Of a DNA stretch of 64,000 nt, positions 1 to 64,000 are shown in pieces; positions within the stretch are counted from its first letter, which is position 1, and each line of letters begins with the position of its first letter. A program made the position numbers and the translations under genes. This DNA is from an uncultured Lentisphaeria bacterium (GTDB lineage: Bacteria; Verrucomicrobiota; Lentisphaeria; Victivallales; UBA1829): positions 1 through 64,000 of the forward strand of contig CASDPB010000126.1 in the NCBI GenBank assembly GCA_949282305.1. The letters run 5' to 3'. Below the pieces are notes generated by a model that did no database searches, had not been told where the DNA came from, and saw only the letters and a program-made list of their open reading frames with translations.

Positions 1-223
1 CGGCGCCAAACAGTAATTCCCCTCACGCCCGGAGCAATCCGGGCCATTCCATAAAATCAGGTCAAACTTTCATCCTGCCCTTGTAAAACCCGAATTGCCA
101 TTTACAGTATAAAACAAGGGGGACCATCTTTTCTATAAGGGGACAAAAAGGGAGACGAAAATCCTGTCACTATGATTTATCGGCACTGATATTGATTTTG
201 TCCCTGCCAGTCTCCGCATGATC
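1..223. other. Left-edge stretch without a recognisable gene
   Basis: No gene can be supported here. A short open frame on the minus strand at about 1-68 runs off the window edge, but it has no start codon and matches nothing I recognise. It could be the end of a gene lying to the left or non-coding debris next to the broken GH1 gene. Confidence 0.4.
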
Positions 224-522
<299 letters not shown>

Positions 523-740
523 TATGGACTCGGCGCGAATTGAATCTTTTTTTGATTTTAAGAGGTGATAATTTCGCAACTTTATTATAAATAATGAATT
601 ATAACGATATTATATGAATATTGAATCATTTTTTCGTAAAAAAAAATTAAATTTTATGCAGGAATAAATCTCAAATTGTCACCTCTTCCTGCAATTTATG
701 CGTTTGAAAGGAATATCTATTTCAAGTATATTACCGTCAT

Positions 741-1838
741 ATGCAGAACAACAGTAAAAAAGATTTGAAAAGCAAATACAACCCCATTGTTCCGGTTCCG
801 TTGTTTCAGCTGATCCGCGACCGGATTCTCCTGGAACTCTACGAGAACTCCTATTCTCCCGGCAGTGTCCTGGGTACAGAGGGAGACTTGTGCCGTAAAT
901 TTCAGGTCAGCCGGAAAACAATCCGCCATGCCGTCAGCAAACTGGAAGTCGTCGGCTACCTGAAACGGCGTCAGAAGGTCGGTATTATTGTAACGGACAA
1001 AACGCTGCAGGTATGCTCCGCACCTAAAAAAGGACGCAAGGTAATCATACTCCTGCCCCGATGGAACTACACAACGGGCAACCAGGTGGAGCGGGTCATT
1101 GCACATGATCTCAGAATGCCGGAACCATTTCTCGAAGCATTTGACGTTGAAATGCGCCCGTTTCATGAACCGCTGCCGGAAGATACCAGAAATCTGTATG
1201 CCGTCATTGCTGTGGATCCGCTTCCCCAGCATCTGCCGACCTTGGAAAAATTCGCGGATGGCGGAATTCGGATCATCGCGGTAGAACCGCGTACCAATTT
1301 TTACATGGCTGTCAATGTGCATCCGGACATCCCCGCCGCGGCACGTGACGCGATAGCCTATTTATACAGACAGGGGCATCGACGCATTGGACTTGTATGG
1401 CATTATTGCAATCATTACACATTTCAGCAATGGCTGAACAGTTTTATTCAGGCAATGACTGAACATGAACTGCCGATCCTGCCTTATTCCATACTTGAAA
1501 ATGCGGATATTCCGAATTCTGACGACGTCTGTTTCCGGAAAATCACCGCATGGATCTGCCTTACCTTGTCAAATCTGGAAGTCCTGCTGGAACACTTGAA
1601 AAAACTGAATCTTTCGGTACCGCGCGATGTTTCAGTCATCAGTGCGGACGCTCCCATCGGCGGCGAGTGGCAGACGCATAACATCCCGATCTCAATCTAT
1701 ACACCAAATACAAAGGAACTGGTGCTGCTTCTCCGTAAACTGCTGAAATCCGCACCGGGAGCCTTACATCCGGGCTCGGTCATGTTTTACCCGATGACGC
1801 CCGCCTACCATCAGAGTGTGGCAAAATGCAGACAGTGA
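741..1838 (+). CDS. GntR-type winged-helix regulator with LacI-like sensor domain
   Basis: This is a 365-residue transcription regulator. Residues about 15-90 form a GntR winged helix (PLFQLIRDRILLELYE, then FQVSRKTIRHAVSKLE and the wing GYLKRRQKVGIIV). Residues about 100-365 look like a periplasmic-binding-protein fold of the LacI/AraR kind, for example AIAYLYRQGHRRIGLVW. Such hybrids normally bind a sugar and release an operator. The gene points away from the GH1 stub and towards the prepilin-heparinase pair, so either could be a target (inference). The start is odd: the nearest purine-rich stretch (AAGGAA, 709-714) is about 27 bases from the ATG and a stop codon blocks any upstream start in frame. 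The ligand is unknown. Confidence 0.8.
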   Translation: MQNNSKKDLKSKYNPIVPVPLFQLIRDRILLELYENSYSPGSVLGTEGDLCRKFQVSRKTIRHAVSKLEVVGYLKRRQKVGIIVTDKTLQVCSAPKKGRKVIILLPRWNYTTGNQVERVIAHDLRMPEPFLEAFDVEMRPFHEPLPEDTRNLYAVIAVDPLPQHLPTLEKFADGGIRIIAVEPRTNFYMAVNVHPDIPAAARDAIAYLYRQGHRRIGLVWHYCNHYTFQQWLNSFIQAMTEHELPILPYSILENADIPNSDDVCFRKITAWICLTLSNLEVLLEHLKKLNLSVPRDVSVISADAPIGGEWQTHNIPISIYTPNTKELVLLLRKLLKSAPGALHPGSVMFYPMTPAYHQSVAKCRQ

Positions 1839-2154
1839 TTGCAGACCTGCTTTTCCCTGTCATAGTCATAACGGCATAAGAATGCAGTCCTGAACAAATC
1901 CTGGTTTTCAGAAAAGGATGATGCCGGATGCCGTTTGACGCGATGACTTATATGTCCGGTCCGCTTTTTCATGGCTGACAAGCTCTCCGGAATCTGTTGA
2001 ATCATGAGCGGGCGAGCTTCACAATCCGGCGATGCGCTCCGAATCCGCAGACCATTTCCGGAAATGTCGATGAATGCCGTCGGAACTGTCATCTCCGGGG
2101 AACATCATATTCGGCGACAGCATAAAAAAATAGATTTTTTTTCGTTTCCGCCTC
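1839..2154. other. 316-base gap without a supported gene
   Basis: A 93-codon open frame on the minus strand (1811-2092) covers most of this gap, overlaps the regulator end and resembles no family I know. It has no convincing ribosome site. I see no hairpin terminator directly behind the regulator. Confidence 0.35.
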
Positions 2155-2181
2155 TTGACAATACGGAAAAATCTTTATAAT
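2155..2181 (+). promoter_or_regulatory. Sigma-70 promoter for the prepilin-heparinase pair
   Basis: TTGACA at 2155-2160 is followed by TATAAT at 2176-2181 with a 15-base spacer. Shifting the -10 to TAATAA at 2178-2183 gives 17. The predicted leader of about 80 bases is AT-rich and ends in a strong AAGGAGA site at 2251-2257. Confidence 0.65.
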
Positions 2182-2266
2182 AAATATTCAGGCAAGTGCC
2201 ATTACAGCATCGCTAAAATAATGTTTTTGATTTTTTTTTAAAATTTTAAAAAGGAGATTCCTTGAG

Positions 2267-3004
2267 ATGGAAAGAAGGTTTCAATTCACATTGATCGAAT
2301 TGTTGATCGTTGTTGCGATCATTGCAATTTTGGCGGCAATGCTTCTGCCGGCGTTGAACAAGACGAGAGAAACCGCCAGAGGAGTCGCCTGTCTGAATAA
2401 TTTGAAACAGAACGGTCTGGCGTTTGCCCAGTACTCGGATGACAACAACAATATGGTACCGCTGGCGTATTACCGGGTTTCCGGCACTGGTCGTTCCTGG
2501 CTGAAGTTTCTTGCCGGAAGCAGGGACTCCAAGGACTGGAAGTCAGAAACAAACGCTTATCTTGCAGGAGAGGGGACCGGGGTTTGTCCGTCGACATGGC
2601 CTTTCCGATACCATGCCGCCAGTTTTGACAGTGTTTATGGCGTAATGTACACTGATCCGGACAATCTTGACGAAGACTATAAGAATGCAGCATATAGAAA
2701 AAGCGATTATCTGCGCTATCTTATCCCGACACGGGCAAAAACACCGTCAGAGTGGATGGTTTTGAGTGACAGTCTCCGCAATTACAGTGGTCAATGGCAG
2801 GCCGCCTGGACGATCGGGCATGAACCCGCCCCGAACGGAACGACGGGCACGATATATTTCATACACAACAACAAGGCGAATCTGCTTCTGCTGGACGGTC
2901 ATGTGGCCGCTTTTACCATAACTGATACGAAGCCCATGAAGATTTACCGGATCACGAAAGTTTACAGGGGGACCGGAAAACAACTGGTCAGCATCGGCTA
3001 TTGA
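2267..3004 (+). CDS. Type II/IV prepilin-like protein with H-x9-DG motif
   Basis: This 245-residue protein has a prepilin N-terminus: a short basic leader MERRFQ, then [11 protein letters not shown] and a hydrophobic helix to about residue 29, ending in the [10 protein letters not shown] pattern typical of Lentisphaerota and Planctomycetes. The C-terminus carries H200...D210-G211, the H-x9-DG signature of that prepilin family. The residue before the cleavage-site Phe is Gln, where classical prepilins have Gly. It is expected to be processed by a prepilin peptidase and anchored by its N-terminal helix. The ribosome site AAGGAGA sits 9 bases from the ATG. The heparinase-like gene starts 16 bases after the stop, so the two are probably one transcript. 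The exact job of this expanded family is unknown. Confidence 0.9.
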
Positions 3005-3020
3005 AAAGGAGAGAGCATTC

Positions 3021-4862
3021 ATGTTTCGTTTTATTCTTATGATGGTTCTGGCGTTTGCCGGATTTTCCGGGATGGGGAAGAATGATGTTGAAGTGCAGTT
3101 CAAGCGATGGAGCCCCGTTCCCAATATCAGGGAACGTTCCTTCTGGGATGGAGAGGCGAAGAAAACTTACGCCGCGGGGATTCTTGCCGCCGCAGATCAT
3201 TCCGTGACAGTGAAGGAATATCCGCCGTCAGGTCTTTACATGTTTTTTTACGAGACCGGTAACAGATACCGGTATGAGAACGTTTACAGTGATTTCAGGC
3301 GGACCCTTTGCAATACGGTATTGGCGGCGTGTTTAAGCAATGGAGCGGAACACATCGCGGAAGCAAAACGGCTGATGCGTCTTGCCTGTGCCATGCCGTC
3401 GTGGATTTTGCCCGCCCATGACACTGACCACCTTGTGCATGATGGAAAAGCGATGCGGATCGAGCTTGTTTCTTCCGGAATGGGGCAGAACATCGCCCTG
3501 GCCGCGATGCTTTTGGAGCCGGAACTGGAGCCGGAACTGAAGCAGCTGGTCAAAAGGACGCTGGAAGCAAGAATCATCGGTCATTTTGAGGATATGACGA
3601 ATGGAAAGCAGAAGAAGGACTGGCTGGAATCAAGAATGAACTGGAACCCCGTCTGCCTTGAGGGGGTGGTCGGAACCTTGCTTGCGGCGGATATGAACGA
3701 CGTCAGACGTTCAGAACTTTTGAGGAAAGCGGTCTTTTATTCCCGGAATTACGTGAAGGGATTTTCAGGCGACGGTTATTGTTCGGAAGGCATGGATTAC
3801 TGGAGCTATGGACTGGGATATTATATGAGGATGGCGTTGAAATTCCATGAGGTCGGCAATGGTGCGATTGATTTGATGAAAGATCCGAAATTCCAGGCGG
3901 TTGCAAGATTTCCGGAACGTCTGATGCTTGCGGACGATGTGTTTCCCGCGTATGGCGATTCCAACGCATTTGCCAGGACTCCGCGTGCCCGTCTGGCGCT
4001 TGCGGCATATCTGCTGGGAGAAAAACCTGTGTATCCTTTGCCTGCGCCCAGTGAGAAATCTGCCAATCTGGGAGATACACTGCTGTGCATCATGCTTGCC
4101 GGAAAGGAGAGGGAAGTTGCTTCTGCGGGAAGAAAGGATGAGTTTCTTTCCGGATTTCCCGATTCGGGGGTGTTTGTCCTTCGTCCCGGTGAAAAGAAGG
4201 CGTGCAGACTTGCGGTTTCATTCAAGGGAAGACACAATCATGAAAGCCATAATCACAATGACGTTGGCAGTTACGTGATTTCCGTGGACGGGAAGTGTCC
4301 GGTCGTGATTGATCCCGGCTTGCCTGCCTATACACGCAGGACTTTTTCAAGCGAACGTTACAGCAGCCGCATTACCAACTCCTACGGGCACAGTGTCCCG
4401 CGGATTGACGGCCGGCTTCAGGTGGCGGGAAGGAATACGGAGGCGCATCTTCTGAAAAAAGAGATCACGGCTGATTCCGTTATGGCGGCGTTCGACATCA
4501 GGAATGCCTATCGCAACATTCCGGGCATCCGCAAACTGAACCGGACTTTCCGCTATTCGCGTTCCGGAAGCGGCTGTTTTCAGGTCATGGACGAGGCGGA
4601 ATTTGAAGAACCGAAACTTTTTGAAACGGCGGTCATCACATTCGGGACATTCCGGAAACTTGCGGACGACCGGTTTGCCGTTTCATACCGGGGAAAGACT
4701 TTGAAGCTCACGATCCATACGGACGGAGTTCCTTTTGAAGTGACCGGCGACTCTTTCCGCGACGACATCCGCTATGATAACGTAATGGTGACACGGCTTG
4801 CCGTAACGCTGAAGGACAAGGCGAAATCGGCAAGAGTCATGCTTGCTTTTGAACCCATGTGA
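3021..4862 (+). CDS. Heparinase II/III-like polysaccharide lyase, exported
   Basis: This 613-residue protein begins with a hydrophobic export signal (residues 1-18). An alpha/alpha-barrel domain spans about 60-360, with NWNPVC (207-212) and a Tyr-containing DYWSYG (259-264) at the places where family lyases hold catalytic residues. A beta-sheet domain follows, with the histidine-rich motif HNHESHNHNDVGSY (405-418) and VVIDPG. This layout fits the heparinase II/III, PL12/15/21-like group that cleaves uronic-acid glycans by beta-elimination. The substrate cannot be read from sequence. It sits behind the prepilin gene with its own AAGGAGAG site. It is convergent with the PHP gene, and the stops are about 50 bases apart. 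Confidence 0.85.
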   Translation: MFRFILMMVLAFAGFSGMGKNDVEVQFKRWSPVPNIRERSFWDGEAKKTYAAGILAAADHSVTVKEYPPSGLYMFFYETGNRYRYENVYSDFRRTLCNTVLAACLSNGAEHIAEAKRLMRLACAMPSWILPAHDTDHLVHDGKAMRIELVSSGMGQNIALAAMLLEPELEPELKQLVKRTLEARIIGHFEDMTNGKQKKDWLESRMNWNPVCLEGVVGTLLAADMNDVRRSELLRKAVFYSRNYVKGFSGDGYCSEGMDYWSYGLGYYMRMALKFHEVGNGAIDLMKDPKFQAVARFPERLMLADDVFPAYGDSNAFARTPRARLALAAYLLGEKPVYPLPAPSEKSANLGDTLLCIMLAGKEREVASAGRKDEFLSGFPDSGVFVLRPGEKKACRLAVSFKGRHNHESHNHNDVGSYVISVDGKCPVVIDPGLPAYTRRTFSSERYSSRITNSYGHSVPRIDGRLQVAGRNTEAHLLKKEITADSVMAAFDIRNAYRNIPGIRKLNRTFRYSRSGSGCFQVMDEAEFEEPKLFETAVITFGTFRKLADDRFAVSYRGKTLKLTIHTDGVPFEVTGDSFRDDIRYDNVMVTRLAVTLKDKAKSARVMLAFEPM

Positions 4863-4913
4863 TTTCCGCGTTTTTCCGCCCGGATTCCGGAGGGAGAAGA
4901 CGCGGGACATGTT

Positions 4914-5747
4914 TCAGCGCTGTGCGAGGATTTTTCGTGCCACTTCGGCATTGCAGATTTCAAGCCCGAACTTTTCAGCAATGGCAAAGGCGTCCTCAAT
5001 GTTGCCCCAGACGTCTTCCGGACGATGCGCGTCCGCCCCGGCAACGGCTTTGACTCCGTATTCCGCGGCAAGTTCCCAGAACGGAAGCCACGGATAGGGA
5101 GGGCGTTTCCCCTCCGGGGTGTCGACAGGAGGTTTGCGCAGACCGTAAGCGTTGATTTCGAGCGGAATCCCCAGCGACAGCGAGGCTTCGCAAATGTCTT
5201 TGTATGCGGCTTTCAGATCGGGTGTCCAGCGTTCGCAGTTGATCGCCGTGATGTCGGGATGTGCAATGTAGACGGCGAGTCCCGTCTCCATGACCCGGAG
5301 CGTTTCCTTCACGAACCTGCGGACCGTCTCCGTCGAAAACGGTTTTTCAAAGCTCAGGTAACGTGCGGGACTGCCGTTTTCCGCCGGCAGGAAATGGACT
5401 CCGGCAATCAGGTAGTCCAGATTCAGCTTTTCGAGGTATTCCTCGCGGTAGAATGCGGGTCCGAGCACGGGCCGGTAGTCAATTTCCAGACCGGCGAGAA
5501 TTGTCAGCTGCGGGAACTTCTGTTTTGCGTCCTCAATCTCTTTTCTGTAATCGGGCAGTTCGCTGAAATCCATCCGGGAAGGGGCGTATTCCGCATCCGG
5601 GAACGGGGAATGATCGGAAAAACCGAGTATTGAAATTCCCGCTTTCAGGGCGGCTTCGCAGTAATCGGAGACCCTCCCTTTTGCATGTTTGCAGCGACAG
5701 GTGTGCGTATGAAGATTGACGCGCGGAATTTTCATTTGCGGATTCAT
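4914..5747 (-). CDS. PHP-domain phosphatase, histidinol-phosphatase (HisJ/HisK) type
   Basis: This metal-dependent PHP phosphatase shows the family motifs in order: HTHTCRCKHA, FSDHSPFP, AGLEIDYRP, AGVHFLP, YIAHPD, LEINAYG and AGADAHRPEDV. These supply the His/Asp/Glu ligands of the trinuclear site. The best-known role is histidinol-phosphate hydrolysis in histidine synthesis, but no other his gene is nearby, so the substrate is an inference. I set the start at 5747 because AGAGAG lies about 10 bases upstream and the protein then begins close to the first metal motif. A longer frame to 5831 adds 28 unconserved residues. Length (277 aa) is normal. Confidence 0.8.
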   Translation of the reverse strand: MNPQMKIPRVNLHTHTCRCKHAKGRVSDYCEAALKAGISILGFSDHSPFPDAEYAPSRMDFSELPDYRKEIEDAKQKFPQLTILAGLEIDYRPVLGPAFYREEYLEKLNLDYLIAGVHFLPAENGSPARYLSFEKPFSTETVRRFVKETLRVMETGLAVYIAHPDITAINCERWTPDLKAAYKDICEASLSLGIPLEINAYGLRKPPVDTPEGKRPPYPWLPFWELAAEYGVKAVAGADAHRPEDVWGNIEDAFAIAEKFGLEICNAEVARKILAQR

Positions 5748-5853
5748 TTTCCATGACTCTCTTTCAGTTCGGCAGATTCCCGTAATATATGCCGCGGGAG
5801 CGGTTATGTCAAAGTCCGGCTCCCGTTTCAAAGTCTTTTTTGTGCGAAAATGC

Positions 5854-5898
5854 GGAGAAGACGCAAAGTCCGGAAGTCATCCTGCACTTTGCGTCTCC
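5854..5898 (-). terminator. Hairpin after the thi4 gene
   Basis: AGACGCAAAGT (5859-5869) pairs perfectly with ACTTTGCGTCT (5886-5896). Flanking GGAG/CTCC extends the stem with one bulge. It lies just beyond the thi4 stop. There is no strong T-run on the minus strand, so termination may be weak or the hairpin may stabilise mRNA. Confidence 0.5.
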
Positions 5899-5917
5899 GT
5901 CTTATCCTGGATTCCGC

Positions 5918-6700
5918 TTATTTTTTCAGCTTTTCGATCATCAGGCGGGCAACTTTATGCCCGGAGAGGAGCATTCCGCCGAAGATGGGGCCCATGCGGT
6001 AACCGCCGGCGACATTGTTCGCACTCATTCCGCAGGCGAAGAGTCCCGGGAAATACTCCTGCGTGTTTTCGACGGTCTGCGCTTCGCCGTTGTCCACCCA
6101 CATCGGTTTTTCGCCGAGGATGCCGCCGGTGGGAGTGTTAAGTTTGATCTGCGCCTTTTCCGCGGCAAGATGAATGATCTCGCTCGGATGTCCCGTTCCG
6201 TCGAGAACCGCGCCGGCGATCACGGTCAGGGGATCGACGTGCATTCCGAGGCGCTCCACCGGAGTCCAGTTGATTACGAGTCCGTTGACCTTGCCTTCCT
6301 TGAATACGATGTCCTCCACGCTTACGGAGTTGAACAGTTTTGCGCCGGATTTCAGTGCGCCGAAAATCAGACCGCTTGCCATTTCCACGGAATCCAGCGT
6401 ATAGTAGCCGGGAGCGTCCGGAATCGGGCGGTGTGTGATATGGAATGCGTCGAGCAGATAAATTGCATCTTCCTGCACCACGACTTCATTGAAGAGCATA
6501 CCGCCGCCCCAGGTTCCTCCGCCCGGCGCGAGTTTGCGCTCGAAGATCGCGACTTTGAGTCCGGCGTCGCTCAGGTAGCGCGCCGCGACAAGGGCGGACG
6601 GTCCGCCTCCGACGATTGCAACGTCCAGAGTCAGATGATCCAGCAGTTTTTCGGAGAAACTTCTGATAATTGCGGACGAGATCACATTTTCAATTGACAT
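5918..6700 (-). CDS. thi4: Thi4-family thiazole synthase, sulfide-dependent (His) type
   Basis: This 260-residue FAD/NAD-fold enzyme makes the thiazole phosphate precursor of thiamine from NAD and glycine. It contains [13 protein letters not shown] (31-43), [16 protein letters not shown] (57-72), a DP motif at 156-157 and the C-terminal [15 protein letters not shown]. Yeast Thi4 donates sulfur from a Cys just before this DP and is used up. Here the position is His154 (MHVDP), as in archaeal-type enzymes that use free sulfide and turn over repeatedly. The start is 6700 because GAAAGGAAAG lies 6-14 bases upstream. A TPP riboswitch precedes the gene, which strongly supports the thiamine role. 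A ribose-1,5-bisphosphate isomerase role is less likely in this context. Confidence 0.92.
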
Positions 6701-6781
6701 TTCGACTTTCCTTTCTTTCGATTCCGGCATGTCCAGCGGGAAGTCAGGAGAATCCGGGCGCTTGACAGCAAGTGCGGTCCC

Positions 6782-6869
6782 ATCGTGATTCCTACGCCGG
6801 CATGATCCGGATCAGGTTCTGCGGGTTTGATCTCAGCTCCGGCCCGAATGACCGGAACACCCCAACGAT
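6782..6869 (-). ncRNA. TPP riboswitch (THI element) upstream of thi4
   Basis: Read on the minus strand the element contains GGGGTG, CTGAGA, AACCTGATCCGG and GCCGGCGTAGGAA in the canonical order and spacing of the thiamine pyrophosphate aptamer. The ends ATCGT and ACGAT pair as P1. The aptamer ends about 80 bases before the thi4 start, leaving room for an expression platform. Binding of TPP should lower thi4 expression. Whether control is by termination or by blocking the ribosome site is not clear from the sequence. Confidence 0.95.
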
Positions 6870-6882
6870 TTTTCACCCGGTT

Positions 6883-6910
6883 AATATAACCGCAAAATTT
6901 CTCTTTGCAA
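6883..6910 (-). promoter_or_regulatory. Promoter for the riboswitch-thi4 transcript
   Basis: On the minus strand TTGCAA (6910-6905) is followed after 16 bases by TATATT (6888-6883). The TPP aptamer starts about 14 bases beyond. The -10 overlaps a small palindrome, GGTTATATTAACC. Confidence 0.5.
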
Positions 6911-7044
6911 CCTTGATCTTCTGTCCGATTCGCGGATATTCAAGTTTCTCCTTCCGCTCATGGATTTCCCTTTTGCGGAAACCTGCCGTTTTCCCGCAGA
7001 GCGCAATTTCCTCCTGACTTCACAGACTCCAGCCATGCCTGATT

Positions 7045-9192
7045 TCAAAGATCCAGACCGCAGGGCAGAGGTTTCTTCCTGATGATCCGCCAGAACTGGA
7101 ACATGCCGCAGGCTGCCGCCGTGCAGAGAAACGGCAGTGCGGGGAGCAGGTAGCGCGGAATGGCGATCGGACCCGGCATGAAAACGTAATATCCGGCAAG
7201 CAGGAGCAGCAACAGCAGATGCAGAAAGTGTCTGCGGTCCAGCGACGTCAGGAGAAACCAGCCCAGCCCGAGCGCATAACACATATACAGAACCGCCGTC
7301 ATCGTGAAGGAGACTGTCATAATCAGCCGGGACGCGAATGAGGGCCGGTCTTTCCCGTTTTTCCCCAGGTCCAGGTTGCCGAACAGTGCGTTGAAATCGG
7401 GGGCTGTGATCCGGCGCAGGGAATCCATGCTGAAATGGAGTTTCAGATAACGGAATGGATGTTCCAGGATGATGTTCCACATTTTCTTATCCCGGTGTGC
7501 CAGCTGAGGGGCGAGCTGCGCATACTTCTCCGGATCGGAAGCGTAGAATGCCCGTTCCTCCTGACGATGCTTTTCGATATACGGCGCCATATCCCCGCTT
7601 CCTCCCAGATCGGCTTCGAGAGCGGAAGCGTTTTTCAGCAGGACTTCCGACGAAATCGTATCAATACGCCAGCCGATTCCCGCCAGCCGGTTGCCGAATG
7701 TCCACGGGAAGATCACCGCCGCGAACAGAAGCAGGGAAATGACAACATAATTGAACTTCAAAGCAGCGCGCAGCTTATGGAAAAAGAGGATTGCAATGAC
7801 ACAGGGAATAATCCAGAGGGCATTTGCGGGACGGATCAGAGCCGCGATTCCGGCAAGCAGAATTGCGCAGATCAGGTTCATCCCGAAAGCGCTTTTGATG
7901 AACCGGAGAAAGAAATAGCCTTGAAAGGCAACGATCAGCGTGAACAGCGTATCCGGCAGGAACATCGGGCTCAAGGCGACTGCCGTAGGGTTCAGCGCGA
8001 ACAGGAACCCGGCAGTCAGTCCGATGTATTCCGAACCGAAGAGACGCCCGGAAAAATAAACCGGGAAAACGACTGCCGCTCCAAGCAGACACCCCATTGC
8101 AATGCAGAATGCGAGACTGCCCCCGCCGACGGCGAACAGTCCTGCGAGCCATGCCGGATACAGCGGAGCCCGAACCTGATCCAGCGACGTGATTTCATAT
8201 GCGGGAGTGCCTGTCGGGAACACCGCAATGCTGGAAGGATAACGGGCGCGGAATGTCCCGTGCTTCAGTATCTGTCTGGCGGAGGTGAGGAAGGACTTGC
8301 TTTCGGTTCGCATCTGGAGGTCGGGGTTGTTCATGCCCGGCAGCGCGAACAGCAGACGGATTGCGGCAGCCAGAATAAAAACCGAAAAAAGCAGAACCGT
8401 CATCCGCTTTCCGCTGCGGACTGCGGCTGCCAGCTCCCGGGAGGAGGCGGAGACCCTCCGCCGGACGGCTCCCAGTGGCGTAAAACGCCAGCGGAGCGCG
8501 GTCCAGAGTCCCTGGATGCCGTCGCTCCATTTGATTTTTTTGCCTTCGCTGATCTTGCGCGGACAGTAGGAGACAGGGACTTCACGGATTGCGAATCCCA
8601 TGCGCAGAAGTTTTGCCGTGACTTCAGGTTCCCACTCGAATTTGTTCCCATCGATCGCGAGGGAACGGATCAGGGGACCGTCGAATGTCTTGTAACAGGT
8701 CGGCTCGTCTGTCAGATTGGAATGATAAAGCAGGTTGATCCAGAAAGTGAGCAGAAGACCGCCAAGATAGAATGACGGTGAAGAATAAAGCCGGTTCCGG
8801 TTTTCCTCTTCCCGTGAGCCGTAGACGACTTTGCACTCGCCGTCCAGTATTGGGCGGATACACTTTTCATAATCCCCCGGATCGTATTCCAGATCGGCGT
8901 CCTGAATGATGACGACATCCCCGGTCGAGGCGTTGATGCCGGTTTTGACGGCGGCTCCCTTGCCGCCGTTTTCCTGTGTCAGATAAAGAATCTTCGCCCT
9001 GGATTTCCGGTGATCCCGGATCCATTGTTCGATCAGCGCGGGAGAGTTGTCCGTTGAACCGTCGTTCACAATGATGATTTCCAGCGATGCGGACACGGCT
9101 GCCTGAATGACTTTGCCCAGGATGGCTGTGACAGTGCCCTCCTCGTTGTAGACAGGAATGATGACTGACAGTTTTTTCAATGTGGAACCCAT
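7045..9192 (-). CDS. GT2 polyisoprenyl-phosphate glycosyltransferase fused to a GT-C membrane transferase
   Basis: This 715-residue fusion has two parts. Residues 1-245 are a family 2 glycosyltransferase of the dolichol-phosphate-mannose-synthase type: VIIPVYNEEGT, VNDGSTDNS, the metal-binding DAD at 98-100, and EWEPEVTAKLLRMG. From about 265 to the end there are many hydrophobic helices with a PMT/ArnT-like region (a long loop after helix 1, then LYPAWLAGLF). The first part would load a sugar onto undecaprenyl phosphate. The second would transfer it on the outer face of the inner membrane. The start has GGGAGAA six bases upstream. The acceptor is unknown. Confidence 0.85.
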   Translation of the reverse strand: MGSTLKKLSVIIPVYNEEGTVTAILGKVIQAAVSASLEIIIVNDGSTDNSPALIEQWIRDHRKSRAKILYLTQENGGKGAAVKTGINASTGDVVIIQDADLEYDPGDYEKCIRPILDGECKVVYGSREEENRNRLYSSPSFYLGGLLLTFWINLLYHSNLTDEPTCYKTFDGPLIRSLAIDGNKFEWEPEVTAKLLRMGFAIREVPVSYCPRKISEGKKIKWSDGIQGLWTALRWRFTPLGAVRRRVSASSRELAAAVRSGKRMTVLLFSVFILAAAIRLLFALPGMNNPDLQMRTESKSFLTSARQILKHGTFRARYPSSIAVFPTGTPAYEITSLDQVRAPLYPAWLAGLFAVGGGSLAFCIAMGCLLGAAVVFPVYFSGRLFGSEYIGLTAGFLFALNPTAVALSPMFLPDTLFTLIVAFQGYFFLRFIKSAFGMNLICAILLAGIAALIRPANALWIIPCVIAILFFHKLRAALKFNYVVISLLLFAAVIFPWTFGNRLAGIGWRIDTISSEVLLKNASALEADLGGSGDMAPYIEKHRQEERAFYASDPEKYAQLAPQLAHRDKKMWNIILEHPFRYLKLHFSMDSLRRITAPDFNALFGNLDLGKNGKDRPSFASRLIMTVSFTMTAVLYMCYALGLGWFLLTSLDRRHFLHLLLLLLLAGYYVFMPGPIAIPRYLLPALPFLCTAAACGMFQFWRIIRKKPLPCGLDL

Positions 9193-9260
9193 AATTCTCC
9201 CGTTTTCTGAACCTGCAATATAGCATGGAAAACCGCAGGTTGCAAGTCGCCTCCCGTTCT

Positions 9261-10793
9261 CTAAAGAACGGGCGTCATCAGCGCGCAGATGCTTTCCAGA
9301 AGTTTCTGCGGACAGCTCCTTGAGGCGAGATAAGCCTCTCCCATCTCTTCGGAATTTTTCAGTTCCTCAAGAAACTGGCGCTGCAGAGCTTCGGCGAAGT
9401 CTCCCTGTGAGACCAGCAGATCCAGTTCATAGTTCAGGCGGAAACTGCGGATGTCGCAGTTGCTTGAACCGAAATAAGCCCACGCGCCGTCGACAAGCAT
9501 CGCCTTTGCGTGAGTAAACGTGCCGAGACGCTCGAAAACCCGCACCCCGTTGCCGATCAGCGATTCATAAAAACTGCGCGCCGCCAGCTTCACATACCAG
9601 TGATTGTTGTTCCGCGGCACGATCAGCCTTACGTCCACGCCGCGCGCGGATGCCATGCGGAGCGCCTTCGAGAAATCTTTCGACGGGGCGAAATAGGGGG
9701 AGATGATCCAGATTGACTTCTTTGCGGTCGAAGCCGCGGTGAAGAAAACTTTTTCCGAACCTTCAAACAGGTAACCGTGTCCGCTGGCGACGGCACGCAC
9801 AATGGAGTCTCCGCATTTTTCCGGCATGGGAAAGTAGTCCCGCGTGAAAAGATCCTCCTTGTTTTTTTCATGGGACGCATAGAACCAGTCGCAGAGGAAC
9901 GCATATTGAAGTTCGCCGACGGCGGGACCTGTCAGGCGGCAGTGGAAATCATGGATTTCCTTTTCGGGGCTGGTCATCCATTTGAAATTTTCCTCGCTGA
10001 TGTTCAACCCTCCTATGAATGCGGTCCTGCCGTCCACGATCAGCAGCTTCCTATGGTTCCTGAGCTGAATCCGCCACGGAGTCAGAAGCGATGCGTTGGA
10101 GAAGGGAATCATTTTGAGATTCGGCGTTTTTTTCAGGTAGGGCAGAAAAAAGAGGGAGAAAAGAGATTTGAAACTGCCGAAACGGTCGCAGATTACACGC
10201 ACCTGAACGCCTTCCAGCGCTTTTTTCTTCAACTCGCTCATCATGATCCGCCCGATGCGGTCGTCCGCAAAGATGAAGGTCTGCATATTGATGTTGTGCC
10301 TTGCGGAACGGATACATTCAATCATGGCCGGATAGGCGGCGGAGCCGTCGCAGAGCAGCTCCAGGCGGTTTCCCTTAAGCGGAATTGTTCCGGGGATCAT
10401 GGAGGCGGATGCGGGGTCTTCCAGCGCGGCATAGAGCAGAGAGTCCAGCATTCGGCGATGATCCATTGTGTCTTCCGCGGCGTCGCTGCGGGATATGAAA
10501 TGCTTCATGGCATCGCGGTAATCCTTGAGACTGCGGTGTTCCGCTTCATCCCTGTTTTTCAGAAACTCTTCGACCGCGTGCGAAATCCGTTTTCCCAGCG
10601 TATTTCTGCGCGTGATTCCGGCAAGCAGGTAAAGGATGATTCCCAGAACGGGAAGGCAGAGCACAAGAATGATCCACAGGGATGCTCTTTCCGAGTCATC
10701 GCGCATGGTAAACAGTATGTGCAGTATAATCAGAAGAACCGCAACGGCAACGATTCCCGCACAGATCAGATGTATCAGCTCAAAATGAGGCAT
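9261..10793 (-). CDS. cls: Cardiolipin synthase, phospholipase D family
   Basis: This 510-residue protein has two N-terminal membrane helices (about 8-30 and 38-60) and two phospholipase-D HKD motifs, HRKLLIVDG...GG and HAKAMLVDG...GS. It is full length for bacterial Cls. It joins two phosphatidylglycerols into cardiolipin plus glycerol at the inner membrane. The gene follows the coiled-coil protein gene by 18 bases, so they may share a transcript. The ribosome site before its ATG is weak. Confidence 0.93.
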   Translation of the reverse strand: MPHFELIHLICAGIVAVAVLLIILHILFTMRDDSERASLWIILVLCLPVLGIILYLLAGITRRNTLGKRISHAVEEFLKNRDEAEHRSLKDYRDAMKHFISRSDAAEDTMDHRRMLDSLLYAALEDPASASMIPGTIPLKGNRLELLCDGSAAYPAMIECIRSARHNINMQTFIFADDRIGRIMMSELKKKALEGVQVRVICDRFGSFKSLFSLFFLPYLKKTPNLKMIPFSNASLLTPWRIQLRNHRKLLIVDGRTAFIGGLNISEENFKWMTSPEKEIHDFHCRLTGPAVGELQYAFLCDWFYASHEKNKEDLFTRDYFPMPEKCGDSIVRAVASGHGYLFEGSEKVFFTAASTAKKSIWIISPYFAPSKDFSKALRMASARGVDVRLIVPRNNNHWYVKLAARSFYESLIGNGVRVFERLGTFTHAKAMLVDGAWAYFGSSNCDIRSFRLNYELDLLVSQGDFAEALQRQFLEELKNSEEMGEAYLASRSCPQKLLESICALMTPVL

Positions 10794-10811
10794 GGAATGG
10801 GAAGTGCCGGT

Positions 10812-11294
10812 TTATTGTTTCCTGGATTTTTTCGCCTTGTCGGCTTTCTTGTCGGCTTTCTTGTCCGCGTTTTCCTCATCCTTGCCGTCGTCGGAATTGA
10901 TTTTGCCGAAGGCTTCCAGCTTTTCAATTTTTTCTTTCAGGGCTGCCTGTTTTGCCTCCAGCTTTTCGATCAGGGCGGCATTTTTTTCTTTCTCTGCCTC
11001 GTCTTCCGACTTCAGCGCCAGTTGCTCTTCAACCGCCTTCAATGCCTTTTCGTATTTTGCCGTTTCTTCCCTGACGGCATTCTTCAACGCCTGTTTTTCT
11101 TTCTTCAGGTTTGTTTCTGCTCTTTTGCGCGCGGCATTGTTTTTGGCTTTCTGAAGTCTTTTCTCCGCGCGCTTGATTGCGTTGATCTCCTTGGTGAAAG
11201 GATTTTTTTCTTTTTCATCCGCAAGAGCATCGGAGACAAACAGAACGGATGCCGCAAAAACTGCGGCCAGCGAAATTTGTTTCAGCAATGACAT
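10812..11294 (-). CDS. Small exported lysine-rich coiled-coil protein
   Basis: This protein of about 160 residues has a clear signal peptide (LLKQISLAAVFAASVLF, cleavage near ALA-DEK). The rest is almost wholly charged helix (heptad-like runs of K, E, A and L to about residue 130), then a low-complexity tail with repeated DKKA. No enzyme motif is present. I chose the ATG at 11294 because AGGAG lies seven bases upstream, rather than the GTG two codons earlier. It probably acts in the periplasm, perhaps binding the envelope or nucleic acid through its basic tail (speculative). It lies just upstream of cls. Confidence 0.7.
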   Translation of the reverse strand: MSLLKQISLAAVFAASVLFVSDALADEKEKNPFTKEINAIKRAEKRLQKAKNNAARKRAETNLKKEKQALKNAVREETAKYEKALKAVEEQLALKSEDEAEKEKNAALIEKLEAKQAALKEKIEKLEAFGKINSDDGKDEENADKKADKKADKAKKSRKQ

Positions 11295-11362
11295 AACCAC
11301 ACTCCTATGATTTTTATTTTCATGTACAATACCGCCGCTTCAGCAGGAGTCAAATCGGGAAA

Positions 11363-11872
11363 TCACAAAATCGTGTACAGCGAACACACGGCGTAAAAAG
11401 TGGAAGACACGCCGCCCCATGAGCCGTCGCCGCGCTGTTTTTCCAGGAGATGCGTTGCCGTATTCATGCGCCAGTTCCGGAAATCCCCGGGCAGCAGGGG
11501 ATCGGAATCCATTCTTTTCAGCGTCCTGACCAGTTCAAACAGATTCCGGTAGCTTTCCGCCTCCGATGTGCGGGGGGCGGCTGCGGTTTTCCGCATGTTT
11601 TCTGCCGCCTTTTTCCACTTTTCCAGCGGAATGCCCAGATCGGGCGCTTCGGGAACGGACAGTTCAATCAGCTTTGCGATCTTCCGGTCCAGTGCCGGGT
11701 CGTCGCTGAAATGCCCCGCATCCATCTGTTTTGAGGCAAGATAATACACCCCGCGGAGGGCGGCTGCGGAAGCCTCGCGTGCGATGCTCTCATCCAGCCG
11801 CCCCCGGATCGGAACGGCAAGCAGAGAAAAACTGAAACAGAATGAGAGACATGTCATCAGAACTCTTTTCAT
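11363..11872 (-). CDS. Short exported protein with terpene-cyclase-like alpha-toroid repeats
   Basis: This 169-residue protein has a signal peptide (MKRVLMTCLSFCFSFSLLAV). Near the C-terminus it carries HLLEKQRGDGSWGG, which matches the QW/prenyltransferase-squalene-cyclase repeat (QxxDGSW). A weaker repeat lies near the N-terminus (YYLASKQMDAGHFSDD). Full cyclases are about 600 residues, so only one or two alpha/alpha repeats are present and the catalytic DxDD motif is absent. Binding rather than cyclisation seems likely. The start at 11872 has GGAGG eight bases upstream. A frame extending to 11968 has no such support. Confidence 0.6.
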   Translation of the reverse strand: MKRVLMTCLSFCFSFSLLAVPIRGRLDESIAREASAAALRGVYYLASKQMDAGHFSDDPALDRKIAKLIELSVPEAPDLGIPLEKWKKAAENMRKTAAAPRTSEAESYRNLFELVRTLKRMDSDPLLPGDFRNWRMNTATHLLEKQRGDGSWGGVSSTFYAVCSLYTIL

Positions 11873-12043
11873 GGCTGTTACCTCCATAAGCGGGGAATCC
11901 GCCGCCCGCGGAATCATTTCATCGCTGTGACAATAATTCAGAAAAGTCTTCAAATCAAATAAAAACATGGAAATATTTCAGATTTTCATTTGATGACGTG
12001 AAAAAAATCGGTAGATTATAGGGAAGTGTTTCCGGAGAAGACT

Positions 12044-12946
12044 ATGGACGAAGAAAATTTTACGAAAAAGCTGGCGAATGTGTTTCCGCAGGGAAAAGAT
12101 ATTCTGGTAGGCCCCGGTGATGACTGCGCCGTGATTGACAACGGTTCCGATTTACTGGTGCTTGCGGCTGCGGATCAGTTGATTTCATCAATTCATTACC
12201 TGGAGGGATGTCCTCCCGCCTATGCTGCCCGCAAACTGCTTCACAGAAATATCAGCGACATTGCCGCGATGGGGGGGCTCCCGACTCATGCCTTGGTCAC
12301 TCTGGCTGTGAATCCGCTGGATGAAATCTGGCTGACGGATTTTCATGCCTCACTTTCCGAGAGGGCTTCCGCGTATGGAATTTCCGTGATCGGCGGCGAC
12401 ATTGCAAAACTGTTCACGAAGGGGGAGGTCAGTTCCCTGACGATTCTCGGAAAGGTGGAGCGTGAGAAACTGTGTCTGCGTTCCGGTGCGAAGACCGGCG
12501 ATCTGCTTTATGTGACGGGAACTTTCGGCAACTCCTTCCATTCGGGGCATCATCTTGAATTCAAACCGAGACTGGAGGAGGCACGGTTTCTCGCGGGCAG
12601 ATTCACCCATGCCATGATGGATGTCAGCGACGGGTTGCTGAAGGATGCGCTCCGGGTCGCGGATGCTTCCGGATGCGCTCTTTCGCTTGATCCGCTGCGG
12701 ATTCCCCTGCGCCGCGGCGCCACCGTCGAAGCCGCATTGACGGATGGCGAGGATTATGAACTCATCATTGCGGTTCCGCCGTCTCTTTCGGAGGAACTGG
12801 AGGGGGCCTGGCCCTTCCCGGAGACGCCGCTCAACTGCGTGGGGCGTTTTACTGACGGTACTCCCGGCGATGTTGCCGGACTGGAACGTCTGAATCTGGC
12901 AAAACTTAAAACAGGATTTGATCATTTCAATGAAAAAACAGTATAA
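12044..12946 (+). CDS. thiL: Thiamine-monophosphate kinase
   Basis: This 300-residue ATP-dependent kinase converts thiamine monophosphate to thiamine pyrophosphate, the last step of the pathway. It has the PurM-like ThiL fold: GPGDDCAVID, an Asp in AAADQLISSIHY, KLLHRNISDIAAMGG, SVIGGDIAKL, MMDVSDGLLKDA and GEDYELIIAVP. The ATG at 12044 follows GGAGAAG. A GTG or ATG slightly upstream is not needed. tsaE overlaps its last 17 bases, so the two are probably translated together. It fits with the thi4 locus at 5.9 kb, although the two are not in one operon. Confidence 0.95.
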   Translation: MDEENFTKKLANVFPQGKDILVGPGDDCAVIDNGSDLLVLAAADQLISSIHYLEGCPPAYAARKLLHRNISDIAAMGGLPTHALVTLAVNPLDEIWLTDFHASLSERASAYGISVIGGDIAKLFTKGEVSSLTILGKVEREKLCLRSGAKTGDLLYVTGTFGNSFHSGHHLEFKPRLEEARFLAGRFTHAMMDVSDGLLKDALRVADASGCALSLDPLRIPLRRGATVEAALTDGEDYELIIAVPPSLSEELEGAWPFPETPLNCVGRFTDGTPGDVAGLERLNLAKLKTGFDHFNEKTV

Positions 12947-13361
12947 AACATATTCCACGGAGGAGACAAAGGCTGTGGCGGCGGAGCTTGCCGCGCAGAC
13001 GCTTCCGGGTTCGGTTTATTCTCTTCACGGCGATCTCGGCGCGGGAAAGACGGTTTTCGCCTCCGGTTTTGCCCGGGCGCTCGGAATCACGGAGGCGGTG
13101 TCCAGCCCGACGTTCACGATTGTCCAGGAATATCCTTTTGAAAAGGGGATGTTCTTTCATCTGGATCTTTACCGCATTGACAATCCGGAGGCGGCGCTTG
13201 CATTCGGCATCGACGAGTTTCTTTATGCCGAAGACGGCATCACCTTGATTGAGTGGCCGGAGCGGATTCAGGGATTGTTCCCGCCGCATACGGTTTATGT
13301 GGACATCCGGCGCGGAGAGAAGGAAGAGGAACGGATCATTACTGTGGAACAGGCAGAATAG
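12930..13361 (+). CDS. tsaE: tRNA threonylcarbamoyladenosine biosynthesis ATPase TsaE
   Basis: This 143-residue P-loop protein supports the TsaB-TsaD complex that puts t6A on position 37 of ANN-decoding tRNAs. It shows the Walker A GDLGAGKT, the switch-like SSPTFTIVQEY, FHLDLYR and LIEWPERI. The ATG at 12930 lies inside the thiL end, 17 bases before its stop. The length is normal for the family. TsaB and TsaD are not in this window. Confidence 0.95.
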   Translation: MKKQYKTYSTEETKAVAAELAAQTLPGSVYSLHGDLGAGKTVFASGFARALGITEAVSSPTFTIVQEYPFEKGMFFHLDLYRIDNPEAALAFGIDEFLYAEDGITLIEWPERIQGLFPPHTVYVDIRRGEKEEERIITVEQAE

Positions 13362-13436
13362 CCAAGTGCTGAAGGCAGGGCGGGGGACGCGCCGCCTTTT
13401 TGTCTTTTTCATTCTTTTTCATCCCTTTTTCGGACA

Positions 13437-14186
13437 ATGAATAATATTACAGTTTCAGGTTCAAACATTTTTTTGAGGGAACGTCTTGCATCCGCCCTGG
13501 CGAAGGAATCCGCCGAGGCGGAAACGCTGATTTTCTGCGGCAGAGAGGCGGAACTGGAAAAAGTTCTGCGGGAGTGTTCCGGAAGACTTATTTTTCTTGC
13601 CGATGCGGCGGAGAGTTTTTCCGGCAGAAGAGCGCTTCTGGAGGAAAGATATGACGAGTATGAAACGCGGTTCATGTTGGCGGAGGAGCAGACGGTGCGC
13701 GGGATTTCGGAAAAGGGGATTTCGGAAGAATTCCAGCCCGTGCGTCTGCCGGACAATGTGATTCTCAACCGCTGCTGTGAAATCGGGGGAACAGGAAAAA
13801 GCCGCGCATGGCTGTCTGCCCATGTCAATGGAACAGATTGTCTGCGTTATGTGTCTTTCGGCGGAAGCGGGAAACAGGTATTTGATCTTCTTCATGTCGG
13901 GGATCTGGTTTCGCTGGTCCGGGAGCAGATTCATGCGTTTCGTCCGGGGCTGTATCATGTGTCCGGGGGAGTCCGTGCAAGTGTTTCCCTGCTGGAGCTG
14001 ACGGCTGTATGCGAGTCTGCCACGGGAAATATTGTGAAGATTACGAACGACGAGAGCCGGAGAGAGATTCCCGTTTTTTCGCTGGACATCAGCCGTTTGA
14101 CGGAGTATTTTATATGGCGTCCGGAATATGGCGTTGAGGAAATCGTCCGGGATATGCTGGTGCGTCAGGTGACGGATGTTTCATGA
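13437..14186 (+). CDS. Degenerate extended-SDR / NAD-dependent epimerase-like protein
   Basis: This 249-residue protein matches the C-terminal half of sugar-nucleotide epimerases of the extended SDR family. It has the segment GGSGKQVFDLLHVGDLVSLV, then YHVSGGVRASVSLLELTAVC. The N-terminus keeps only a shadow of the Rossmann start (ITVSGSNIFLRERL): the GxxGxxG cofactor loop is gone, and I find no YxxxK catalytic pair. Typical members exceed 300 residues. It is likely catalytically dead or reshaped for binding. It lies between tsaE and uvrB, with 24 bases to uvrB. The ribosome site is weak (CGGA). Confidence 0.6.
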   Translation: MNNITVSGSNIFLRERLASALAKESAEAETLIFCGREAELEKVLRECSGRLIFLADAAESFSGRRALLEERYDEYETRFMLAEEQTVRGISEKGISEEFQPVRLPDNVILNRCCEIGGTGKSRAWLSAHVNGTDCLRYVSFGGSGKQVFDLLHVGDLVSLVREQIHAFRPGLYHVSGGVRASVSLLELTAVCESATGNIVKITNDESRREIPVFSLDISRLTEYFIWRPEYGVEEIVRDMLVRQVTDVS

Positions 14187-14210
14187 CGGAGAATAAGGAA
14201 CACAGGGAAA

Positions 14211-16307
14211 ATGTTTGAGCTGGTTTCGGAATACAAGGCGGCGGGCGACCAGCCGCAGGCGATCAGGGAGCTTGTCCACGGGCTTCAGGAGGGGCGGCGT
14301 TATCAGACTTTGCTCGGAGTGACGGGTTCCGGCAAGACGTTCACCCTTGCGAATGTGCTTGCCAGGGTGAACCGTCCGGCGCTGGTGCTCTCGCACAACA
14401 AAACGCTGGCGGCGCAGCTCTACAGCGAATTCAAGTCATTCCTGCCGAACAACGCCGTTGAATATTTCATCAGTTACTACGATTATTATCTGCCGGAATC
14501 CTATATCCCGCAGACGGATACTTATATTGCCAAGGATGCAAGCATCAACGAGAACATTGAACGTCTGCGTCTTTCCGCGACGGCTTCGCTTCTCGAACGG
14601 CGCGATGTCATGGCTGTCGCCAGCGTATCCTGCATTTACGGATTGACGGCGCGCGAGGATTACGAAGAGATGTGCATTCCTCTGAAGGTGGGAATGACTC
14701 TGGAACGTGACGATCTTCTGCGGAAACTGGTCGAGGTGCAGTTCGAGCGCAATGATACGGCTCCGGAACGCGGTCAGTTCCGTGTGCGCGGCGACTGCGT
14801 GGAGATCTATCTTGCTCAGAAGGAGGAGTATGTGCGCGTGGAATTCTGGGGGGATTCGATTGATTCGATCTCCCGCTGTGAACTGCTGACCGGCCGCGTC
14901 AAGTCCCGTCCCGATCATGTCATGATTTTCCCGGCGCGCCATTTTGTGATGCCGCAGGAGCGGATCAACGCCGCGATGGACGGCATTCTCGCGGAAATGC
15001 GGGCGCAGGTCAGGATGTTTGAATCGCAGGGCAAGCTGGTCGAGGCGCAGAGGCTTTATCAGAGGGTGAATTACGATGTGGAGATGATGCGCGAGATCGG
15101 ATACTGTTCCGGGATTGAAAACTATTCGCGGCATCTCAGCGGGCGTGCCCCGGGATCGCGTCCGTTCTGTCTGCTGGACTTTTTCCCGAAAGACTATATC
15201 ATGATTATTGATGAGTCGCATGTCACGATACCTCAGCTCCAGGCAATGTACAAGGCGGACCGCAACCGCAAGCAGACGCTTGTGGATCACGGGTTCCGCC
15301 TGCCGTCCGCGCTGGACAACCGCCCGCTTAAGTTCGAGGAGTTTCAGGCGCTTCTCGGAGACGTGATCTTCGTTTCCGCAACACCGGGAAAATATGAGCT
15401 GGAACTTTCCGAAGGACAGGTTGTCGAGCAGGTTGTGCGCCCGACCGGACTGCTTGATCCTCCGGTCGAGGTGCGCAAGCTGGAAGGGCAGGTGGATGAT
15501 GTGATTGAGGAAATCCGCAAGTGCACGGAGAGCGGCGGCAGATCCCTTGTCGCCACGCTTACGAAAAAAAGCGCGGAACGGCTTTCGGATTATCTCTGCG
15601 ACCTTGGAATGCGGGTGAAATATCTGCATTCGGAAATTGATGTGATTGAACGTGTCCGCATTCTTTCCGAACTGAAACGGGGAGATTTTGACTGCATTGT
15701 GGGAATCAATCTTCTGCGCGAGGGGATCGACCTGCCGGAAATCAAGCTGGTCGCGATTCTCGATGCGGACAAGGAAGGTTTCCTGCGTTCCTCCCGTTCT
15801 CTGATACAGGTGGCGGGGCGTGCCGCGCGGAATGCGGAAGGAAAGGTCATTCTTTACGGCGATGTCATTACGGACAGCATGAAATCGCTGATCGACACGA
15901 CGGAAGAACGCCGGAAAAAACAGGCGGAATACAATAAAAAGCATCATATTGTCCCGAAGACGATCATCAAGGCGGAACGGGAAACAATTACCGATGTCAT
16001 GGGACTCTCTTCCAGGACGGAATCGCCGTCCGGAGCGACCTGCAACCCGCGGGAACTTGAAGAGGAAACGGCGGCATTTGCCGTCAGGGAGGAACGCGCC
16101 GCCTATGGTTCCGCTTCAAAACGCACCAGAAAGGGGAAGGTCGCCCGCGCGAACTCAAAGAGTCTGGAGGACATGGATTTTGAGGAGGTCATCGCCGAAC
16201 TGGAACGCGAGATGCTGGAAGCCGCTGAAAATCTTGAATTTGAACGTGCCGCCCAGCTTCGCGACCGGATCAGGGGAATGACGGATCAGACAGGACGCGG
16301 GAAGTGA
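14211..16307 (+). CDS. uvrB: Excinuclease ABC subunit B
   Basis: This 698-residue DNA-repair helicase-like subunit loads onto damage with UvrA and recruits UvrC. It has Walker A GVTGSGKT (36-43), the DNA-inserting beta-hairpin region around YYDYYLPESYIPQTD, helicase motif II IIDESH, motif VI QVAGRAARN and the C-terminal UVR motif (LEREMLEAAENLEFERAAQL). It is full length. The start is preceded by AAGGAACACAGGGAAA. No LexA box was noticed upstream. Confidence 0.98.
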   Translation: MFELVSEYKAAGDQPQAIRELVHGLQEGRRYQTLLGVTGSGKTFTLANVLARVNRPALVLSHNKTLAAQLYSEFKSFLPNNAVEYFISYYDYYLPESYIPQTDTYIAKDASINENIERLRLSATASLLERRDVMAVASVSCIYGLTAREDYEEMCIPLKVGMTLERDDLLRKLVEVQFERNDTAPERGQFRVRGDCVEIYLAQKEEYVRVEFWGDSIDSISRCELLTGRVKSRPDHVMIFPARHFVMPQERINAAMDGILAEMRAQVRMFESQGKLVEAQRLYQRVNYDVEMMREIGYCSGIENYSRHLSGRAPGSRPFCLLDFFPKDYIMIIDESHVTIPQLQAMYKADRNRKQTLVDHGFRLPSALDNRPLKFEEFQALLGDVIFVSATPGKYELELSEGQVVEQVVRPTGLLDPPVEVRKLEGQVDDVIEEIRKCTESGGRSLVATLTKKSAERLSDYLCDLGMRVKYLHSEIDVIERVRILSELKRGDFDCIVGINLLREGIDLPEIKLVAILDADKEGFLRSSRSLIQVAGRAARNAEGKVILYGDVITDSMKSLIDTTEERRKKQAEYNKKHHIVPKTIIKAERETITDVMGLSSRTESPSGATCNPRELEEETAAFAVREERAAYGSASKRTRKGKVARANSKSLEDMDFEEVIAELEREMLEAAENLEFERAAQLRDRIRGMTDQTGRGK

Positions 16308-16383
16308 AAATGCGGAACGCGGACGGGACGGCGGCTCCCCGTTTGTTTCTCTCAGCCCGGTGTCCGCTTTCCGCGGAGATCGT

Positions 16384-17145
16384 TCATCTGCCTGACTTCT
16401 TTGCGCGGAATGCGCAAATTGCGTCGTATGCCTGATTGATGCGCCGCATTTCATTTTCGGCATGGGCAAGCATTTCAGGCGGGAGTCCTTTGCTTTGCAG
16501 TTTGTCCGGGTGGAATTCGATACATTTTTTGCGATATGCGCTTTTCAGCTCCTGATCTGTGACGTCGGGAGATACTTCCAGAATTTTGTAATAAGTGTCC
16601 AGGTTTTCCATCTCGTGGGATTCCGTCTGGACGCGGAAGAACGCATTGACATAACCGTTCAGGCGGAAGACACGTTCCGCATACAGAAGTATTTCACGTT
16701 CTTTCTGCGTCAGATCGCCGTCGATTGCCGCAAGTTCGCAGAGCAGTCCCAGAAAGTTCTGCTTGACCGCCGGATTGTAACCGAGAAGCTGATCGAAGTC
16801 ATTGATATACTGCCGGTATGAGACATCATTGTCGCGCGCCGTATTGAACACCTTGTGAATGAACTGCTTCTGCTCCTGCCGGAAATTCGCCTGAATGAAA
16901 ACCTTGATGTAGTCCGCCTCGTCTTGGCTGACCACACCGTCCGCCTTTGCGAGTTTCGCCATACAGGAAAAAAGCGCCGTGATGAACGCTGCCTGAAGCT
17001 CATCCCTCCGGCTGGCGCGTTTTGCCTTGTCATCGCTGCTGCCAGTGGCGAGATGGCCGATGACTCCGCCGATGACTGCTCCCAGCGGACCCGCTCCGAG
17101 GACGGCGCCGATCGCACCGCCGACAACTGCTCCCAACCAACTCAT
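16384..17145 (-). CDS. TerB/DjlA-type membrane-linked J-domain protein
   Basis: This protein of about 253 residues has three parts. The N-terminus is a glycine/alanine-rich hydrophobic hairpin (GAVVGGAIGAVLGAGPLGAV). Next is a helical TerB-like domain (about 50-160). The C-terminal J domain carries the HPD triad (EFHPDKLQSKG) that stimulates DnaK. This order is that of DjlA co-chaperones, which sit on the inner membrane. The start is set at 17145 from the AAAGGA site 12 bases upstream. It lies downstream of the pilus-like genes on the same strand, but a shared function is not shown. Confidence 0.8.
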   Translation of the reverse strand: MSWLGAVVGGAIGAVLGAGPLGAVIGGVIGHLATGSSDDKAKRASRRDELQAAFITALFSCMAKLAKADGVVSQDEADYIKVFIQANFRQEQKQFIHKVFNTARDNDVSYRQYINDFDQLLGYNPAVKQNFLGLLCELAAIDGDLTQKEREILLYAERVFRLNGYVNAFFRVQTESHEMENLDTYYKILEVSPDVTDQELKSAYRKKCIEFHPDKLQSKGLPPEMLAHAENEMRRINQAYDAICAFRAKKSGR

Positions 17146-17175
17146 ATAGAACAAAATCCTTTCATAAAATACAAA

Positions 17176-19008
17176 TCAATGAAGTTTTCCCGGACCATAG
17201 CGTCCGCCTCCGCTGCCGCTGCCCCAGTCGTCGCAATGATCCTCGTTTGTGGTATCCGTCACATGACCGATCACATTGCCGAAGGCATCGTAGACGTCAT
17301 GTCCCGTTGCTTCAGCATTGAGCCATGCGCGTCCCCGCAGACGCCAGGAGAGATCGTCCAGTTTTTTAATCAGATTGTGATATTTCCGGCACATTGCAAA
17401 ATCCGCGGGATCCAGAATCCCCTGCACATCATCAATATCGTTTACGGTACCGAGTGCCGGTAGATACTTTGTGATGTAGATGATCCATGCCCGGTCGTCC
17501 ATGGGCATTCCGTAGACAGGTTCCAGAGAAACGGGGATCAGGGTGACTTTGTCGAAAACGGGCAGAACCATGCCTGCGATGAACGGGTAACGGATCGCCC
17601 CCTCTTCCGTTTTCAGATAACCGAGCGGTTTTGCCGTGGCGTCGAATGTGATATAATAGGAATCGTCGTCGAAATAATCCAGCGCCTGTTCCGTTCTGGC
17701 GCCGTACTGATTGATCTTTTGCCCCATGCCGCTCTGATTGCCGCCGAAACGGAAGGGGTGATCTTCCGCAAACTTTCTTTTGAACTGGAACTGTTTCAGA
17801 ATGGTTTCATCGGGAACCCGGATTGAAAAATAGGAAAGTGCGCCGGAACGGTAATCCACTCCTTCCTGAAAGGGACCGCGCAGATAGTTTTCCCATCCGC
17901 TTTTGTCAACTCCGTATTCGGAATAGGAACACCAGTCGTTGTCGAACGTCGCCCACGAAATTTCCGGCAGAGGATTGTCTTTTCCGTCGGTGTCGTTGGG
18001 ATCGTCCTTGTCGTAGGCATCATATACGGTGCCCAGTTTCTTCAGCTTCTCCTCCCGTCCGGGAAGCCGCCTGATGACTTCATCCAGCATCCCTTTCTCA
18101 TCCGCCCGGTTATAGACGTCTTCCCCCCGGTATGCTGTGATGTGAACCGGAAGGATTTCCGAGCCCTCCAGGGACTTCGTGCTCCGTTCCAGTCTGATGT
18201 TGCCCCACCATTTTTCCTGGTAATAAATCCCGTCGTCATTCGGGAGCAGGGCGCGGAGCGTGCACCAGTCTTCCGCCGCAATTGCTTCCATGACCGTCCG
18301 GTTCTGCAAATAATTCACCACTGTGACCGGCGGCTTTTCGGATTTGTCCGCAATCAGTTTCGGCATGCCGAGGTAATCGACGTTGGTTCCGACCGCCACC
18401 CCCTTGGATTCTCCGCTGGAACCGCCGAGGATTTCCGCGACCATGTCCGCGTATGGTTCCCGCCACCGGAATCCGTAATATTCCTGACTGACGATGTCCG
18501 GATTGCCGTAATATTCTTCACTGCTGATGTCGTTGAGCATTTCATTGAGGAATATATTGCAGCTCTCATTGTAGGTCAGCCCGTTGTTTTTTGCCGCCTG
18601 CTGTGCCGCGCCGAATCCGATCAAGGGACCGACGAAAGCCACGCGGATCTGCATCTGGGTCAAAATATCCGCGGAGGTTCTGAGCAGTTCCCGGTCATTT
18701 TCGCTGCCGTCCAAAAAACTGCCGGGATCGCCTCCTATCTGGTAGGCGGGATCGGTAATCAGCACGGTGCATGCTTTGACCAGATTCATTTCCCCGATCA
18801 GGTTCAAGGTGTTCTGCTGCCATTTTGCGCCGGTCAGAGCGGCGGAGTCAATTGCGGACATGACCTTCACCTTGCCGCGGATCACCCGCTGGACATCGAA
18901 AAGAACCAGAATCCCGACAAGGATAATGACCATTGCCATGGCTCCGAGGATCAGGGTCTGTCCCCGTTCCCGCCGGAACCGGGGGCGGAGATGGCGGAGT
19001 TCTTTCAT
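17176..19008 (-). CDS. TadG-like pilus-assembly protein, N-terminally anchored
   Basis: This 610-residue protein has one N-terminal membrane helix behind a basic stretch: RGQTLILGAMAMVIILVGIL, then RVIRGKVKVMSAIDSAALTGA. This is the TadE/TadG-like anchor in which a Tad-type (Flp) secretion system displays a large outer domain. The remaining 560 residues are unrecognised and rich in Tyr, Asp and Gly. They contain no obvious von Willebrand MIDAS motif. Its ATG overlaps the TGA of the TadE-like gene (TGATG), so the two are translationally coupled. Confidence 0.7.
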   Translation of the reverse strand: MKELRHLRPRFRRERGQTLILGAMAMVIILVGILVLFDVQRVIRGKVKVMSAIDSAALTGAKWQQNTLNLIGEMNLVKACTVLITDPAYQIGGDPGSFLDGSENDRELLRTSADILTQMQIRVAFVGPLIGFGAAQQAAKNNGLTYNESCNIFLNEMLNDISSEEYYGNPDIVSQEYYGFRWREPYADMVAEILGGSSGESKGVAVGTNVDYLGMPKLIADKSEKPPVTVVNYLQNRTVMEAIAAEDWCTLRALLPNDDGIYYQEKWWGNIRLERSTKSLEGSEILPVHITAYRGEDVYNRADEKGMLDEVIRRLPGREEKLKKLGTVYDAYDKDDPNDTDGKDNPLPEISWATFDNDWCSYSEYGVDKSGWENYLRGPFQEGVDYRSGALSYFSIRVPDETILKQFQFKRKFAEDHPFRFGGNQSGMGQKINQYGARTEQALDYFDDDSYYITFDATAKPLGYLKTEEGAIRYPFIAGMVLPVFDKVTLIPVSLEPVYGMPMDDRAWIIYITKYLPALGTVNDIDDVQGILDPADFAMCRKYHNLIKKLDDLSWRLRGRAWLNAEATGHDVYDAFGNVIGHVTDTTNEDHCDDWGSGSGGGRYGPGKLH

Positions 19009-19598
19009 CAGTTGCCTCCGCTGCTGTTGTTTTCGATGTAGTTCGCGCTGTAATCGGTCAGGGTCGCTTTGCCTTCCAGGTCGATTCCATTTCCCTGTCC
19101 GAAGAAGAGATGCTTCAGATAGGTGTCGGGGAATGCGTAATCAGTGAACTTTGTATAAAGATCAGTCATGTCCATGCTGACCGCCGCCGTATAAGTAAGC
19201 GTGGTGTTGACCGTCCGTTCTGCATCGCTGGCGTTCCCGTACCAGAACTCATATTCAAGCCACCGGTTGCCGCCGACATAGCTGTTGATGTAAGAGCGTT
19301 CCCGTGTCAGTCTGTCTGCCGTGGAGTTTTCATCCAGGGCAGGGGAAACGATGTCCCCCGAAGCGGGAAGAGCATTGACACGGACTTCGCGTCCGATGAG
19401 ATAGTCGCGGAAACCGACGGCATGGGAACGTGCTCCGCGGATCGCCGCATAGTCAATGAAATACTGCCCTATGATAAAATAAAAAACCTGAAGCAGTCCA
19501 AACAGTACAAGAAAAATCACAAACATGGAAAGCAGCGATTCCACAATCGCCGCCCCATGCTCCCGTTTTCTGTTTTTACGGTATGAGAAAATTTTCAT
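19008..19598 (-). CDS. TadE-like minor pilin / pseudopilin
   Basis: This 196-residue protein has the TadE-type N-terminus EHGAAIVESLLSMFVIFLVL, with the conserved Glu of prepilin-like substrates, and IDYAAIRGAR after the helix. A periplasmic domain of about 150 residues follows. TadE-family proteins are processed by TadV-type peptidases and prime Flp pili. It is upstream of, and overlaps by stop/start, the TadG-like gene. No TadA, TadB, TadC or RcpA gene is in the window, so the machinery must lie elsewhere if it exists. Confidence 0.75.
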   Translation of the reverse strand: MKIFSYRKNRKREHGAAIVESLLSMFVIFLVLFGLLQVFYFIIGQYFIDYAAIRGARSHAVGFRDYLIGREVRVNALPASGDIVSPALDENSTADRLTRERSYINSYVGGNRWLEYEFWYGNASDAERTVNTTLTYTAAVSMDMTDLYTKFTDYAFPDTYLKHLFFGQGNGIDLEGKATLTDYSANYIENNSSGGN

Positions 19599-19721
19599 GC
19601 TGTATGCCCCGTCCGGTTTCAGGACAGAAGAAGTTCACGGAAAGTCCCTCCCGTTCCGGGAAACGGGATGAAGAAAACCGCGGCTTAAGCAGCTCCGTAA
19701 GGAAAATCTGAATGCGGAGGA

Positions 19722-19964
19722 TTATTCTCCGCTGATGTCGATGCCGTCCTTGTCCATGTTCTTCAGGATGTCCGCGGACTTGTTGTTGTCCACTTCCGCA
19801 GCTGCATTGGTATCGCCGAAAGTGGAGGCCACACCCGCGATGATCGTCCTGATACGGTCGCTGAAGAGCCCCATGACAGTAAGAGCCGCAACTGCGACGA
19901 TGACGATGATAATGATGTACTCGACAATCGCCTGTCCTTTTCTTCTGTTTCTTCTGAGTTTCAT
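19722..19964 (-). CDS. Flp-type (type IVb) pilin
   Basis: This 80-residue protein has a short basic leader and then GQAIVEYIIIIVIVAVAALTV, the Flp signature (G, then E-Y five to six residues on) with a hydrophobic helix. The small C-terminal part is acidic. Cleavage is expected after the Gly. The start has AAGGAG 8-13 bases upstream. It is the second of four consecutive pilus-related genes on the minus strand. It would be the main pilus subunit. Confidence 0.85.
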   Translation of the reverse strand: MKLRRNRRKGQAIVEYIIIIVIVAVAALTVMGLFSDRIRTIIAGVASTFGDTNAAAEVDNNKSADILKNMDKDGIDISGE

Positions 19965-19986
19965 TGTTCCTGCTCCTTGCTTACTG

Positions 19987-20208
19987 TTAAAGAGTCCCTG
20001 AGATTATTTGTTCCATCTGTGACCTGTCCGGAGGATTCGGCTCCCACGAGACAAGCCCGATCAATCTTGCTCCATACTGGGAAAACGCCGCCAGCAGCGC
20101 ACAAAGCATTACAGTGAAGAGAACACAGATCACAAGCATTGCCGCATATTCAGTCAACACCTGCCCCGTCGTTCTTCGCCGTTTCTTTTTTCTGCCAGTC
20201 AGACACAT
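19987..20208 (-). CDS. Second Flp-like pilin
   Basis: This protein of about 73 residues has a very basic leader (GRKKKRRRTT) and GQVLTEYAAMLVICVLFTVML, the same G...E-Y prepilin pattern as the next gene. The C-terminus holds AAFSQYGARLIG and a proline-rich end. I give the start as ATG 20208. The strong AAGGAG at 20237-20242 is some 27 bases away and touches a GTG at 20233-20235, so the true start is uncertain. It is 22 bases upstream of the first Flp gene, which suggests a two-pilin transcript. Confidence 0.65.
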   Translation of the reverse strand: MCLTGRKKKRRRTTGQVLTEYAAMLVICVLFTVMLCALLAAFSQYGARLIGLVSWEPNPPDRSQMEQIISGTL

Positions 20209-20252
20209 ATTCCCGTAGCGCCGCCGAAGCGGCACTCCTTTTTTCCTGCTGT

Positions 20253-20636
20253 TCAGACCAGAGGCAGGACATTGCGTCCTTTGCGTCTGGCGATGATTTC
20301 GTTCTTTTCGTTTAAGACAATGATGTCCGGAAGATGTTCCTTTGCTTCCTCCGGCGTGAAACAGGCAAAGGACATGATTGTCACAATATCGCCCACATTT
20401 CCTTTATGCGCCGCCGCTCCGTTGAGTCGGAACACTCCGGAACCGCGCTCGCCGGGAATCGCATAGGTTTCGAGGCGTTCCCCGTTTGTCGCGTTGACGA
20501 CCAGAATTTTCTCATAAGGAAGCATATTGGCTTTTTCCAGATACGCAATGTCAATTTCAAGACTTCCTTCGTAGTCAAGATCACAGTGCGTCAGCCTTGC
20601 CCTGTGAATCTTGCTCTTGCACATTTCCAACAGCAT
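20253..20636 (-). CDS. panD: Aspartate 1-decarboxylase
   Basis: This 127-residue enzyme makes beta-alanine from aspartate for pantothenate and CoA. It has the family start CKSKIHRARLT, the self-cleavage site YEGS with Gly24-Ser25 (Ser becomes the pyruvoyl group), and VFRLNGAAAHKGNVGDIVTIMSF. The length is standard. It is first in a minus-strand series that continues into the pilins, but the link may only be positional. AGGAGAATTCTGAA precedes the ATG. Confidence 0.97.
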   Translation of the reverse strand: MLLEMCKSKIHRARLTHCDLDYEGSLEIDIAYLEKANMLPYEKILVVNATNGERLETYAIPGERGSGVFRLNGAAAHKGNVGDIVTIMSFACFTPEEAKEHLPDIIVLNEKNEIIARRKGRNVLPLV

Positions 20637-20671
20637 TTCAGAATTCTCCTAAAATTTCCCATGCAGTATAT

Positions 20672-20698
20672 ATTATACCGTTCCGGCATATTAAGCAA
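20672..20698 (-). promoter_or_regulatory. Promoter before panD
   Basis: On the minus strand TTGCTT (20698-20693) and a perfect TATAAT (20677-20672) are separated by 15 bases. Transcription would begin about 30 bases before the panD ATG. Confidence 0.5.
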
Positions 20699-20760
20699 AT
20701 GATTTTTCGCTGATTTATAAAATTTTGCATTTCCACAGTAATTTAGCACCGAATTTCATT

Positions 20761-20788
20761 TTGGCAATTCGGATTTCGCATATATATT
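20761..20788 (+). promoter_or_regulatory. Promoter before the EEP gene
   Basis: TTGGCA (20761-20766), a 16-base spacer and TATATT (20783-20788) lie about 29 bases before the start codon of the EEP gene. Confidence 0.45.
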
Positions 20789-20816
20789 ACGGATTGAAGA
20801 AAAAGAGAGTGGAATC

Positions 20817-21551
20817 ATGAGGTTTCTTGTCTATAATATCGCCTACGGCACCGGTGCGCCCGGCGGCATGGGGAAGAATATCCTGACGGCGCACCGTTAT
20901 CTCCGAACGCCGGAGAAACCGCTGGAGGACATCATCCGATTCATTTCCGATGCCGGGGCGGATGTCGTCGGACTGGTTGAAGTCGATACGGGTTCCTTCC
21001 GGACGGACTATGTCAATCAGGCGGACCGTGTCGCCATGGCTCTGAACCAGTATTACCACTGCGGTGTGAAATACGGTCTGGACTCTCTTTCCCGGCGGAT
21101 TCCGATTCTCCGCCGTCAGGCAAACGCTCTTCTCACGAAACAGAAGCTGACGCCCTATGCGTTTCATTATTTCCCGATCGGCTTCAAACGCCTTGTCATC
21201 GAAGTCGAACTGAACGGCATTCATATCTTTCTGGTTCATCTGGCACTGCTGAGGCGGGCGCGCAGAATTCAGCTCAGGCACCTGAGCCGCCTTGTTCCGC
21301 GCGGGAAACCCGTGATTATCGGCGGTGACTTCAATACTCTGGACGGTGACAATGAGCTGGACGCGTTCATGGAGGAGCTGTCGCTGAAAAATGCGAACCG
21401 CGGCAATGTGCCGACGTTTCCCTCATGGAACGCGGAGAAGCAGCTGGACTTCATTCTTTATTCCCCGGAAATACGGGCGCTTGATTTCCGCGTGGCGGAC
21501 GTCCGGTTTTCGGATCATCTGCCGGTCGTGTTCGATTTTGAACTGAAGTAA
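20817..21551 (+). CDS. Endonuclease/exonuclease/phosphatase-family hydrolase
   Basis: This 244-residue protein of the EEP superfamily has the fold motifs LVYNIAYG (metal-binding Asn), LVEVDTGS (Glu), FLVHLALL (His), GGDFNTLDG and SDHLPVVFDF (the terminal Asp-His). Family members cleave phosphodiester or phosphomonoester bonds in DNA, lipids or nucleotides, and the substrate here is unknown. The start has AGAGAGTGGAA upstream. Its last 37 bases overlap, tail to tail, the LPS-kinase-like gene, which suggests a functional or regulatory pairing. I favour a membrane-lipid or LPS-related substrate on context only. Confidence 0.85.
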   Translation: MRFLVYNIAYGTGAPGGMGKNILTAHRYLRTPEKPLEDIIRFISDAGADVVGLVEVDTGSFRTDYVNQADRVAMALNQYYHCGVKYGLDSLSRRIPILRRQANALLTKQKLTPYAFHYFPIGFKRLVIEVELNGIHIFLVHLALLRRARRIQLRHLSRLVPRGKPVIIGGDFNTLDGDNELDAFMEELSLKNANRGNVPTFPSWNAEKQLDFILYSPEIRALDFRVADVRFSDHLPVVFDFELK

Positions 21552-22549
21552 AGATCCGAACTGTCATCCGGATGAATCACCCGGAGGAGCGGCGGATTTT
21601 CCTGAAAATTCCGAAAAGAGTCCAGCCATATTTTCTCCGCTTCCGCCGCATTGGAATACGACCTGATTTCCCAGTCCGGGTCCACTTCAAACTTCTCCGG
21701 CGGCGTGAACCATCGCGTATGACGCCAGTAATAGCGGTCCGTTCCGCGTGTTTCGAGCGTCGTGAACTTTGCCCTGCCGCTGAGAATCCGCCGTTTTATT
21801 TTCGGCCAGCGGAGCTCCCGCTGTCTGCGGTAGGCGGCCCCCGCACGATCCATCAGTTCCAATGCGGCAAACTTGTTTTTTGCAAGCGACGAGGACAGAA
21901 GTCCCTCCATGATTTCATCGCTGGTCAGACAGTCCTGAAGCTCCATCCACGGCGAGCACATTTCAATTTTCCTGAATTCGGGGTAGAAAATGACTTCCCG
22001 GATACCCCACGGATCGACAAGACATGTCTTTTCCGCCTCCATGTCGAAAAGAAAGTTGGAGGTGTGGAAGTCGGGATGATAAAAACGGTTCTTGTACAAT
22101 GCACATGCCAGTTCCGCAACCCGGTTCAGAAAGACTCTGCGCTTCTGTGCGTCGAATCTTGCGGTCTGGAAGAAATACTGTCTGCCGGAAACCGCCTTCG
22201 GAAGTCCTTCGGACACGCAGAACCCGCCGCCGTTTTTCAATGTTGCCCAGGCGAGATAATGGATGATCGAAACGGACGCCTTCTGAAGCGCTTTGGCGAT
22301 CCGGTATTCTCCGGCTGCGTAAAAACGGATGATGTTGAACGGGAATTTCTGTCTTCCGAAGAGTTTCAGATAAAGCACCCTGCCGTTTTCGTCTGTCAGG
22401 CGGAAAACGGAACGTTTGGGATTCGCCTTGACTTTTTCCACTCTGACGTCCGATTGAATGAATTTCATCACTCCTGCGGCGTCTTCTCCGTTTACATCTG
22501 AAAATGCAACCAGTGCCCTGATGTCATTCAAGCTGTTGATCTCATCCAT
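21515..22549 (-). CDS. Lipopolysaccharide kinase (Kdo/WaaP)-like protein
   Basis: This 344-residue protein has the small kinase-like fold of the KdkA/WaaP/RfaP group. The ATP-side lysine is in VLYLKLFG, the catalytic loop is FYHPDFHTSNFLF (Asp and Asn) and the metal Asp is in CLVDPWG. These enzymes phosphorylate Kdo or core heptose on the inner side of the inner membrane, which supports a Gram-negative outer membrane. The start has GGAAGAGTGG upstream. It converges on the EEP gene and overlaps it by 37 bases. Confidence 0.8.
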   Translation of the reverse strand: MDEINSLNDIRALVAFSDVNGEDAAGVMKFIQSDVRVEKVKANPKRSVFRLTDENGRVLYLKLFGRQKFPFNIIRFYAAGEYRIAKALQKASVSIIHYLAWATLKNGGGFCVSEGLPKAVSGRQYFFQTARFDAQKRRVFLNRVAELACALYKNRFYHPDFHTSNFLFDMEAEKTCLVDPWGIREVIFYPEFRKIEMCSPWMELQDCLTSDEIMEGLLSSSLAKNKFAALELMDRAGAAYRRQRELRWPKIKRRILSGRAKFTTLETRGTDRYYWRHTRWFTPPEKFEVDPDWEIRSYSNAAEAEKIWLDSFRNFQENPPLLRVIHPDDSSDLYFSSKSNTTGR

Positions 22550-22672
22550 TTTTCCACTCTTCCATATCTGCTGAAATCCGCTGCATTAATGTAATCCGCG
22601 GGATTCTGTAAATCAAGTCATGAAACGACGGCTGCCCGTTATCCTGCGATATTTCCGGTTTCCGGGCATGAG

Positions 22673-25063
22673 TCAGCATTCCGGACGGACTGCGTCGTGA
22701 AGAACGTCAATGTTGATCGGCTTCAGCAGACAATGCTTTGCGCCGAGCGAAAGATAACGGCGGCGGAGTTCCTCCTCCAGATAGGATGCCAGAACGATGA
22801 CCATCGTTTCATGATGCCTGTCTTCCTTGAGTTTTTCCAGAATTTCTTCTCCGTTCATGTTGCCGGAATCAAGATCGAGAATCAGAATATCGAACTTTTG
22901 GTTTTTCAGAATCTCCGTGCATTCCAAAGCGGACGAGGCGAATTCAAGATGCGCTCCGGTATCGGAAAGAATCATGGAAATCAGTCTGCGGTTCAGGTCG
23001 TTTTCATCGACGACCAGCACCTTGGCTTCGGAGTGCCTGCGTTTTCCGTGATTCCCGTGCCCGGAACCCGGCAGGATGCCTGTCCGGATGTCCGTCAGAG
23101 GATTCCTGTCACGGGATTCCGCCGTGACCTCGTTCTGAATGTCGCTTTTTCTGAAGGAAAGACAGATCCGCGTATTGTTTCCTTTCGTTTCCGCAATGGA
23201 AGACTCCGCTCCCAGAAGTTCCGCATTCTCCTCCATAATCATCAGATTGAGGATTGAGGAAACTTCTCCCGGAGTGACGTTTTCCTTGCCGCCTTTGTTG
23301 TAACAGTCATAGGCCGCGGCAAGAGAGCGGAAGACTTTCTTTCCCGCCGCCTGCCGCGAATCTTCAATGCAGAACTGGAGCTGTTCTCCGTCACAGCCGC
23401 AGGTGATTGTGACCTTTCCGCCGGGGGGCAGCAGACGGATCAGGCTTGTTTCGGCAAGGCAGAGGGCATGAGTCAGCACCTGCGGGTCCGTAATGATGAC
23501 CGGCACGGCGGATGGCAGATAACGTCCTTCCAGAGTGATGGAGCGGTGAACGGCATACGGGGAATTATATTTCATGACGTTTTTCAGAAGAGATGCCGTA
23601 TCCGTCTCTTCAAACTGCGGAGTCCGCCGGGTCTGATCCAGTTTTGCCAGTTCAATCAGGGCGCTGACTGTGTCGTTCAGGTTTTCCGCACATTCATGGA
23701 TTGTCATTGCAATCGGCCTGAGTTCGGAAGGATAGGCGTCTTTCCGTTTCGCCATGTCTTTCAGGAGCAAGGCGGAAAAGCCTTTGATCGAGTTCAGCGG
23801 ATTCCGCAGTTCGATGGACAGCTTTGAGAGAAGCTCGGATTTCAGCGTGTTGGCGTCCTCGGCATCCCGCCTTGCCGCCGATTCCCGCTCATGACTCCGT
23901 TTTAATTTGGAAATCGTGCTGCTGAGACGGTCCCGCATGAAATTCAGGGATTTGCCCAGGATCACCAGTTCTTCCGCTCCCGACATTTTCAGGGGTTCAG
24001 ACGGAAACTCGTTTCGGGCAAGGGCATTGGCGAATCCGGTTGCACGCGCGATCGGGTCGGCAATGCTCCTGGCGGTAATTCTCATGACCGGAAGCAGCAG
24101 GAGCAGTCCCGCAAGCGCGACGCAGACTGCAATCAGAAAGGCTATTCTGAACCGGGAGTTGATGTAATCGAAAAAACTGGGAAGATTTTCTTCCATGTTG
24201 AAGAAGCAGATCAGCCGCACCTGGTCGGTTCCGTGTTCCGGAGTCAGGATATTTGCCGCCGCCGTTCCCAGAATGCAGCCGTCTTCCTGAGTGATGAGGC
24301 GGGTGCCTGCGCTGTCCGGAATGTTCCTGTCTGCCTTGACACAGAGGTCATGGAGGTCAATGGGGTGATGCGACCTGAGAAGTTCCGGCGATTTGCAGAG
24401 AATGTTTTTTCCGTCGAACAGCATGTAGCGCCGCTGGTCTGCCGGATCTTTTGCCAGAACCAGCGGGATGAAATGGTCATTGAGCCGGAGCATGATGGCG
24501 GAAAGAACCCCCTCGGCGATGTCTTTGTCCGAGCGATAGCAGAATACCAGCCAAAGAGAGGCGGGGACAAACTCGTTTTCCGGAGAATAGACCAGGGAAC
24601 GGCTTTCCTTCTTATCCTTCTGGGAAAGAATGAATTCAATCAGTGCCGGATGCGTTTTCTGAGAGATGGATGTGATTGTGTCCGGGCAGGAGTTCAGCAT
24701 GAGAAAACGCCCCGGCTCCTTTTCCTTGATCTTGCAGCGGACATACTGGTCTGCCAGAGGGGTTTCCCTGATGAAGGTCGTGGCGGCTTTCTTCTCCCGT
24801 TCCCGATGGATATGGATGTCCTTCAGAAAATTGTCAAGCTGGACAAACAGCAGGTTTGCCTGTTCGTCGATCAGTTTGGCTTCATAGGTGATTGCCGCTT
24901 TTGTCATGTCTTTCATGAGCCTCGAAGAATACGCGGACTCCTGAAGCCGGAATTTCGTGAGGAACTGATTCATGGCGATGAATGCAATGCAGAGTGCCGC
25001 CGCCGTGGAGAGCGTTGCCGTCACTCCGATGAAAAGAAGAAGTTTTGACTGTATCTTCATCAT
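22673..25063 (-). CDS. Hybrid sensor kinase with degenerate kinase core and intact receiver
   Basis: This 796-residue protein has a membrane helix at about 7-31, an outer sensor region (about 40-300), a second helix (304-326), a HAMP-like linker (327-385), a DHp region, an ATPase-like region and a receiver (680-796). In the H-box the phospho-accepting His is Ile416 (SIELRNPLN). The N-box Asn is not found (530-545) and the G-boxes are unrecognisable, although Asp567 remains. The receiver looks working: DE at 685-686, Asp729 and Lys780. It probably senses and is phosphorylated by another kinase rather than by itself. Its ATG overlaps the TGA of the Ser/Thr kinase gene, so the two are made together. 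Confidence 0.8.
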   Translation of the reverse strand: MMKIQSKLLLFIGVTATLSTAAALCIAFIAMNQFLTKFRLQESAYSSRLMKDMTKAAITYEAKLIDEQANLLFVQLDNFLKDIHIHREREKKAATTFIRETPLADQYVRCKIKEKEPGRFLMLNSCPDTITSISQKTHPALIEFILSQKDKKESRSLVYSPENEFVPASLWLVFCYRSDKDIAEGVLSAIMLRLNDHFIPLVLAKDPADQRRYMLFDGKNILCKSPELLRSHHPIDLHDLCVKADRNIPDSAGTRLITQEDGCILGTAAANILTPEHGTDQVRLICFFNMEENLPSFFDYINSRFRIAFLIAVCVALAGLLLLLPVMRITARSIADPIARATGFANALARNEFPSEPLKMSGAEELVILGKSLNFMRDRLSSTISKLKRSHERESAARRDAEDANTLKSELLSKLSIELRNPLNSIKGFSALLLKDMAKRKDAYPSELRPIAMTIHECAENLNDTVSALIELAKLDQTRRTPQFEETDTASLLKNVMKYNSPYAVHRSITLEGRYLPSAVPVIITDPQVLTHALCLAETSLIRLLPPGGKVTITCGCDGEQLQFCIEDSRQAAGKKVFRSLAAAYDCYNKGGKENVTPGEVSSILNLMIMEENAELLGAESSIAETKGNNTRICLSFRKSDIQNEVTAESRDRNPLTDIRTGILPGSGHGNHGKRRHSEAKVLVVDENDLNRRLISMILSDTGAHLEFASSALECTEILKNQKFDILILDLDSGNMNGEEILEKLKEDRHHETMVIVLASYLEEELRRRYLSLGAKHCLLKPINIDVLHDAVRPEC

Positions 25064-26391
25064 GATGCCGCCTCGTTTCTGATCGGCTGTCCCGGCTGGT
25101 TCATTACGTTTTCCCTGCTGGCGTTTCCGGAAAAAAGAAGAAAGGCAACGACCAGAATCACCAGCAGCAGAAAGACGGAAACCGTGATGATGACCAGCGG
25201 ATGATACAGAAAACGCTGAAAAGCGCCGGGCTGCGGGGAGGATTCCTCCACGGGACCGGACTGCACAACGGGCGGAGAGGCGGCAGCGCCGTTTTTGTTC
25301 ATGACTCCGGGAGATGCCGGCGGAACTGATTTCCGGACACTGCTTGCGTAGCGTCTCATGCTGGACGAGTTCGGCATGGTGCGCCTCATGTAGACTTCCA
25401 GTGTTGTGATGATTTCACGGTAGGAGGGGCGCATGTCCGGGGCACGGTTCATCATTTTCATAATCAAGGTGGACAGTTCCGGCGCGAGATCGGGCCGCAG
25501 CTGGTTCGGAGCAACGGGATTGTGCCTGGTCCGCATCCAGATGAGCTCCTCAATGTTCGGATTGGAAAACGGAGTGATTCCCGTCACAAGGTGATAAAAA
25601 GTCGCTCCGAGACTGTAAATATCCCCGAGGTAAGTCTCAGTCCCGGTGGAGATCCGTTCCGGGCTTACGTAATTCGGACTGACCCAGGCGGTTACGGGTT
25701 TCCGGGTGCCGACGGCTTCGGCTTTCACAACCTGCGCGAGTCCGAAGTCTCCGATTTTGACGTTGCCGTCGGTATCCAGCATGATGTTGGCGGGTTTCAC
25801 ATCGTGATGTATGACGCCGTGTCTGCTGGCGTTTTCGAGTCCTTCCGCAATGTCGTGAATCCATTTTACGGCATCGTTGATCGGGACAGCCAGGTTTGGG
25901 GAAGCCTTCTGTTTCTGTTCCAGAGAGCCTCCGTTCATGAACTGCATGACAATATAGGTTTTTCCGTCGCATATCCCGCAGGTATAGATGGGGACTACCG
26001 CGTAGTGGTTGATGGTGGCGGCGGTCCGCGCCTCGTTCAGAAACAGATCGGAAAGTTCGCTGGCGGGGAGCACCTCCTCTTTCAGTATCTTGATTGCGAC
26101 TTCCCGGTCGAGTGCGATGTCCAGGGCACGGTAGACGGTCGCCATGCCGCCGGTTCCGACGGGTTCCTCCAGCAGATAATTGTCAAACCACGTCGGGACG
26201 ATCAGCTCCGTCCGGCACATGGGGCAGGCGAACCGGGAAAACGGCTCAAGGCTTGTGACGTCCAGTTTCTGCTGACAGTGATGACAGAAGATCTTGACCG
26301 GCCTGCGTCCGGAATCCGGAGGCAGAGGCGAACCGAGAGACACGGTCTGATTCTGTGCGTTGTTCATTTGCATATCTGTTCCGTCTGCCAT
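25060..26391 (-). CDS. Ser/Thr protein kinase with N-terminal zinc ribbon and C-terminal membrane helix
   Basis: This protein of about 443 residues begins with a four-cysteine zinc ribbon (C36xxC39...C56xxC59). The kinase domain follows (about 70-340): glycine loop VGTGGMATVY, Lys101, Glu120, catalytic loop HHDVKPAN (195-202), DFG (215-217) and YVSPER. The loop has His where the usual Arg sits, so it is a non-RD kinase, although the catalytic Asp and Asn are kept. A Pro/Ser-rich linker and one C-terminal helix (about 395-415) anchor it to the membrane. The start is ATG 26391, with GAGG seven bases upstream. It overlaps the sensor-kinase gene by ATGA. A substrate is not evident. Confidence 0.88.
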   Translation of the reverse strand: MADGTDMQMNNAQNQTVSLGSPLPPDSGRRPVKIFCHHCQQKLDVTSLEPFSRFACPMCRTELIVPTWFDNYLLEEPVGTGGMATVYRALDIALDREVAIKILKEEVLPASELSDLFLNEARTAATINHYAVVPIYTCGICDGKTYIVMQFMNGGSLEQKQKASPNLAVPINDAVKWIHDIAEGLENASRHGVIHHDVKPANIMLDTDGNVKIGDFGLAQVVKAEAVGTRKPVTAWVSPNYVSPERISTGTETYLGDIYSLGATFYHLVTGITPFSNPNIEELIWMRTRHNPVAPNQLRPDLAPELSTLIMKMMNRAPDMRPSYREIITTLEVYMRRTMPNSSSMRRYASSVRKSVPPASPGVMNKNGAAASPPVVQSGPVEESSPQPGAFQRFLYHPLVIITVSVFLLLVILVVAFLLFSGNASRENVMNQPGQPIRNEAAS

Positions 26392-26427
26392 TTTCACACC
26401 TCTATGTTGACCGGGTCTTGTTTTCTG

Positions 26428-27219
26428 TTACAGCAGCCAGCGGGTCGCGAGCGGCATTTCCTGTCTTGCGATCTCCAGTAATATATCCCGTCTTTGCAGA
26501 TTCGCCAGCCTGTCAAGCGCCAGTTTCTGAAGAAGTTGCATATTATTGCATTCTCCGCTCAGATGTGCGAGAATCAGGTCGTGGGTGTGTTCCGTCAGAA
26601 GCTCGGGAAGCGAATCCAGGGCGTCGTCGTTGCTGAGATGTCCGTGTCTGCCGATGATCCGGCGCTTGAGCTGAATCGGGCGCTGGGAATTCATCAGGAG
26701 CGTCTTGTCGTGATTCGATTCGAGGACCAGTACGGCGCAGTCGTGCAGTTTCTGCTTTGCCAGCATGTTGAGATGGCCGAGGTCGGTTGCCACGCCGAGC
26801 TTCATGTCCCCGACGCGGAAGACGAATCCGACCGTATCCACGTCATGCGGAACGGTGAATGCTTCGACTTTCATGCCGCAGAGCTCAAACGCGCATCCGG
26901 TGGAAAAGAGTGTCTTGCGTTCGGGAAGCAGATTCGCCTGGAGACCTCCGCTGCACGTCAGGGAGGTCATATAGGTTTTTATGCCGTATTTGTTGGAAAA
27001 CACGCGGCATCCCTTCATGTGGTCGCCGTGTTCGTGCGTCACAATGATTGCTTTGATGTCGGACGCGCGGATTCCGCATGAGCTCATGCGGTTTTCGAGC
27101 TCCTTTGCCGTAAAACCCGCGTCCAGGAGGATCAAACCCTCCGGTCCATGAATCACGCTGGCGTTGCCTTTGCTGCCGCTCCCGAGCACCGTGATTCCGA
27201 ATTTGCCCTGAATATTCAC
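26428..27219 (-). CDS. Metallo-beta-lactamase-fold hydrolase of the YycJ/WalJ type
   Basis: This 263-residue protein has the two-metal motif THEHGDH and the YycJ hallmarks VLGSGSKGNAS, LDAGFT and ATDLGHL. Relatives have been assigned exonuclease or cell-wall-linked roles. It starts with GTG (27217-27219) behind GGAAGGGAA. The Ser/Thr kinase gene follows on the same strand after 36 bases, so the three genes may be one operon (YycJ-type gene, Ser/Thr kinase, hybrid kinase). In Firmicutes yycJ sits with the WalK sensor kinase, an interesting parallel that is only an analogy. Confidence 0.85.
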   Translation of the reverse strand: MNIQGKFGITVLGSGSKGNASVIHGPEGLILLDAGFTAKELENRMSSCGIRASDIKAIIVTHEHGDHMKGCRVFSNKYGIKTYMTSLTCSGGLQANLLPERKTLFSTGCAFELCGMKVEAFTVPHDVDTVGFVFRVGDMKLGVATDLGHLNMLAKQKLHDCAVLVLESNHDKTLLMNSQRPIQLKRRIIGRHGHLSNDDALDSLPELLTEHTHDLILAHLSGECNNMQLLQKLALDRLANLQRRDILLEIARQEMPLATRWLL

Positions 27220-27345
27220 GAATTCCCTTCCATTTCCCGGAAAAATTTACTTGTTTTTTTATCTTTCGCGGGTTTATTATAATTCTTTCTGCTGTATTGT
27301 AAAATAGAAAATTGATTTTTATTGCAAAATTTTATTGTTGGAACT

Positions 27346-28857
27346 ATGGAACAGGCGAACGGTTTTTCACAGAATACGGAGCTGAGGCAGGAACAGACCC
27401 TTGCTCCGCAGCAGATTCTTTCCCTGGAATTTCTCATGGCGCCGGTTATGGAGCTGGAGGAGAAGGTGGAACTTGAACTCAGCTCGAATCCTGTTCTCGA
27501 ACTTGACGAGAAGCGGGCGAATGAGACTTCGGGGGAGGAACCGGCAGACGAGTCTTACGGAGACCTGCCGCCGCTGCCGCAGACTCCGGATCTGCGCCCG
27601 GATGCAGACAAGGCGCAGATGCTGGATTCCAACCGTGAGGATTTTGAGGAACATCTCGACAAAATTGCGGAAACTCCCGAGACATGGGACGCCTTTTCCC
27701 ACGACGATCCGACGGATGCGCCTCAGCAGTCGGGATATTCCGCCGAAGAAGAGGAACGGCGCAACTACATTTTCAATTCCATCGCGGCGGAGACTTCGCT
27801 TCAGGAATACCTGCTCGACCAGCTCCGTTTTGCGGATGTGCCGCGGAAAGTCGCGGATGCGGCGGAATACATGATCGGAAGTCTTGACGAAGCCGGGTAT
27901 CTGAAAACGCCGCCGGCGGAAATTGCCCAGGCGGTTGACTGCACGATGGACGAGGCGGAACAGGCGCTTGCGCTGGTGCAGGGGTTTGATCCGCCGGGCA
28001 TTGCGGCGCGCGACCTGAAGGAGTGTCTGCTTCTTCAGCTGAAGGCGGAGGGAACGCGGAACCAGGATCTTATCCGGCTCATTAAAAATTACCTGGACGA
28101 CCTGGCGCATAACCGTCTGCCGCTGATCGCAAAGAAGATGAACATCACGCTGGATCATCTCAATGAACTGATTGAGGAGCTCCGGCTCCTGAATCCCCAT
28201 CCGGGAAATGCGGTCGCGCCGTCCACGCCGGTTTACGTCGTTCCGGAAGTGACCGTGGAAAAAGACGGCGATTCTTTCCGCATCGTTCAGAACGACCCGT
28301 TCAGCGGACGGCTTTCCATTTCCGACCGTTACATGAAAATGCTGGAAGACCCGGCGGTCTCGCCCGAAGACAAGGCGTATATCCGCGGCAAGATTGCGGA
28401 CGGCAGACTGCTGATTCATAATCTCGACCAGCGCAGAAACACGATCCGGCGCATTGCCGAGCTGATTGTCTCCACGCAGTACGACTTCATGAAATACGGC
28501 GCAAAAGCCTTGAAGCCCATGACGATGCAGCAGGCGGCAGACAAGCTCGGTCTTCACGAGACCACCATCAGCCGTGCCGTGGCGAACAAATACATGCAGA
28601 CGCCGGTAGGTCTGTTCGAGTTCAAATTCTTTTTCTCCGGCGGATTCCAGTCCGAGGAGGGCGAGGAAGTCTCCTCCCATGCAATCAAGGATATGATTCA
28701 GGAACTGGTTTCCAGGGAAGACCCCGCCAGACCGCTTTCCGACAGCAAGCTCTCCAAGCTCCTGAAAGAACGCGGGTTCGACGTCGCGCGCCGGACTGTG
28801 GCAAAGTACCGCGACGAACTTTCCATTCAGTCATCTCAAATGAGGAAAGCATACTGA
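27346..28857 (+). CDS. rpoN: RNA polymerase sigma-54 factor
   Basis: This 503-residue protein directs RNA polymerase to -24/-12 promoters and needs enhancer-binding ATPases. The Gln-rich region I is ELRQEQTLAPQQILSLEFL. An acidic region II follows, then the core-binding domain, the helix-turn-helix MTMQQAADKLGLHETTISR and the RpoN box ARRTVAKYR near the C-terminus. Region I and the RpoN box are both intact. The ATG at 27346 is set by homology to region I, because only TTG codons precede it. The GT-C gene starts one base after its stop. Confidence 0.97.
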   Translation: MEQANGFSQNTELRQEQTLAPQQILSLEFLMAPVMELEEKVELELSSNPVLELDEKRANETSGEEPADESYGDLPPLPQTPDLRPDADKAQMLDSNREDFEEHLDKIAETPETWDAFSHDDPTDAPQQSGYSAEEEERRNYIFNSIAAETSLQEYLLDQLRFADVPRKVADAAEYMIGSLDEAGYLKTPPAEIAQAVDCTMDEAEQALALVQGFDPPGIAARDLKECLLLQLKAEGTRNQDLIRLIKNYLDDLAHNRLPLIAKKMNITLDHLNELIEELRLLNPHPGNAVAPSTPVYVVPEVTVEKDGDSFRIVQNDPFSGRLSISDRYMKMLEDPAVSPEDKAYIRGKIADGRLLIHNLDQRRNTIRRIAELIVSTQYDFMKYGAKALKPMTMQQAADKLGLHETTISRAVANKYMQTPVGLFEFKFFFSGGFQSEEGEEVSSHAIKDMIQELVSREDPARPLSDSKLSKLLKERGFDVARRTVAKYRDELSIQSSQMRKAY

Positions 28858-28858
28858 T

Positions 28859-31129
28859 ATGAATTTTCTGAAAACACATCCGCGTATCCTGAACCTGATT
28901 CTCTTTCTTGTCTGCTGTCTTGCCGCATTTGCAATGCGCACGCATAATTACAACCGCGAAGCGGAGGCTGTCGCGGAGATCATCGGGGATGCAAGACCTG
29001 TTCCGCAGAGCTTTTTCGGGAAATTTCTTCCCGTGACCCATAAAAACTTCATGCCGTTCACAATCGAAAGCGCCATGATGTTCGGTTATACGCAGGACAT
29101 TGCCGCAGGGAAAGGGGTGCCGGCTTCGGACAGGAACCTGCATGGACTGGAAGATATTCCGCCTTACAGTCAGATGATTATGGCGCTGGAATGGTTTCTC
29201 GGATGGGGATACCGGTTCAAGTCCCTGATTTTCAAGGACCCGGTGCCGACACCGCGGGAGAAACGGTTTCAGGACAATGTTTATCTGGCGCAATGGGTCA
29301 GTTTTCAGCTCCGGGCGTGGATCAGCCTTTCCTCCGGTTTTATTTTTCTGCTACTCCTGACTTTGCGGTGCCGCCGGTCTCTGGCTCTGGCGGGCGGACT
29401 GCTGCATTCTGTGGCGATTGCCGCGATTGCACGTTCCACGGGACAGGACATCATCCGCGGCAATTTTGCCCTGCCGCTGGTCACGGCGCTGCTGCTTTTG
29501 CTCTGTTCCTGCTGCATCCGCCCGGCAAGATGGAAATATCTTTTACTTGGACTGGTGGCTTTCGGTCTGTTTTCCTCATGGGATCTCAGTCTCGGATTTC
29601 TCAGCGCAATCGTGATTTTTGAATTGATCCGTTATCTGCTCAGCGGAAAAATTTCAACAGCCCGCCGGAACTGCTGGATCATCATTTCCGCTTCCGTAGT
29701 GCTGAGCTCCACTCTGATTCCGTTCAACCGGGCATACGATCTCATCATGTCGCCGCTGATCGTTGTCCTCCTGCCGTCGCTTCTTCTTGTTTTCATTCTC
29801 TACGGAAAATATGGGAAAGTCGGTTTCAAACGCCGCCTCTTCGGGATTCTCCTTCCGCCATGTCTGCTGTTCCTGTTCTGGAATTTCTGTGTCAAAACGC
29901 CGCATTATGTTTCTCATTACAGTCATTTCGGAGATTTGACGGCGGCAAAGCTCAAGTTCAAGAATGTCAAGCCGCGCGATCCGGATCAGCTCACGTATGA
30001 TGCGCGTATCATGTGGACTCCCGCCATGCACTCGGCGGACTGGCGGATTCTTGTGACCTATTTCCCGTCTCTTGGCGTGATTCCCGGCATTAAGACTCCG
30101 CTTAAGATGCTGAATACGGCGATTGCGTCTCTGCCTTTTTCCCTGACTTTGTTTTATGTCCTGCTCCTGCTGGCGCCGTTCCCGCCGGTGATCTTCCGGT
30201 TTGTCCGCCGCGGAATGCCCCGTTCCTTCTTCTTTTTCACGTTTACCGGAGTGTTCACGATCGGTTTTCTCTATATCGTGCGCTACCATGAGTTCCTGAT
30301 TATTTTTCTGGTGATCTCCCTGATGCTGCTTTGCGACGATTATCTGCGGGGACTGCTTTTCTGGTCGGAACGGCTTGCAAAACGCTCCTTCTATCTGGCA
30401 GCCAGGAGTGCCGTCTGGGCATTTCTCGCAGTCCTGTTCCTGCTGGAGTCCGTTGTTTCGCTGGCAGGGCGCCGCCGTTATTCCAGCGATGTCCATTTGC
30501 GGGAGACTGCGCTTCTGATTGAGTGGTTCCGCAGATCTCATGTGGAAGGCAAATGCGTGATTACCGATTTTACTGTAGGCCCGATGCTGAAATGTTATGC
30601 GGGAACTGCGATTGCGCTTCAGCCGCAGTTCGGACTGGAACGCATCCGCCGTCCCACTCAGCTTTATCTGAACTTGCTTTATCATGGGACGGAGCTTCAG
30701 CTTGCCAAGTTCTGCAACGATCTGGATGCGGACTTTTTCATCTTCAACGAAGGTTATCTCGGCCCGATGCACATCTATTCGGAGCGTTACATCGCCGCCG
30801 CCAAAACGATTCGCGGCGATTCCCCGGTGAATCTGATGAAATATCATTCCAACAAGCTCTCCTGGTTTTATAAGATTGACCCTCCGATGCGTTTCCTGCC
30901 GGCATCGGCGGTTTACTCCGTATTCCGCGTAATCAAGCCGAAAGACCGTATGGCGTCGATGAAGCTCTATGTTGCCGGGGAACGTGCTTTGATGGATGGA
31001 AATGAACACCTTGCCGGCCGGTATGCCCGTGCGGCATTTCTGCTTGACCCCGCTTCGGAACAGGCACGCATCCTTTATTTCAAAGTCTATGGCGATGTGC
31101 CGAAACTGGGATTGAACGGTTTGCAGTGA
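28859..31129 (+). CDS. Large GT-C-type membrane glycosyltransferase-like protein
   Basis: This 756-residue protein has about 10-12 membrane helices in the first 540 residues and a soluble C-terminal part of about 215 residues. After helix 1 there is a long loop with acidic residues (REAEAVAEI) and IPPYSQMIMALEW. This layout resembles oligosaccharyltransferase/STT3 and other GT-C enzymes that use polyprenyl-linked sugars, but I find no WWDYG-like motif. The C-terminus has TPR-like helices (LAGRYARAAFLLDPASEQA). It starts one base after rpoN and is probably translated with it. Function is inferred from topology only. Confidence 0.55.
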   Translation: MNFLKTHPRILNLILFLVCCLAAFAMRTHNYNREAEAVAEIIGDARPVPQSFFGKFLPVTHKNFMPFTIESAMMFGYTQDIAAGKGVPASDRNLHGLEDIPPYSQMIMALEWFLGWGYRFKSLIFKDPVPTPREKRFQDNVYLAQWVSFQLRAWISLSSGFIFLLLLTLRCRRSLALAGGLLHSVAIAAIARSTGQDIIRGNFALPLVTALLLLLCSCCIRPARWKYLLLGLVAFGLFSSWDLSLGFLSAIVIFELIRYLLSGKISTARRNCWIIISASVVLSSTLIPFNRAYDLIMSPLIVVLLPSLLLVFILYGKYGKVGFKRRLFGILLPPCLLFLFWNFCVKTPHYVSHYSHFGDLTAAKLKFKNVKPRDPDQLTYDARIMWTPAMHSADWRILVTYFPSLGVIPGIKTPLKMLNTAIASLPFSLTLFYVLLLLAPFPPVIFRFVRRGMPRSFFFFTFTGVFTIGFLYIVRYHEFLIIFLVISLMLLCDDYLRGLLFWSERLAKRSFYLAARSAVWAFLAVLFLLESVVSLAGRRRYSSDVHLRETALLIEWFRRSHVEGKCVITDFTVGPMLKCYAGTAIALQPQFGLERIRRPTQLYLNLLYHGTELQLAKFCNDLDADFFIFNEGYLGPMHIYSERYIAAAKTIRGDSPVNLMKYHSNKLSWFYKIDPPMRFLPASAVYSVFRVIKPKDRMASMKLYVAGERALMDGNEHLAGRYARAAFLLDPASEQARILYFKVYGDVPKLGLNGLQ

Positions 31130-31189
31130 CCGGGGAAACTCGGAAAACTCGCTTTTCAATTTGCGGACGGAGGAGCCATGCGCAGACGG

Positions 31190-31216
31190 CGGGAATCCCG
31201 TCTTTCTGTTTTTTTC
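31190..31216 (+). terminator. Hairpin-plus-T terminator after the GT-C gene
   Basis: CGGG-AAT-CCCG (31190-31200) is followed by TCTTTCTGTTTTTTTC. The stem is short but the T-rich tail is long, and it lies 60 bases past the GT-C stop and before the dehydrogenase gene. Confidence 0.5.
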
Positions 31217-31297
31217 TGTTTTCCGCTTGTAAATCCGGAAAGAGATGGCATTGTAGAGAGTATAGAACTGTCAACCTCATAATCAGGGGGGATTATC

Positions 31298-32335
31298 ATG
31301 AATGGCAAGATCAGAATCGCATTTTTCGACACGAAGCCTTATGACAGGCTTTCATTTGACGGAATCAAAGACAGATACGGCTTCGAGATTGATTACTTCG
31401 AGTCGCGCCTGAAACCTGCTTCCGCAAAACTTGCGGACGGTCATGATGTCGTCTGTGCCTTCGTCAATGACGATCTCGGGGCGGAAACCATAGAACTCTT
31501 AGTCAAATACGGGGTCAAACTCATCGCCATGCGCTGCGCCGGTTTCAACAACGTGGATCTCGGCGCCGCCTGCAAACGGCTGGACGTGGTTCGTGTCCCG
31601 AAATATTCTCCGTATGCCGTTGCAGAATACACGGTCGGGCTCCTGCTTTGCCTGAACCGGTGTCTGCACCGTGCCTTCTGCCGCATCCGCGAGAATAATT
31701 TCTCGATCAACGGTTTTCTCGGTTTCGACGTGCACGGCAAAACGGTCGGCATCATCGGAACCGGAAAGATCGGGCTGACGTTTGCCGAAGTTCTTCAGGG
31801 GTTCGGCGTGAAGATTCTCGCCCATGACCCGTATCCGAACGAAAAAGCGGCGAAGGAACTTCACATGGAATATGTGCCGCTGGAACGGCTTTACCGGGAA
31901 AGCGATATTATTTCACTGCATTGCCCGCTGACTCCGGAAAACATGTATCTCATCAACCCGGAAAGCATCGTAATGATGAAAACCGGGGTGATTATCCTCA
32001 ATACCAGCCGCGGGAAACTGGTCGATACGCAGGCGCTGATTGATGCGCTCAAAGTGGGAAAAGTCGGCGGCGCGGGGCTTGACGTGTATGAGGAGGAGGC
32101 CGATTACTTTTTCGAGGACCGTTCGGACAAAGCCATCGCGGACGATGTGCTGGCGCGTCTGATGACCTTCCCGAATGTTCTTGTGACCTCGCATCAGGCG
32201 TTTTTCACGAAGGAAGCCATGAACAACATCGCTGAAATCACGATGAACAATATTCGTGATTTCGCCGAGGGCAGACCGCTGGAAAACGGCATTTGCAGGG
32301 ATTGCGGGAATCATGACTGCGCCGGGCATAAATAA
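31298..32335 (+). CDS. ldhA: D-2-hydroxyacid dehydrogenase, D-lactate dehydrogenase type
   Basis: This 345-residue NAD-dependent enzyme of the LdhA group reduces pyruvate to D-lactate in fermentation. It has the Rossmann motif GIIGTGKIG, the catalytic Arg in NTSRGKLVD, Glu in LDVYEEE and His in VTSHQAFFT. YSPYAVAEYTVGLLL is typical of D-LDH. An extra C-terminal tail carries CRDCGNHDC and ends in HK, a cysteine cluster not needed for catalysis that could bind metal or sense redox. The start follows AGGGGGGAT. A hairpin terminator follows 13 bases after the stop. Confidence 0.9.
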   Translation: MNGKIRIAFFDTKPYDRLSFDGIKDRYGFEIDYFESRLKPASAKLADGHDVVCAFVNDDLGAETIELLVKYGVKLIAMRCAGFNNVDLGAACKRLDVVRVPKYSPYAVAEYTVGLLLCLNRCLHRAFCRIRENNFSINGFLGFDVHGKTVGIIGTGKIGLTFAEVLQGFGVKILAHDPYPNEKAAKELHMEYVPLERLYRESDIISLHCPLTPENMYLINPESIVMMKTGVIILNTSRGKLVDTQALIDALKVGKVGGAGLDVYEEEADYFFEDRSDKAIADDVLARLMTFPNVLVTSHQAFFTKEAMNNIAEITMNNIRDFAEGRPLENGICRDCGNHDCAGHK

Positions 32336-32347
32336 AATATGCCTCTG

Positions 32348-32380
32348 ACCTGACACGCATGGTGTTCTGCCGTGTCAGGT
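32348..32380. terminator. Bidirectional hairpin between ldhA and mutS
   Basis: ACCTGACACG (32348-32357) pairs perfectly with CGTGTCAGGT (32371-32380) across a 13-base loop. It sits between the convergent ends of ldhA and mutS. No clear T-run follows in either direction, so it may be a Rho-aided or mRNA-protecting element. Confidence 0.6.
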
Positions 32381-32391
32381 CCGTTGACTTC

Positions 32392-34938
32392 TCATTGATC
32401 GAACAGCGACGGCTGGATATGGTCGGATTCCGGTTTTCCTTTTTTGTATTTCTGCCTCTGTTCGCGGATCATGTAGCGCGACTTTGTGACGAGAGAAGGC
32501 TGTCCGGCTTCCGCAATGGAGTTGTTTTCGAGATTTTCCAGAATATCCTGTGCACGCGAAATGACTTCCGGAGGAAGCCCCGCGAGCTTGGCGACGTGGA
32601 TGCCGTAACTCTTGTCCGCACCGCCGGGAATGATCTGGCGCAGGAAGATGATCTGTTCTCCGTATTCGCGGACTGCGACGTTGTAATTCTTGACTCCGCG
32701 GCGTGTAATTGCAAGTTCCGTCAGTTCATGGTAATGTGTCGCGAACTGGGTTCTTGCGCGGCAGGACGGATGATCCAGTAGGAATTCCGCAACCGCCCAC
32801 GCGATGGAAAGTCCGTCGAATGTGCTGGTTCCGCGTCCGATCTCATCCAGGATGACAATGCTTTTTGATGTCGCGTTGTTCAGGATATTGGCGGTTTCCA
32901 CCATCTCCACCATGAACGTGCTCTGACCGCGTGCAATGTCGTCGGAAGCGCCAACGCGGGTGAAAATGCGGTCCGCCACGCCGATGTGCGCGCTGGATGC
33001 CGGAATGAAGGAACCCATCTGCGCCATGATCGTAAGAAGTGCGGTCTGGCGGATGTAAGTGGACTTTCCCGCCATATTCGGACCTGTGATGATCATCATG
33101 CGGTTTTCATCGCCGTCGAGCAGCGTGTCGTTGGGGATGAAACGTTCTCCTTTCATCGCACAGTCCAGAACGGGATGCCGTCCCGCCTGAATTTCCAGCA
33201 GATCGTCGTCCGCGACTTTCGGACGGCAGTAGGAGTAACGCTGGGCGCAGTCCGCAAGAGCGCAGAGAACATCGATTTCGGCAAGCGCGGCGGCGGTCAG
33301 CTGAATCTGCGGCGTGAATGTCCCGGCAAACTTGCGGAGTTCCTCGAAGAGCTGGATCTCCAGCGCCTTGGCTTTGTCTTCGGAACCGAGAATCTTGCTT
33401 TCCATTTCCTTGAGTCCGGGCGTGATGAACCGTTCGCTGTTGACGAGGGTCTGTTTGCGGATGTAGTCGTTGGGAATGGACGCAAGATGCGTCTTTGTGA
33501 CTTCAATGAAATAGCCGAATACGCGGTTGTAGTTGATTTTCAGGGACTTAATGCCGCTGCGCTCCTGTTCTTTCGCCTGAAGCTCCGCCACCCACCGCTT
33601 GCCGTCCGTTGCGGCGGACCGGAATTCGTCGAGTTCCTTGTTGTATCCTTCGCGGATCACGCCGCCGTCGGAAACGGTCGCGGGCGGTTCATCGACGATT
33701 GCGGACAGGATCTTTTCGACCAGCTCGGGCATTTCGCAGATATTTTCCCGCAGACGTTCGATCAGCGGCAGATCATAGGAGGAGAGCAGAGTGCGGACCG
33801 CCGGAATCATTTCAAGGCTGTTTGCGAGGGCAAGCATGTCGCGCGGATTGATATTGCCGACGTTGAGGCGTGCGATAATGCGTTCGAGATCGCGCACCGC
33901 CCCCATGGTTTCGCGCAGTTCGGCGAGCGTCAGCGGATCGTCCTTGAGGAGCCCAACGACATCCTGCCGTTCCACAATACGGTCCACATTCTTCAGGGGT
34001 TTCAGCAGCCAGTCGCGCATCAGACGGCTTCCCATGGGAGTGCTGGTCCGGTCGAGCACATACAGCAGGGTGTTTTCCCTGGACGCGCCGAACATCGGCT
34101 CGACAAGTTCCAGATTGCGCTGGCAGATCGGATCAAGTGCGAGATATTCTTCCGGACTGTGGAACTTGAGGGCGCGGATGTGCACCACGTTATGGCGCAG
34201 ATTTTCCGAAGCGTAGTAAATGACGGCTCCGGCGGAACGTTCGGCAAGGGGACGCCCGCGAAGCCCGAAACCGTCGAGAGTCATGACCTGGAACTGGCGT
34301 TTCAGGAGCTCCTCGGCGTTCTCAAGGGAGAAAATCCAGTCGTCAAGCGGTGTCCAGAGAATGTGTTTCTGCGTATAGGGGAACGCTTTCTCCTCTTCCC
34401 ACTGCTTCATGAGTGTTGCGGGGAGCAGACATTCCCGTGCCTGAATACTGTAAAGCTGCGATTCCAGTTCTGCAAGCGTATTCAGTTCCGTCGCCTTGAA
34501 TTCCGCCGTGCTGATGTCCATCCATGCAAGCCCGTATTTGTCCTTGGATGCTGTCAGCGCGCAGAGAAAGTTGTTTTTATGGGGATTCAGGACGGAAGAG
34601 TCAAGCACGGTGCCGGGCGTGATGATGCGCGTGATGCCCCGCTTGACGATTCCCTTTGCCAGTGCGGGGTCTTCCAGCTGTTCGGCGATGGCAACCTTGA
34701 TCCCGGCTTCCAGGAGTTTCGGCAGATAACTGTCCAGGGCGTGATATGGAATTCCGCACATCGGATAGCCGGCGCGTTTCGTCAGAGTAATTTCGAGGAT
34801 GGGACTCGCCTTGTGGGCGTCCTCGTAAAACATTTCATAAAAGTCACCCATGCGGAACAGCAGAACGGCGCCCTGCGGAGCCTCGGCTTTCATCTGCATA
34901 TATTGCCGCATTGCGGGGGTAAGATTGGTTTCCTGCAT
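32392..34938 (-). CDS. mutS: DNA mismatch-repair protein MutS
   Basis: This 848-residue protein recognises mismatches and recruits MutL. The N-terminal FxE reading motif is present (FRMGDFYEMF). The connector, lever and clamp regions follow, then the ATPase with Walker A GPNMAGKSTYIRQ at about residue 615 and LDEIGRGTSTFDG. It is full length. A single start is used, with no duplicate upstream. The gene is alone on its strand between ldhA and a GT2. Confidence 0.98.
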   Translation of the reverse strand: MQETNLTPAMRQYMQMKAEAPQGAVLLFRMGDFYEMFYEDAHKASPILEITLTKRAGYPMCGIPYHALDSYLPKLLEAGIKVAIAEQLEDPALAKGIVKRGITRIITPGTVLDSSVLNPHKNNFLCALTASKDKYGLAWMDISTAEFKATELNTLAELESQLYSIQARECLLPATLMKQWEEEKAFPYTQKHILWTPLDDWIFSLENAEELLKRQFQVMTLDGFGLRGRPLAERSAGAVIYYASENLRHNVVHIRALKFHSPEEYLALDPICQRNLELVEPMFGASRENTLLYVLDRTSTPMGSRLMRDWLLKPLKNVDRIVERQDVVGLLKDDPLTLAELRETMGAVRDLERIIARLNVGNINPRDMLALANSLEMIPAVRTLLSSYDLPLIERLRENICEMPELVEKILSAIVDEPPATVSDGGVIREGYNKELDEFRSAATDGKRWVAELQAKEQERSGIKSLKINYNRVFGYFIEVTKTHLASIPNDYIRKQTLVNSERFITPGLKEMESKILGSEDKAKALEIQLFEELRKFAGTFTPQIQLTAAALAEIDVLCALADCAQRYSYCRPKVADDDLLEIQAGRHPVLDCAMKGERFIPNDTLLDGDENRMMIITGPNMAGKSTYIRQTALLTIMAQMGSFIPASSAHIGVADRIFTRVGASDDIARGQSTFMVEMVETANILNNATSKSIVILDEIGRGTSTFDGLSIAWAVAEFLLDHPSCRARTQFATHYHELTELAITRRGVKNYNVAVREYGEQIIFLRQIIPGGADKSYGIHVAKLAGLPPEVISRAQDILENLENNSIAEAGQPSLVTKSRYMIREQRQKYKKGKPESDHIQPSLFDQ

Positions 34939-34968
34939 GATTCTTCCGTCAAATTGGTTAAACAGAAT

Positions 34969-34996
34969 ACTATAACCTGTAAAGAAAAAGCGTCAA
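34969..34996 (-). promoter_or_regulatory. Promoter before mutS
   Basis: On the minus strand TTGACG (34996-34991) and TATAGT (34974-34969) are separated by 16 bases, about 30 bases before the mutS ATG. Confidence 0.5.
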
Positions 34997-35123
34997 ATCA
35001 ACTTGAGACGAACTTTGCGAAAAATTAACGGGAAAATCTGCGCCGTGCCCCGGGATGCGCCATGCGGAAGCGGAAAATGCGGAAGATCCCCGCGGCGCAA
35101 TGCCGTGCCTGCGGTTTGCCCGG

Positions 35124-35894
35124 TCAGCGGTCCAGGGAATCGTCTTCCAGGATCCGGCGGTAGTTTTCCGTATCCATTTTGGAACCCAGTTTCCGGAAGG
35201 ATTTTTCGCTTGTGGTGCGGCGGCCTGTCAGTTTCGGATTCAGAATCATGGTGGCGTGGTTCAGATGTGCCATATATCTGCTCAGCTCCCCGACAGGGAG
35301 AAACTCCAGTTCATATCCGGCGGCAAGCAGATGCTTGTGGATGGAACTTCCGGCGCATTCGCCGTCTCCGAACCCTTTGGTATATTTTTTCAGAAGTTCC
35401 GTCCGGTAAAGGGCGCAGTGGCTGCGCAGAAAACGGAATTCGCGATGTCTTCTGCCGATGAGCGTCTTTACACCGTCTTCCAGAGCCTTGCCGACCGATT
35501 TCCAGAATGGAACGGTTTCCAGTTTCCAGCTTCCGACGCCGGCGATTTTCTCGGAACGGTTGATATGTTCCATCAGATAATCCAGCCATTGCGGGCTGTG
35601 GACGATGGTGTCGGTATGCATCGAAATCACATAGGGGGTTTCGACCTGTTCCAGAGCCATATCCAGCGCCGAGGAATGCATCAGAGGAGGAGGCATTCCC
35701 TGAATGTCGGACGCGGAGCGCTCGATCAGCCGGATCCAGGGAAGGGAGCGCAGATAGTCGAGAGACTCGTCGTCGGAGGCGTTGTCAATGGCGAGCACCT
35801 GAATTTGATTGAAATCCGTATATTTCCGCAGAGAACGCAGACACAGTTTCGTCAGTTCCGGCGTTTTGTAGTTCGGCAGCAGAACAGTAAGCAT
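35124..35894 (-). CDS. Family 2 glycosyltransferase
   Basis: This 256-residue GT-A-fold protein begins LTVLLPNYKTPELTKLCL and contains the nucleotide-binding AIDNASDDESLDYL and SMHTDTIVHSPQW, where HTD takes the place of the usual DxD (D is at the third position). No membrane helix is seen, so it is a cytosolic or membrane-associated enzyme that adds a sugar to a cell-surface or lipid-linked glycan. It stands alone between mutS and the pheT terminator. The donor and acceptor are unknown. Confidence 0.82.
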   Translation of the reverse strand: MLTVLLPNYKTPELTKLCLRSLRKYTDFNQIQVLAIDNASDDESLDYLRSLPWIRLIERSASDIQGMPPPLMHSSALDMALEQVETPYVISMHTDTIVHSPQWLDYLMEHINRSEKIAGVGSWKLETVPFWKSVGKALEDGVKTLIGRRHREFRFLRSHCALYRTELLKKYTKGFGDGECAGSSIHKHLLAAGYELEFLPVGELSRYMAHLNHATMILNPKLTGRRTTSEKSFRKLGSKMDTENYRRILEDDSLDR

Positions 35895-36059
35895 ATTCTT
35901 TTCCTCAATAGTTGAACATCACATGGAAAAATACTTGGCTTTTCAAGGAAGTCAAGGGAGAGTTTCATGAAATCCGGGAAGACCTGAAAGGGAGCAATTG
36001 CCGGGCACCATGATAATCCGGAACCGTCTGCGGATGCTTCCCGGCTGCCGGACCCGGGG

Positions 36060-36103
36060 CATGAAAAATGCGGGAAACAGCGTCGGAAAACTGTTTCCCG
36101 CAT
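36060..36103 (-). terminator. Rho-independent terminator of the pheT operon
   Basis: ATGCGGGAAACAG (36068-36080) pairs with CTGTTTCCCGCAT (36091-36103). On the minus strand the stem is followed at once by a run of Ts. It lies six bases after the pheT stop and is a textbook terminator. Confidence 0.9.
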
Positions 36104-36108
36104 CCTTG

Positions 36109-38517
36109 TCACCTCAATTCGACACCCAGACCGGAAACCAGTTTCGCGCGGAGTTTTTCATGCGCGTCATTGACTTCCTGATCCGTCAGGGTGCGTTCGT
36201 CGGAACGGAACGTGAGCGTGTATGCCATGCTCTTGGTTCCCTCCTTCAAAGGTTCTCCTTTGAAGATGTCGAAGATTTCGACACTGATCAGATTCGGCAC
36301 TTTCGCCTTCCGGATGAAGTCGATCACCCTGCTGTTCTCCATATCCAGCGGAGCGATGAAGGCGACGTCTCTCGTTACCGGCGGGAACTGGGAAAGCGGA
36401 ACATACAGCGCGGATTTTTCTTCGGCGCCCATCAGGGGTTCAAGCTGAAGCACCGCACCATACAGATCATGCTGGAGCCGCATTCCCCGGGTCATCCTGT
36501 CGTTCAGTTTCCCGAGCACGCCGACTGTTTTTCCGTCGATCTCAAGCCGTGCGCAGACACCGTCCGTGAAACGCGGGTCTTTCGCCGCGGCAAAGGCATA
36601 GCTGCTTACGCGGCGCGCTTCCAGAACGGCTTCCAGAACACCTTTGACATCATAGAAGTCATAGGTGGCGGCGCGTTCTTTGGAATATCTCTCAGGATGG
36701 GATCTGCCGGTCATGAGAATGACCAGTTCATCGCGTTCCTCGGGATATTTTTCCCTGTTTTTGCAGAAGACTCTGCCTATCTCGAAAAGGGCGAGATCGT
36801 TGTTTTTGCGTGACACGTTGCGTTTGACTGTCGCAAGCATTCCGGGAAGCAGGGACGGACGCAGGATCGCGAGATCCAGGCTGATCGGGTTGCTGACGGC
36901 AAGCAGGTCGTCTTTCCCGAAAACAGGATCGCCGAGGGCGGCTTTCTCATCAATAAGACTGGTGTTGACGCACTCGCAGAGCCCCGTTGCGATGAACTGA
37001 TTGCGAAGCTGTTCCAGCGCGGCATAGGCGTCGGAACTGAACGCGGCGGTTCTTTTGGCGTTGACCGGAATCTTCGGGAGTTTGTCGAGTCCGTGAATAC
37101 GGGCGACTTCCTCGGCAAGATCGGCTGTTTCCCGGATGTCCGCGCGGAATGCGGGAACCGTTACAAGGCAGGTGTCATCGGTAATGTCGGAGACGCCGAG
37201 CCCGAGGGCACGGAAAATTTCAACCATGCGCTGGTTCGGAACTTCCATTCCGAGCAGGCTTGTGATTTTCGAGAAGTGGCAGAGAATGCGCGGTTTTTCC
37301 GGTTTCAGCGTTGCGACCTTCACCAGCGGGCTGACGAGTTTGCCGCCCGCAAGTTCGAGGATCAGGGAGACTGCGCGCGAACTCGCGTTTTCGAGCATAT
37401 CGCGATCCACCCCGCGCTCGAAGCGGTAGGAGGAGTCGCTGGAAAGCCCGAGTTTCCGCGAGGTCATGCGGATGCTGGTCGGGTTGAAATAGGCGCTTTC
37501 AATCAGAACCTCCGTGGTGTCCGGCAGGACGCCGCTGTATTCGCCGCCCATGACGCCGGCGATTGCCACCGGCTTGCAGGCGTCGGCGATGACGAGCATG
37601 GAGTTGTCAAGCTCATATTCCTTGCCGTCGAGGGCGACGATTTTCTCCTTGTCCTGCGCTCTGCGGACAATGATCTTTTTGCCCTCCAGAAAACGGGTGT
37701 CGAACGCATGGAGCGGTTCGCCGAATTCCATCATGACGAAGTTTGTGATGTCGACGATGTTGTTGATCGAACGGATGCCCACGGACTCCAGGCGCTCCTT
37801 GAGCCACTTCGGACTTTCCTTGACCGTGACGCCGCGGATGACGCGGGCGGTGTATTCGGGGCAGAGATCCTGTGCCTCGACTGTGACGAGTCCGCTCCAG
37901 TCTTCAAACCCTTCCGGGGAGGGGACGCTGGTGTTCGGGAAGGAACGGCGTCCGCCGCAAAGCGCTGCAATGTCGCGCGCGACTCCCCAGTGAGAAAGCC
38001 AGTCCGGGCGGTTCGGAGTGATTTCCACGGTATAGACCGTATCTTTTTCGATCAGTTCATTCAGAGGAGTGCCGGGCACATAGTCCTCCGGCAGGATCAT
38101 GAGTCCGCCATGACTGTCGCTGATGCCGAGCTCACGCTCGCTGCACATCATGCCGAAGGACTCGACGCCGCGCAGTTTGCATTTGCCGATGACGAAATCC
38201 TTGCCGCCTTCGGGATCCTTGAAGACCGTTCCGAGAGTTGCAAGAGGAACCACATTGCCGGCATCGCAGTTCGGCGCGCCGCAGACGATCTGACAGATAT
38301 TGCCGTTTCCCGCATCAACCCGGCAGATGGAGAGATGATCGGAATTCGGATGTTTTTCGCGGCTGAGAATCTTTGCGACGACAACGCCAGCGGGGATTTC
38401 TCCGCGCCTGGTGATTTCTTCGACTTCGAGTCCCGCCATCGTGAGAGTGTCGGCAAGCTCTTCGGGAGTGGATTTGAGTTCAATATAATTTTTCAGCCAG
38501 TTCAATGATACTTTCAT
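36109..38517 (-). CDS. pheT: Phenylalanyl-tRNA synthetase beta subunit
   Basis: This 802-residue subunit forms the alpha2-beta2 enzyme with PheS. It contains the N-terminal tRNA-binding domain (VVVAKILSREKHPNSD), B3/B4 editing, B5, the catalytic-like fold and a C-terminal FDX-ACB anticodon-binding domain (PPVTRDVAFI). The start is ATG 38517, because AAGGAG lies eight bases before it. The GTG three codons earlier overlaps that site. It follows pheS by 15 bases and is the last gene of the block. Confidence 0.97.
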   Translation of the reverse strand: MKVSLNWLKNYIELKSTPEELADTLTMAGLEVEEITRRGEIPAGVVVAKILSREKHPNSDHLSICRVDAGNGNICQIVCGAPNCDAGNVVPLATLGTVFKDPEGGKDFVIGKCKLRGVESFGMMCSERELGISDSHGGLMILPEDYVPGTPLNELIEKDTVYTVEITPNRPDWLSHWGVARDIAALCGGRRSFPNTSVPSPEGFEDWSGLVTVEAQDLCPEYTARVIRGVTVKESPKWLKERLESVGIRSINNIVDITNFVMMEFGEPLHAFDTRFLEGKKIIVRRAQDKEKIVALDGKEYELDNSMLVIADACKPVAIAGVMGGEYSGVLPDTTEVLIESAYFNPTSIRMTSRKLGLSSDSSYRFERGVDRDMLENASSRAVSLILELAGGKLVSPLVKVATLKPEKPRILCHFSKITSLLGMEVPNQRMVEIFRALGLGVSDITDDTCLVTVPAFRADIRETADLAEEVARIHGLDKLPKIPVNAKRTAAFSSDAYAALEQLRNQFIATGLCECVNTSLIDEKAALGDPVFGKDDLLAVSNPISLDLAILRPSLLPGMLATVKRNVSRKNNDLALFEIGRVFCKNREKYPEERDELVILMTGRSHPERYSKERAATYDFYDVKGVLEAVLEARRVSSYAFAAAKDPRFTDGVCARLEIDGKTVGVLGKLNDRMTRGMRLQHDLYGAVLQLEPLMGAEEKSALYVPLSQFPPVTRDVAFIAPLDMENSRVIDFIRKAKVPNLISVEIFDIFKGEPLKEGTKSMAYTLTFRSDERTLTDQEVNDAHEKLRAKLVSGLGVELR

Positions 38518-38532
38518 CGGGTTCACTCCTTC

Positions 38533-39552
38533 TTAGAACTGTTTGAGGAAACGCAGATCGTTGTCGGAGAAGAGTCTCAGGTCGCCGATTCTGTGTTTGA
38601 GCATTGTAAGACGTTCGATACCCATGCCGAATGCGAAGCCCTGCCACTTGTCGGGATTGATTCCCACATTGCGCAGGACGTTCGGATTCACCATGCCGCA
38701 GCCGAGAATTTCCAGCCAGCCGGAGTTTTTGCAGACGCGGCAACCCTTGCCGCCGCACATGACGCAGGAAAAGTCGCACTCCACGCTGGGCTCGGTGAAC
38801 GGGAAGAAGTGGGGGCGCATACGGATCGCGACGGAGTCTCCGAAGAATTCCACGGCAAACGCCTCCAGCGTGCTTTTGAGGTCGGCAAGGGAAACGTCTT
38901 TATCGACATAAAGCCCTTCGATCTGATGGAAATGCACACCGTGTGTGGCGTCCGGCGTGTCGCGGCGGAAACAGCGTCCCGGCGAAACAATGCGGATCGG
39001 CGGCTTGTTCGCAAGCATGGTGCGGATCTGAACCGTCGAGGTTTGAGTGCGGAGAAGGCGTCCGTCGTCGAAGTAAAAGGTGTCCTTGGGATCGCGCGAG
39101 GGATGATCCGCCGGAGCATTCAGCGCATCGAAACAGTTTCTGACCGTGTCGATTTCCGGACCGGCGGCAACAGTGAATCCCATTCTGCGGAAAATCGCAC
39201 AGCATTCGTCAATGGTCTGATTGACCGGATGTTTGCGTCCGATCGACCATTTGCGTCCGGGAAGCGTTACATCAATCGCCTCCGTGGAGACTTTGCCACC
39301 TCCGAGGCGCCCGCGGGCCTCTTCAATCATGGACTGGACAGTATTTTTTGCTTCATTGAAAGCTTTGCCGGCGGTCGGCTTGTCCTCTTTGGCGATCTTG
39401 CCCATCATCGGAGCGAGCGCCGTAAGAGAACCGTTTCTGCCTGTCAGTTTGTTTTTGGCGTTCTCCACGTCCGCAGCGGTAGCCGCGGCTTTGAGCATCG
39501 CCTCTGCCTCGGCAGTAATGGCACTGAGTTTTTCAAGCAATTCATTCAACAT
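38533..39552 (-). CDS. pheS: Phenylalanyl-tRNA synthetase alpha subunit
   Basis: This subunit of 339 residues has an N-terminal coiled coil and class II motifs: motif 2 FRRDTPDATHGVHFHQIEG and motif 3 GFAFGMGIERLTMLKH. The start is ATG 39552, which begins LNELLEKLSAI. GGAAGAG lies upstream. It couples with pheT downstream. A hairpin lies between rplT and this gene, so its level may be set by read-through. Confidence 0.97.
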   Translation of the reverse strand: MLNELLEKLSAITAEAEAMLKAAATAADVENAKNKLTGRNGSLTALAPMMGKIAKEDKPTAGKAFNEAKNTVQSMIEEARGRLGGGKVSTEAIDVTLPGRKWSIGRKHPVNQTIDECCAIFRRMGFTVAAGPEIDTVRNCFDALNAPADHPSRDPKDTFYFDDGRLLRTQTSTVQIRTMLANKPPIRIVSPGRCFRRDTPDATHGVHFHQIEGLYVDKDVSLADLKSTLEAFAVEFFGDSVAIRMRPHFFPFTEPSVECDFSCVMCGGKGCRVCKNSGWLEILGCGMVNPNVLRNVGINPDKWQGFAFGMGIERLTMLKHRIGDLRLFSDNDLRFLKQF

Positions 39553-39579
39553 GGTTCTATCTCTTCCTGTATAAAAATA

Positions 39580-39620
39580 AAAAATGCGGGCACACCGGTA
39601 TATCGGCAACCCGCATTTTT
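39580..39620 (-). terminator. Hairpin between rplT and pheS
   Basis: AAAAATGCGGG (39580-39590) pairs with CCCGCATTTTT (39610-39620). A smaller CCG/CGG stem lies in the loop. A and T runs on each side make a good terminator in both directions. Its place in front of pheS, as in the pheS leader of E. coli, could make it an attenuator, but I see no leader peptide rich in Phe. Confidence 0.75.
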
Positions 39621-39641
39621 AAGAATACTTGTGAAATATGG

Positions 39642-39992
39642 TCAGCAGGCAGCCTTGGCTTTTTCCACCAGGGCTTTAAACGCCTCCGCGTCATTGACCG
39701 CGAGGTCGGCGATTACTTTTCTGTTGACGTTGATGTTGGCTTTCTTAAGACCGTTCATCAGTTTGCTGTATGTGAAATCCATCATACGGCAGGCTGCATT
39801 GATACGGACGGTCCAGAGTCTTCTGTACTGACGCTTTTTCTGTTTTCTGCCGACATACGCATGTGCATCGGCTTTGTCGATCGCATCATATACGGTACGG
39901 ATTCTCTTGCTGCTCGCACCGTAAAAACCTTTGGCTCTCTCTAATGCGCGTTTACGGCGCTTTCTGGAAGGAACTGCGGCTGTAACTCTCAT
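39642..39992 (-). CDS. rplT: 50S ribosomal protein L20
   Basis: This 116-residue basic protein has the family pattern AVPSRKRRKRALERAKGFYG, then RQYRRLWTVRINAACR and LKKANINVNRKVIADLA. It nucleates 50S assembly on 23S rRNA. It follows rpmI, as in nearly all bacteria. CGGAGAAG lies upstream of the ATG. Confidence 0.98.
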   Translation of the reverse strand: MRVTAAVPSRKRRKRALERAKGFYGASSKRIRTVYDAIDKADAHAYVGRKQKKRQYRRLWTVRINAACRMMDFTYSKLMNGLKKANINVNRKVIADLAVNDAEAFKALVEKAKAAC

Positions 39993-40030
39993 TTTTAATC
40001 TTCTCCGGTGTTAAGGGGTGTCAGGTTGCA

Positions 40031-40228
40031 TCAGCCGTAAGGCAGAGCCTTGGCGATACGTTTCATTTCGCTGGCCTGGAGGATTCCGTCTCTTCTCAGA
40101 TGACGTTTTCTCTTGCCGCCCTTACCGGTCATCAAGTGTCTGCGGCCGGCTTTGTAATACTTGTACTTGCCAGTTCCGGTGCGTTTCACTCTCTTGGAAA
40201 TGCACTTTCTCGTTTTCATCTTAGGCAT
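40031..40228 (-). CDS. rpmI: 50S ribosomal protein L35
   Basis: This 65-residue basic protein starts MPKMKTRKCISKRVKRTGTG and includes RRHLMTGKGGKRKRHLRRD. It has the normal length and is between infC and rplT, with AAGGAG upstream. In many bacteria L20 represses this operon, but no such RNA site was mapped here. Confidence 0.98.
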   Translation of the reverse strand: MPKMKTRKCISKRVKRTGTGKYKYYKAGRRHLMTGKGGKRKRHLRRDGILQASEMKRIAKALPYG

Positions 40229-40294
40229 CGTTTTTCTCCTTATTGCTTAAACAGGGTTTTCTCTTCTGAAACGGCAGATGCCAGTCAGCCTGTT

Positions 40295-40810
40295 TCAGTG
40301 GCCCTTCGGATTGAAGGACATATTAATATTCTTACCTAAAAGTTTCGCAGGGCTTTCCACGGTGCCCGCGTCTTTCAGATCCTCTGTAATTCTGTTCACG
40401 AGATCATAACCGATCTCCGTATGAGCCATTTCTCTACCTTTGAACGTGATCGTGACTTTCAGCTTGCATCCGTCGTTCAGGAACTCAATGCCCTGATCAA
40501 TCTTATGACCGTAGTCATGATCCGCAATATTGAGGCGGAATTTAATCTCTTTTACCTTCTGCGCCTGCTGATTTTTCTTCTGATCCTTCAATTTCTTTTT
40601 CTGCTCATAGCAGAGTTTTCCGAAGTTCATAATCCTGCATACGGGCGGATCGCTTGTTTCCGCAACCAGAACAAGGTCGAGACCCGCGTCCCTTGCCGCC
40701 TGGCATGCGGGAATCAGTTTCATCAGACCAAGTTGTTCCCCATTCGGGCCGATGACAAGCAGAGTCTTGTCTGCATATGCCCGACTATCAGTTTTCAGCA
40801 GCTTACTAAT
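40295..40810 (-). CDS. infC: Translation initiation factor IF-3, AUU start
   Basis: This 171-residue protein blocks early 50S joining and checks the start codon. Extending upstream of the first in-frame ATG (40723), the frame gives the missing N-terminal domain residues (SRAYADKTLLVIGPNGEQL). It begins at an ATT codon, 40810-40808, eight bases behind GGAGG. ATT as the infC start is well known in E. coli, where it allows IF-3 to repress its own synthesis. The C-terminal domain contains IKFRLNIADHDYGHKI and TFKGREMAH. The ATG at 40723 would remove 29 conserved residues. Confidence 0.93.
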   Translation of the reverse strand: MSKLLKTDSRAYADKTLLVIGPNGEQLGLMKLIPACQAARDAGLDLVLVAETSDPPVCRIMNFGKLCYEQKKKLKDQKKNQQAQKVKEIKFRLNIADHDYGHKIDQGIEFLNDGCKLKVTITFKGREMAHTEIGYDLVNRITEDLKDAGTVESPAKLLGKNINMSFNPKGH

Positions 40811-40878
40811 AGCTGTACCCTCCAGTTAGAGTTTATTTTTTTCGGAAAAAGTGCTCACAGATTTTTAAAATAGCACGC

Positions 40879-42609
40879 TTACAGCTTATTTTCAACATCG
40901 TTCTGCAATTTTTTTACGAAAGTTGCGAGATCCATCTCTCCAAGCTGGTCTTCGCGGCGGGAGCGGATCGAGAACGTGTTGTTCTGCATTTCCTTGTCGC
41001 CGACGACCGCCATGAACGGAATGCGCATGTTCCTTGCATCCTTGATTTTCGCGCCCATGCTTTCCTTGCGGACGTCGCATTCCACACGGAATCCGGCTTT
41101 TTTGAGCTCTTTTGCCGCATTCAGGCAGTATTCGTGCTGGCGTTCGGTGATCGGAATCAGGCGGACCTGTTCCGGCGCGAGCCATGCGGGGAATGCTCCT
41201 GCGAAATGTTCGATCAGGATACCGAAGAAACGTTCCAGCGAACCGAACAGCGCGCGGTGGACCATATACGGCTGATGGCGCTGTCCGTCCTCGCCGATGT
41301 AGTGAATCTGAAAACGTTCCGGCAGGTTGAAGTCGAACTGAATAGTGGATGTCTGCCATTCTCGTCCGATCGCGTCCTTGACCTTGAGGTCGATTTTCGG
41401 ACCGTAGAATGCGCCGCCGCCTTCATCCACTTCATAAGCGAGACCGCTTTTTTCAATCGCGTTGACCAGAGACTTCTGCGCCTGTTCCCAGCGTGCGGGA
41501 TCGCCGACCGCCTTTTCGGGGCGTGTCGAGAGATACGCCTTGATCTCCTTGAACTGGAAGGTCTTCCAGATGTGGAGACAGAAGCGGAGCACTTCTTCGA
41601 TTTCGGACTCGATCTGTTCCGGAGTGCAGATGATGTGGGCATCGTCCTGCGTGAATCCCCGGACGCGCATCAGTCCGTGCAGCACACCGCTCTTTTCATA
41701 ACGGTAGACGGTTCCGAGTTCCGCCCAGCGGCAGGGCAGTTCGCGGTAGGAGCGGACGCGGGATTTGTAGATTTCGATATGGAAAGGGCAGTTCATCGGT
41801 TTTACAAAATAATCGACGTCGTCAATTTCCATCGGGGAATACATGCTGTCCTTGTAGAATCCGAGGTGCCCGCTGGTTTCCCAGAGATTTGCGCGCCCGA
41901 TATGCGGTGTATACAGCAGGTCATAGCCGTTCGCCATGTGCTCCCCGCGCCAGAATGTTTCGATGAGGTTGCGGATGAGCGCGCCGCGCGGATGCCACAG
42001 GACGAGACCGGGGCCGACGGTCTCGGAGACGCTGAACAGGTCAAGTTCCCTGCCGATTTTGCGATGGTCGCGCTTTTTGGCTTCCTCGATCTTCTGAAGA
42101 TATTCCCTGAGTTCCTTCTTGTCGGAGAATGCGGTTCCGTAGATGCGGGTCAGCATCGGATTGGACTCCTTGCCTCTGTAATAGGAACCCGCAATGCTCG
42201 TCAGCTTGAATGCGCCGATGTCGCCGGTGTTGTCCACATGCGGACCGCGGCAGAGATCGACGAAATTGCCGAGCTGGTAAAAGGAGATCGCTTCGCCTTC
42301 GGGAATGTCCGCGAGACGTTCCAGCTTGAAGTTCTGTTTCTTTTCCGTCAGGAGTTTGACTGCTTCCTCGCGAGTGAGTTCAAAACGGGTGAACGGGAGC
42401 TTCTTTGCGGCAAGCTCGGTCATTTTTTCTTCGATTTTCACCAGTTCTTCAGGTGTCAGCCTGACTGTTCCGAAATCGAAGTCGTAGTAGAATCCGTCTT
42501 CTGTGCTCGGGCCGATATCGAATTTGACATCGGGATACAGTTCAAGAACCGCCGCCGCCATCAGGTGCGACGCGCTGTGTCTTATGGTTTCGAGAGGAAA
42601 CTTGGCCAT
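40879..42609 (-). CDS. thrS: Threonyl-tRNA synthetase without the TGS domain
   Basis: This 576-residue class II synthetase starts at ETIRHSASHLMAAAV, already inside the editing domain (HSASH, CRGPHVDNTG). The usual first 60-70 residues (TGS fold) are missing, which accounts for the length of 576 against about 640. The catalytic motifs are complete: motif 1 HPRGALIRN, MNCPFHIEIY with the zinc Cys, motif 2 RYEKSGVLHGLMRVRGFTQDD and motif 3 RALFGSLERF. GAAGGAATAAGAT precedes the ATG. It heads the thrS-infC-rpmI-rplT-pheS-pheT block. Confidence 0.97.
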   Translation of the reverse strand: MAKFPLETIRHSASHLMAAAVLELYPDVKFDIGPSTEDGFYYDFDFGTVRLTPEELVKIEEKMTELAAKKLPFTRFELTREEAVKLLTEKKQNFKLERLADIPEGEAISFYQLGNFVDLCRGPHVDNTGDIGAFKLTSIAGSYYRGKESNPMLTRIYGTAFSDKKELREYLQKIEEAKKRDHRKIGRELDLFSVSETVGPGLVLWHPRGALIRNLIETFWRGEHMANGYDLLYTPHIGRANLWETSGHLGFYKDSMYSPMEIDDVDYFVKPMNCPFHIEIYKSRVRSYRELPCRWAELGTVYRYEKSGVLHGLMRVRGFTQDDAHIICTPEQIESEIEEVLRFCLHIWKTFQFKEIKAYLSTRPEKAVGDPARWEQAQKSLVNAIEKSGLAYEVDEGGGAFYGPKIDLKVKDAIGREWQTSTIQFDFNLPERFQIHYIGEDGQRHQPYMVHRALFGSLERFFGILIEHFAGAFPAWLAPEQVRLIPITERQHEYCLNAAKELKKAGFRVECDVRKESMGAKIKDARNMRIPFMAVVGDKEMQNNTFSIRSRREDQLGEMDLATFVKKLQNDVENKL

Positions 42610-42719
42610 TTTATCTTATTCCTTCTTAAAAAATAATGAAATTCGCCTTTTAATTTACATCCTTTCCGCAAAGTATCAAGCGCGGAACATGATTTTCCTG
42701 TGATTTGCGGAAGACGCCC

Positions 42720-43643
42720 TTATGTGTTCCAGAGCCTGACCCGTTCCAGAATTTCGTCGAGCCAGGCGGATTCTCCCGTATGCCATGCCATGTCGCGCCC
42801 CTCGGAGAATTTCAGCCAGGCGTGGGGCGGATCTTCGTGACAGTCCGTCCCGCCGCTGGAAAGCAGACCGTGTTTCCTGCAGTAGGCGCGATAGAACGCG
42901 GTGCATTCTTCCGGAACGGACGGATGGGCGCATTCGATACCGTCGAGCGGCAGGGCTTCCAGAATTTCATCCATCCGCTTTTCGTTCATTCCCCTGAAAT
43001 ATCCCGCCGGATGCGCGATCATGACGATTCCTCCGGCATCGTGGACGGCGTTGATGATTTCGCTGCCTTCCAGCAGACGGATCGCCTCGTAACTGCCGTC
43101 TTCGGACATTGCCTTCCGGCAGAGTTCCCCGTATTCCTTTCCGTCTCTGATGCAGTGCCGTGCAATCAGGTGATCCCGCTGGATTTCATTGCGGACATGC
43201 GTTATGCCCTGTTTTGCGAAAGTCCGCTCAGGACGGTAGAGGCGCAAAAGTTTTTCTCTGTCTGCGCGCGTGTAGTTGTGTCCCCGTTCCTGCAGAAGAC
43301 GGCAGAGCGCATCGCCCCATTCCCGCTGAAGTTCATGATAGGCGTCGAATATCTTCTGCAGTTTCGGCGGGGGAACGCGGGGAAGTCCGAGGCATACCAG
43401 ATCGAAACTGCCGACCGGGCTTTTGACGGTCATTTCCGCACCTGCGATGAATCCGACTCCCGGGAACTGTTTCGCTGTTTCCAGGATTTCCTCAAACGCA
43501 TCGAAGTTGTGGTGATCGGTAATGGCGAACGCGCGCAGGTTCAGTTCTTTCGCGCGCGAAAAATAATACTCCGGCGGGGTGCACGCATCATAACTCCAGA
43601 GCGAATGCAGATGAAGATCGTATGCGGCATATTTCTTTACCAT
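42720..43643 (-). CDS. PHP-domain metal-dependent phosphoesterase
   Basis: This protein of about 307 residues has PHP motifs DLHLHSLWSYD, AITDHHNFDAF, AGAEMTVK, MIAHPAGYF and GGTDCHEDPP. It resembles the TrpH/YciV group, which removes 3'-phosphates or cleaves small RNA/phosphoadenosine substrates, but the middle is longer and the substrate is open. The start is ATG 43643, because AAGGAG lies 11 bases upstream. A frame to 43772 adds 43 basic unconserved residues. It is divergent from the oxidoreductase gene. Confidence 0.8.
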   Translation of the reverse strand: MVKKYAAYDLHLHSLWSYDACTPPEYYFSRAKELNLRAFAITDHHNFDAFEEILETAKQFPGVGFIAGAEMTVKSPVGSFDLVCLGLPRVPPPKLQKIFDAYHELQREWGDALCRLLQERGHNYTRADREKLLRLYRPERTFAKQGITHVRNEIQRDHLIARHCIRDGKEYGELCRKAMSEDGSYEAIRLLEGSEIINAVHDAGGIVMIAHPAGYFRGMNEKRMDEILEALPLDGIECAHPSVPEECTAFYRAYCRKHGLLSSGGTDCHEDPPHAWLKFSEGRDMAWHTGESAWLDEILERVRLWNT

Positions 43644-43734
43644 ATTTCGCGAGGCTCCTTTTTCCGTGTCCGCTCTTACAATACCCCGGATGGAAATGAT
43701 TTCAATGCGGCGATACCGGTTTTTCCATGGAATC

Positions 43735-43763
43735 TTGACAGTTTGCCGGAGAGGGTGTACAGT
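43735..43763 (+). promoter_or_regulatory. Promoter for the OYE-family gene
   Basis: TTGACA (43735-43740), 17 bases, then TACAGT (43758-43763). The AAGGGGA ribosome site follows at 43778-43785. Confidence 0.6.
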
Positions 43764-43789
43764 ATCCCGCAACTCAACAAGGGGACTTC

Positions 43790-44884
43790 ATGATGGAGAA
43801 TCGACTTTTTACGCCGTTTCATATCGGCGGACTTGCAGTCCGCAACCGTTTTGTCCGTTCCGCAACACACGAAGGGCTTGCGGATGAGGCAGGCTTTTAT
43901 ACGAAGGCTCTCTCCGACGTCCTGACGCTTCTTGCACAGCATGAAGTCGGACTCATCATTCCGGGACACGCCTTTGTTTCACCGGAGGGGCGCGCTTCAA
44001 AATTTCAGGCGTCGGCGGCTTCGGATGACGTGATTCCCCATTGGCGGAAGGTTGTGGACCGGGTTCATTCCTGCGGGGCGAAAATGGCGCTTCAGCTCGC
44101 ACATGCCGGAGGAAATACCGCGGCGGTGGGGGCGGCGGGACCTTCCGCTTTTGCGCAGGCGCCGGGGAAACCGGAATGCCGTGAACTGTCCGCTGCTGAT
44201 ATTGAGAGACTGCAGACCGCGTTTGCCGCCGCCGCTGTCCGTGGGAAAGAAGCCGGATTTGACGCCGTGCAGATTCATGCGGCGCACGGTTATCTCCTGA
44301 GTCAGTTCCTTTCCCCCTGTTACAACCGGCGGACGGATTCCTACGGCGGTTCGCTTGCCAACCGGGCGCGGATGCTGTATGAGGTCTATGATGCGGTCCG
44401 CAGCGCGGTCGGCAGGGAATTTCCTGTGCTGGTCAAGATCAACTCGGCGGATTTTGCCGAAGGCGGGTTTTCGCCGGAGGAGTGCATCGAAGTCTGCCTT
44501 GAGCTGGAAAAGCGCGGGCTGAACGCCGTGGAACTTTCCGGAGGGATTCCGCCGGCGGGACCCGGACTGTCGCCGATCCGTCTGGAAGACGTCCGGGACG
44601 GCGGCAAAGTCTATTATGAAGACACTGCGCGCAGACTGAAAGCCGTGTCAGGGATTCCTGTGATTCTGGTCGGCGGCATCCGTTATCCGGAAAAGGCGCT
44701 TTCCCTGGTCGAAAGCGGTGCATGCGACATGATTTCATTGTCCCGCCCACTGATCCGCGAACCCGGGCTTCTCTGCCGCTGGCTCGCCGGAGACGGAATC
44801 CGTTCCGCCTGTGTATCCTGCAATGCCTGTTTCCGCCCGATCATCACCGGGCGCGGGGTGTATTGCCCGCGGGCAGGGAAATAA
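43790..44884 (+). CDS. Old-yellow-enzyme-family NAD(P)H:flavin oxidoreductase
   Basis: This 364-residue FMN beta/alpha-barrel enzyme has substrate-side QIHAAHGYLLSQFLSP and the NRRTDSYGGS motif, plus ILVGGIRYPEKA for phosphate binding. Near the C-terminus ACVSCNACF provides a CxxC that resembles the start of the iron-sulfur cluster ligands of 2,4-dienoyl-CoA reductases. The large second domain of those enzymes is absent, so this is a single-domain OYE. It reduces activated C=C bonds, and the substrate is unknown. Two adjacent ATGs give 43790 or 43793 as start. Confidence 0.88.
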   Translation: MMENRLFTPFHIGGLAVRNRFVRSATHEGLADEAGFYTKALSDVLTLLAQHEVGLIIPGHAFVSPEGRASKFQASAASDDVIPHWRKVVDRVHSCGAKMALQLAHAGGNTAAVGAAGPSAFAQAPGKPECRELSAADIERLQTAFAAAAVRGKEAGFDAVQIHAAHGYLLSQFLSPCYNRRTDSYGGSLANRARMLYEVYDAVRSAVGREFPVLVKINSADFAEGGFSPEECIEVCLELEKRGLNAVELSGGIPPAGPGLSPIRLEDVRDGGKVYYEDTARRLKAVSGIPVILVGGIRYPEKALSLVESGACDMISLSRPLIREPGLLCRWLAGDGIRSACVSCNACFRPIITGRGVYCPRAGK

Positions 44885-44889
44885 CAGGT

Positions 44890-45489
44890 TCACCGGCAGA
44901 TCAGCGCTCCGGCGATGGCGGAAAGCACGATCAGAAGCGTCATGGAGAGTTTGGTTTTATGAATCAGAAGGACTGTCGCGGCGCAGATCAGGAAGGCGGG
45001 AAACGAAAATGCGAATCCGGCGGGGAATTCCGGTGCATGAAACGTAATCAGGTTCCAGAGACTCCGGAAGGGAATCTCCTGCGTGAAGACAGACATGCCG
45101 AGGAAGATCACAACCGCGTAAAACAGCATTGCAAGTGCCGCGGAGCGCACTCCTTTCAGAATGCCTTTCACCAGAAGTTTCTCTTTCCATTTGTTGATGT
45201 AATAGACCGCGGCAGAACCGATGAGGATGGACGGCATGACGAGTCCGAGGCTGGCGGAAACCGCTCCCAAGAAGCCGCCCTGCGTGAAGCCGACATAAGT
45301 TGCGGAGTTGATTCCGATCGGTCCCGGAGTCACTTGCGCGATTGAGACCAGATTGCCGAAGGCGTCCATGGAAATGATTCCTCTGCGGTTCACGAATTCC
45401 GCAATCAGCAGAGGAACCAGAACATACCCGCCGCCGAAGCTGACGAGTCCGAACTGAAAGAACGTCCAGAACAGGGAAAGCACACTCAT
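44890..45489 (-). CDS. Chromate transporter family half-protein
   Basis: This 199-residue membrane protein of the CHR family has GLVSFGGGYVLVPLL and AQVTPGPIGINSATYVGF, the two signature segments, in six or so helices. Short CHR proteins act in pairs, and the partner (45486-46088) is adjacent and overlaps by four bases. Family members export or import oxyanions such as chromate and sulfate, but the true substrate is not known. The stop lies six bases from the OYE stop, and those genes converge. Confidence 0.88.
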   Translation of the reverse strand: MSVLSLFWTFFQFGLVSFGGGYVLVPLLIAEFVNRRGIISMDAFGNLVSIAQVTPGPIGINSATYVGFTQGGFLGAVSASLGLVMPSILIGSAAVYYINKWKEKLLVKGILKGVRSAALAMLFYAVVIFLGMSVFTQEIPFRSLWNLITFHAPEFPAGFAFSFPAFLICAATVLLIHKTKLSMTLLIVLSAIAGALICR

Positions 45490-46088
45490 TTCAGCACCTC
45501 GTTCCGTTTGATTCTGTATGTGCAGAAGAGCGTGTAAAGAATTCCCAGCGGCATGGAAAGGGCGATGATGCAGATCGGATTCAGCTTGAACAGGGCGAGG
45601 ATCAGGAAGGCGGAGACGCAGATGATTTCAAACCAGCCCTGAATCGTTTTTTTCGCAAGTCTTGCGGCTGTTACGATGATGAGCCCCGTGATGCAGGCGC
45701 GTACTCCGACAAAGGCACCCAGCAGATACGGATTTTCCGGTTTCAGATGCGGGAAAAACGCCGCAATGATGATAATGACCGTGACGGAAGGCAGGCAGAC
45801 TCCGAATACTGCCGCGAGCACCCCTCCGATTCCGGCGACTTTCATGCCCACGTAAATCGCGGAGTTTGCGGCGATGATGCCGGGAATGGTCTGGACCAAT
45901 GCCATCATGTCGAGCAGTTCCTCGCTGGATATGAGTTTGTTCTTTCTGCTGAAGGTTTCTTCGACGACCGGCAGAATCGCATATCCGCCGCCGACCACCA
46001 GTGCCGCGATTTTAGCGAACGTGTAAAACAGAAGCCAGAGCCTTTTTCCGTAACTGCTTTGATTTTCCTGTAAATCCATTTGATTCAT
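45486..46088 (-). CDS. Chromate transporter family half-protein, partner
   Basis: This 200-residue membrane protein has AALVVGGGYAILPVVEE and VQTIPGIIAANSAIYVGM, the same CHR signature as the next gene but clearly diverged. It is the first of the two-gene transcript. The start could be ATG 46088 or 46079, as neither has a strong ribosome site. The ATGA overlap with the second half implies coupled translation and a heterodimer. Confidence 0.86.
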   Translation of the reverse strand: MNQMDLQENQSSYGKRLWLLFYTFAKIAALVVGGGYAILPVVEETFSRKNKLISSEELLDMMALVQTIPGIIAANSAIYVGMKVAGIGGVLAAVFGVCLPSVTVIIIIAAFFPHLKPENPYLLGAFVGVRACITGLIIVTAARLAKKTIQGWFEIICVSAFLILALFKLNPICIIALSMPLGILYTLFCTYRIKRNEVLK

Positions 46089-46224
46089 CCGTTGAAAGTA
46101 GTTGAAGCGGTAATTTAAATGGAAAGCAGCCCTTTTTCAAACGCCGGCATTTGATTTCATGAAAACAGGTGTTAATTTTTACGGGAAAGCAGAACATTGG
46201 AAAAGTGGAAGGAAAGAAATATTT

Positions 46225-46788
46225 ATGGAAATCATATTGGCATCGGGGTCGCCGCGCAGACGCGAACTGCTGGAATCGTTCCGCATCCCGTTCCGGGTGT
46301 TCGTGCTGGAGGTGAAAGAGCTGGAGCAGGGAATTGATTTCAGGGCGGTTGCCGTTTCCAATGCGGAACTCAAGGCAGACGCGGCTGCCGAAGTGTTTCC
46401 CGATGCTCTTGTCATCGGCGCGGATACCGTGATCGAACTGGAACATTCCATCCTCGGAAAACCGTCCGACCGCGCAGATGCGGAACGGATGCTTCTGCGC
46501 ATGTCGGGACGCTCCCACAATGTCGTTACCGGCGTCTGCATGGTCTGCATGAACAGACGGATACGGATCTGCTTCGCGGATGTCAGCAGGGTTTTCTTCA
46601 AAGAGATCAGTCTTGAGACAGTCCGGCATTATATGGATTTGGTGCACGTCATGGACAAGGCAGGGGCGTATGCCGTTCAGGAACATGGCGAGCTGATCGT
46701 TGACCGTGTGGAAGGGTCTGTCAATAATGTGATCGGGCTGCCGGTGGAACGCATTGCCGAGACGCTCCGCCTCAACAGTCTGCTTTGA
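46225..46788 (+). CDS. maf: Maf-family nucleotide pyrophosphatase
   Basis: This 187-residue protein of the Maf/YhdE family cleaves non-canonical or modified NTPs (dTTP, UTP, m5U-type) to monophosphates. It has ASGSPRRRELL, the GADTVIELEHSILGKP segment and DKAGAYAVQEHGELIVDRVEG. The start is ATG 46225 because GGAAGGAAAG lies just upstream. A frame starting at 46159 adds 22 residues with no similarity. It converges with the polyprenyl synthase gene. Confidence 0.92.
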   Translation: MEIILASGSPRRRELLESFRIPFRVFVLEVKELEQGIDFRAVAVSNAELKADAAAEVFPDALVIGADTVIELEHSILGKPSDRADAERMLLRMSGRSHNVVTGVCMVCMNRRIRICFADVSRVFFKEISLETVRHYMDLVHVMDKAGAYAVQEHGELIVDRVEGSVNNVIGLPVERIAETLRLNSLL

Positions 46789-46812
46789 ACAACGGAATTT
46801 CCCGTTTGCGCT

Positions 46813-47892
46813 TCAGACGTTCCGCTCCAGAAGATAATTCAGGAGCCCGGCGAGAAGTTCCGTGTATTTGTTTTCCGGCAGGAGCGAAAGGGCATCCGCC
46901 GCCTTTTCCGTAAAGGAGGCGGTCTGCCGCAGAAGTGTGTCTTCCGCTCCGCAGTCGCGCATCATCGTGCGAAGTTCGTCAATGACTTCCGGCGGATATT
47001 CATCCAGTCCGGTCAGTTCTTTGAGACGTTTCCTGCCCGCTTCGGAAAGCCGGTGCACTGCTTCCAGATAGAGCAGAGTCGGCTTGCCCTCCTGAAAATC
47101 GGATCCGAGCGGTTTGCCGAATTTCTTCACATCGCCGAAGAGCCCGAGATAGTCGTCGCGAAGCTGGAATGCGATCCCGAGATTTTCCGCATAACAGCCG
47201 AGCGCGGCGATGGGTTCCGCGGAGAAATCGGCGGAATTCAGCGCGATGGCTCCGCCGCATTGCACGGCGAACTGAAGCAGACACGATGTCTTGCCGGAGA
47301 TCATCTTCATGACCTCATCCCGTCTGATGGATTCCAGCGGGCGCATCGGGAATTCCACATCGACGGCTTCCCCGGAAATCAGGCGGCGGTTGACTGTGGT
47401 CTGGAGAATGCCGACAAGTTTCAGAGTCAGTTCCGGAGAGCATCCTTTTTCCATGGAACGGAGGAGCATGTTGACCGCCCACGCCTGCTGGATGTCGCCG
47501 GCGAGAATCGCGAAATCGCGTCCGAATTTCGCGCAGACGTCCTTTTCTTTACGATATGCTTTCCGCGCATGGACGGCAAGTTCAATATGCGAGGTGTTCA
47601 ATCCACGCCGCATCTCGTCTTCATCAATGATGTCGTCGTGAACCAGGGTCCAGGAATGATAAATCTCGACTGCCGTTGCCGCATAAACTGCGGTGTCGGG
47701 AAAACCGCCGAGGGCGCCGCAGGCCCACATCAGGAGTGCGGGACGGAGACGCTTTCCTCCGTGCAGGGGATAGGCGCGCACGGCGGAGGCAAGGCACTCC
47801 GGTGATATCCCGGACGGAAAGGTGTCTTCCGCAATGGTTTGTGTAATCAATTTTGAAATTTTGTCGAGTTCTTTTCTGAGAAGATCATTCAT
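46813..47892 (-). CDS. Polyprenyl diphosphate synthase
   Basis: This 359-residue trans-prenyltransferase of the IspA/IspB fold builds chains from isopentenyl diphosphate. It has GGKRLRPALLMWA, the first aspartate motif HDDIIDED, GKTSCLLQFA and the second motif QLRDDYLGLFGD, in which the fifth position of DDxxD is Gly. The chain length cannot be set from sequence. A short chain (geranylgeranyl/farnesyl) or quinone side chain are both possible. The start follows AGGGGG. Confidence 0.9.
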   Translation of the reverse strand: MNDLLRKELDKISKLITQTIAEDTFPSGISPECLASAVRAYPLHGGKRLRPALLMWACGALGGFPDTAVYAATAVEIYHSWTLVHDDIIDEDEMRRGLNTSHIELAVHARKAYRKEKDVCAKFGRDFAILAGDIQQAWAVNMLLRSMEKGCSPELTLKLVGILQTTVNRRLISGEAVDVEFPMRPLESIRRDEVMKMISGKTSCLLQFAVQCGGAIALNSADFSAEPIAALGCYAENLGIAFQLRDDYLGLFGDVKKFGKPLGSDFQEGKPTLLYLEAVHRLSEAGRKRLKELTGLDEYPPEVIDELRTMMRDCGAEDTLLRQTASFTEKAADALSLLPENKYTELLAGLLNYLLERNV

Positions 47893-48083
47893 CGTTGTCC
47901 CCCTTTCGGTTTTCCGGTTAAAGACTAGCCTGATAGTCTATACTCTGAAATTCGATTTTTCAAGTCACCGCACAAAAACGGAACAAATGTTTTTTATCGT
48001 GCTGAAAAAGAGAATCCGAGATTGAATATCCGGAAAAGGGGGTTACATTATAAGGCTTTCATAACAGTATACTTAGGGGAACA

Positions 48084-49364
48084 ATGATGGAAATGAATTC
48101 TGAATCCGAATTTGCAGTGTTGAAGGTTGGCGGCAAGGAAATCAAACTGCCGGTAGTCGTCGGAACCGAGGGAGAAAAAGCATTTGACATTGCCCAGCTC
48201 CGGAAAGAGACAGGATATGTTTCTCTGGACCAGAGTCTTACCAATACCGCGGTCTGCTACAGCAGCATCACATTCATCGACGGAGAGAAAGGGATCCTCA
48301 GATACCGCGGCATCCCGATTGAGGAACTTGTAAAAACGGAGGCGTTTGTCAAAGTCGCCTACCTGCTGGTTCACGGAACGCTGCCGGATGAAGAGCAGGG
48401 GAGGCTTTTCTCCCGTCTTCTGAACAAGAACTCCCTGTTGCACGAAGACATGCGTCACTTCTTCGATCATTTCCCGCGCGGCGCTCATCCGATGCACATT
48501 CTTTCGACCATGATTAATGCTCTGGCTGCATTCTATCCGAATGTGGACCTGCTTTCTATGGACGAGGATATCGAGCTTTCCACGGCGCGCCTCATTTCAA
48601 TGGTCCGCACGATGGCGGCGATGGCATACAAGAAAAGCATCGGCGAGCCGGTCGTGTATCCGCGTCATGATCTTTCCTACTGCGCCAACTTCCTGAACAT
48701 GATGTTCGATTCGCCGGTTGCGCCGTATACGATCTGTCCCGAAGCGGTACGCATCCTGAACATTCTGCTGATCCTTCATGCGGATCACGAACAGAACTGT
48801 TCCACGACGACGGTCCGGACGATCGGCAGTGCGCAGGTGAATCTGTATGCCACGATTTCCGCAGGAATTTCGGCTCTTTCCGGTCCTCTTCACGGCGGCG
48901 CCAACCAGGAGGTCGTCGAGATGCTCCGCCATATTCAGGAGAACGGCGATGTGAAGAAATACGTGGATCAGGTCAAGGACAAGAAGAACACGCAGCGCCT
49001 GATGGGATTCGGGCATCGTGTCTACAAAACATTCGACCCGCGCGCCAAGATCATCAAGAAGGAGTGTCACGACTTCCTCAGGAAAATGAACATCAGCGAT
49101 CCTCTGCTGGATGTCGCTCTGGAGGTGGAGGACGTTGCCCTGCATGATGATTACTTCATCTCCCGCCACCTCTACCCGAATGTGGACTTTTATTCCGGCA
49201 TCGTCTACCGCGCGCTCGGCATTCCGGAGAATATGTTCACGGTGATGTTTGCTCTTGCGCGTCTGCCCGGCTGGATCGCCCACTGGAAGGAGATGATCGG
49301 CGCGAATACCAAAATCGTGCGTCCGCGTCAGGTCTATATCGGAAAGCGCCTCGGAGAAAAATAA
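48084..49364 (+). CDS. gltA: Citrate synthase, type II-like
   Basis: This 426-residue enzyme joins acetyl-CoA and oxaloacetate. It has the catalytic residues in LHADHEQNCSTTTVR (His), LHGGANQEVV with MGFGHRVYK (His), and VDFYSGIVYRALG (Asp). The N-terminal extension (residues 1-60) is typical of type II enzymes, which are hexamers sensitive to NADH. Two ATGs (48084, 48087) follow AGGGGAA, and the second has the better spacing. A weak promoter (TTGAAT, 18, CATTAT) may lie upstream. A strong terminator follows. Confidence 0.97.
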   Translation: MMEMNSESEFAVLKVGGKEIKLPVVVGTEGEKAFDIAQLRKETGYVSLDQSLTNTAVCYSSITFIDGEKGILRYRGIPIEELVKTEAFVKVAYLLVHGTLPDEEQGRLFSRLLNKNSLLHEDMRHFFDHFPRGAHPMHILSTMINALAAFYPNVDLLSMDEDIELSTARLISMVRTMAAMAYKKSIGEPVVYPRHDLSYCANFLNMMFDSPVAPYTICPEAVRILNILLILHADHEQNCSTTTVRTIGSAQVNLYATISAGISALSGPLHGGANQEVVEMLRHIQENGDVKKYVDQVKDKKNTQRLMGFGHRVYKTFDPRAKIIKKECHDFLRKMNISDPLLDVALEVEDVALHDDYFISRHLYPNVDFYSGIVYRALGIPENMFTVMFALARLPGWIAHWKEMIGANTKIVRPRQVYIGKRLGEK

Positions 49365-49398
49365 GATTCCGGCTTGGGACTGTTTTACCGCAAGGATT

Positions 49399-49451
49399 CG
49401 GGAAACGGACGGGGAAAAGAAAAATTCCTGTCCGTTTCCCGTGATTTTTTT
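49399..49451 (+). terminator. Rho-independent terminator after citrate synthase
   Basis: CGGGAAACGGAC (49399-49410) pairs perfectly with GTCCGTTTCCCG (49430-49441). On the plus strand TGA and seven Ts follow. Confidence 0.9.
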
Positions 49452-49539
49452 ACCGCATCCGCTTCAGAATGTTCTGTCCGCCGCCTGGCATTGGAACCCG
49501 GCTGTAAGGAGTCCGCCTGCTTCTGTGTCCCGTTCAGAC

Positions 49540-49582
49540 AAAAAAAACGGCATGACGCCGTTTCAGTTCAGGCGTCATGCCG
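49540..49582 (-). terminator. Rho-independent terminator after the beta-galactosidase gene
   Basis: CGGCATGACGCC (49548-49559) and GGCGTCATGCCG (49571-49582) form a perfect 12-base-pair stem. On the minus strand eight Ts follow (49547-49540). Confidence 0.92.
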
Positions 49583-49609
49583 GAGCAAAGAGATTTCCGA
49601 AGAATTGAA

Positions 49610-49637
49610 CGCAGGGCATAACGGATTACGCCCTGCG
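49610..49637 (-). repeat. Extra hairpin between the GH2 stop and its terminator
   Basis: CGCAGGGC (49610-49617) pairs with GCCCTGCG (49630-49637), loop of 12 bases. It lies 10 bases after the GH2 stop and before the main terminator, and may protect the 3' end of the message. Confidence 0.5.
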
Positions 49638-49647
49638 CTGTCTTTCA

Positions 49648-52600
49648 TCACATCAGATTTACCGCCCGCGCCGTTTCGGAGAGTTTTTCCGGGAACTCCG
49701 CAAACGGACAGAGGTGGAAGCGGAACTCATAGATTCCCGCTTTGCTCCTGTATTTTTCAAGCGTATCGGGTCCGCAGGACGCGGTGCCGAGCCCGCGCTG
49801 GAAAAAGTCGAGTTTCAGGTAGATGCAGTCATCCGCCTCCAGTTCATGTTCATGCATTGTCCTGTAAAGAGTCTGCATGGAGTAACGGCTGACCGAGAAT
49901 TCCATGTGTTCCGGGGCGGTAATCAGGATGCCTTGCCCCGCGGCATTGCTCAGTGCTGCGAAACGGACATCCGTACGCTGGCCGTTTTCCTGTGGCATGA
50001 TATACGGGACGTGCATTTCATCGACTGTGGACTGGTAGAATCCGACCGGATATCCCGCTTTTCTGTCACAGTAATTTTCCTGCGGTCCGCGCCCGAACCA
50101 TGCGACATTTTCAAAGTCCGCCGGGAGCTTCAGGAGAACGCCGATTCGCGGCAGGTCTTCAAGCCCTTTGCCGATTTCAAAACGGTTGTCAAAACGGATT
50201 ACGCCGTCCGGGGCGATTGTTACCGTTTCCCGCAGGATGATACGGTCTTTGAGCACATCTCCCTGCCAGGCAGAGGTGATGACTGTCTCGTTCTTTTTTC
50301 CGGAAAGCGTCTGTTTCACCTTGCGGAAGGAATAAACGCCTTTTTCCTTTTCCCACTGATACAGAATTTTATACTTCTGTTCCAGCGGAAGTGTCGTGAT
50401 TTTGAGTCCGTCGTTGTCAATTGGCGCACGTGCGATATTGAGTTCAGGCAGTTGGAGAACCAAAGGCTGTTTTCCCAAAGCAAGAAACGCTTTTTTTGCA
50501 TTGAAATCAATCTTGATATTTTTTTCCGGAACAAGTTCCACATTGTTCCGCCTGTTTGCGGCAAACGGCATTTTGAACTGTTCCCACGCGACTTCAAAAC
50601 CGGGGTCCGCCCATTTGGTTTCCTCCTCGAGAACCGCGTGGAAGGTGAGGATGCACTCTTGCCCTTCGACAAGTTCGGGGTGTTCCAGATTGAGCTGAAA
50701 CGCCGCCGTATTGTCTTTTTTCTCAAGTTGATAAGTGGCGATCCATGAGTCTCCGGGGTATTTGTTCTCAAGGCGGCGCGGACGCGGAGGCAGGTTTAAG
50801 GTGCCGAGGGTGCCCTGCTGCACTGTCCTGCCGTCGACCGAGAGTTCCCAGTTGATGCGGAGATCGGAAAGATCTTTGAAATATCTGCGGTTGATGATGC
50901 GGAACCGTCCCGTTTTTGCATCGACTTCTTCAAATTTCACTTCCTGCGCCAGCTTTTTGAACTCATAAAGCCCCGGATGCGCCGTTCTGTCCGGCCAGAT
51001 CACACCATCCGTAATGAAGTTGTAATCGGAAGGCTTGTCGCCGAAGTCGCCGCCGTAGCACCAGCACGGTCTGCCGTCTTTTTCGCCGGTGCGGATGCCG
51101 TGGTCCAGCCACTCCCAGATGAAGCCGCCCTGGAGACAGGAATATTTTTCAAAGGCGTCGAAATACTCTTTGAGTCCGCCGTTGCTGTTCCCCATGGCAT
51201 GGGTGTATTCGCACATAATCATGGGACGCGGATCATCGGTGATCTTTTCCGCCCATGCCGCAATGTGGTCGACGTGGGGATACATCGGGCAGACGACATC
51301 GGAAAGATGTGCGTTGAAGTCATATTCCCAGCCGTGGGTCGCTCCTTCATAATGGATCGGGCGCGATGGATCATAATGGCGGATCCAGCCTTCCATGGCG
51401 GCATGGTTGGGGCCGACGCCGGATTCATTTCCAAGCGACCAGAAGATAATGCAGGGATGGTTCTTGTCGCGCATGACCATGCGCATGGCGCGGTCGGCGA
51501 ACGTTGCGGTCCATGCCGGATTATTTGTAAGATCGTTATAAAAGGCATGGCATTCCAGATTCGCCTCGTCGATCACATAAAAACCGTATTCGTCGCAGAG
51601 ATCGTAAAATTCCGGCGCGTCGGGATAGTGGGACGTGCGGATCGCATTGATGTTGAACTGTTTCATCAGGACGAGGTCTTTCCGCATCAGTTCCACGGAA
51701 ACTGTACGGCCGTTCAAATCATCATGTTCGTGCCGGTTGACTCCGCAGATCAGGACAGGCTGTCCGTTGACCAGAAGCTGCCGTTTTTCCACCTTGACCG
51801 TACGGAATCCGATTCGCTGGGAGACAGCCTCCAGTTCTTTGCCTTTTTCATCATAAAGGGTTACGGTCAGTGTGTAAAGTGAGGGAATCTCGGCGCTCCA
51901 CGGATGAACCTTTTCAATCATGCCGGAGAGACCGGTATGGATTCTGCGGCGGTCCGTAGTTCCTCTTTTCAGGTCCGGTTGTCTGCCGCAGTCCTGTTTC
52001 TGCTCAAAAACCAGGGTGTCGTCTTCGTCGTATACGCGAACGGCAAGGAACGGAGCGTTTTCCGGGTCGATTTTTCCTGTATGCCCCGTCTGCATGTCGA
52101 CTTTCAGAAGACCGTTTTCAAAAGTGTCGTCAAGCGTTGCCGTGACATGCACATCCGCAATATGGTTTTTCCCGGTGGAATAAAGGTAGACGCTGCGCAC
52201 GATTCCCGCATGCCACCAGTGATCCTGATCCTCTACAAACGTTCCGTCGGACCATTTGATGACAAGGACGGAAATCTGATTTTTTCCGGTTCTGACGAGT
52301 TCCGTGACATCGAATTCCGTGGAGCCGCGTGAATCTTTGCTCATGCCTGCCGCGGTTCCGTTGACGTATGCGGCGAAGCAGGATTCCACACCGTCGAAGT
52401 GCAGTATGATGCGTCTTCCCGTCCAGTTTTTGGGAATGTCGAATGTTCTGCGGTAGACTCCTGTGGGATTGCGTTCCGCGGGGACTTTCGGCGGAAGTTC
52501 CGGCCATGGCATCTGCACGTTGGTGTAATGCGAATAATCGTAGCCGCGCATATCCCAGCAGCTCGGGACGTCAATTGTCTTCCATCTGGAATCATTGACG

Positions 52601-52818
52601 GACGGCTCCATGAAGTTTTCGGGGACGTCCTGCGGTTTTTCGTAGTAATTGAATTTCCAGTTTCCGTTCAGAGTCTGGTACCATGGACCCCGGTTTTGTC
52701 CGGCGTGACGGGCGTCGGATTCCTTTTTGAACGGAAAAAGAGGGGAACGGTTCGGTTCCCTGTTCATTCCGGTGCATTCCGGGCTCTGATAGATCAACTC
52801 GTCCAGTTTGAAATTCAT
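49648..52818 (-). CDS. Family 2 glycoside hydrolase, beta-galactosidase (LacZ type)
   Basis: This 1056-residue enzyme has the LacZ domain plan: jelly roll (about 60-220), immunoglobulin-like domain, TIM barrel (about 340-630) and a C-terminal beta-sandwich. The acid/base Glu is in SLGNESGVG (about 462) and the nucleophile Glu in IMCEYTHAMGNS (about 534). It has no signal peptide, so it acts in the cytoplasm and needs sugar import. The start follows AAGGGAGA. The divergent AraC gene at 52920 is the likely regulator. Other GH2 activities cannot be excluded. Confidence 0.92.
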   Translation of the reverse strand: MNFKLDELIYQSPECTGMNREPNRSPLFPFKKESDARHAGQNRGPWYQTLNGNWKFNYYEKPQDVPENFMEPSVNDSRWKTIDVPSCWDMRGYDYSHYTNVQMPWPELPPKVPAERNPTGVYRRTFDIPKNWTGRRIILHFDGVESCFAAYVNGTAAGMSKDSRGSTEFDVTELVRTGKNQISVLVIKWSDGTFVEDQDHWWHAGIVRSVYLYSTGKNHIADVHVTATLDDTFENGLLKVDMQTGHTGKIDPENAPFLAVRVYDEDDTLVFEQKQDCGRQPDLKRGTTDRRRIHTGLSGMIEKVHPWSAEIPSLYTLTVTLYDEKGKELEAVSQRIGFRTVKVEKRQLLVNGQPVLICGVNRHEHDDLNGRTVSVELMRKDLVLMKQFNINAIRTSHYPDAPEFYDLCDEYGFYVIDEANLECHAFYNDLTNNPAWTATFADRAMRMVMRDKNHPCIIFWSLGNESGVGPNHAAMEGWIRHYDPSRPIHYEGATHGWEYDFNAHLSDVVCPMYPHVDHIAAWAEKITDDPRPMIMCEYTHAMGNSNGGLKEYFDAFEKYSCLQGGFIWEWLDHGIRTGEKDGRPCWCYGGDFGDKPSDYNFITDGVIWPDRTAHPGLYEFKKLAQEVKFEEVDAKTGRFRIINRRYFKDLSDLRINWELSVDGRTVQQGTLGTLNLPPRPRRLENKYPGDSWIATYQLEKKDNTAAFQLNLEHPELVEGQECILTFHAVLEEETKWADPGFEVAWEQFKMPFAANRRNNVELVPEKNIKIDFNAKKAFLALGKQPLVLQLPELNIARAPIDNDGLKITTLPLEQKYKILYQWEKEKGVYSFRKVKQTLSGKKNETVITSAWQGDVLKDRIILRETVTIAPDGVIRFDNRFEIGKGLEDLPRIGVLLKLPADFENVAWFGRGPQENYCDRKAGYPVGFYQSTVDEMHVPYIMPQENGQRTDVRFAALSNAAGQGILITAPEHMEFSVSRYSMQTLYRTMHEHELEADDCIYLKLDFFQRGLGTASCGPDTLEKYRSKAGIYEFRFHLCPFAEFPEKLSETARAVNLM

Positions 52819-52864
52819 GAGAGAATCTCCCTTTGTACTTTTCCTGTATTGATTTTAAAAAAAG

Positions 52865-52909
52865 CCGATTTACATTATCGCTTAATATAGATTCTTTTTT
52901 TCAAATCGG
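52865..52909. promoter_or_regulatory. Inverted repeat in the divergent beta-galactosidase/AraC control region
   Basis: CCGATTT (52865-52871) and AAATCGG (52903-52909) form a perfect inverted repeat with 31 bases between the arms. The AT-rich centre contains minus-strand -10-like GATAAT. The arms could be AraC operator half-sites for both genes. The 3' arm ends 11 bases before the AraC start. Function is inferred from place and symmetry. Confidence 0.5.
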
Positions 52910-52919
52910 AATAGGTTCG

Positions 52920-53810
52920 ATGGTAAGAGTTGATATGCAAAATGGTAATAATGCGGACTGTCCGCCGTTTCCCGGAATCGGATGCGGCAAGAAGATCATG
53001 GTTTTCCGTTCCATGGGGCTTGCCGGTTCCCGGGAAGGGATCGGTGCGGGAATCACATGCAAGGAAGGCGGAGTCGATTTTCTCAACTTCATTTCGCCGC
53101 GCTATGTCATGGTGATCGTGCTGCGCGGGCGGGGCACTTTCACGGATGACCGCGGTCAGTGCTACCGGCTGGATGCCGGTTCCTTTTTTCAGCGCCAGCC
53201 GGGAATTCCCCACAGCAACACCGTTGAAACGGGAAGCGGCTGGGTTGAAGTGTATCTTGAGGTCGGCCCGCTGTTCTATCAGTCGTTGCGCGCCATGCGG
53301 ATCATCCGCACGGAATGCCCTGTCCAGAAGCTGGGCGACATCCCGGATTTGCCGCAGCGCATCTGGCGCCTGATCCATGATCTGCGGAATGCCACGGAAG
53401 AGCGTCTTACGGAACTGGCAGTGACCGTGCTGGAACTCCTGCGGTGTTGTCAGACCGGAACCGGCGTCATCCTGCCGGACCAGGGAAAGGAGAATGTCAT
53501 TGAACTGGCGTGTCATGCTCTCGGCACCAATTTCACGGGAACGGTGGATCTTCACGAATTCTGCGCCCGCCACGGCTGGGGATACGAGCATTTCCGCAAA
53601 GTGTTCAAAGCGCGCCTCGGCATTTCCCCATGGCAGTACCGGGTGCGGAGAAAACTCGACGCGGCTTCGGCTCTGCTGCAGGACAAGCAGCGGACGATTG
53701 CCGAAATCGCGGAATGTCTCGGCTATTCTTCCGCCTATGAATTCTCCGCACAGTTCAAACGCTACATCGGCATTTCTCCGCTCTTTTACCGCGAGGGACG
53801 GCGGGACTGA
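52920..53810 (+). CDS. AraC-family regulator, divergent from the GH2 gene
   Basis: This 296-residue protein has an N-terminal cupin-like sensor (VIVLRGRGTFTDDRGQ, PGIPHSNTVE) and a C-terminal AraC HTH pair (FCARHGWGYEHFRKVFKARLG, then TIAEIAECLGYSSAYEFSAQF). The start is ATG 52920, with GGAATAGG upstream. A frame to 52833 adds 29 residues with no similarity. The position, divergent from the beta-galactosidase, points to regulation of that gene by a galactoside or related sugar. Confidence 0.85.
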   Translation: MVRVDMQNGNNADCPPFPGIGCGKKIMVFRSMGLAGSREGIGAGITCKEGGVDFLNFISPRYVMVIVLRGRGTFTDDRGQCYRLDAGSFFQRQPGIPHSNTVETGSGWVEVYLEVGPLFYQSLRAMRIIRTECPVQKLGDIPDLPQRIWRLIHDLRNATEERLTELAVTVLELLRCCQTGTGVILPDQGKENVIELACHALGTNFTGTVDLHEFCARHGWGYEHFRKVFKARLGISPWQYRVRRKLDAASALLQDKQRTIAEIAECLGYSSAYEFSAQFKRYIGISPLFYREGRRD

Positions 53811-53829
53811 CGAAGAGTGCCGGCTGAAC

Positions 53830-53851
53830 CCGGCTGAATTAAGTCAGCCGG
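53830..53851. terminator. Small hairpin between convergent AraC and GH78 genes
   Basis: CCGGCTGA (53830-53837) pairs with TCAGCCGG (53844-53851), loop of six. No T-run follows in either direction. It may stop transcription weakly from both sides. Confidence 0.45.
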
Positions 53852-53862
53852 CGGGAATTCCC

Positions 53863-55404
53863 TTACAATTTCATCTCGTGCCGCCCCGGAGCCAGAACCT
53901 GTTTCCGGAAGATTCCTCCGGTTCCTTCCGGAACGGAAAGCCTCATTCTGCCGTTCTGAATTTCAAGTTCAATCGGACCGTGTTTCGTTGGCTGACGCAG
54001 GAAAACGGCGCTCAGGGAGGCGATCTGCGGATTCACATCGAACGTTCCGAAGCCGGGCGAAAGCGGACGGATCCCGCAAAGACCGCGCGGGATGATGTTC
54101 GCGGGAGCCGCGCCCCACGCATGATTCCAGTCCTGATTCGGTTTGAGGGAGTCGTCCCATGCCTCCATGGTGATCGTCGCACCCTTGTCGAGCATGTTTT
54201 GCCAGCTGCGCAGGCCTCCGCCGGTCATCAGCGCGAGCGCATGGTCCGCAAGCCCGCACCGGTAACACGCTTCCAGAAGGAACTGCGCGCCGTAGACACT
54301 GCATGCCATGCCTCTGGAACGGATTACGGAAACCAGCGCCGGATATTCCGCCGCATCCGCGACGCCGAAACGGATCGCGAACATCGCGCTGTGAAGCGAG
54401 GTATGCGCGGAGCCCGGATGATCGACGAACAGCCCGTTTTTCAGCATGGAATCCCGGATCGTCTGTTTCACTTCCGCCGCGCGCCTGAGATACCATTCCT
54501 CGCGGGAGAGTTCATACATTGCAAGCAGCGCGCCGTAATGATAGCAGTTCGGAACCAGATTCACTTCCCCGAACTCATATCCGTCACGCTCCCCCACGGG
54601 CCAGTCCACAATGTCCCTGACATCCGGAGTCCCGCGGATCAGCAGATCGGTCCCCGCATGATTCAGCAGGAGTTTCTCCTTCAGTTCCGGCAGCCAGCGC
54701 CGGACTGATTCCTCATCGCCGGAATAAAGGGCGTAATCCCGTGCAAGAAGCACGGTGACGAGCCGCCATTCTGTGGGCCAGGTGGGATGCACGAAGAAAT
54801 ATTCGATTGTCCGCCGCGCCATGTCATAATCTGCGTCGCAGCAGAAATGTCCGAGCTGATTGATGTAGGCGTCGCCCTCGTAGGGCAGACGTTCCCGCTC
54901 GCCGTCAACATACATTCCGAATGCGGTGGTCGCCTTGATCGAATACTTGCAGAAATCCCAGATTCTGTTCAGACGTTCATCGGAACATCTGAAATCAGCC
55001 GCGTTGTCGTCAAACGGAGCAAAAACGGCATGGCGAATCGCCTTGAAAGCTCCGGAATATCCGCGGATTTCGGCATAGCGGAACGGCGCGATTTCCCCGC
55101 CCGCCTCCTCCGGCGGATAACACTTCGGCAGAGCCGGGTTCGGGGCGACGTGCGGCGGAATTTCGAACCGGTAAGTATGCGTCCCCTCTTCCAGAATCAG
55201 GTTCATTTTCCTGAAACAGCGGAACCCGCCGGGATCGCGGTTTATCCTGCTGTCCCTGATGACTTCTCCGATTGCGAGTTCCACTTCCTCGCCGCCTTTT
55301 CCCGTCAGCTCAATTTCCAGCCACCCGAAAGCGTCTTTGCCGAAATCAACGGTTTGAATTTCCTCCCCGCATTTCTGCACGGAGACAACTTGTTCTTCAA
55401 TCAT
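53863..55404 (-). CDS. GH78-type alpha-L-rhamnosidase-like protein
   Basis: This 513-residue protein has an N-terminal beta-sandwich and an (alpha/alpha)6 barrel. YVDGERERLPYEGDAYI fits the GH78 catalytic-acid region, and WNHAWGAAP closes the active site. Family members are often 700-1000 residues because of extra N-terminal domains, so this is a compact version. It lacks a signal peptide. The ATG at 55404 has AAAGG upstream, and the ATG three codons earlier is poorer. A broken AraC gene lies upstream (55454-55720). Confidence 0.78.
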   Translation of the reverse strand: MIEEQVVSVQKCGEEIQTVDFGKDAFGWLEIELTGKGGEEVELAIGEVIRDSRINRDPGGFRCFRKMNLILEEGTHTYRFEIPPHVAPNPALPKCYPPEEAGGEIAPFRYAEIRGYSGAFKAIRHAVFAPFDDNAADFRCSDERLNRIWDFCKYSIKATTAFGMYVDGERERLPYEGDAYINQLGHFCCDADYDMARRTIEYFFVHPTWPTEWRLVTVLLARDYALYSGDEESVRRWLPELKEKLLLNHAGTDLLIRGTPDVRDIVDWPVGERDGYEFGEVNLVPNCYHYGALLAMYELSREEWYLRRAAEVKQTIRDSMLKNGLFVDHPGSAHTSLHSAMFAIRFGVADAAEYPALVSVIRSRGMACSVYGAQFLLEACYRCGLADHALALMTGGGLRSWQNMLDKGATITMEAWDDSLKPNQDWNHAWGAAPANIIPRGLCGIRPLSPGFGTFDVNPQIASLSAVFLRQPTKHGPIELEIQNGRMRLSVPEGTGGIFRKQVLAPGRHEMKL

Positions 55405-55453
55405 ATAAAACACCTTTCCATCGCTTTGAAAATATAAAGAGATTCAGTTCATT

Positions 55454-55720
55454 GAAAAGAACGATGCTAAGGGCATCGCCCGCGACCGGATCATGCGCGA
55501 AGGGATGACCTCCAATGCCGTCGGGACACGCCTCTTCAGGGAACTGCTCCGGAAACCGCCGTTTGAATATCTGATCCGCATCCGCCATGCCGCCGGACTC
55601 CTGAAAAATACCGGCAGAAGCGTATCCGATATTGCCGGGAATGCGGATTTCACGACAGCACTTGTTTTTCACTGCAATTCCAAAAGGCGACAGGGCTTCC
55701 CCCGCGCGATTTTGCAAAAC
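55454..55720 (+). pseudogene. Remnant of an AraC-family DNA-binding domain
   Basis: The plus-strand frame reads like the C-terminal HTH pair of an AraC protein: RLFRELLRKPPFEYLIRIRH, then AAGLLKNTGRSVSDIAG and FHCNSKRRQGFPRAI. The first recognition helix is damaged and the sensor domain is gone. A stop at 55427-55429 blocks an upstream extension and no good start or ribosome site exists. It lies divergent to GH78, where its intact form would have regulated that gene. The 3' end runs into the carbonic anhydrase gene on the other strand. Confidence 0.7.
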
Positions 55721-55733
55721 GGCACCGCACGCT

Positions 55734-56378
55734 TCAATGATGTTCCGCCAGAGGCAGAAAACGCTCCTGTTCCGTATTGTAATAATACATTTCTCCGTTG
55801 TTCATATTGAAATACCAGCCGTGAATCTTGATCTTCCCCGCATCCGCTCGTTCCCTGATCCACGGAAATGTCAGCAGGTTTTCCATGGAAAGCAGAATGG
55901 AACTTTCCTCACATGCCCGCAGCTGCACCTCCCGCGGCTGGTTCCCCAGTTTTTCCATGACCTCATTCCGGGCGGACTGCGCAAGGCAGAGCCATTGGTC
56001 GAGAAATTCACTGTCATGATGCTCCCCGCCGTCGGACATCAGGGCGCGGATTCCGCCGCAGTTGGAGTGTCCGAGCACAATGATGTGTCTGACTTCCAGG
56101 GAACGTACCGCGTATTCGATTGCGGAACTCACCCCGTGAAAACTGGAATCGGGTTTATAAGGCGGAACCAGATTCGCCACATTGCGGATCACGAACATTT
56201 CTCCCGGACTGCTTTTCGTTATCAGTGCGGGATCAACCCGCGAGTCGCAGCAGGCTATCATCAGAGTACTGGGCATCTGCCCGTGTTTGAGTTGATCGTA
56301 AAGCTCCGGTTCATCGGAGAAATAAGTTTTCCGGAAATGGCGGAACCCGCGGATCATTTTCTGAATGGCTTCATCCAT
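55734..56378 (-). CDS. Beta-class carbonic anhydrase
   Basis: This 214-residue enzyme interconverts CO2 and bicarbonate. The zinc ligands are in CCDSRVDP (Cys and Asp-Arg pair) and HSNCGG (His and Cys), with the usual beta-class order. The start is ATG 56378, which begins DEAIQKMIRGFRHFRK, with AGAAAG upstream. A longer frame to 56411 adds 11 residues. It is not obviously connected to the glycan genes next to it. Confidence 0.95.
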   Translation of the reverse strand: MDEAIQKMIRGFRHFRKTYFSDEPELYDQLKHGQMPSTLMIACCDSRVDPALITKSSPGEMFVIRNVANLVPPYKPDSSFHGVSSAIEYAVRSLEVRHIIVLGHSNCGGIRALMSDGGEHHDSEFLDQWLCLAQSARNEVMEKLGNQPREVQLRACEESSILLSMENLLTFPWIRERADAGKIKIHGWYFNMNNGEMYYYNTEQERFLPLAEHH

Positions 56379-56591
56379 GAGCAGCTTCTTTCTGTGAATG
56401 TTTTGTGACAAGAACCACCGGATAATATAACACTTCCCGAAGCCGAAATCCAGAAAGAATTTATTCCGGAAACGGGGATTTCATTTCCGGGGGGTGTCTG
56501 ATCCGCCGGACAAAAACGCGGTTTCGCCTGTTTTATATCGGAAAAATGAATTCAGAACAGACTGTTTTTCTGTCCATTTGCCCGGCAGCAG

Positions 56592-56621
56592 TTGAAAAAT
56601 CATTCTGTCGCGGCATATTAT
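56592..56621 (+). promoter_or_regulatory. Promoter for the large unknown protein
   Basis: TTGAAA (56592-56597), an 18-base spacer and TATTAT (56616-56621) lie 33 bases before the start codon. A CCGGAAA...TTTCCGG inverted repeat (56466-56490) is also in the gap. Confidence 0.5.
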
Positions 56622-56654
56622 GAAACCTGATTCAACTATTTGAAAGGACTGTTC

Positions 56655-59600
56655 ATGAAACTTGATTTCCGCATCGACTGGGGATACCAGTATCTGTATT
56701 CGCGCTGCCATTATCATCCCGTCTACCTCTGGGATGGAAGACTGGACTGCGACGGCGGCAGGATCGAAGAAACTTATCAGCTGGATTATCCGGTCATCTG
56801 GTACGGTCCCGGGCATTGTGCGCACGAGACGAAACTCGCCGAACCGAAGTGGAAGAACCGCACGCGCAGGGGGCTTTCCGGAGTCCGTTTCGTGGCGGAT
56901 GCGGATGAGAATGCGACGTTCCGTCTGACTACGCTTTCCGGCACATTCGATTTTTCCGCAAAAGAGATTCTCGAAAACGGCAGGATCGTATTTCCCGTCG
57001 GCCCGAAGTATCTCGGATGCCATGTGATCGTGACCCGTACAAACTATCTCTGGTTCCGCCCCGCGCCGAAAGACGGACAGCAGGTCTGGGAGGCGGACGA
57101 TCTTCCGCTTCCGGTTCATGACTGGGCGCGGATGCGCACCGCATGGCTTGCGCCGGGCGAAACGCTTGAATTCGAGGCGGAAATCCCGGAGAGGAAAGCG
57201 GATTTCGTCGAAAACATTCTGCATATCGTCGGCATGGCGGCGCCCGGTTACACGCCGGAGAAAGAGAAACAGATTCACGACACTTTTCCGATGACTCTTT
57301 TCTGCGACGGCGGGGAGGTGGCGCAGTTCGCCCATTATTTCCGCGAACATGATGATTTCATGCAGATGCTGGAGGATGTCTGGGTGTGTTTTCAGGCGGC
57401 GCCGGGCAGACATACCTTCGGGATCAGAAACGGCAATCCGCAGTTTTATCTGCTGTTCAGCCGTCTGATTCTCCAGCAGAGCACGCACAATCACCTGGAT
57501 TTTTCCCTGCCTCCGTGGGCATTGGTCAATGAGCCGCTGACCGGGCGCATTTTCGCGGTCTGCCCGGACGAGGTCACGATCCGCTGGCAGGGCGGCTCGG
57601 CGGACTGTGTGCTTCAGCCCGGCTGGAATGATTTTGAGTTCACTTTATCCCGTCCCGGAGTGAATGTCGCCGTCGAAGCCGGCAATTCCTCCGGCGTGAT
57701 TCCGGCGGTTTATGCGCTGGCGGACGAAACGCCGCGGGTGACGGTCGGTTATGACATGACCGTGGTGCCGCATGACGGAAACGGGTTCATGGACTGGCTG
57801 CTGGACTACACATGGCGGACCCGTCTCGGCAATCTTGTGGTGTTCCGCGCGTTTTTGCGGAAAGACCCGCATTCCAGTGAGGCGGTTTCCGTCGATCCCG
57901 CACTGATGGCGCGCTGGGGCGAATTCTGCCGGAAACATCATATCGCTGTGGAGGCGGCGACGGATTTTGACGACGGCGCACTGGTCAGAGCCGCCGGAGA
58001 TGCCCTGCACAGCGTCGGCAGACACGAATGGCCCGGAGCCGTTTATGCGTTCGACCCGAAGGAACCGTGGAGTTCCGGCGATATGAAGGAGGCAATGGAG
58101 CACTATCTCAAATATCTGAAGATTGAGATCGACCGCGCCCACAAGGCAGCTCCCCGCGCGGCATTCGGGGATGCGTCCGGCGGACACCGTTACTGTTACC
58201 TTGCGGGAGCCGATTTCATCCGCACGGAGACGATGGTCCCGCATACTCAGCATCTCTGTTCACAGGCGCGTCCGGCGGCGGAATCGCTCGGTTCCGGCGA
58301 GTGGGGGGTGCATATCGCGATCCAGCACGCGGTCCAGCCTTATTTTGAAACGCATCTCGGCATGTATTTCCTCTCGCTTTTTCAGCCGTGGATGATGGGG
58401 GCGTCGATGATTTACGAAGAAGACTGCCTGTTCCAGTTGTTCAAGGAGGAGCGGCAAAGCTGGGACGACGCCCTCACAAAAGGCAAGCGCGATATGACGC
58501 GCGACTTCTACCGTTTCGTCAGGACGCATCCCCGGACGGGAAAAAACAAGCGCAATATCGCGTTTCTTGAGGGACGCTATGCGGCGCCGTTCAACGGTTT
58601 TATCTGCGATGTCGAACAGACTCCCGAATATTCGGTATGGGGACTGTTCGGGAATCCCGATTCCGCATGGGGGCACGGGCAGCCGGAAAAGTGCCGCCAG
58701 CTTCTGGATGTCCTGATGCCCGGCGCGAACACGCATCCGCTGCGCCAGCGTTACGACCGCCGCCGCTTCTTCTTTTCCGGCACGCCTTACGGGGATTTCG
58801 ACGAAGTCCCGGCGGAGGCGGAAAGCGGATATTTCCATCAGTATGAATTGCTGCTGAATCTCGGCTGGAACACGATGATTGCCGAGGATTATGAAAAACT
58901 GTGCAGTTTTGTTGAAAACGGCGGAACACTTTTTACCGGGCTGCCGCAGTTCAGCACGCATACGAAACGCGACTTCCTGCACGACTGGAAAGATCTTGCG
59001 CTCTGGAACGGTGGCGATCTTTCCGAGCTCTGCGGAGTCAGAGTGGCCGGTCCCGGCGGGGAATACAGCGGACAATGGAACGCCGCGGGACATGAGGCGT
59101 TTCCCGAGCCGGAGCTTTCCGCGCTTCCCAGCCGTTCCGTGGACGAGGACGGCCCCTGCCGTCTTGCCGAGGTGGAGCTTGCCGGAGCGGAAATTGTCGC
59201 GTGGGACGCCGCGAACGGCAAGCCGCTGGTCGTGCGGCATCAACTCGGGAAAGGGCAGGTCTATCTGTTGACGGCGTGGGCGTATCCGGGGCATGAGCGG
59301 CTCCAGAAGGTTTCCGCATCGTGGATTGCAAAGCTTGCCGCGGAGCATCGCGGAACGGTCTACGCGGATGATCCCTCAGGGGAGGTCTTCTGGACTCGCT
59401 GGGAGGAGGAAAACGGCTGTTCGCGCCTGATGCTCCTGAATACGGACTGGACGAAATCCAATGCAAAAACGGTCGGGATTCATACACCGGGTTATTTTTT
59501 CCGGACGCAGGTGCAGGAAAGAGTGCCTCTGCTTCTGACCCTGCTCCCGTTTGCGGCGCTTGAACCGGATTTTGAGGTTCACACCGAGATTCTTTCCGTC

Positions 59601-59756
59601 AGTGAAGACAGCGCGCGGCTCCGTTTCCACGGGACAGGCGTGAAAAATCTCCGCATTCACTGGAAACACGGCAGAAAAGAGACCCGTCTTCTTGACCTGC
59701 ACCATGCCGGCACCGTGCTTGAGATGGAACTCACAGCCTCCGAGGAAGATCGTTGA
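56655..59756 (+). CDS. Large protein of unknown function, possibly a carbohydrate enzyme
   Basis: This 1033-residue protein has no signal peptide. I do not recognise the family. The middle (about 380-660) may be a TIM barrel: it has acidic residues on strand ends such as VEAATDFDDG and GADFIRTETMV. The part near 730-800 resembles the glutamine-amidotransferase-like domain of GH42 enzymes (YEKLCSFVENGGTLFTGLP). The N-terminal region is rich in beta-strand and aromatics. ATG 56655 follows GAAAGGA. It is followed, tail to tail after six bases, by an AraC gene. Glycan use is an inference from context. Confidence 0.5.
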   Translation: MKLDFRIDWGYQYLYSRCHYHPVYLWDGRLDCDGGRIEETYQLDYPVIWYGPGHCAHETKLAEPKWKNRTRRGLSGVRFVADADENATFRLTTLSGTFDFSAKEILENGRIVFPVGPKYLGCHVIVTRTNYLWFRPAPKDGQQVWEADDLPLPVHDWARMRTAWLAPGETLEFEAEIPERKADFVENILHIVGMAAPGYTPEKEKQIHDTFPMTLFCDGGEVAQFAHYFREHDDFMQMLEDVWVCFQAAPGRHTFGIRNGNPQFYLLFSRLILQQSTHNHLDFSLPPWALVNEPLTGRIFAVCPDEVTIRWQGGSADCVLQPGWNDFEFTLSRPGVNVAVEAGNSSGVIPAVYALADETPRVTVGYDMTVVPHDGNGFMDWLLDYTWRTRLGNLVVFRAFLRKDPHSSEAVSVDPALMARWGEFCRKHHIAVEAATDFDDGALVRAAGDALHSVGRHEWPGAVYAFDPKEPWSSGDMKEAMEHYLKYLKIEIDRAHKAAPRAAFGDASGGHRYCYLAGADFIRTETMVPHTQHLCSQARPAAESLGSGEWGVHIAIQHAVQPYFETHLGMYFLSLFQPWMMGASMIYEEDCLFQLFKEERQSWDDALTKGKRDMTRDFYRFVRTHPRTGKNKRNIAFLEGRYAAPFNGFICDVEQTPEYSVWGLFGNPDSAWGHGQPEKCRQLLDVLMPGANTHPLRQRYDRRRFFFSGTPYGDFDEVPAEAESGYFHQYELLLNLGWNTMIAEDYEKLCSFVENGGTLFTGLPQFSTHTKRDFLHDWKDLALWNGGDLSELCGVRVAGPGGEYSGQWNAAGHEAFPEPELSALPSRSVDEDGPCRLAEVELAGAEIVAWDAANGKPLVVRHQLGKGQVYLLTAWAYPGHERLQKVSASWIAKLAAEHRGTVYADDPSGEVFWTRWEEENGCSRLMLLNTDWTKSNAKTVGIHTPGYFFRTQVQERVPLLLTLLPFAALEPDFEVHTEILSVSEDSARLRFHGTGVKNLRIHWKHGRKETRLLDLHHAGTVLEMELTASEEDR

Positions 59757-59762
59757 CGGGAT

Positions 59763-60623
59763 TCATGACTCCGGTCCGGCGTTCCTGCCCTGTTTGAGCT
59801 GGCGGAACCGGACCGGAGAACAGCCCACGTGCCGTTTGAAGAGACGGGAGAATGCGGCTGTGCTTTCCGCCCCCTGCCGCCACGCGATTTCTTCGATGGA
59901 GTAGTCCGTGTGAATCAGGAGATCCGTTGCGCGCACGATCCGGCGGTTGTTGCAGTATTGAATCAGGGAGATTCCGAATTTTTCGCTGAACAGGTTGGAA
60001 AGATAGGTCGGATTCAGATGGACGAGCGCCGCAAGCTGTTTCAGAGTCAGTTCGCGGTCCAGATTTTTTTCAATGTAGTTCAGAAGTTTGACAAGGCGCA
60101 GATTGCCCCCGTCCGGATTTTTTGCATTGGAAAGAATGTTTTCGTAAAAAGGTTTCAGCAGAAGATGCAGCGCCGACTGCGCCTCGAATTCAGCAAGCGG
60201 GGGAACATGATACTGCTTTTCGCAGTATGAGACGGGATACCACTTCGTGAGATGTTCAAAGAGAATGCAGTATTCCTTCACGTCCGGCACCGGAAGCTCG
60301 CTGACCGTGTCTGCGATGTTGAACAGATCAACCTCGGAATCCGCCATGAACACATTGAAATGCGTCCAGTATTTCACAAGCCGTTCCGGACAGGAGACCT
60401 CCACCGGCGCATAGGGCGGGATCAGGAAGAGAAATCCGGGGCGCAGGTGATACTGCTTCCCTGAATACATCATGTAACCTTCTCCGGCAAGCGGGAAATA
60501 GAGGCGCGTGAACGGAATGATCAGACGCATCGGATTGAAGTTTCTGGTTTGCCAGAAGCTGTCCAGTTCCTGTTTCCGCGCAACTTCCATTACGACTTTC
60601 GCTTTTCTGATAATGTCGATCAT
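59763..60623 (-). CDS. AraC-family regulator
   Basis: This 286-residue protein has a cupin-type sensor domain (residues about 30-150, GYMMYSGKQYHLRPGFLF) and the HTH pair (LKQLAALVHLNPTYLSNLFSE, then SIEEIAWRQGAESTAAFSRLF). Its stop is six bases from the stop of the 1033-residue gene. It is divergent from the 270-residue gene at 60766. The inverted repeat at 60665-60703 is the probable operator/promoter region. The ligand is unknown. Confidence 0.88.
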   Translation of the reverse strand: MIDIIRKAKVVMEVARKQELDSFWQTRNFNPMRLIIPFTRLYFPLAGEGYMMYSGKQYHLRPGFLFLIPPYAPVEVSCPERLVKYWTHFNVFMADSEVDLFNIADTVSELPVPDVKEYCILFEHLTKWYPVSYCEKQYHVPPLAEFEAQSALHLLLKPFYENILSNAKNPDGGNLRLVKLLNYIEKNLDRELTLKQLAALVHLNPTYLSNLFSEKFGISLIQYCNNRRIVRATDLLIHTDYSIEEIAWRQGAESTAAFSRLFKRHVGCSPVRFRQLKQGRNAGPES

Positions 60624-60664
60624 CTTTTTTTGCAGAATCTGTAGAATATGCCTGTTTTTCTAGC

Positions 60665-60703
60665 TTTTGACATCAAAATATCTGAAATATGGTATTGTCA
60701 AAA
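60665..60703. promoter_or_regulatory. Divergent promoter with an 8-base inverted repeat
   Basis: TTTTGACA (60665-60672) and TGTCAAAA (60696-60703) form a perfect inverted repeat. Each arm holds a consensus -35 (TTGACA). On the plus strand TGGTAT (60690-60695) lies 17 bases on. On the minus strand TATTTT lies 15 bases on. The two promoters overlap, so they would compete for polymerase. Confidence 0.55.
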
Positions 60704-60765
60704 CAATAATATCATTTATAATTAAAAATGCAAAGGTCAGTTTTTCAAAATAAGGATTTTTTTCA

Positions 60766-61578
60766 ATGGCGACACTTCGTGACAGGCTATGGCTCTGGGG
60801 ACAGTCCCCGGGATCGCATCACAGAGAGAGCAACAACCGCTACCGTCTTCCGGGAGTCAACCGCATGACTCCGGCGGAGGGGTGCGAATTCTTCGGAATT
60901 CCGAACTGCTGCCGCGTGGTGATGGAAAATCTTCCCCCGCCGCCTTTTGACCCGGAGTCTGAAGCTCTGAAACACCTGAAGCAGGTGGTGTGGTCCGTGG
61001 TCGGTTCCGGCGGTTCATCGCGGACCGACGCAAAGCTCGGCGATCTGGAGGAGGTTCTTGACCAGGCGCGGAAATATCCGAATGTGACGGGCGGAGTGCT
61101 GGATGATTTTCTCAATGCGCGCCGCAGGGAGCTTTTCTCCCCGGCGGATGTCGCTCTTTTCCGGGAGCGGCTGCACCATGAGACCGGGCGGCGTCTTGAT
61201 CTCTGGGTCGTGCTTTATGCGCATGAGATATCGCCGGAAGTCAGGCCGTATCTTGAGGAATGCGATGTGGTGACGTTCTGGACATGGCGCGGAAAAAACC
61301 TGGAGCGTCTGGAGGAGAATCTTGACACGGTCATTGCAATGACGCCGGGGAAAAGGCGTCTTGCCGGATGTTACATGTGGAATTACGGAGAGTCAAAGCC
61401 GCTGACGCCGGAACAGATGAAGCATCAATGCGAAGTCTATCTGAGGTATGTCATGGACGGAAAGATCGAAGGCATCATCTTCTGTTCCAACTGCATCGCG
61501 GATCTCGGAATTCCGGAAGTGGAGTGGACGCGCCGCTGGATCGCGGAACATGCGGATCAGGTCGTCCCGGAAAAATAA
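60766..61578 (+). CDS. Conserved-looking 270-residue protein of unknown function
   Basis: I do not recognise this family. The protein is cytosolic (no signal), with alternating strand and helix segments such as LDLWVVLYAHEIS, VTFWTWRGKNLE, LAGCYMWNYGES and IEGIIFCSNCIADLG, which suggests a partial TIM barrel. The conserved-looking Trp, Tyr, Asp and Glu residues on strand ends would suit a carbohydrate-binding pocket. The gene is divergent from AraC and 47 bases upstream of the LamG gene. An operon with it is possible. Confidence 0.5.
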   Translation: MATLRDRLWLWGQSPGSHHRESNNRYRLPGVNRMTPAEGCEFFGIPNCCRVVMENLPPPPFDPESEALKHLKQVVWSVVGSGGSSRTDAKLGDLEEVLDQARKYPNVTGGVLDDFLNARRRELFSPADVALFRERLHHETGRRLDLWVVLYAHEISPEVRPYLEECDVVTFWTWRGKNLERLEENLDTVIAMTPGKRRLAGCYMWNYGESKPLTPEQMKHQCEVYLRYVMDGKIEGIIFCSNCIADLGIPEVEWTRRWIAEHADQVVPEK

Positions 61579-61625
61579 TCATAATTTTTTATTACGGTAA
61601 TCAAACACTAAAAGAGGAGTAAGAA

Positions 61626-62756
61626 ATGAAAAGACAGAGTAAAAAAAATTTCCTTGTCGCCACCATGCTTTTCGGCATACTGCCGCTGTTTGCCGATGCT
61701 CTGCAGAATGAACTGAAATTTTATCTTTCATGTGATGATATGCAAACACCGGTGGATGGCTGTAAGATTTTAAATTCCATTCGTTTGCGTCCAGGAAAAT
61801 ATGGGCAGAGCTTTTTAATTGAGCGCCGCACTTGTAATTTTGCGGATCCTAAAGAGATGGTGCTTGGAGAAGGGGTAACCATGAAGGGGAAGGACAATAT
61901 CTTGGAGTTGCCTGCCAACGGTTTTGTTGCATTGCCGTTTCCGCAAATCAGACCATCCAGTGAAAACTGCCTTTCATTTATCTATGCCGGAAGTGGAAAA
62001 ATAACGGTAACTCTTGATTCCGATGCGGGGAGTGTCACTGTTGCAGAACTGAATGCTACGGTAAATCCGCAACGGGCAAGTATTGCAGTGGTTCCCAAAT
62101 CAGATAGTGTTACATTGAAAATCAGATCAGAACAGGCAATTACATTAAGTCAGCTGATGTTTGACAAGGGAATTTCCTTTGCCAATACTTATCATGCGCC
62201 GGGAAAGATGCGCAACGTTGATTGGATTGTTTTACCGCCGACTCTTTTTGATAGAACTTCAGGGGCATTTGTCTGCTGGGTAAAAGCCCCATGGCTCAAA
62301 AAAGACTCTAAAGTTTCAAAAATTGGTTTGCTGAGTGTTCGTTGGGCTGAGAAGGCAAAAGGCAAATTCGGAACAAACTATTTGAAATGGATTTCTGTCT
62401 GGGATGGATGCTTTTTTGATGCGAATCAAGGTAAGGACAGTACCGTTACACTTGGATTTGGACTCAAGGATATTGAACAGGAACCTTCAGATGGCTGGTA
62501 TCACTTTGTTTTTAATTGGAAGTATGCTGATGGAACAATGAACACGGAGATTATTGTTAATGGGAAATACTCCAGCAAGAAAGCATCGTCTTATGCAATT
62601 AATCCGGAGCCGATTGATTTTATCATCGGCTATGCAGCCAGTTATTATCTTAATGGGCAGATTGATGACATTGCATTGTTCAAACGTCCTTTGTCCATGG
62701 ACGAGGCACAAAAGATTTTTTCTGCCGGAAAACCTTTGCCGGAAGCAATTCAATGA
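61626..62756 (+). CDS. Exported LamG/concanavalin-like protein
   Basis: This 376-residue protein has a signal peptide (NFLVATMLFGILPLF, cleavage near ADA). The C-terminal part (about 180-370) is a LamG-type jelly roll: GAFVCWVKAPWL, DGWYHFVFNWKYADG and LNGQIDDIALFKRPLSMDEA. Such domains bind glycans or mediate cell-surface contacts, and no catalytic motif is seen. The ribosome site AGAGGAG is strong. Codons here are richer in A and T (AAA, AAT, TTA) than in genes to the left. Confidence 0.7.
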   Translation: MKRQSKKNFLVATMLFGILPLFADALQNELKFYLSCDDMQTPVDGCKILNSIRLRPGKYGQSFLIERRTCNFADPKEMVLGEGVTMKGKDNILELPANGFVALPFPQIRPSSENCLSFIYAGSGKITVTLDSDAGSVTVAELNATVNPQRASIAVVPKSDSVTLKIRSEQAITLSQLMFDKGISFANTYHAPGKMRNVDWIVLPPTLFDRTSGAFVCWVKAPWLKKDSKVSKIGLLSVRWAEKAKGKFGTNYLKWISVWDGCFFDANQGKDSTVTLGFGLKDIEQEPSDGWYHFVFNWKYADGTMNTEIIVNGKYSSKKASSYAINPEPIDFIIGYAASYYLNGQIDDIALFKRPLSMDEAQKIFSAGKPLPEAIQ

Positions 62757-62878
62757 ACACCCCTCGATGCAGAGCATACGGGGTGTCAGGAGACTTCTCC
62801 TGCGGCGACCGACTTGCGCAGTTGGCTTGCCGCAGGAGAAAGTCCTGCGATTCTCTTTTTGCGATGTGAAGCATCGCA
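62757..62878 (+). repeat. Array of three stem-loops between the LamG and DUF4838 genes
   Basis: Stem 1: ACACCCC (62757-62763) with GGGGTGT (62780-62786), and an inner ATGC/GCAT. Stem 2: TTCTCCTGCGGC (62795-62806) with GCCGCAGGAGAA (62829-62840), a perfect 12-base-pair core, with weaker pairing beyond it. Stem 3: TGCGATG (62860-62866) with CATCGCA (62872-62878). They fill the gap after the LamG stop. A T-run after stem 3 (62891-62896) is a few bases off. They may be a repeat-type element, a terminator or a processing site. Confidence 0.6.
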
Positions 62879-62913
62879 GTATTAAACCAATTTTTTAATA
62901 AAAGAGGGAATGC

Positions 62914-64000
62914 ATGAAAAAGATATTTCTTATTTTGTCGGTTTTAGCGGGAACATTGACAATTTATGGGAAGACGCTTGAAATCGTCAAGGACGGCAGA
63001 AGTGATTATTGTATTGTGGTGAATCGAAAAGGTCCGCCTTGTATATTGAATGCGGCCCATGACCTTCAGGAATACATCAGAAAGGCAACCGGTGCTTGTC
63101 TGCCGATTACCGGGGAACAGAATGGAAGACCCGCTTTTATGCTTGGTTTTTTACCTGTGGATAAGCCGGAAAGTTTTGTTGTCAGAACTATGGGGAATGA
63201 TATTTATATTTCCGGTTATGATACAGAAGGAGCAATCTTTGAACCGCATTTAGCAGAAGGAGCACATGTCGGCACTTGGTACGGAGTCTGTGATTTTTTA
63301 GAGAAACAGCTTGGTGTTCGATGGTTTATGCCGGGAGAATTGGGGGAGTATGTGCCGAAACGGGACAAATGGTCTATAGAGGAACTCAATTATTCTGAGT
63401 CTCCTCGTATGGAATTGCGTATCATGCAATATGTAATTCCATATCCAATTGGCAATACAGCCGAAAAAAATATCCGGGAAGGACAGTTGTGGTTACGCCG
63501 AAATCGTCATGGTAATGTTGAACCATGGTGTGGGTGGCATAGTTGGCGCCATGATTTTCCTGCGGGGAAATACTTTGCAGAACATCCGGACTGGTTTGCA
63601 CTGGTTAAAGGTCGCCGTTGCAATGATGATCCAGGCGGTTATGGCGTAAAAATGTGTACAACAAACCCAAAAGCACTTGATCAATATGCAAAGAATCTGA
63701 TTGACTCGCGCAAAGGCTGGAAACATCCATGGATGTTAAGTCTTACCCCGAATGACAGCGGTAATTTTTGCGAATGTGCAAATTGCATCTCGCTTGATGA
63801 CGGATTGCGTCCTGATGGTTCCAGAATCATGACAACCAGAATTATGACATATGCCAATGAAGTTGCCCATAGAGTCAAGCAGGAGTTGCCTGGACAGAAA
63901 TTTGGCATCAATGCTTATGCTTTCTATTATGAGGCTGTAAGCGGAATCAGGCTTGATCCTTCCATTACGGTGATGGAAGTTCTGAATGATACCGGTATCG
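62914..64000 (+). CDS. DUF4838-domain exported protein, 5' part
   Basis: The frame is open from ATG 62914 to the window end (about 362 residues). It starts with a signal peptide (KKIFLILSVLAGTLTIYG). A GH20/alpha-glucuronidase-like N-terminal domain follows (AAHDLQEYIRKATGACLPIT, LEKQLGVRWFMPGELGEYVP). The DUF4838 region follows, with LTPNDSGNFCECANC. DUF4838 proteins are linked to glycan breakdown. AGAGGG lies upstream. The gene continues beyond the window and the AT-rich codon use matches the LamG gene. Confidence 0.82.
   Translation, partial: MKKIFLILSVLAGTLTIYGKTLEIVKDGRSDYCIVVNRKGPPCILNAAHDLQEYIRKATGACLPITGEQNGRPAFMLGFLPVDKPESFVVRTMGNDIYISGYDTEGAIFEPHLAEGAHVGTWYGVCDFLEKQLGVRWFMPGELGEYVPKRDKWSIEELNYSESPRMELRIMQYVIPYPIGNTAEKNIREGQLWLRRNRHGNVEPWCGWHSWRHDFPAGKYFAEHPDWFALVKGRRCNDDPGGYGVKMCTTNPKALDQYAKNLIDSRKGWKHPWMLSLTPNDSGNFCECANCISLDDGLRPDGSRIMTTRIMTYANEVAHRVKQELPGQKFGINAYAFYYEAVSGIRLDPSITVMEVLNDTGI

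Follow-up and report, generated by a model that had tools for sequence, protein, structure and literature searches.

The window, i.e., the whole 64,000-nucleotide stretch of DNA from an uncultured Lentisphaeria bacterium that was analysed, contains a gene for a 1033-residue protein that forms a single unit, with a carbonic anhydrase gene diverging upstream and an AraC gene converging downstream. The reading frame runs from the ATG at 56655 to the stop codon at 59754–59756 in the ORF list, and the following features, all on the forward strand, were assigned to it.

56643–56648, forward: Shine-Dalgarno-like AAAGGA, 6 nt 5′ of the ATG (read from the sequence)
56655–59756, forward: coding sequence of the 1033-residue protein (ORF; full-length orthologues; start kept in orthologues)
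56655–57719, forward: N-terminal beta-sandwich region, residues 1–355 (AF2 secondary structure; alignment)
57072–57488, forward: CBM35/CBM6/CBM36-like beta-sandwich, residues 140–278 (VIA)
57732–58550, forward: predicted (beta/alpha)8 barrel, residues 360–632 (DSSP on two models)
58026–58028, forward: Glu458, after strand 4, proposed catalytic carboxylate (53/53 in the family)
58227–58229, forward: Glu525, end of strand 6, proposed catalytic carboxylate (52/53; Gln in one)
58311–58313, forward: His553, end of strand 7, near the clan GH-A nucleophile position (His in 47/53)
58419–58421, forward: Glu589, end of strand 8, third invariant carboxylate (52/52)
58557–59348, forward: GH42M-type Rossmann, trimerisation-like domain, residues 635–898 (weak PF08532; hhalign vs GH42)
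59361–59744, forward: C-terminal beta domain, residues 903–1030 (DSSP on the model)

The start of the protein (MKLDFRIDWGYQ...) is kept in most orthologues, and an in-frame TTG at 56640 is a less likely upstream alternative. Judged from sequence, 56655–59756 is a genuine gene and not a chance ORF, because full-length orthologues exist (50–83% identity) and those with 81–83% protein identity share merely 78–80% of their DNA. No signal peptide was recognized by eye, and the protein is probably intracellular.

The full-length orthologues came chiefly from rumen and gut Lentisphaeria and Kiritimatiellae. Near-full-length orthologues (52–83% identity) were present in nine other genomes among the 61 searched, and the genome collection yielded 32 orthologue loci, hosted by Lentisphaeria/Victivallales, one Kiritimatiellae MAG, and five rumen or horse MAGs labelled Clostridia. 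More distant relatives (20–38% identity) that have the barrel and the Rossmann domain in common with the target were spread across Verrucomicrobiota; they comprise compact proteins of approximately 610–780 residues, which lack the N-terminal beta-sandwiches, and others of 840–1180 residues. Besides one full family member, the genome of origin has one further family-profile match (contig C128), limited to the Rossmann region of a PF02449-positive GH42-like protein. This genome also holds a large set of GH42-like enzymes, in that PF02449 (GH42) was matched 26 times and GHL6/GH151 9 times at E ≤ 0.001.

The orthologues in the five Clostridia MAGs (L049–L051, L053, and L055) were shorter (approximately 963–971 residues, 58% identity), and the one at L053 was cut off by the end of its contig. 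The GC contents of these genes and their flanks were 58–61% and 45–59%, respectively; either horizontal transfer or mis-binning would explain their presence. At L059, an orthologue and a distant family member of 1029 residues lie approximately 4 kb apart (1078–4164 on the reverse strand and 8001–11132 on the forward strand), and at L061 (7977–11050) the orthologue is broken into frames of 589 and 450 residues by a frameshift or an assembly error.

Searches against named families returned no Pfam family above threshold, no NCBIfam match, and no significant match among PDB sequences by phmmer. The sole Pfam match was the sub-threshold Glyco_hydro_42M (PF08532) at residues 730–875, whose 16.4 bits fall short of the 25.8-bit cut-off. 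The target had no match to the GH42 catalytic profile PF02449 (Pfam, E up to 1), and its locus was absent from the PF02449 matches listed for its own genome. Likewise, it matched neither the GHL6 profile PF14871 nor the 6tvk sequence (both GH151), had no Pfam match to the GH106 profile PF17132 and was absent from the own-genome matches listed for that profile, and had no Pfam match to the xylose-isomerase-like PF01261, with a profile-profile similarity of only 0.3%. No GH164 chain was listed when the PDB was searched with the family profiles (hmmsearch). The best PDB match of the barrel profile, IMP dehydrogenase (E 0.009), was taken as a general barrel resemblance. A literature search found no description of such a family. 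The family is thus unnamed in Pfam, NCBIfam, and PDB sequences and is, by sequence comparison, a candidate new glycosidase family; the earlier note's description of an unknown family agrees with these results, and its suggestion that the protein may found a new glycoside hydrolase family is reasonable, given that no classified family matches by sequence.

The AF2 model of the whole protein had a mean pLDDT of 86.6 and a pTM of 0.90, with low-confidence loops at residues 461–470, 591–610, and 641–670, and an independent model of the barrel alone (pLDDT 88.6) reproduced all eight strands (DSSP: 363–367, 394–397, 431–434, 451–454, 502–506, 521–526, 551–554, and 585–588). The possible TIM barrel of the earlier note was thus recovered in both models, and the later domain that it called GH42-like corresponds to the PF08532 match. 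Its amidotransferase label was borne out only as far as the Rossmann fold, which the GH42M domain has in common with amidotransferases; kinship beyond the fold was unsupported. We rejected a class I glutamine amidotransferase, as the domain has the GH42M-type Rossmann fold and no obvious catalytic Cys was found: reading the stretch around GGTLFTGLPQFS revealed none at a nucleophile elbow, and Pfam GATase was unmatched.

Among solved structures, residues 357–965 best matched the GH42 enzyme 3tts in VIA (Z 13.9, rmsd 4.2, 504 aligned), followed by GH164 6t5o (Z 13.7), GH106 6q2f (Z 13.4), and GH151 6tvk (Z 11.2), while the barrel alone was closest to GH164 (Z 17.7). A Foldseek search with the isolated barrel put D-psicose/tagatose 3-epimerases at the top (E about 1e-6, TM ~0.5). 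The absence of a family from the match list of a fold search was not counted against that family. Residues 140–278 resembled 2w47 (VIA; Z 13.1, rmsd 2.0, 122 aligned) and 2cdp (Z 12.1). In profile-profile comparison (hhalign), the Rossmann domain scored 97.9% (E 5e-13) against GH42, 66% against GH151, and 48% against GH106-like proteins, and on this sequence evidence it is homologous to its GH42 counterpart, whereas the barrel had no detectable profile-profile relation to the GH42, GH151, or GH106 barrels. P711, G713, and D716 are invariant in the Rossmann domain.

The alignment of 54 family members spans 259 barrel columns, exactly three of which are acidic at ≥95%: E458, E525, and E589. The earlier note took the lack of a barrel or of clustered acidic residues in a predicted structure as its refuting case, and its proposal survives that check: a barrel is predicted, and in the models these near-invariant glutamates would lie where strands 4, 6, and 8 end. 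Their side chains would face the pocket, as the strand-end positions and the invariance suggest. Further strongly conserved residues are N393, R539, W550, G551, and H553. Strand 7 carries the motif WG-x-H-h-A-x-[QEGC], with no conserved acid in the family alignment. The strand register was derived by counting strands in the two predicted models and by comparing spacings to the Rossmann domain with those in Bs164 of GH164, whose strand-7 nucleophile E297 precedes domain B by 93 residues (PMC7105311) and whose W336, here read as strand 8, precedes it by 54 (position from PMC7105311); in the target, H553 and E589 lie 82 and 46 residues before residue 635, respectively.

The GH42 beta-galactosidases (e.g., 3tts, 5xb7, and 1kwg) have the barrel, Rossmann trimerisation domain, and C-terminal beta domain that are predicted here for the target, but the target lacks a PF02449 match and a conserved strand-7 Glu, its barrel sequence is not detectably related to theirs, and it has an additional N-terminal region of 355 residues. 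Of the clan GH-A features, the Glu ending strand 4 is present (E458) and the nucleophile Glu ending strand 7 is missing, with the register taken from predicted models; because His553/Gln557 occupy strand 7 where the GH-A nucleophile sits, the target should not be assigned to either GH42 or this clan. The GH164 beta-mannosidase Bs164 (6t5o) likewise has the three-domain architecture and a Glu on strand 4, with N159-E160 and the nucleophile E297 on strand 7 (PMC7105311), whereas His/Gln stand in that part of the target. The GH151 alpha-L-fucosidase ALfuk2 (6tvk) resembles the target in architecture and has its catalytic acids on strands 4 and 6 (nucleophile D154 and acid/base E235, respectively; PMC10154630), a pair that the target has by position (E458 and E525). 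However, GH151 carries Asp and the target Glu on strand 4, and the Rossmann domain of the target is closer to GH42 than to GH151. The GHL6 proteins examined here were clear GH151 relatives (6tvk, E 7e-166) and have an Asp (GDQ) in the stretch here read as strand 8. The structural match to the GH106 alpha-L-rhamnosidases (6q2f) extends over 460 residues, and GH106-like proteins gave a weak profile match over half of the barrel plus the Rossmann domain (90%), but this signal was lost with the barrel alone. A spacing parallel with GH106 (E461/E593 vs E458/E589) was dropped because the base Glu of GH106-like proteins lies in an SSETF motif, read as strand 7, and because the barrel-only profiles are unrelated.

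Our leading interpretation, held with moderate confidence, is that the protein is an intracellular exo-glycosidase of an unclassified family, probably a trimer, with a GH42-type core, a Glu458/Glu525 pair helped by Glu589, and alpha-linked sugars as the likeliest substrate class. The three-domain core would stand behind the extra N-terminal beta-sandwich region, which includes the CBM35-like fold, and the Rossmann domain of one subunit would probably close the active site of the next. We infer the catalytic layout from predicted models and residue conservation: the active site of this presumed hydrolase would be built from Glu458, Glu525, and Glu589 and not from the GH-A strand-4/strand-7 pair, with Glu589 positioning the sugar or water. 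The strand-4/strand-6 layout occurs in GH151 and GH29 and is used by alpha-glycosidases; hence the likeliest substrate by analogy would be an alpha-linked sugar imported as an oligosaccharide. Glu458 and Glu525 most likely form the catalytic pair in a GH151-like layout, which is preferred because GH151 is the known strand-4/strand-6 precedent in the same architecture (D154/E235; PMC10154630).

The three glutamates could also serve an inverting glycosidase, in which Glu458 would be the general acid and Glu525 and Glu589 would hold and activate water. The presence of three and not two invariant carboxylates is consistent with this, as is the general acid plus distinct general base described for GH106, a related barrel enzyme (PMC6828813), but the nearest enzymes by architecture are retaining (GH42 and GH164, and probably GH151), and we regard inversion as possible but doubtful. 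Similarly tentative is a broader reading, in which a GH42/clan GH-A scaffold that has lost the strand-7 nucleophile works with glutamates on strands 4, 6, and 8, perhaps together with a metal bound via Glu525/His553/Glu589, and constitutes a new glycosidase family; if so, a single trimeric scaffold has accommodated two or more catalytic layouts, something that GH151 already suggests.

A diverged member of clan GH-A seems unlikely. Glu458 would then be the acid/base and position 557, after strand 7, the nucleophile site, and Gln557 would give the target an altered mechanism or make it a non-cleaving binder. VIA places the barrel closest to GH164/GH5/GH42, and a weak hhalign alignment sets Gln557, not His553, opposite the GH42 nucleophile; this position is Gln in the target's group and Glu in the compact relatives (16/53 relatives). 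However, other members have Gly, Cys, Met, or His there, so it is no family-wide catalytic residue, whereas E525 and E589 are family-wide, and strand 7 stops at residue 554 in the model. We likewise consider it unlikely that the protein belongs to an existing CAZy family that has no entry in Pfam, NCBIfam, or PDB, in which case the novelty would be confined to sequence: a handful of sequences has sufficed to found several recent CAZy families, but the searches above yielded neither a Pfam, NCBIfam, or PDB sequence match nor such a family in the literature.

Least probable is a metal-binding barrel, in which Glu525, His553, and Glu589 (with Asp506) would bind a divalent metal like the xylose-isomerase-like ketose 3-epimerases or the GH106 calcium site: the Foldseek ranking favours it, and the 3-epimerase ligands, Glu/Asp/His/Glu on strands 5–8 (E152, D185, H211, and E246), have nearly the spacing of target barrel positions 163, 182, 210, and 246, but the TM to epimerases is low, VIA puts GH barrels first (no epimerase is among its best 50 matches, which is not counted against them), profile similarity to PF01261 proteins or PDB epimerases is lacking, position 506 is Ser/Gly in compact relatives and position 553 Trp in four relatives, and the GH42-type domain set suits a glycosidase.

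Returning to the Glu458/Glu525 glycosidase, the kind of protein would be ordinary, and what appears new, as far as the models go, is the unclassified family and the unusual placement of its conserved acids. If the strand-4/6/8 layout is true, the trimeric GH42 scaffold has been reused with a different catalytic arrangement, and a trimerisation domain is no longer grounds for annotation as a beta-galactosidase. Rumen and gut members of the Lentisphaeria and Kiritimatiellae hold large sets of unclassified carbohydrate enzymes, among which this family is a concrete target for enzyme discovery: its core is defined, its orthologues are numerous, and three particular Glu residues can be named.

The earlier note placed the gene in a glycan region, next to the AraC gene and a 270-residue protein; the genomic context did not support a glycan cluster that takes in these two neighbours. 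One sister genome (G002) keeps the AraC-270 aa-LamG block, beside which a target-like gene is reduced to a C-terminal stub, and in two others (G001 and G003) intact orthologues are sited elsewhere, away from this block; the block is thus no functional cluster with the target, and outside the genus neither the AraC gene nor the 270-residue gene is associated with it. The target-like gene appears to have been lost by deletion in G002, where the stub (L169; G002:C2:38500-47500, 3389–3550) retains the C-terminal 54 codons (residues 980–1033, 52% identity). Flanking genes were diverse at 24 orthologue loci, with GH20 in 3 of 90 neighbours and GH123, DUF4838, and BNR_2 in 2 of 90, counts too few to assign a substrate. 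The neighbours in the window did not recur beside orthologues, except for scattered AraC-, GH2-, and GH78-like matches. AraC genes converge on the orthologues at L033 and L034, and a GntR/LacI-type regulator adjoins the one at L036; such neighbours fit sugar-induced expression and are silent on which sugar. The 270-residue neighbour (window 60766–61578), unmatched in Pfam, belongs to its own family in Victivallales, contains a GGVLDDF motif, and has two more matches in its own genome, one with 47% identity (C128:99846-100652) and a distant one with 25%.
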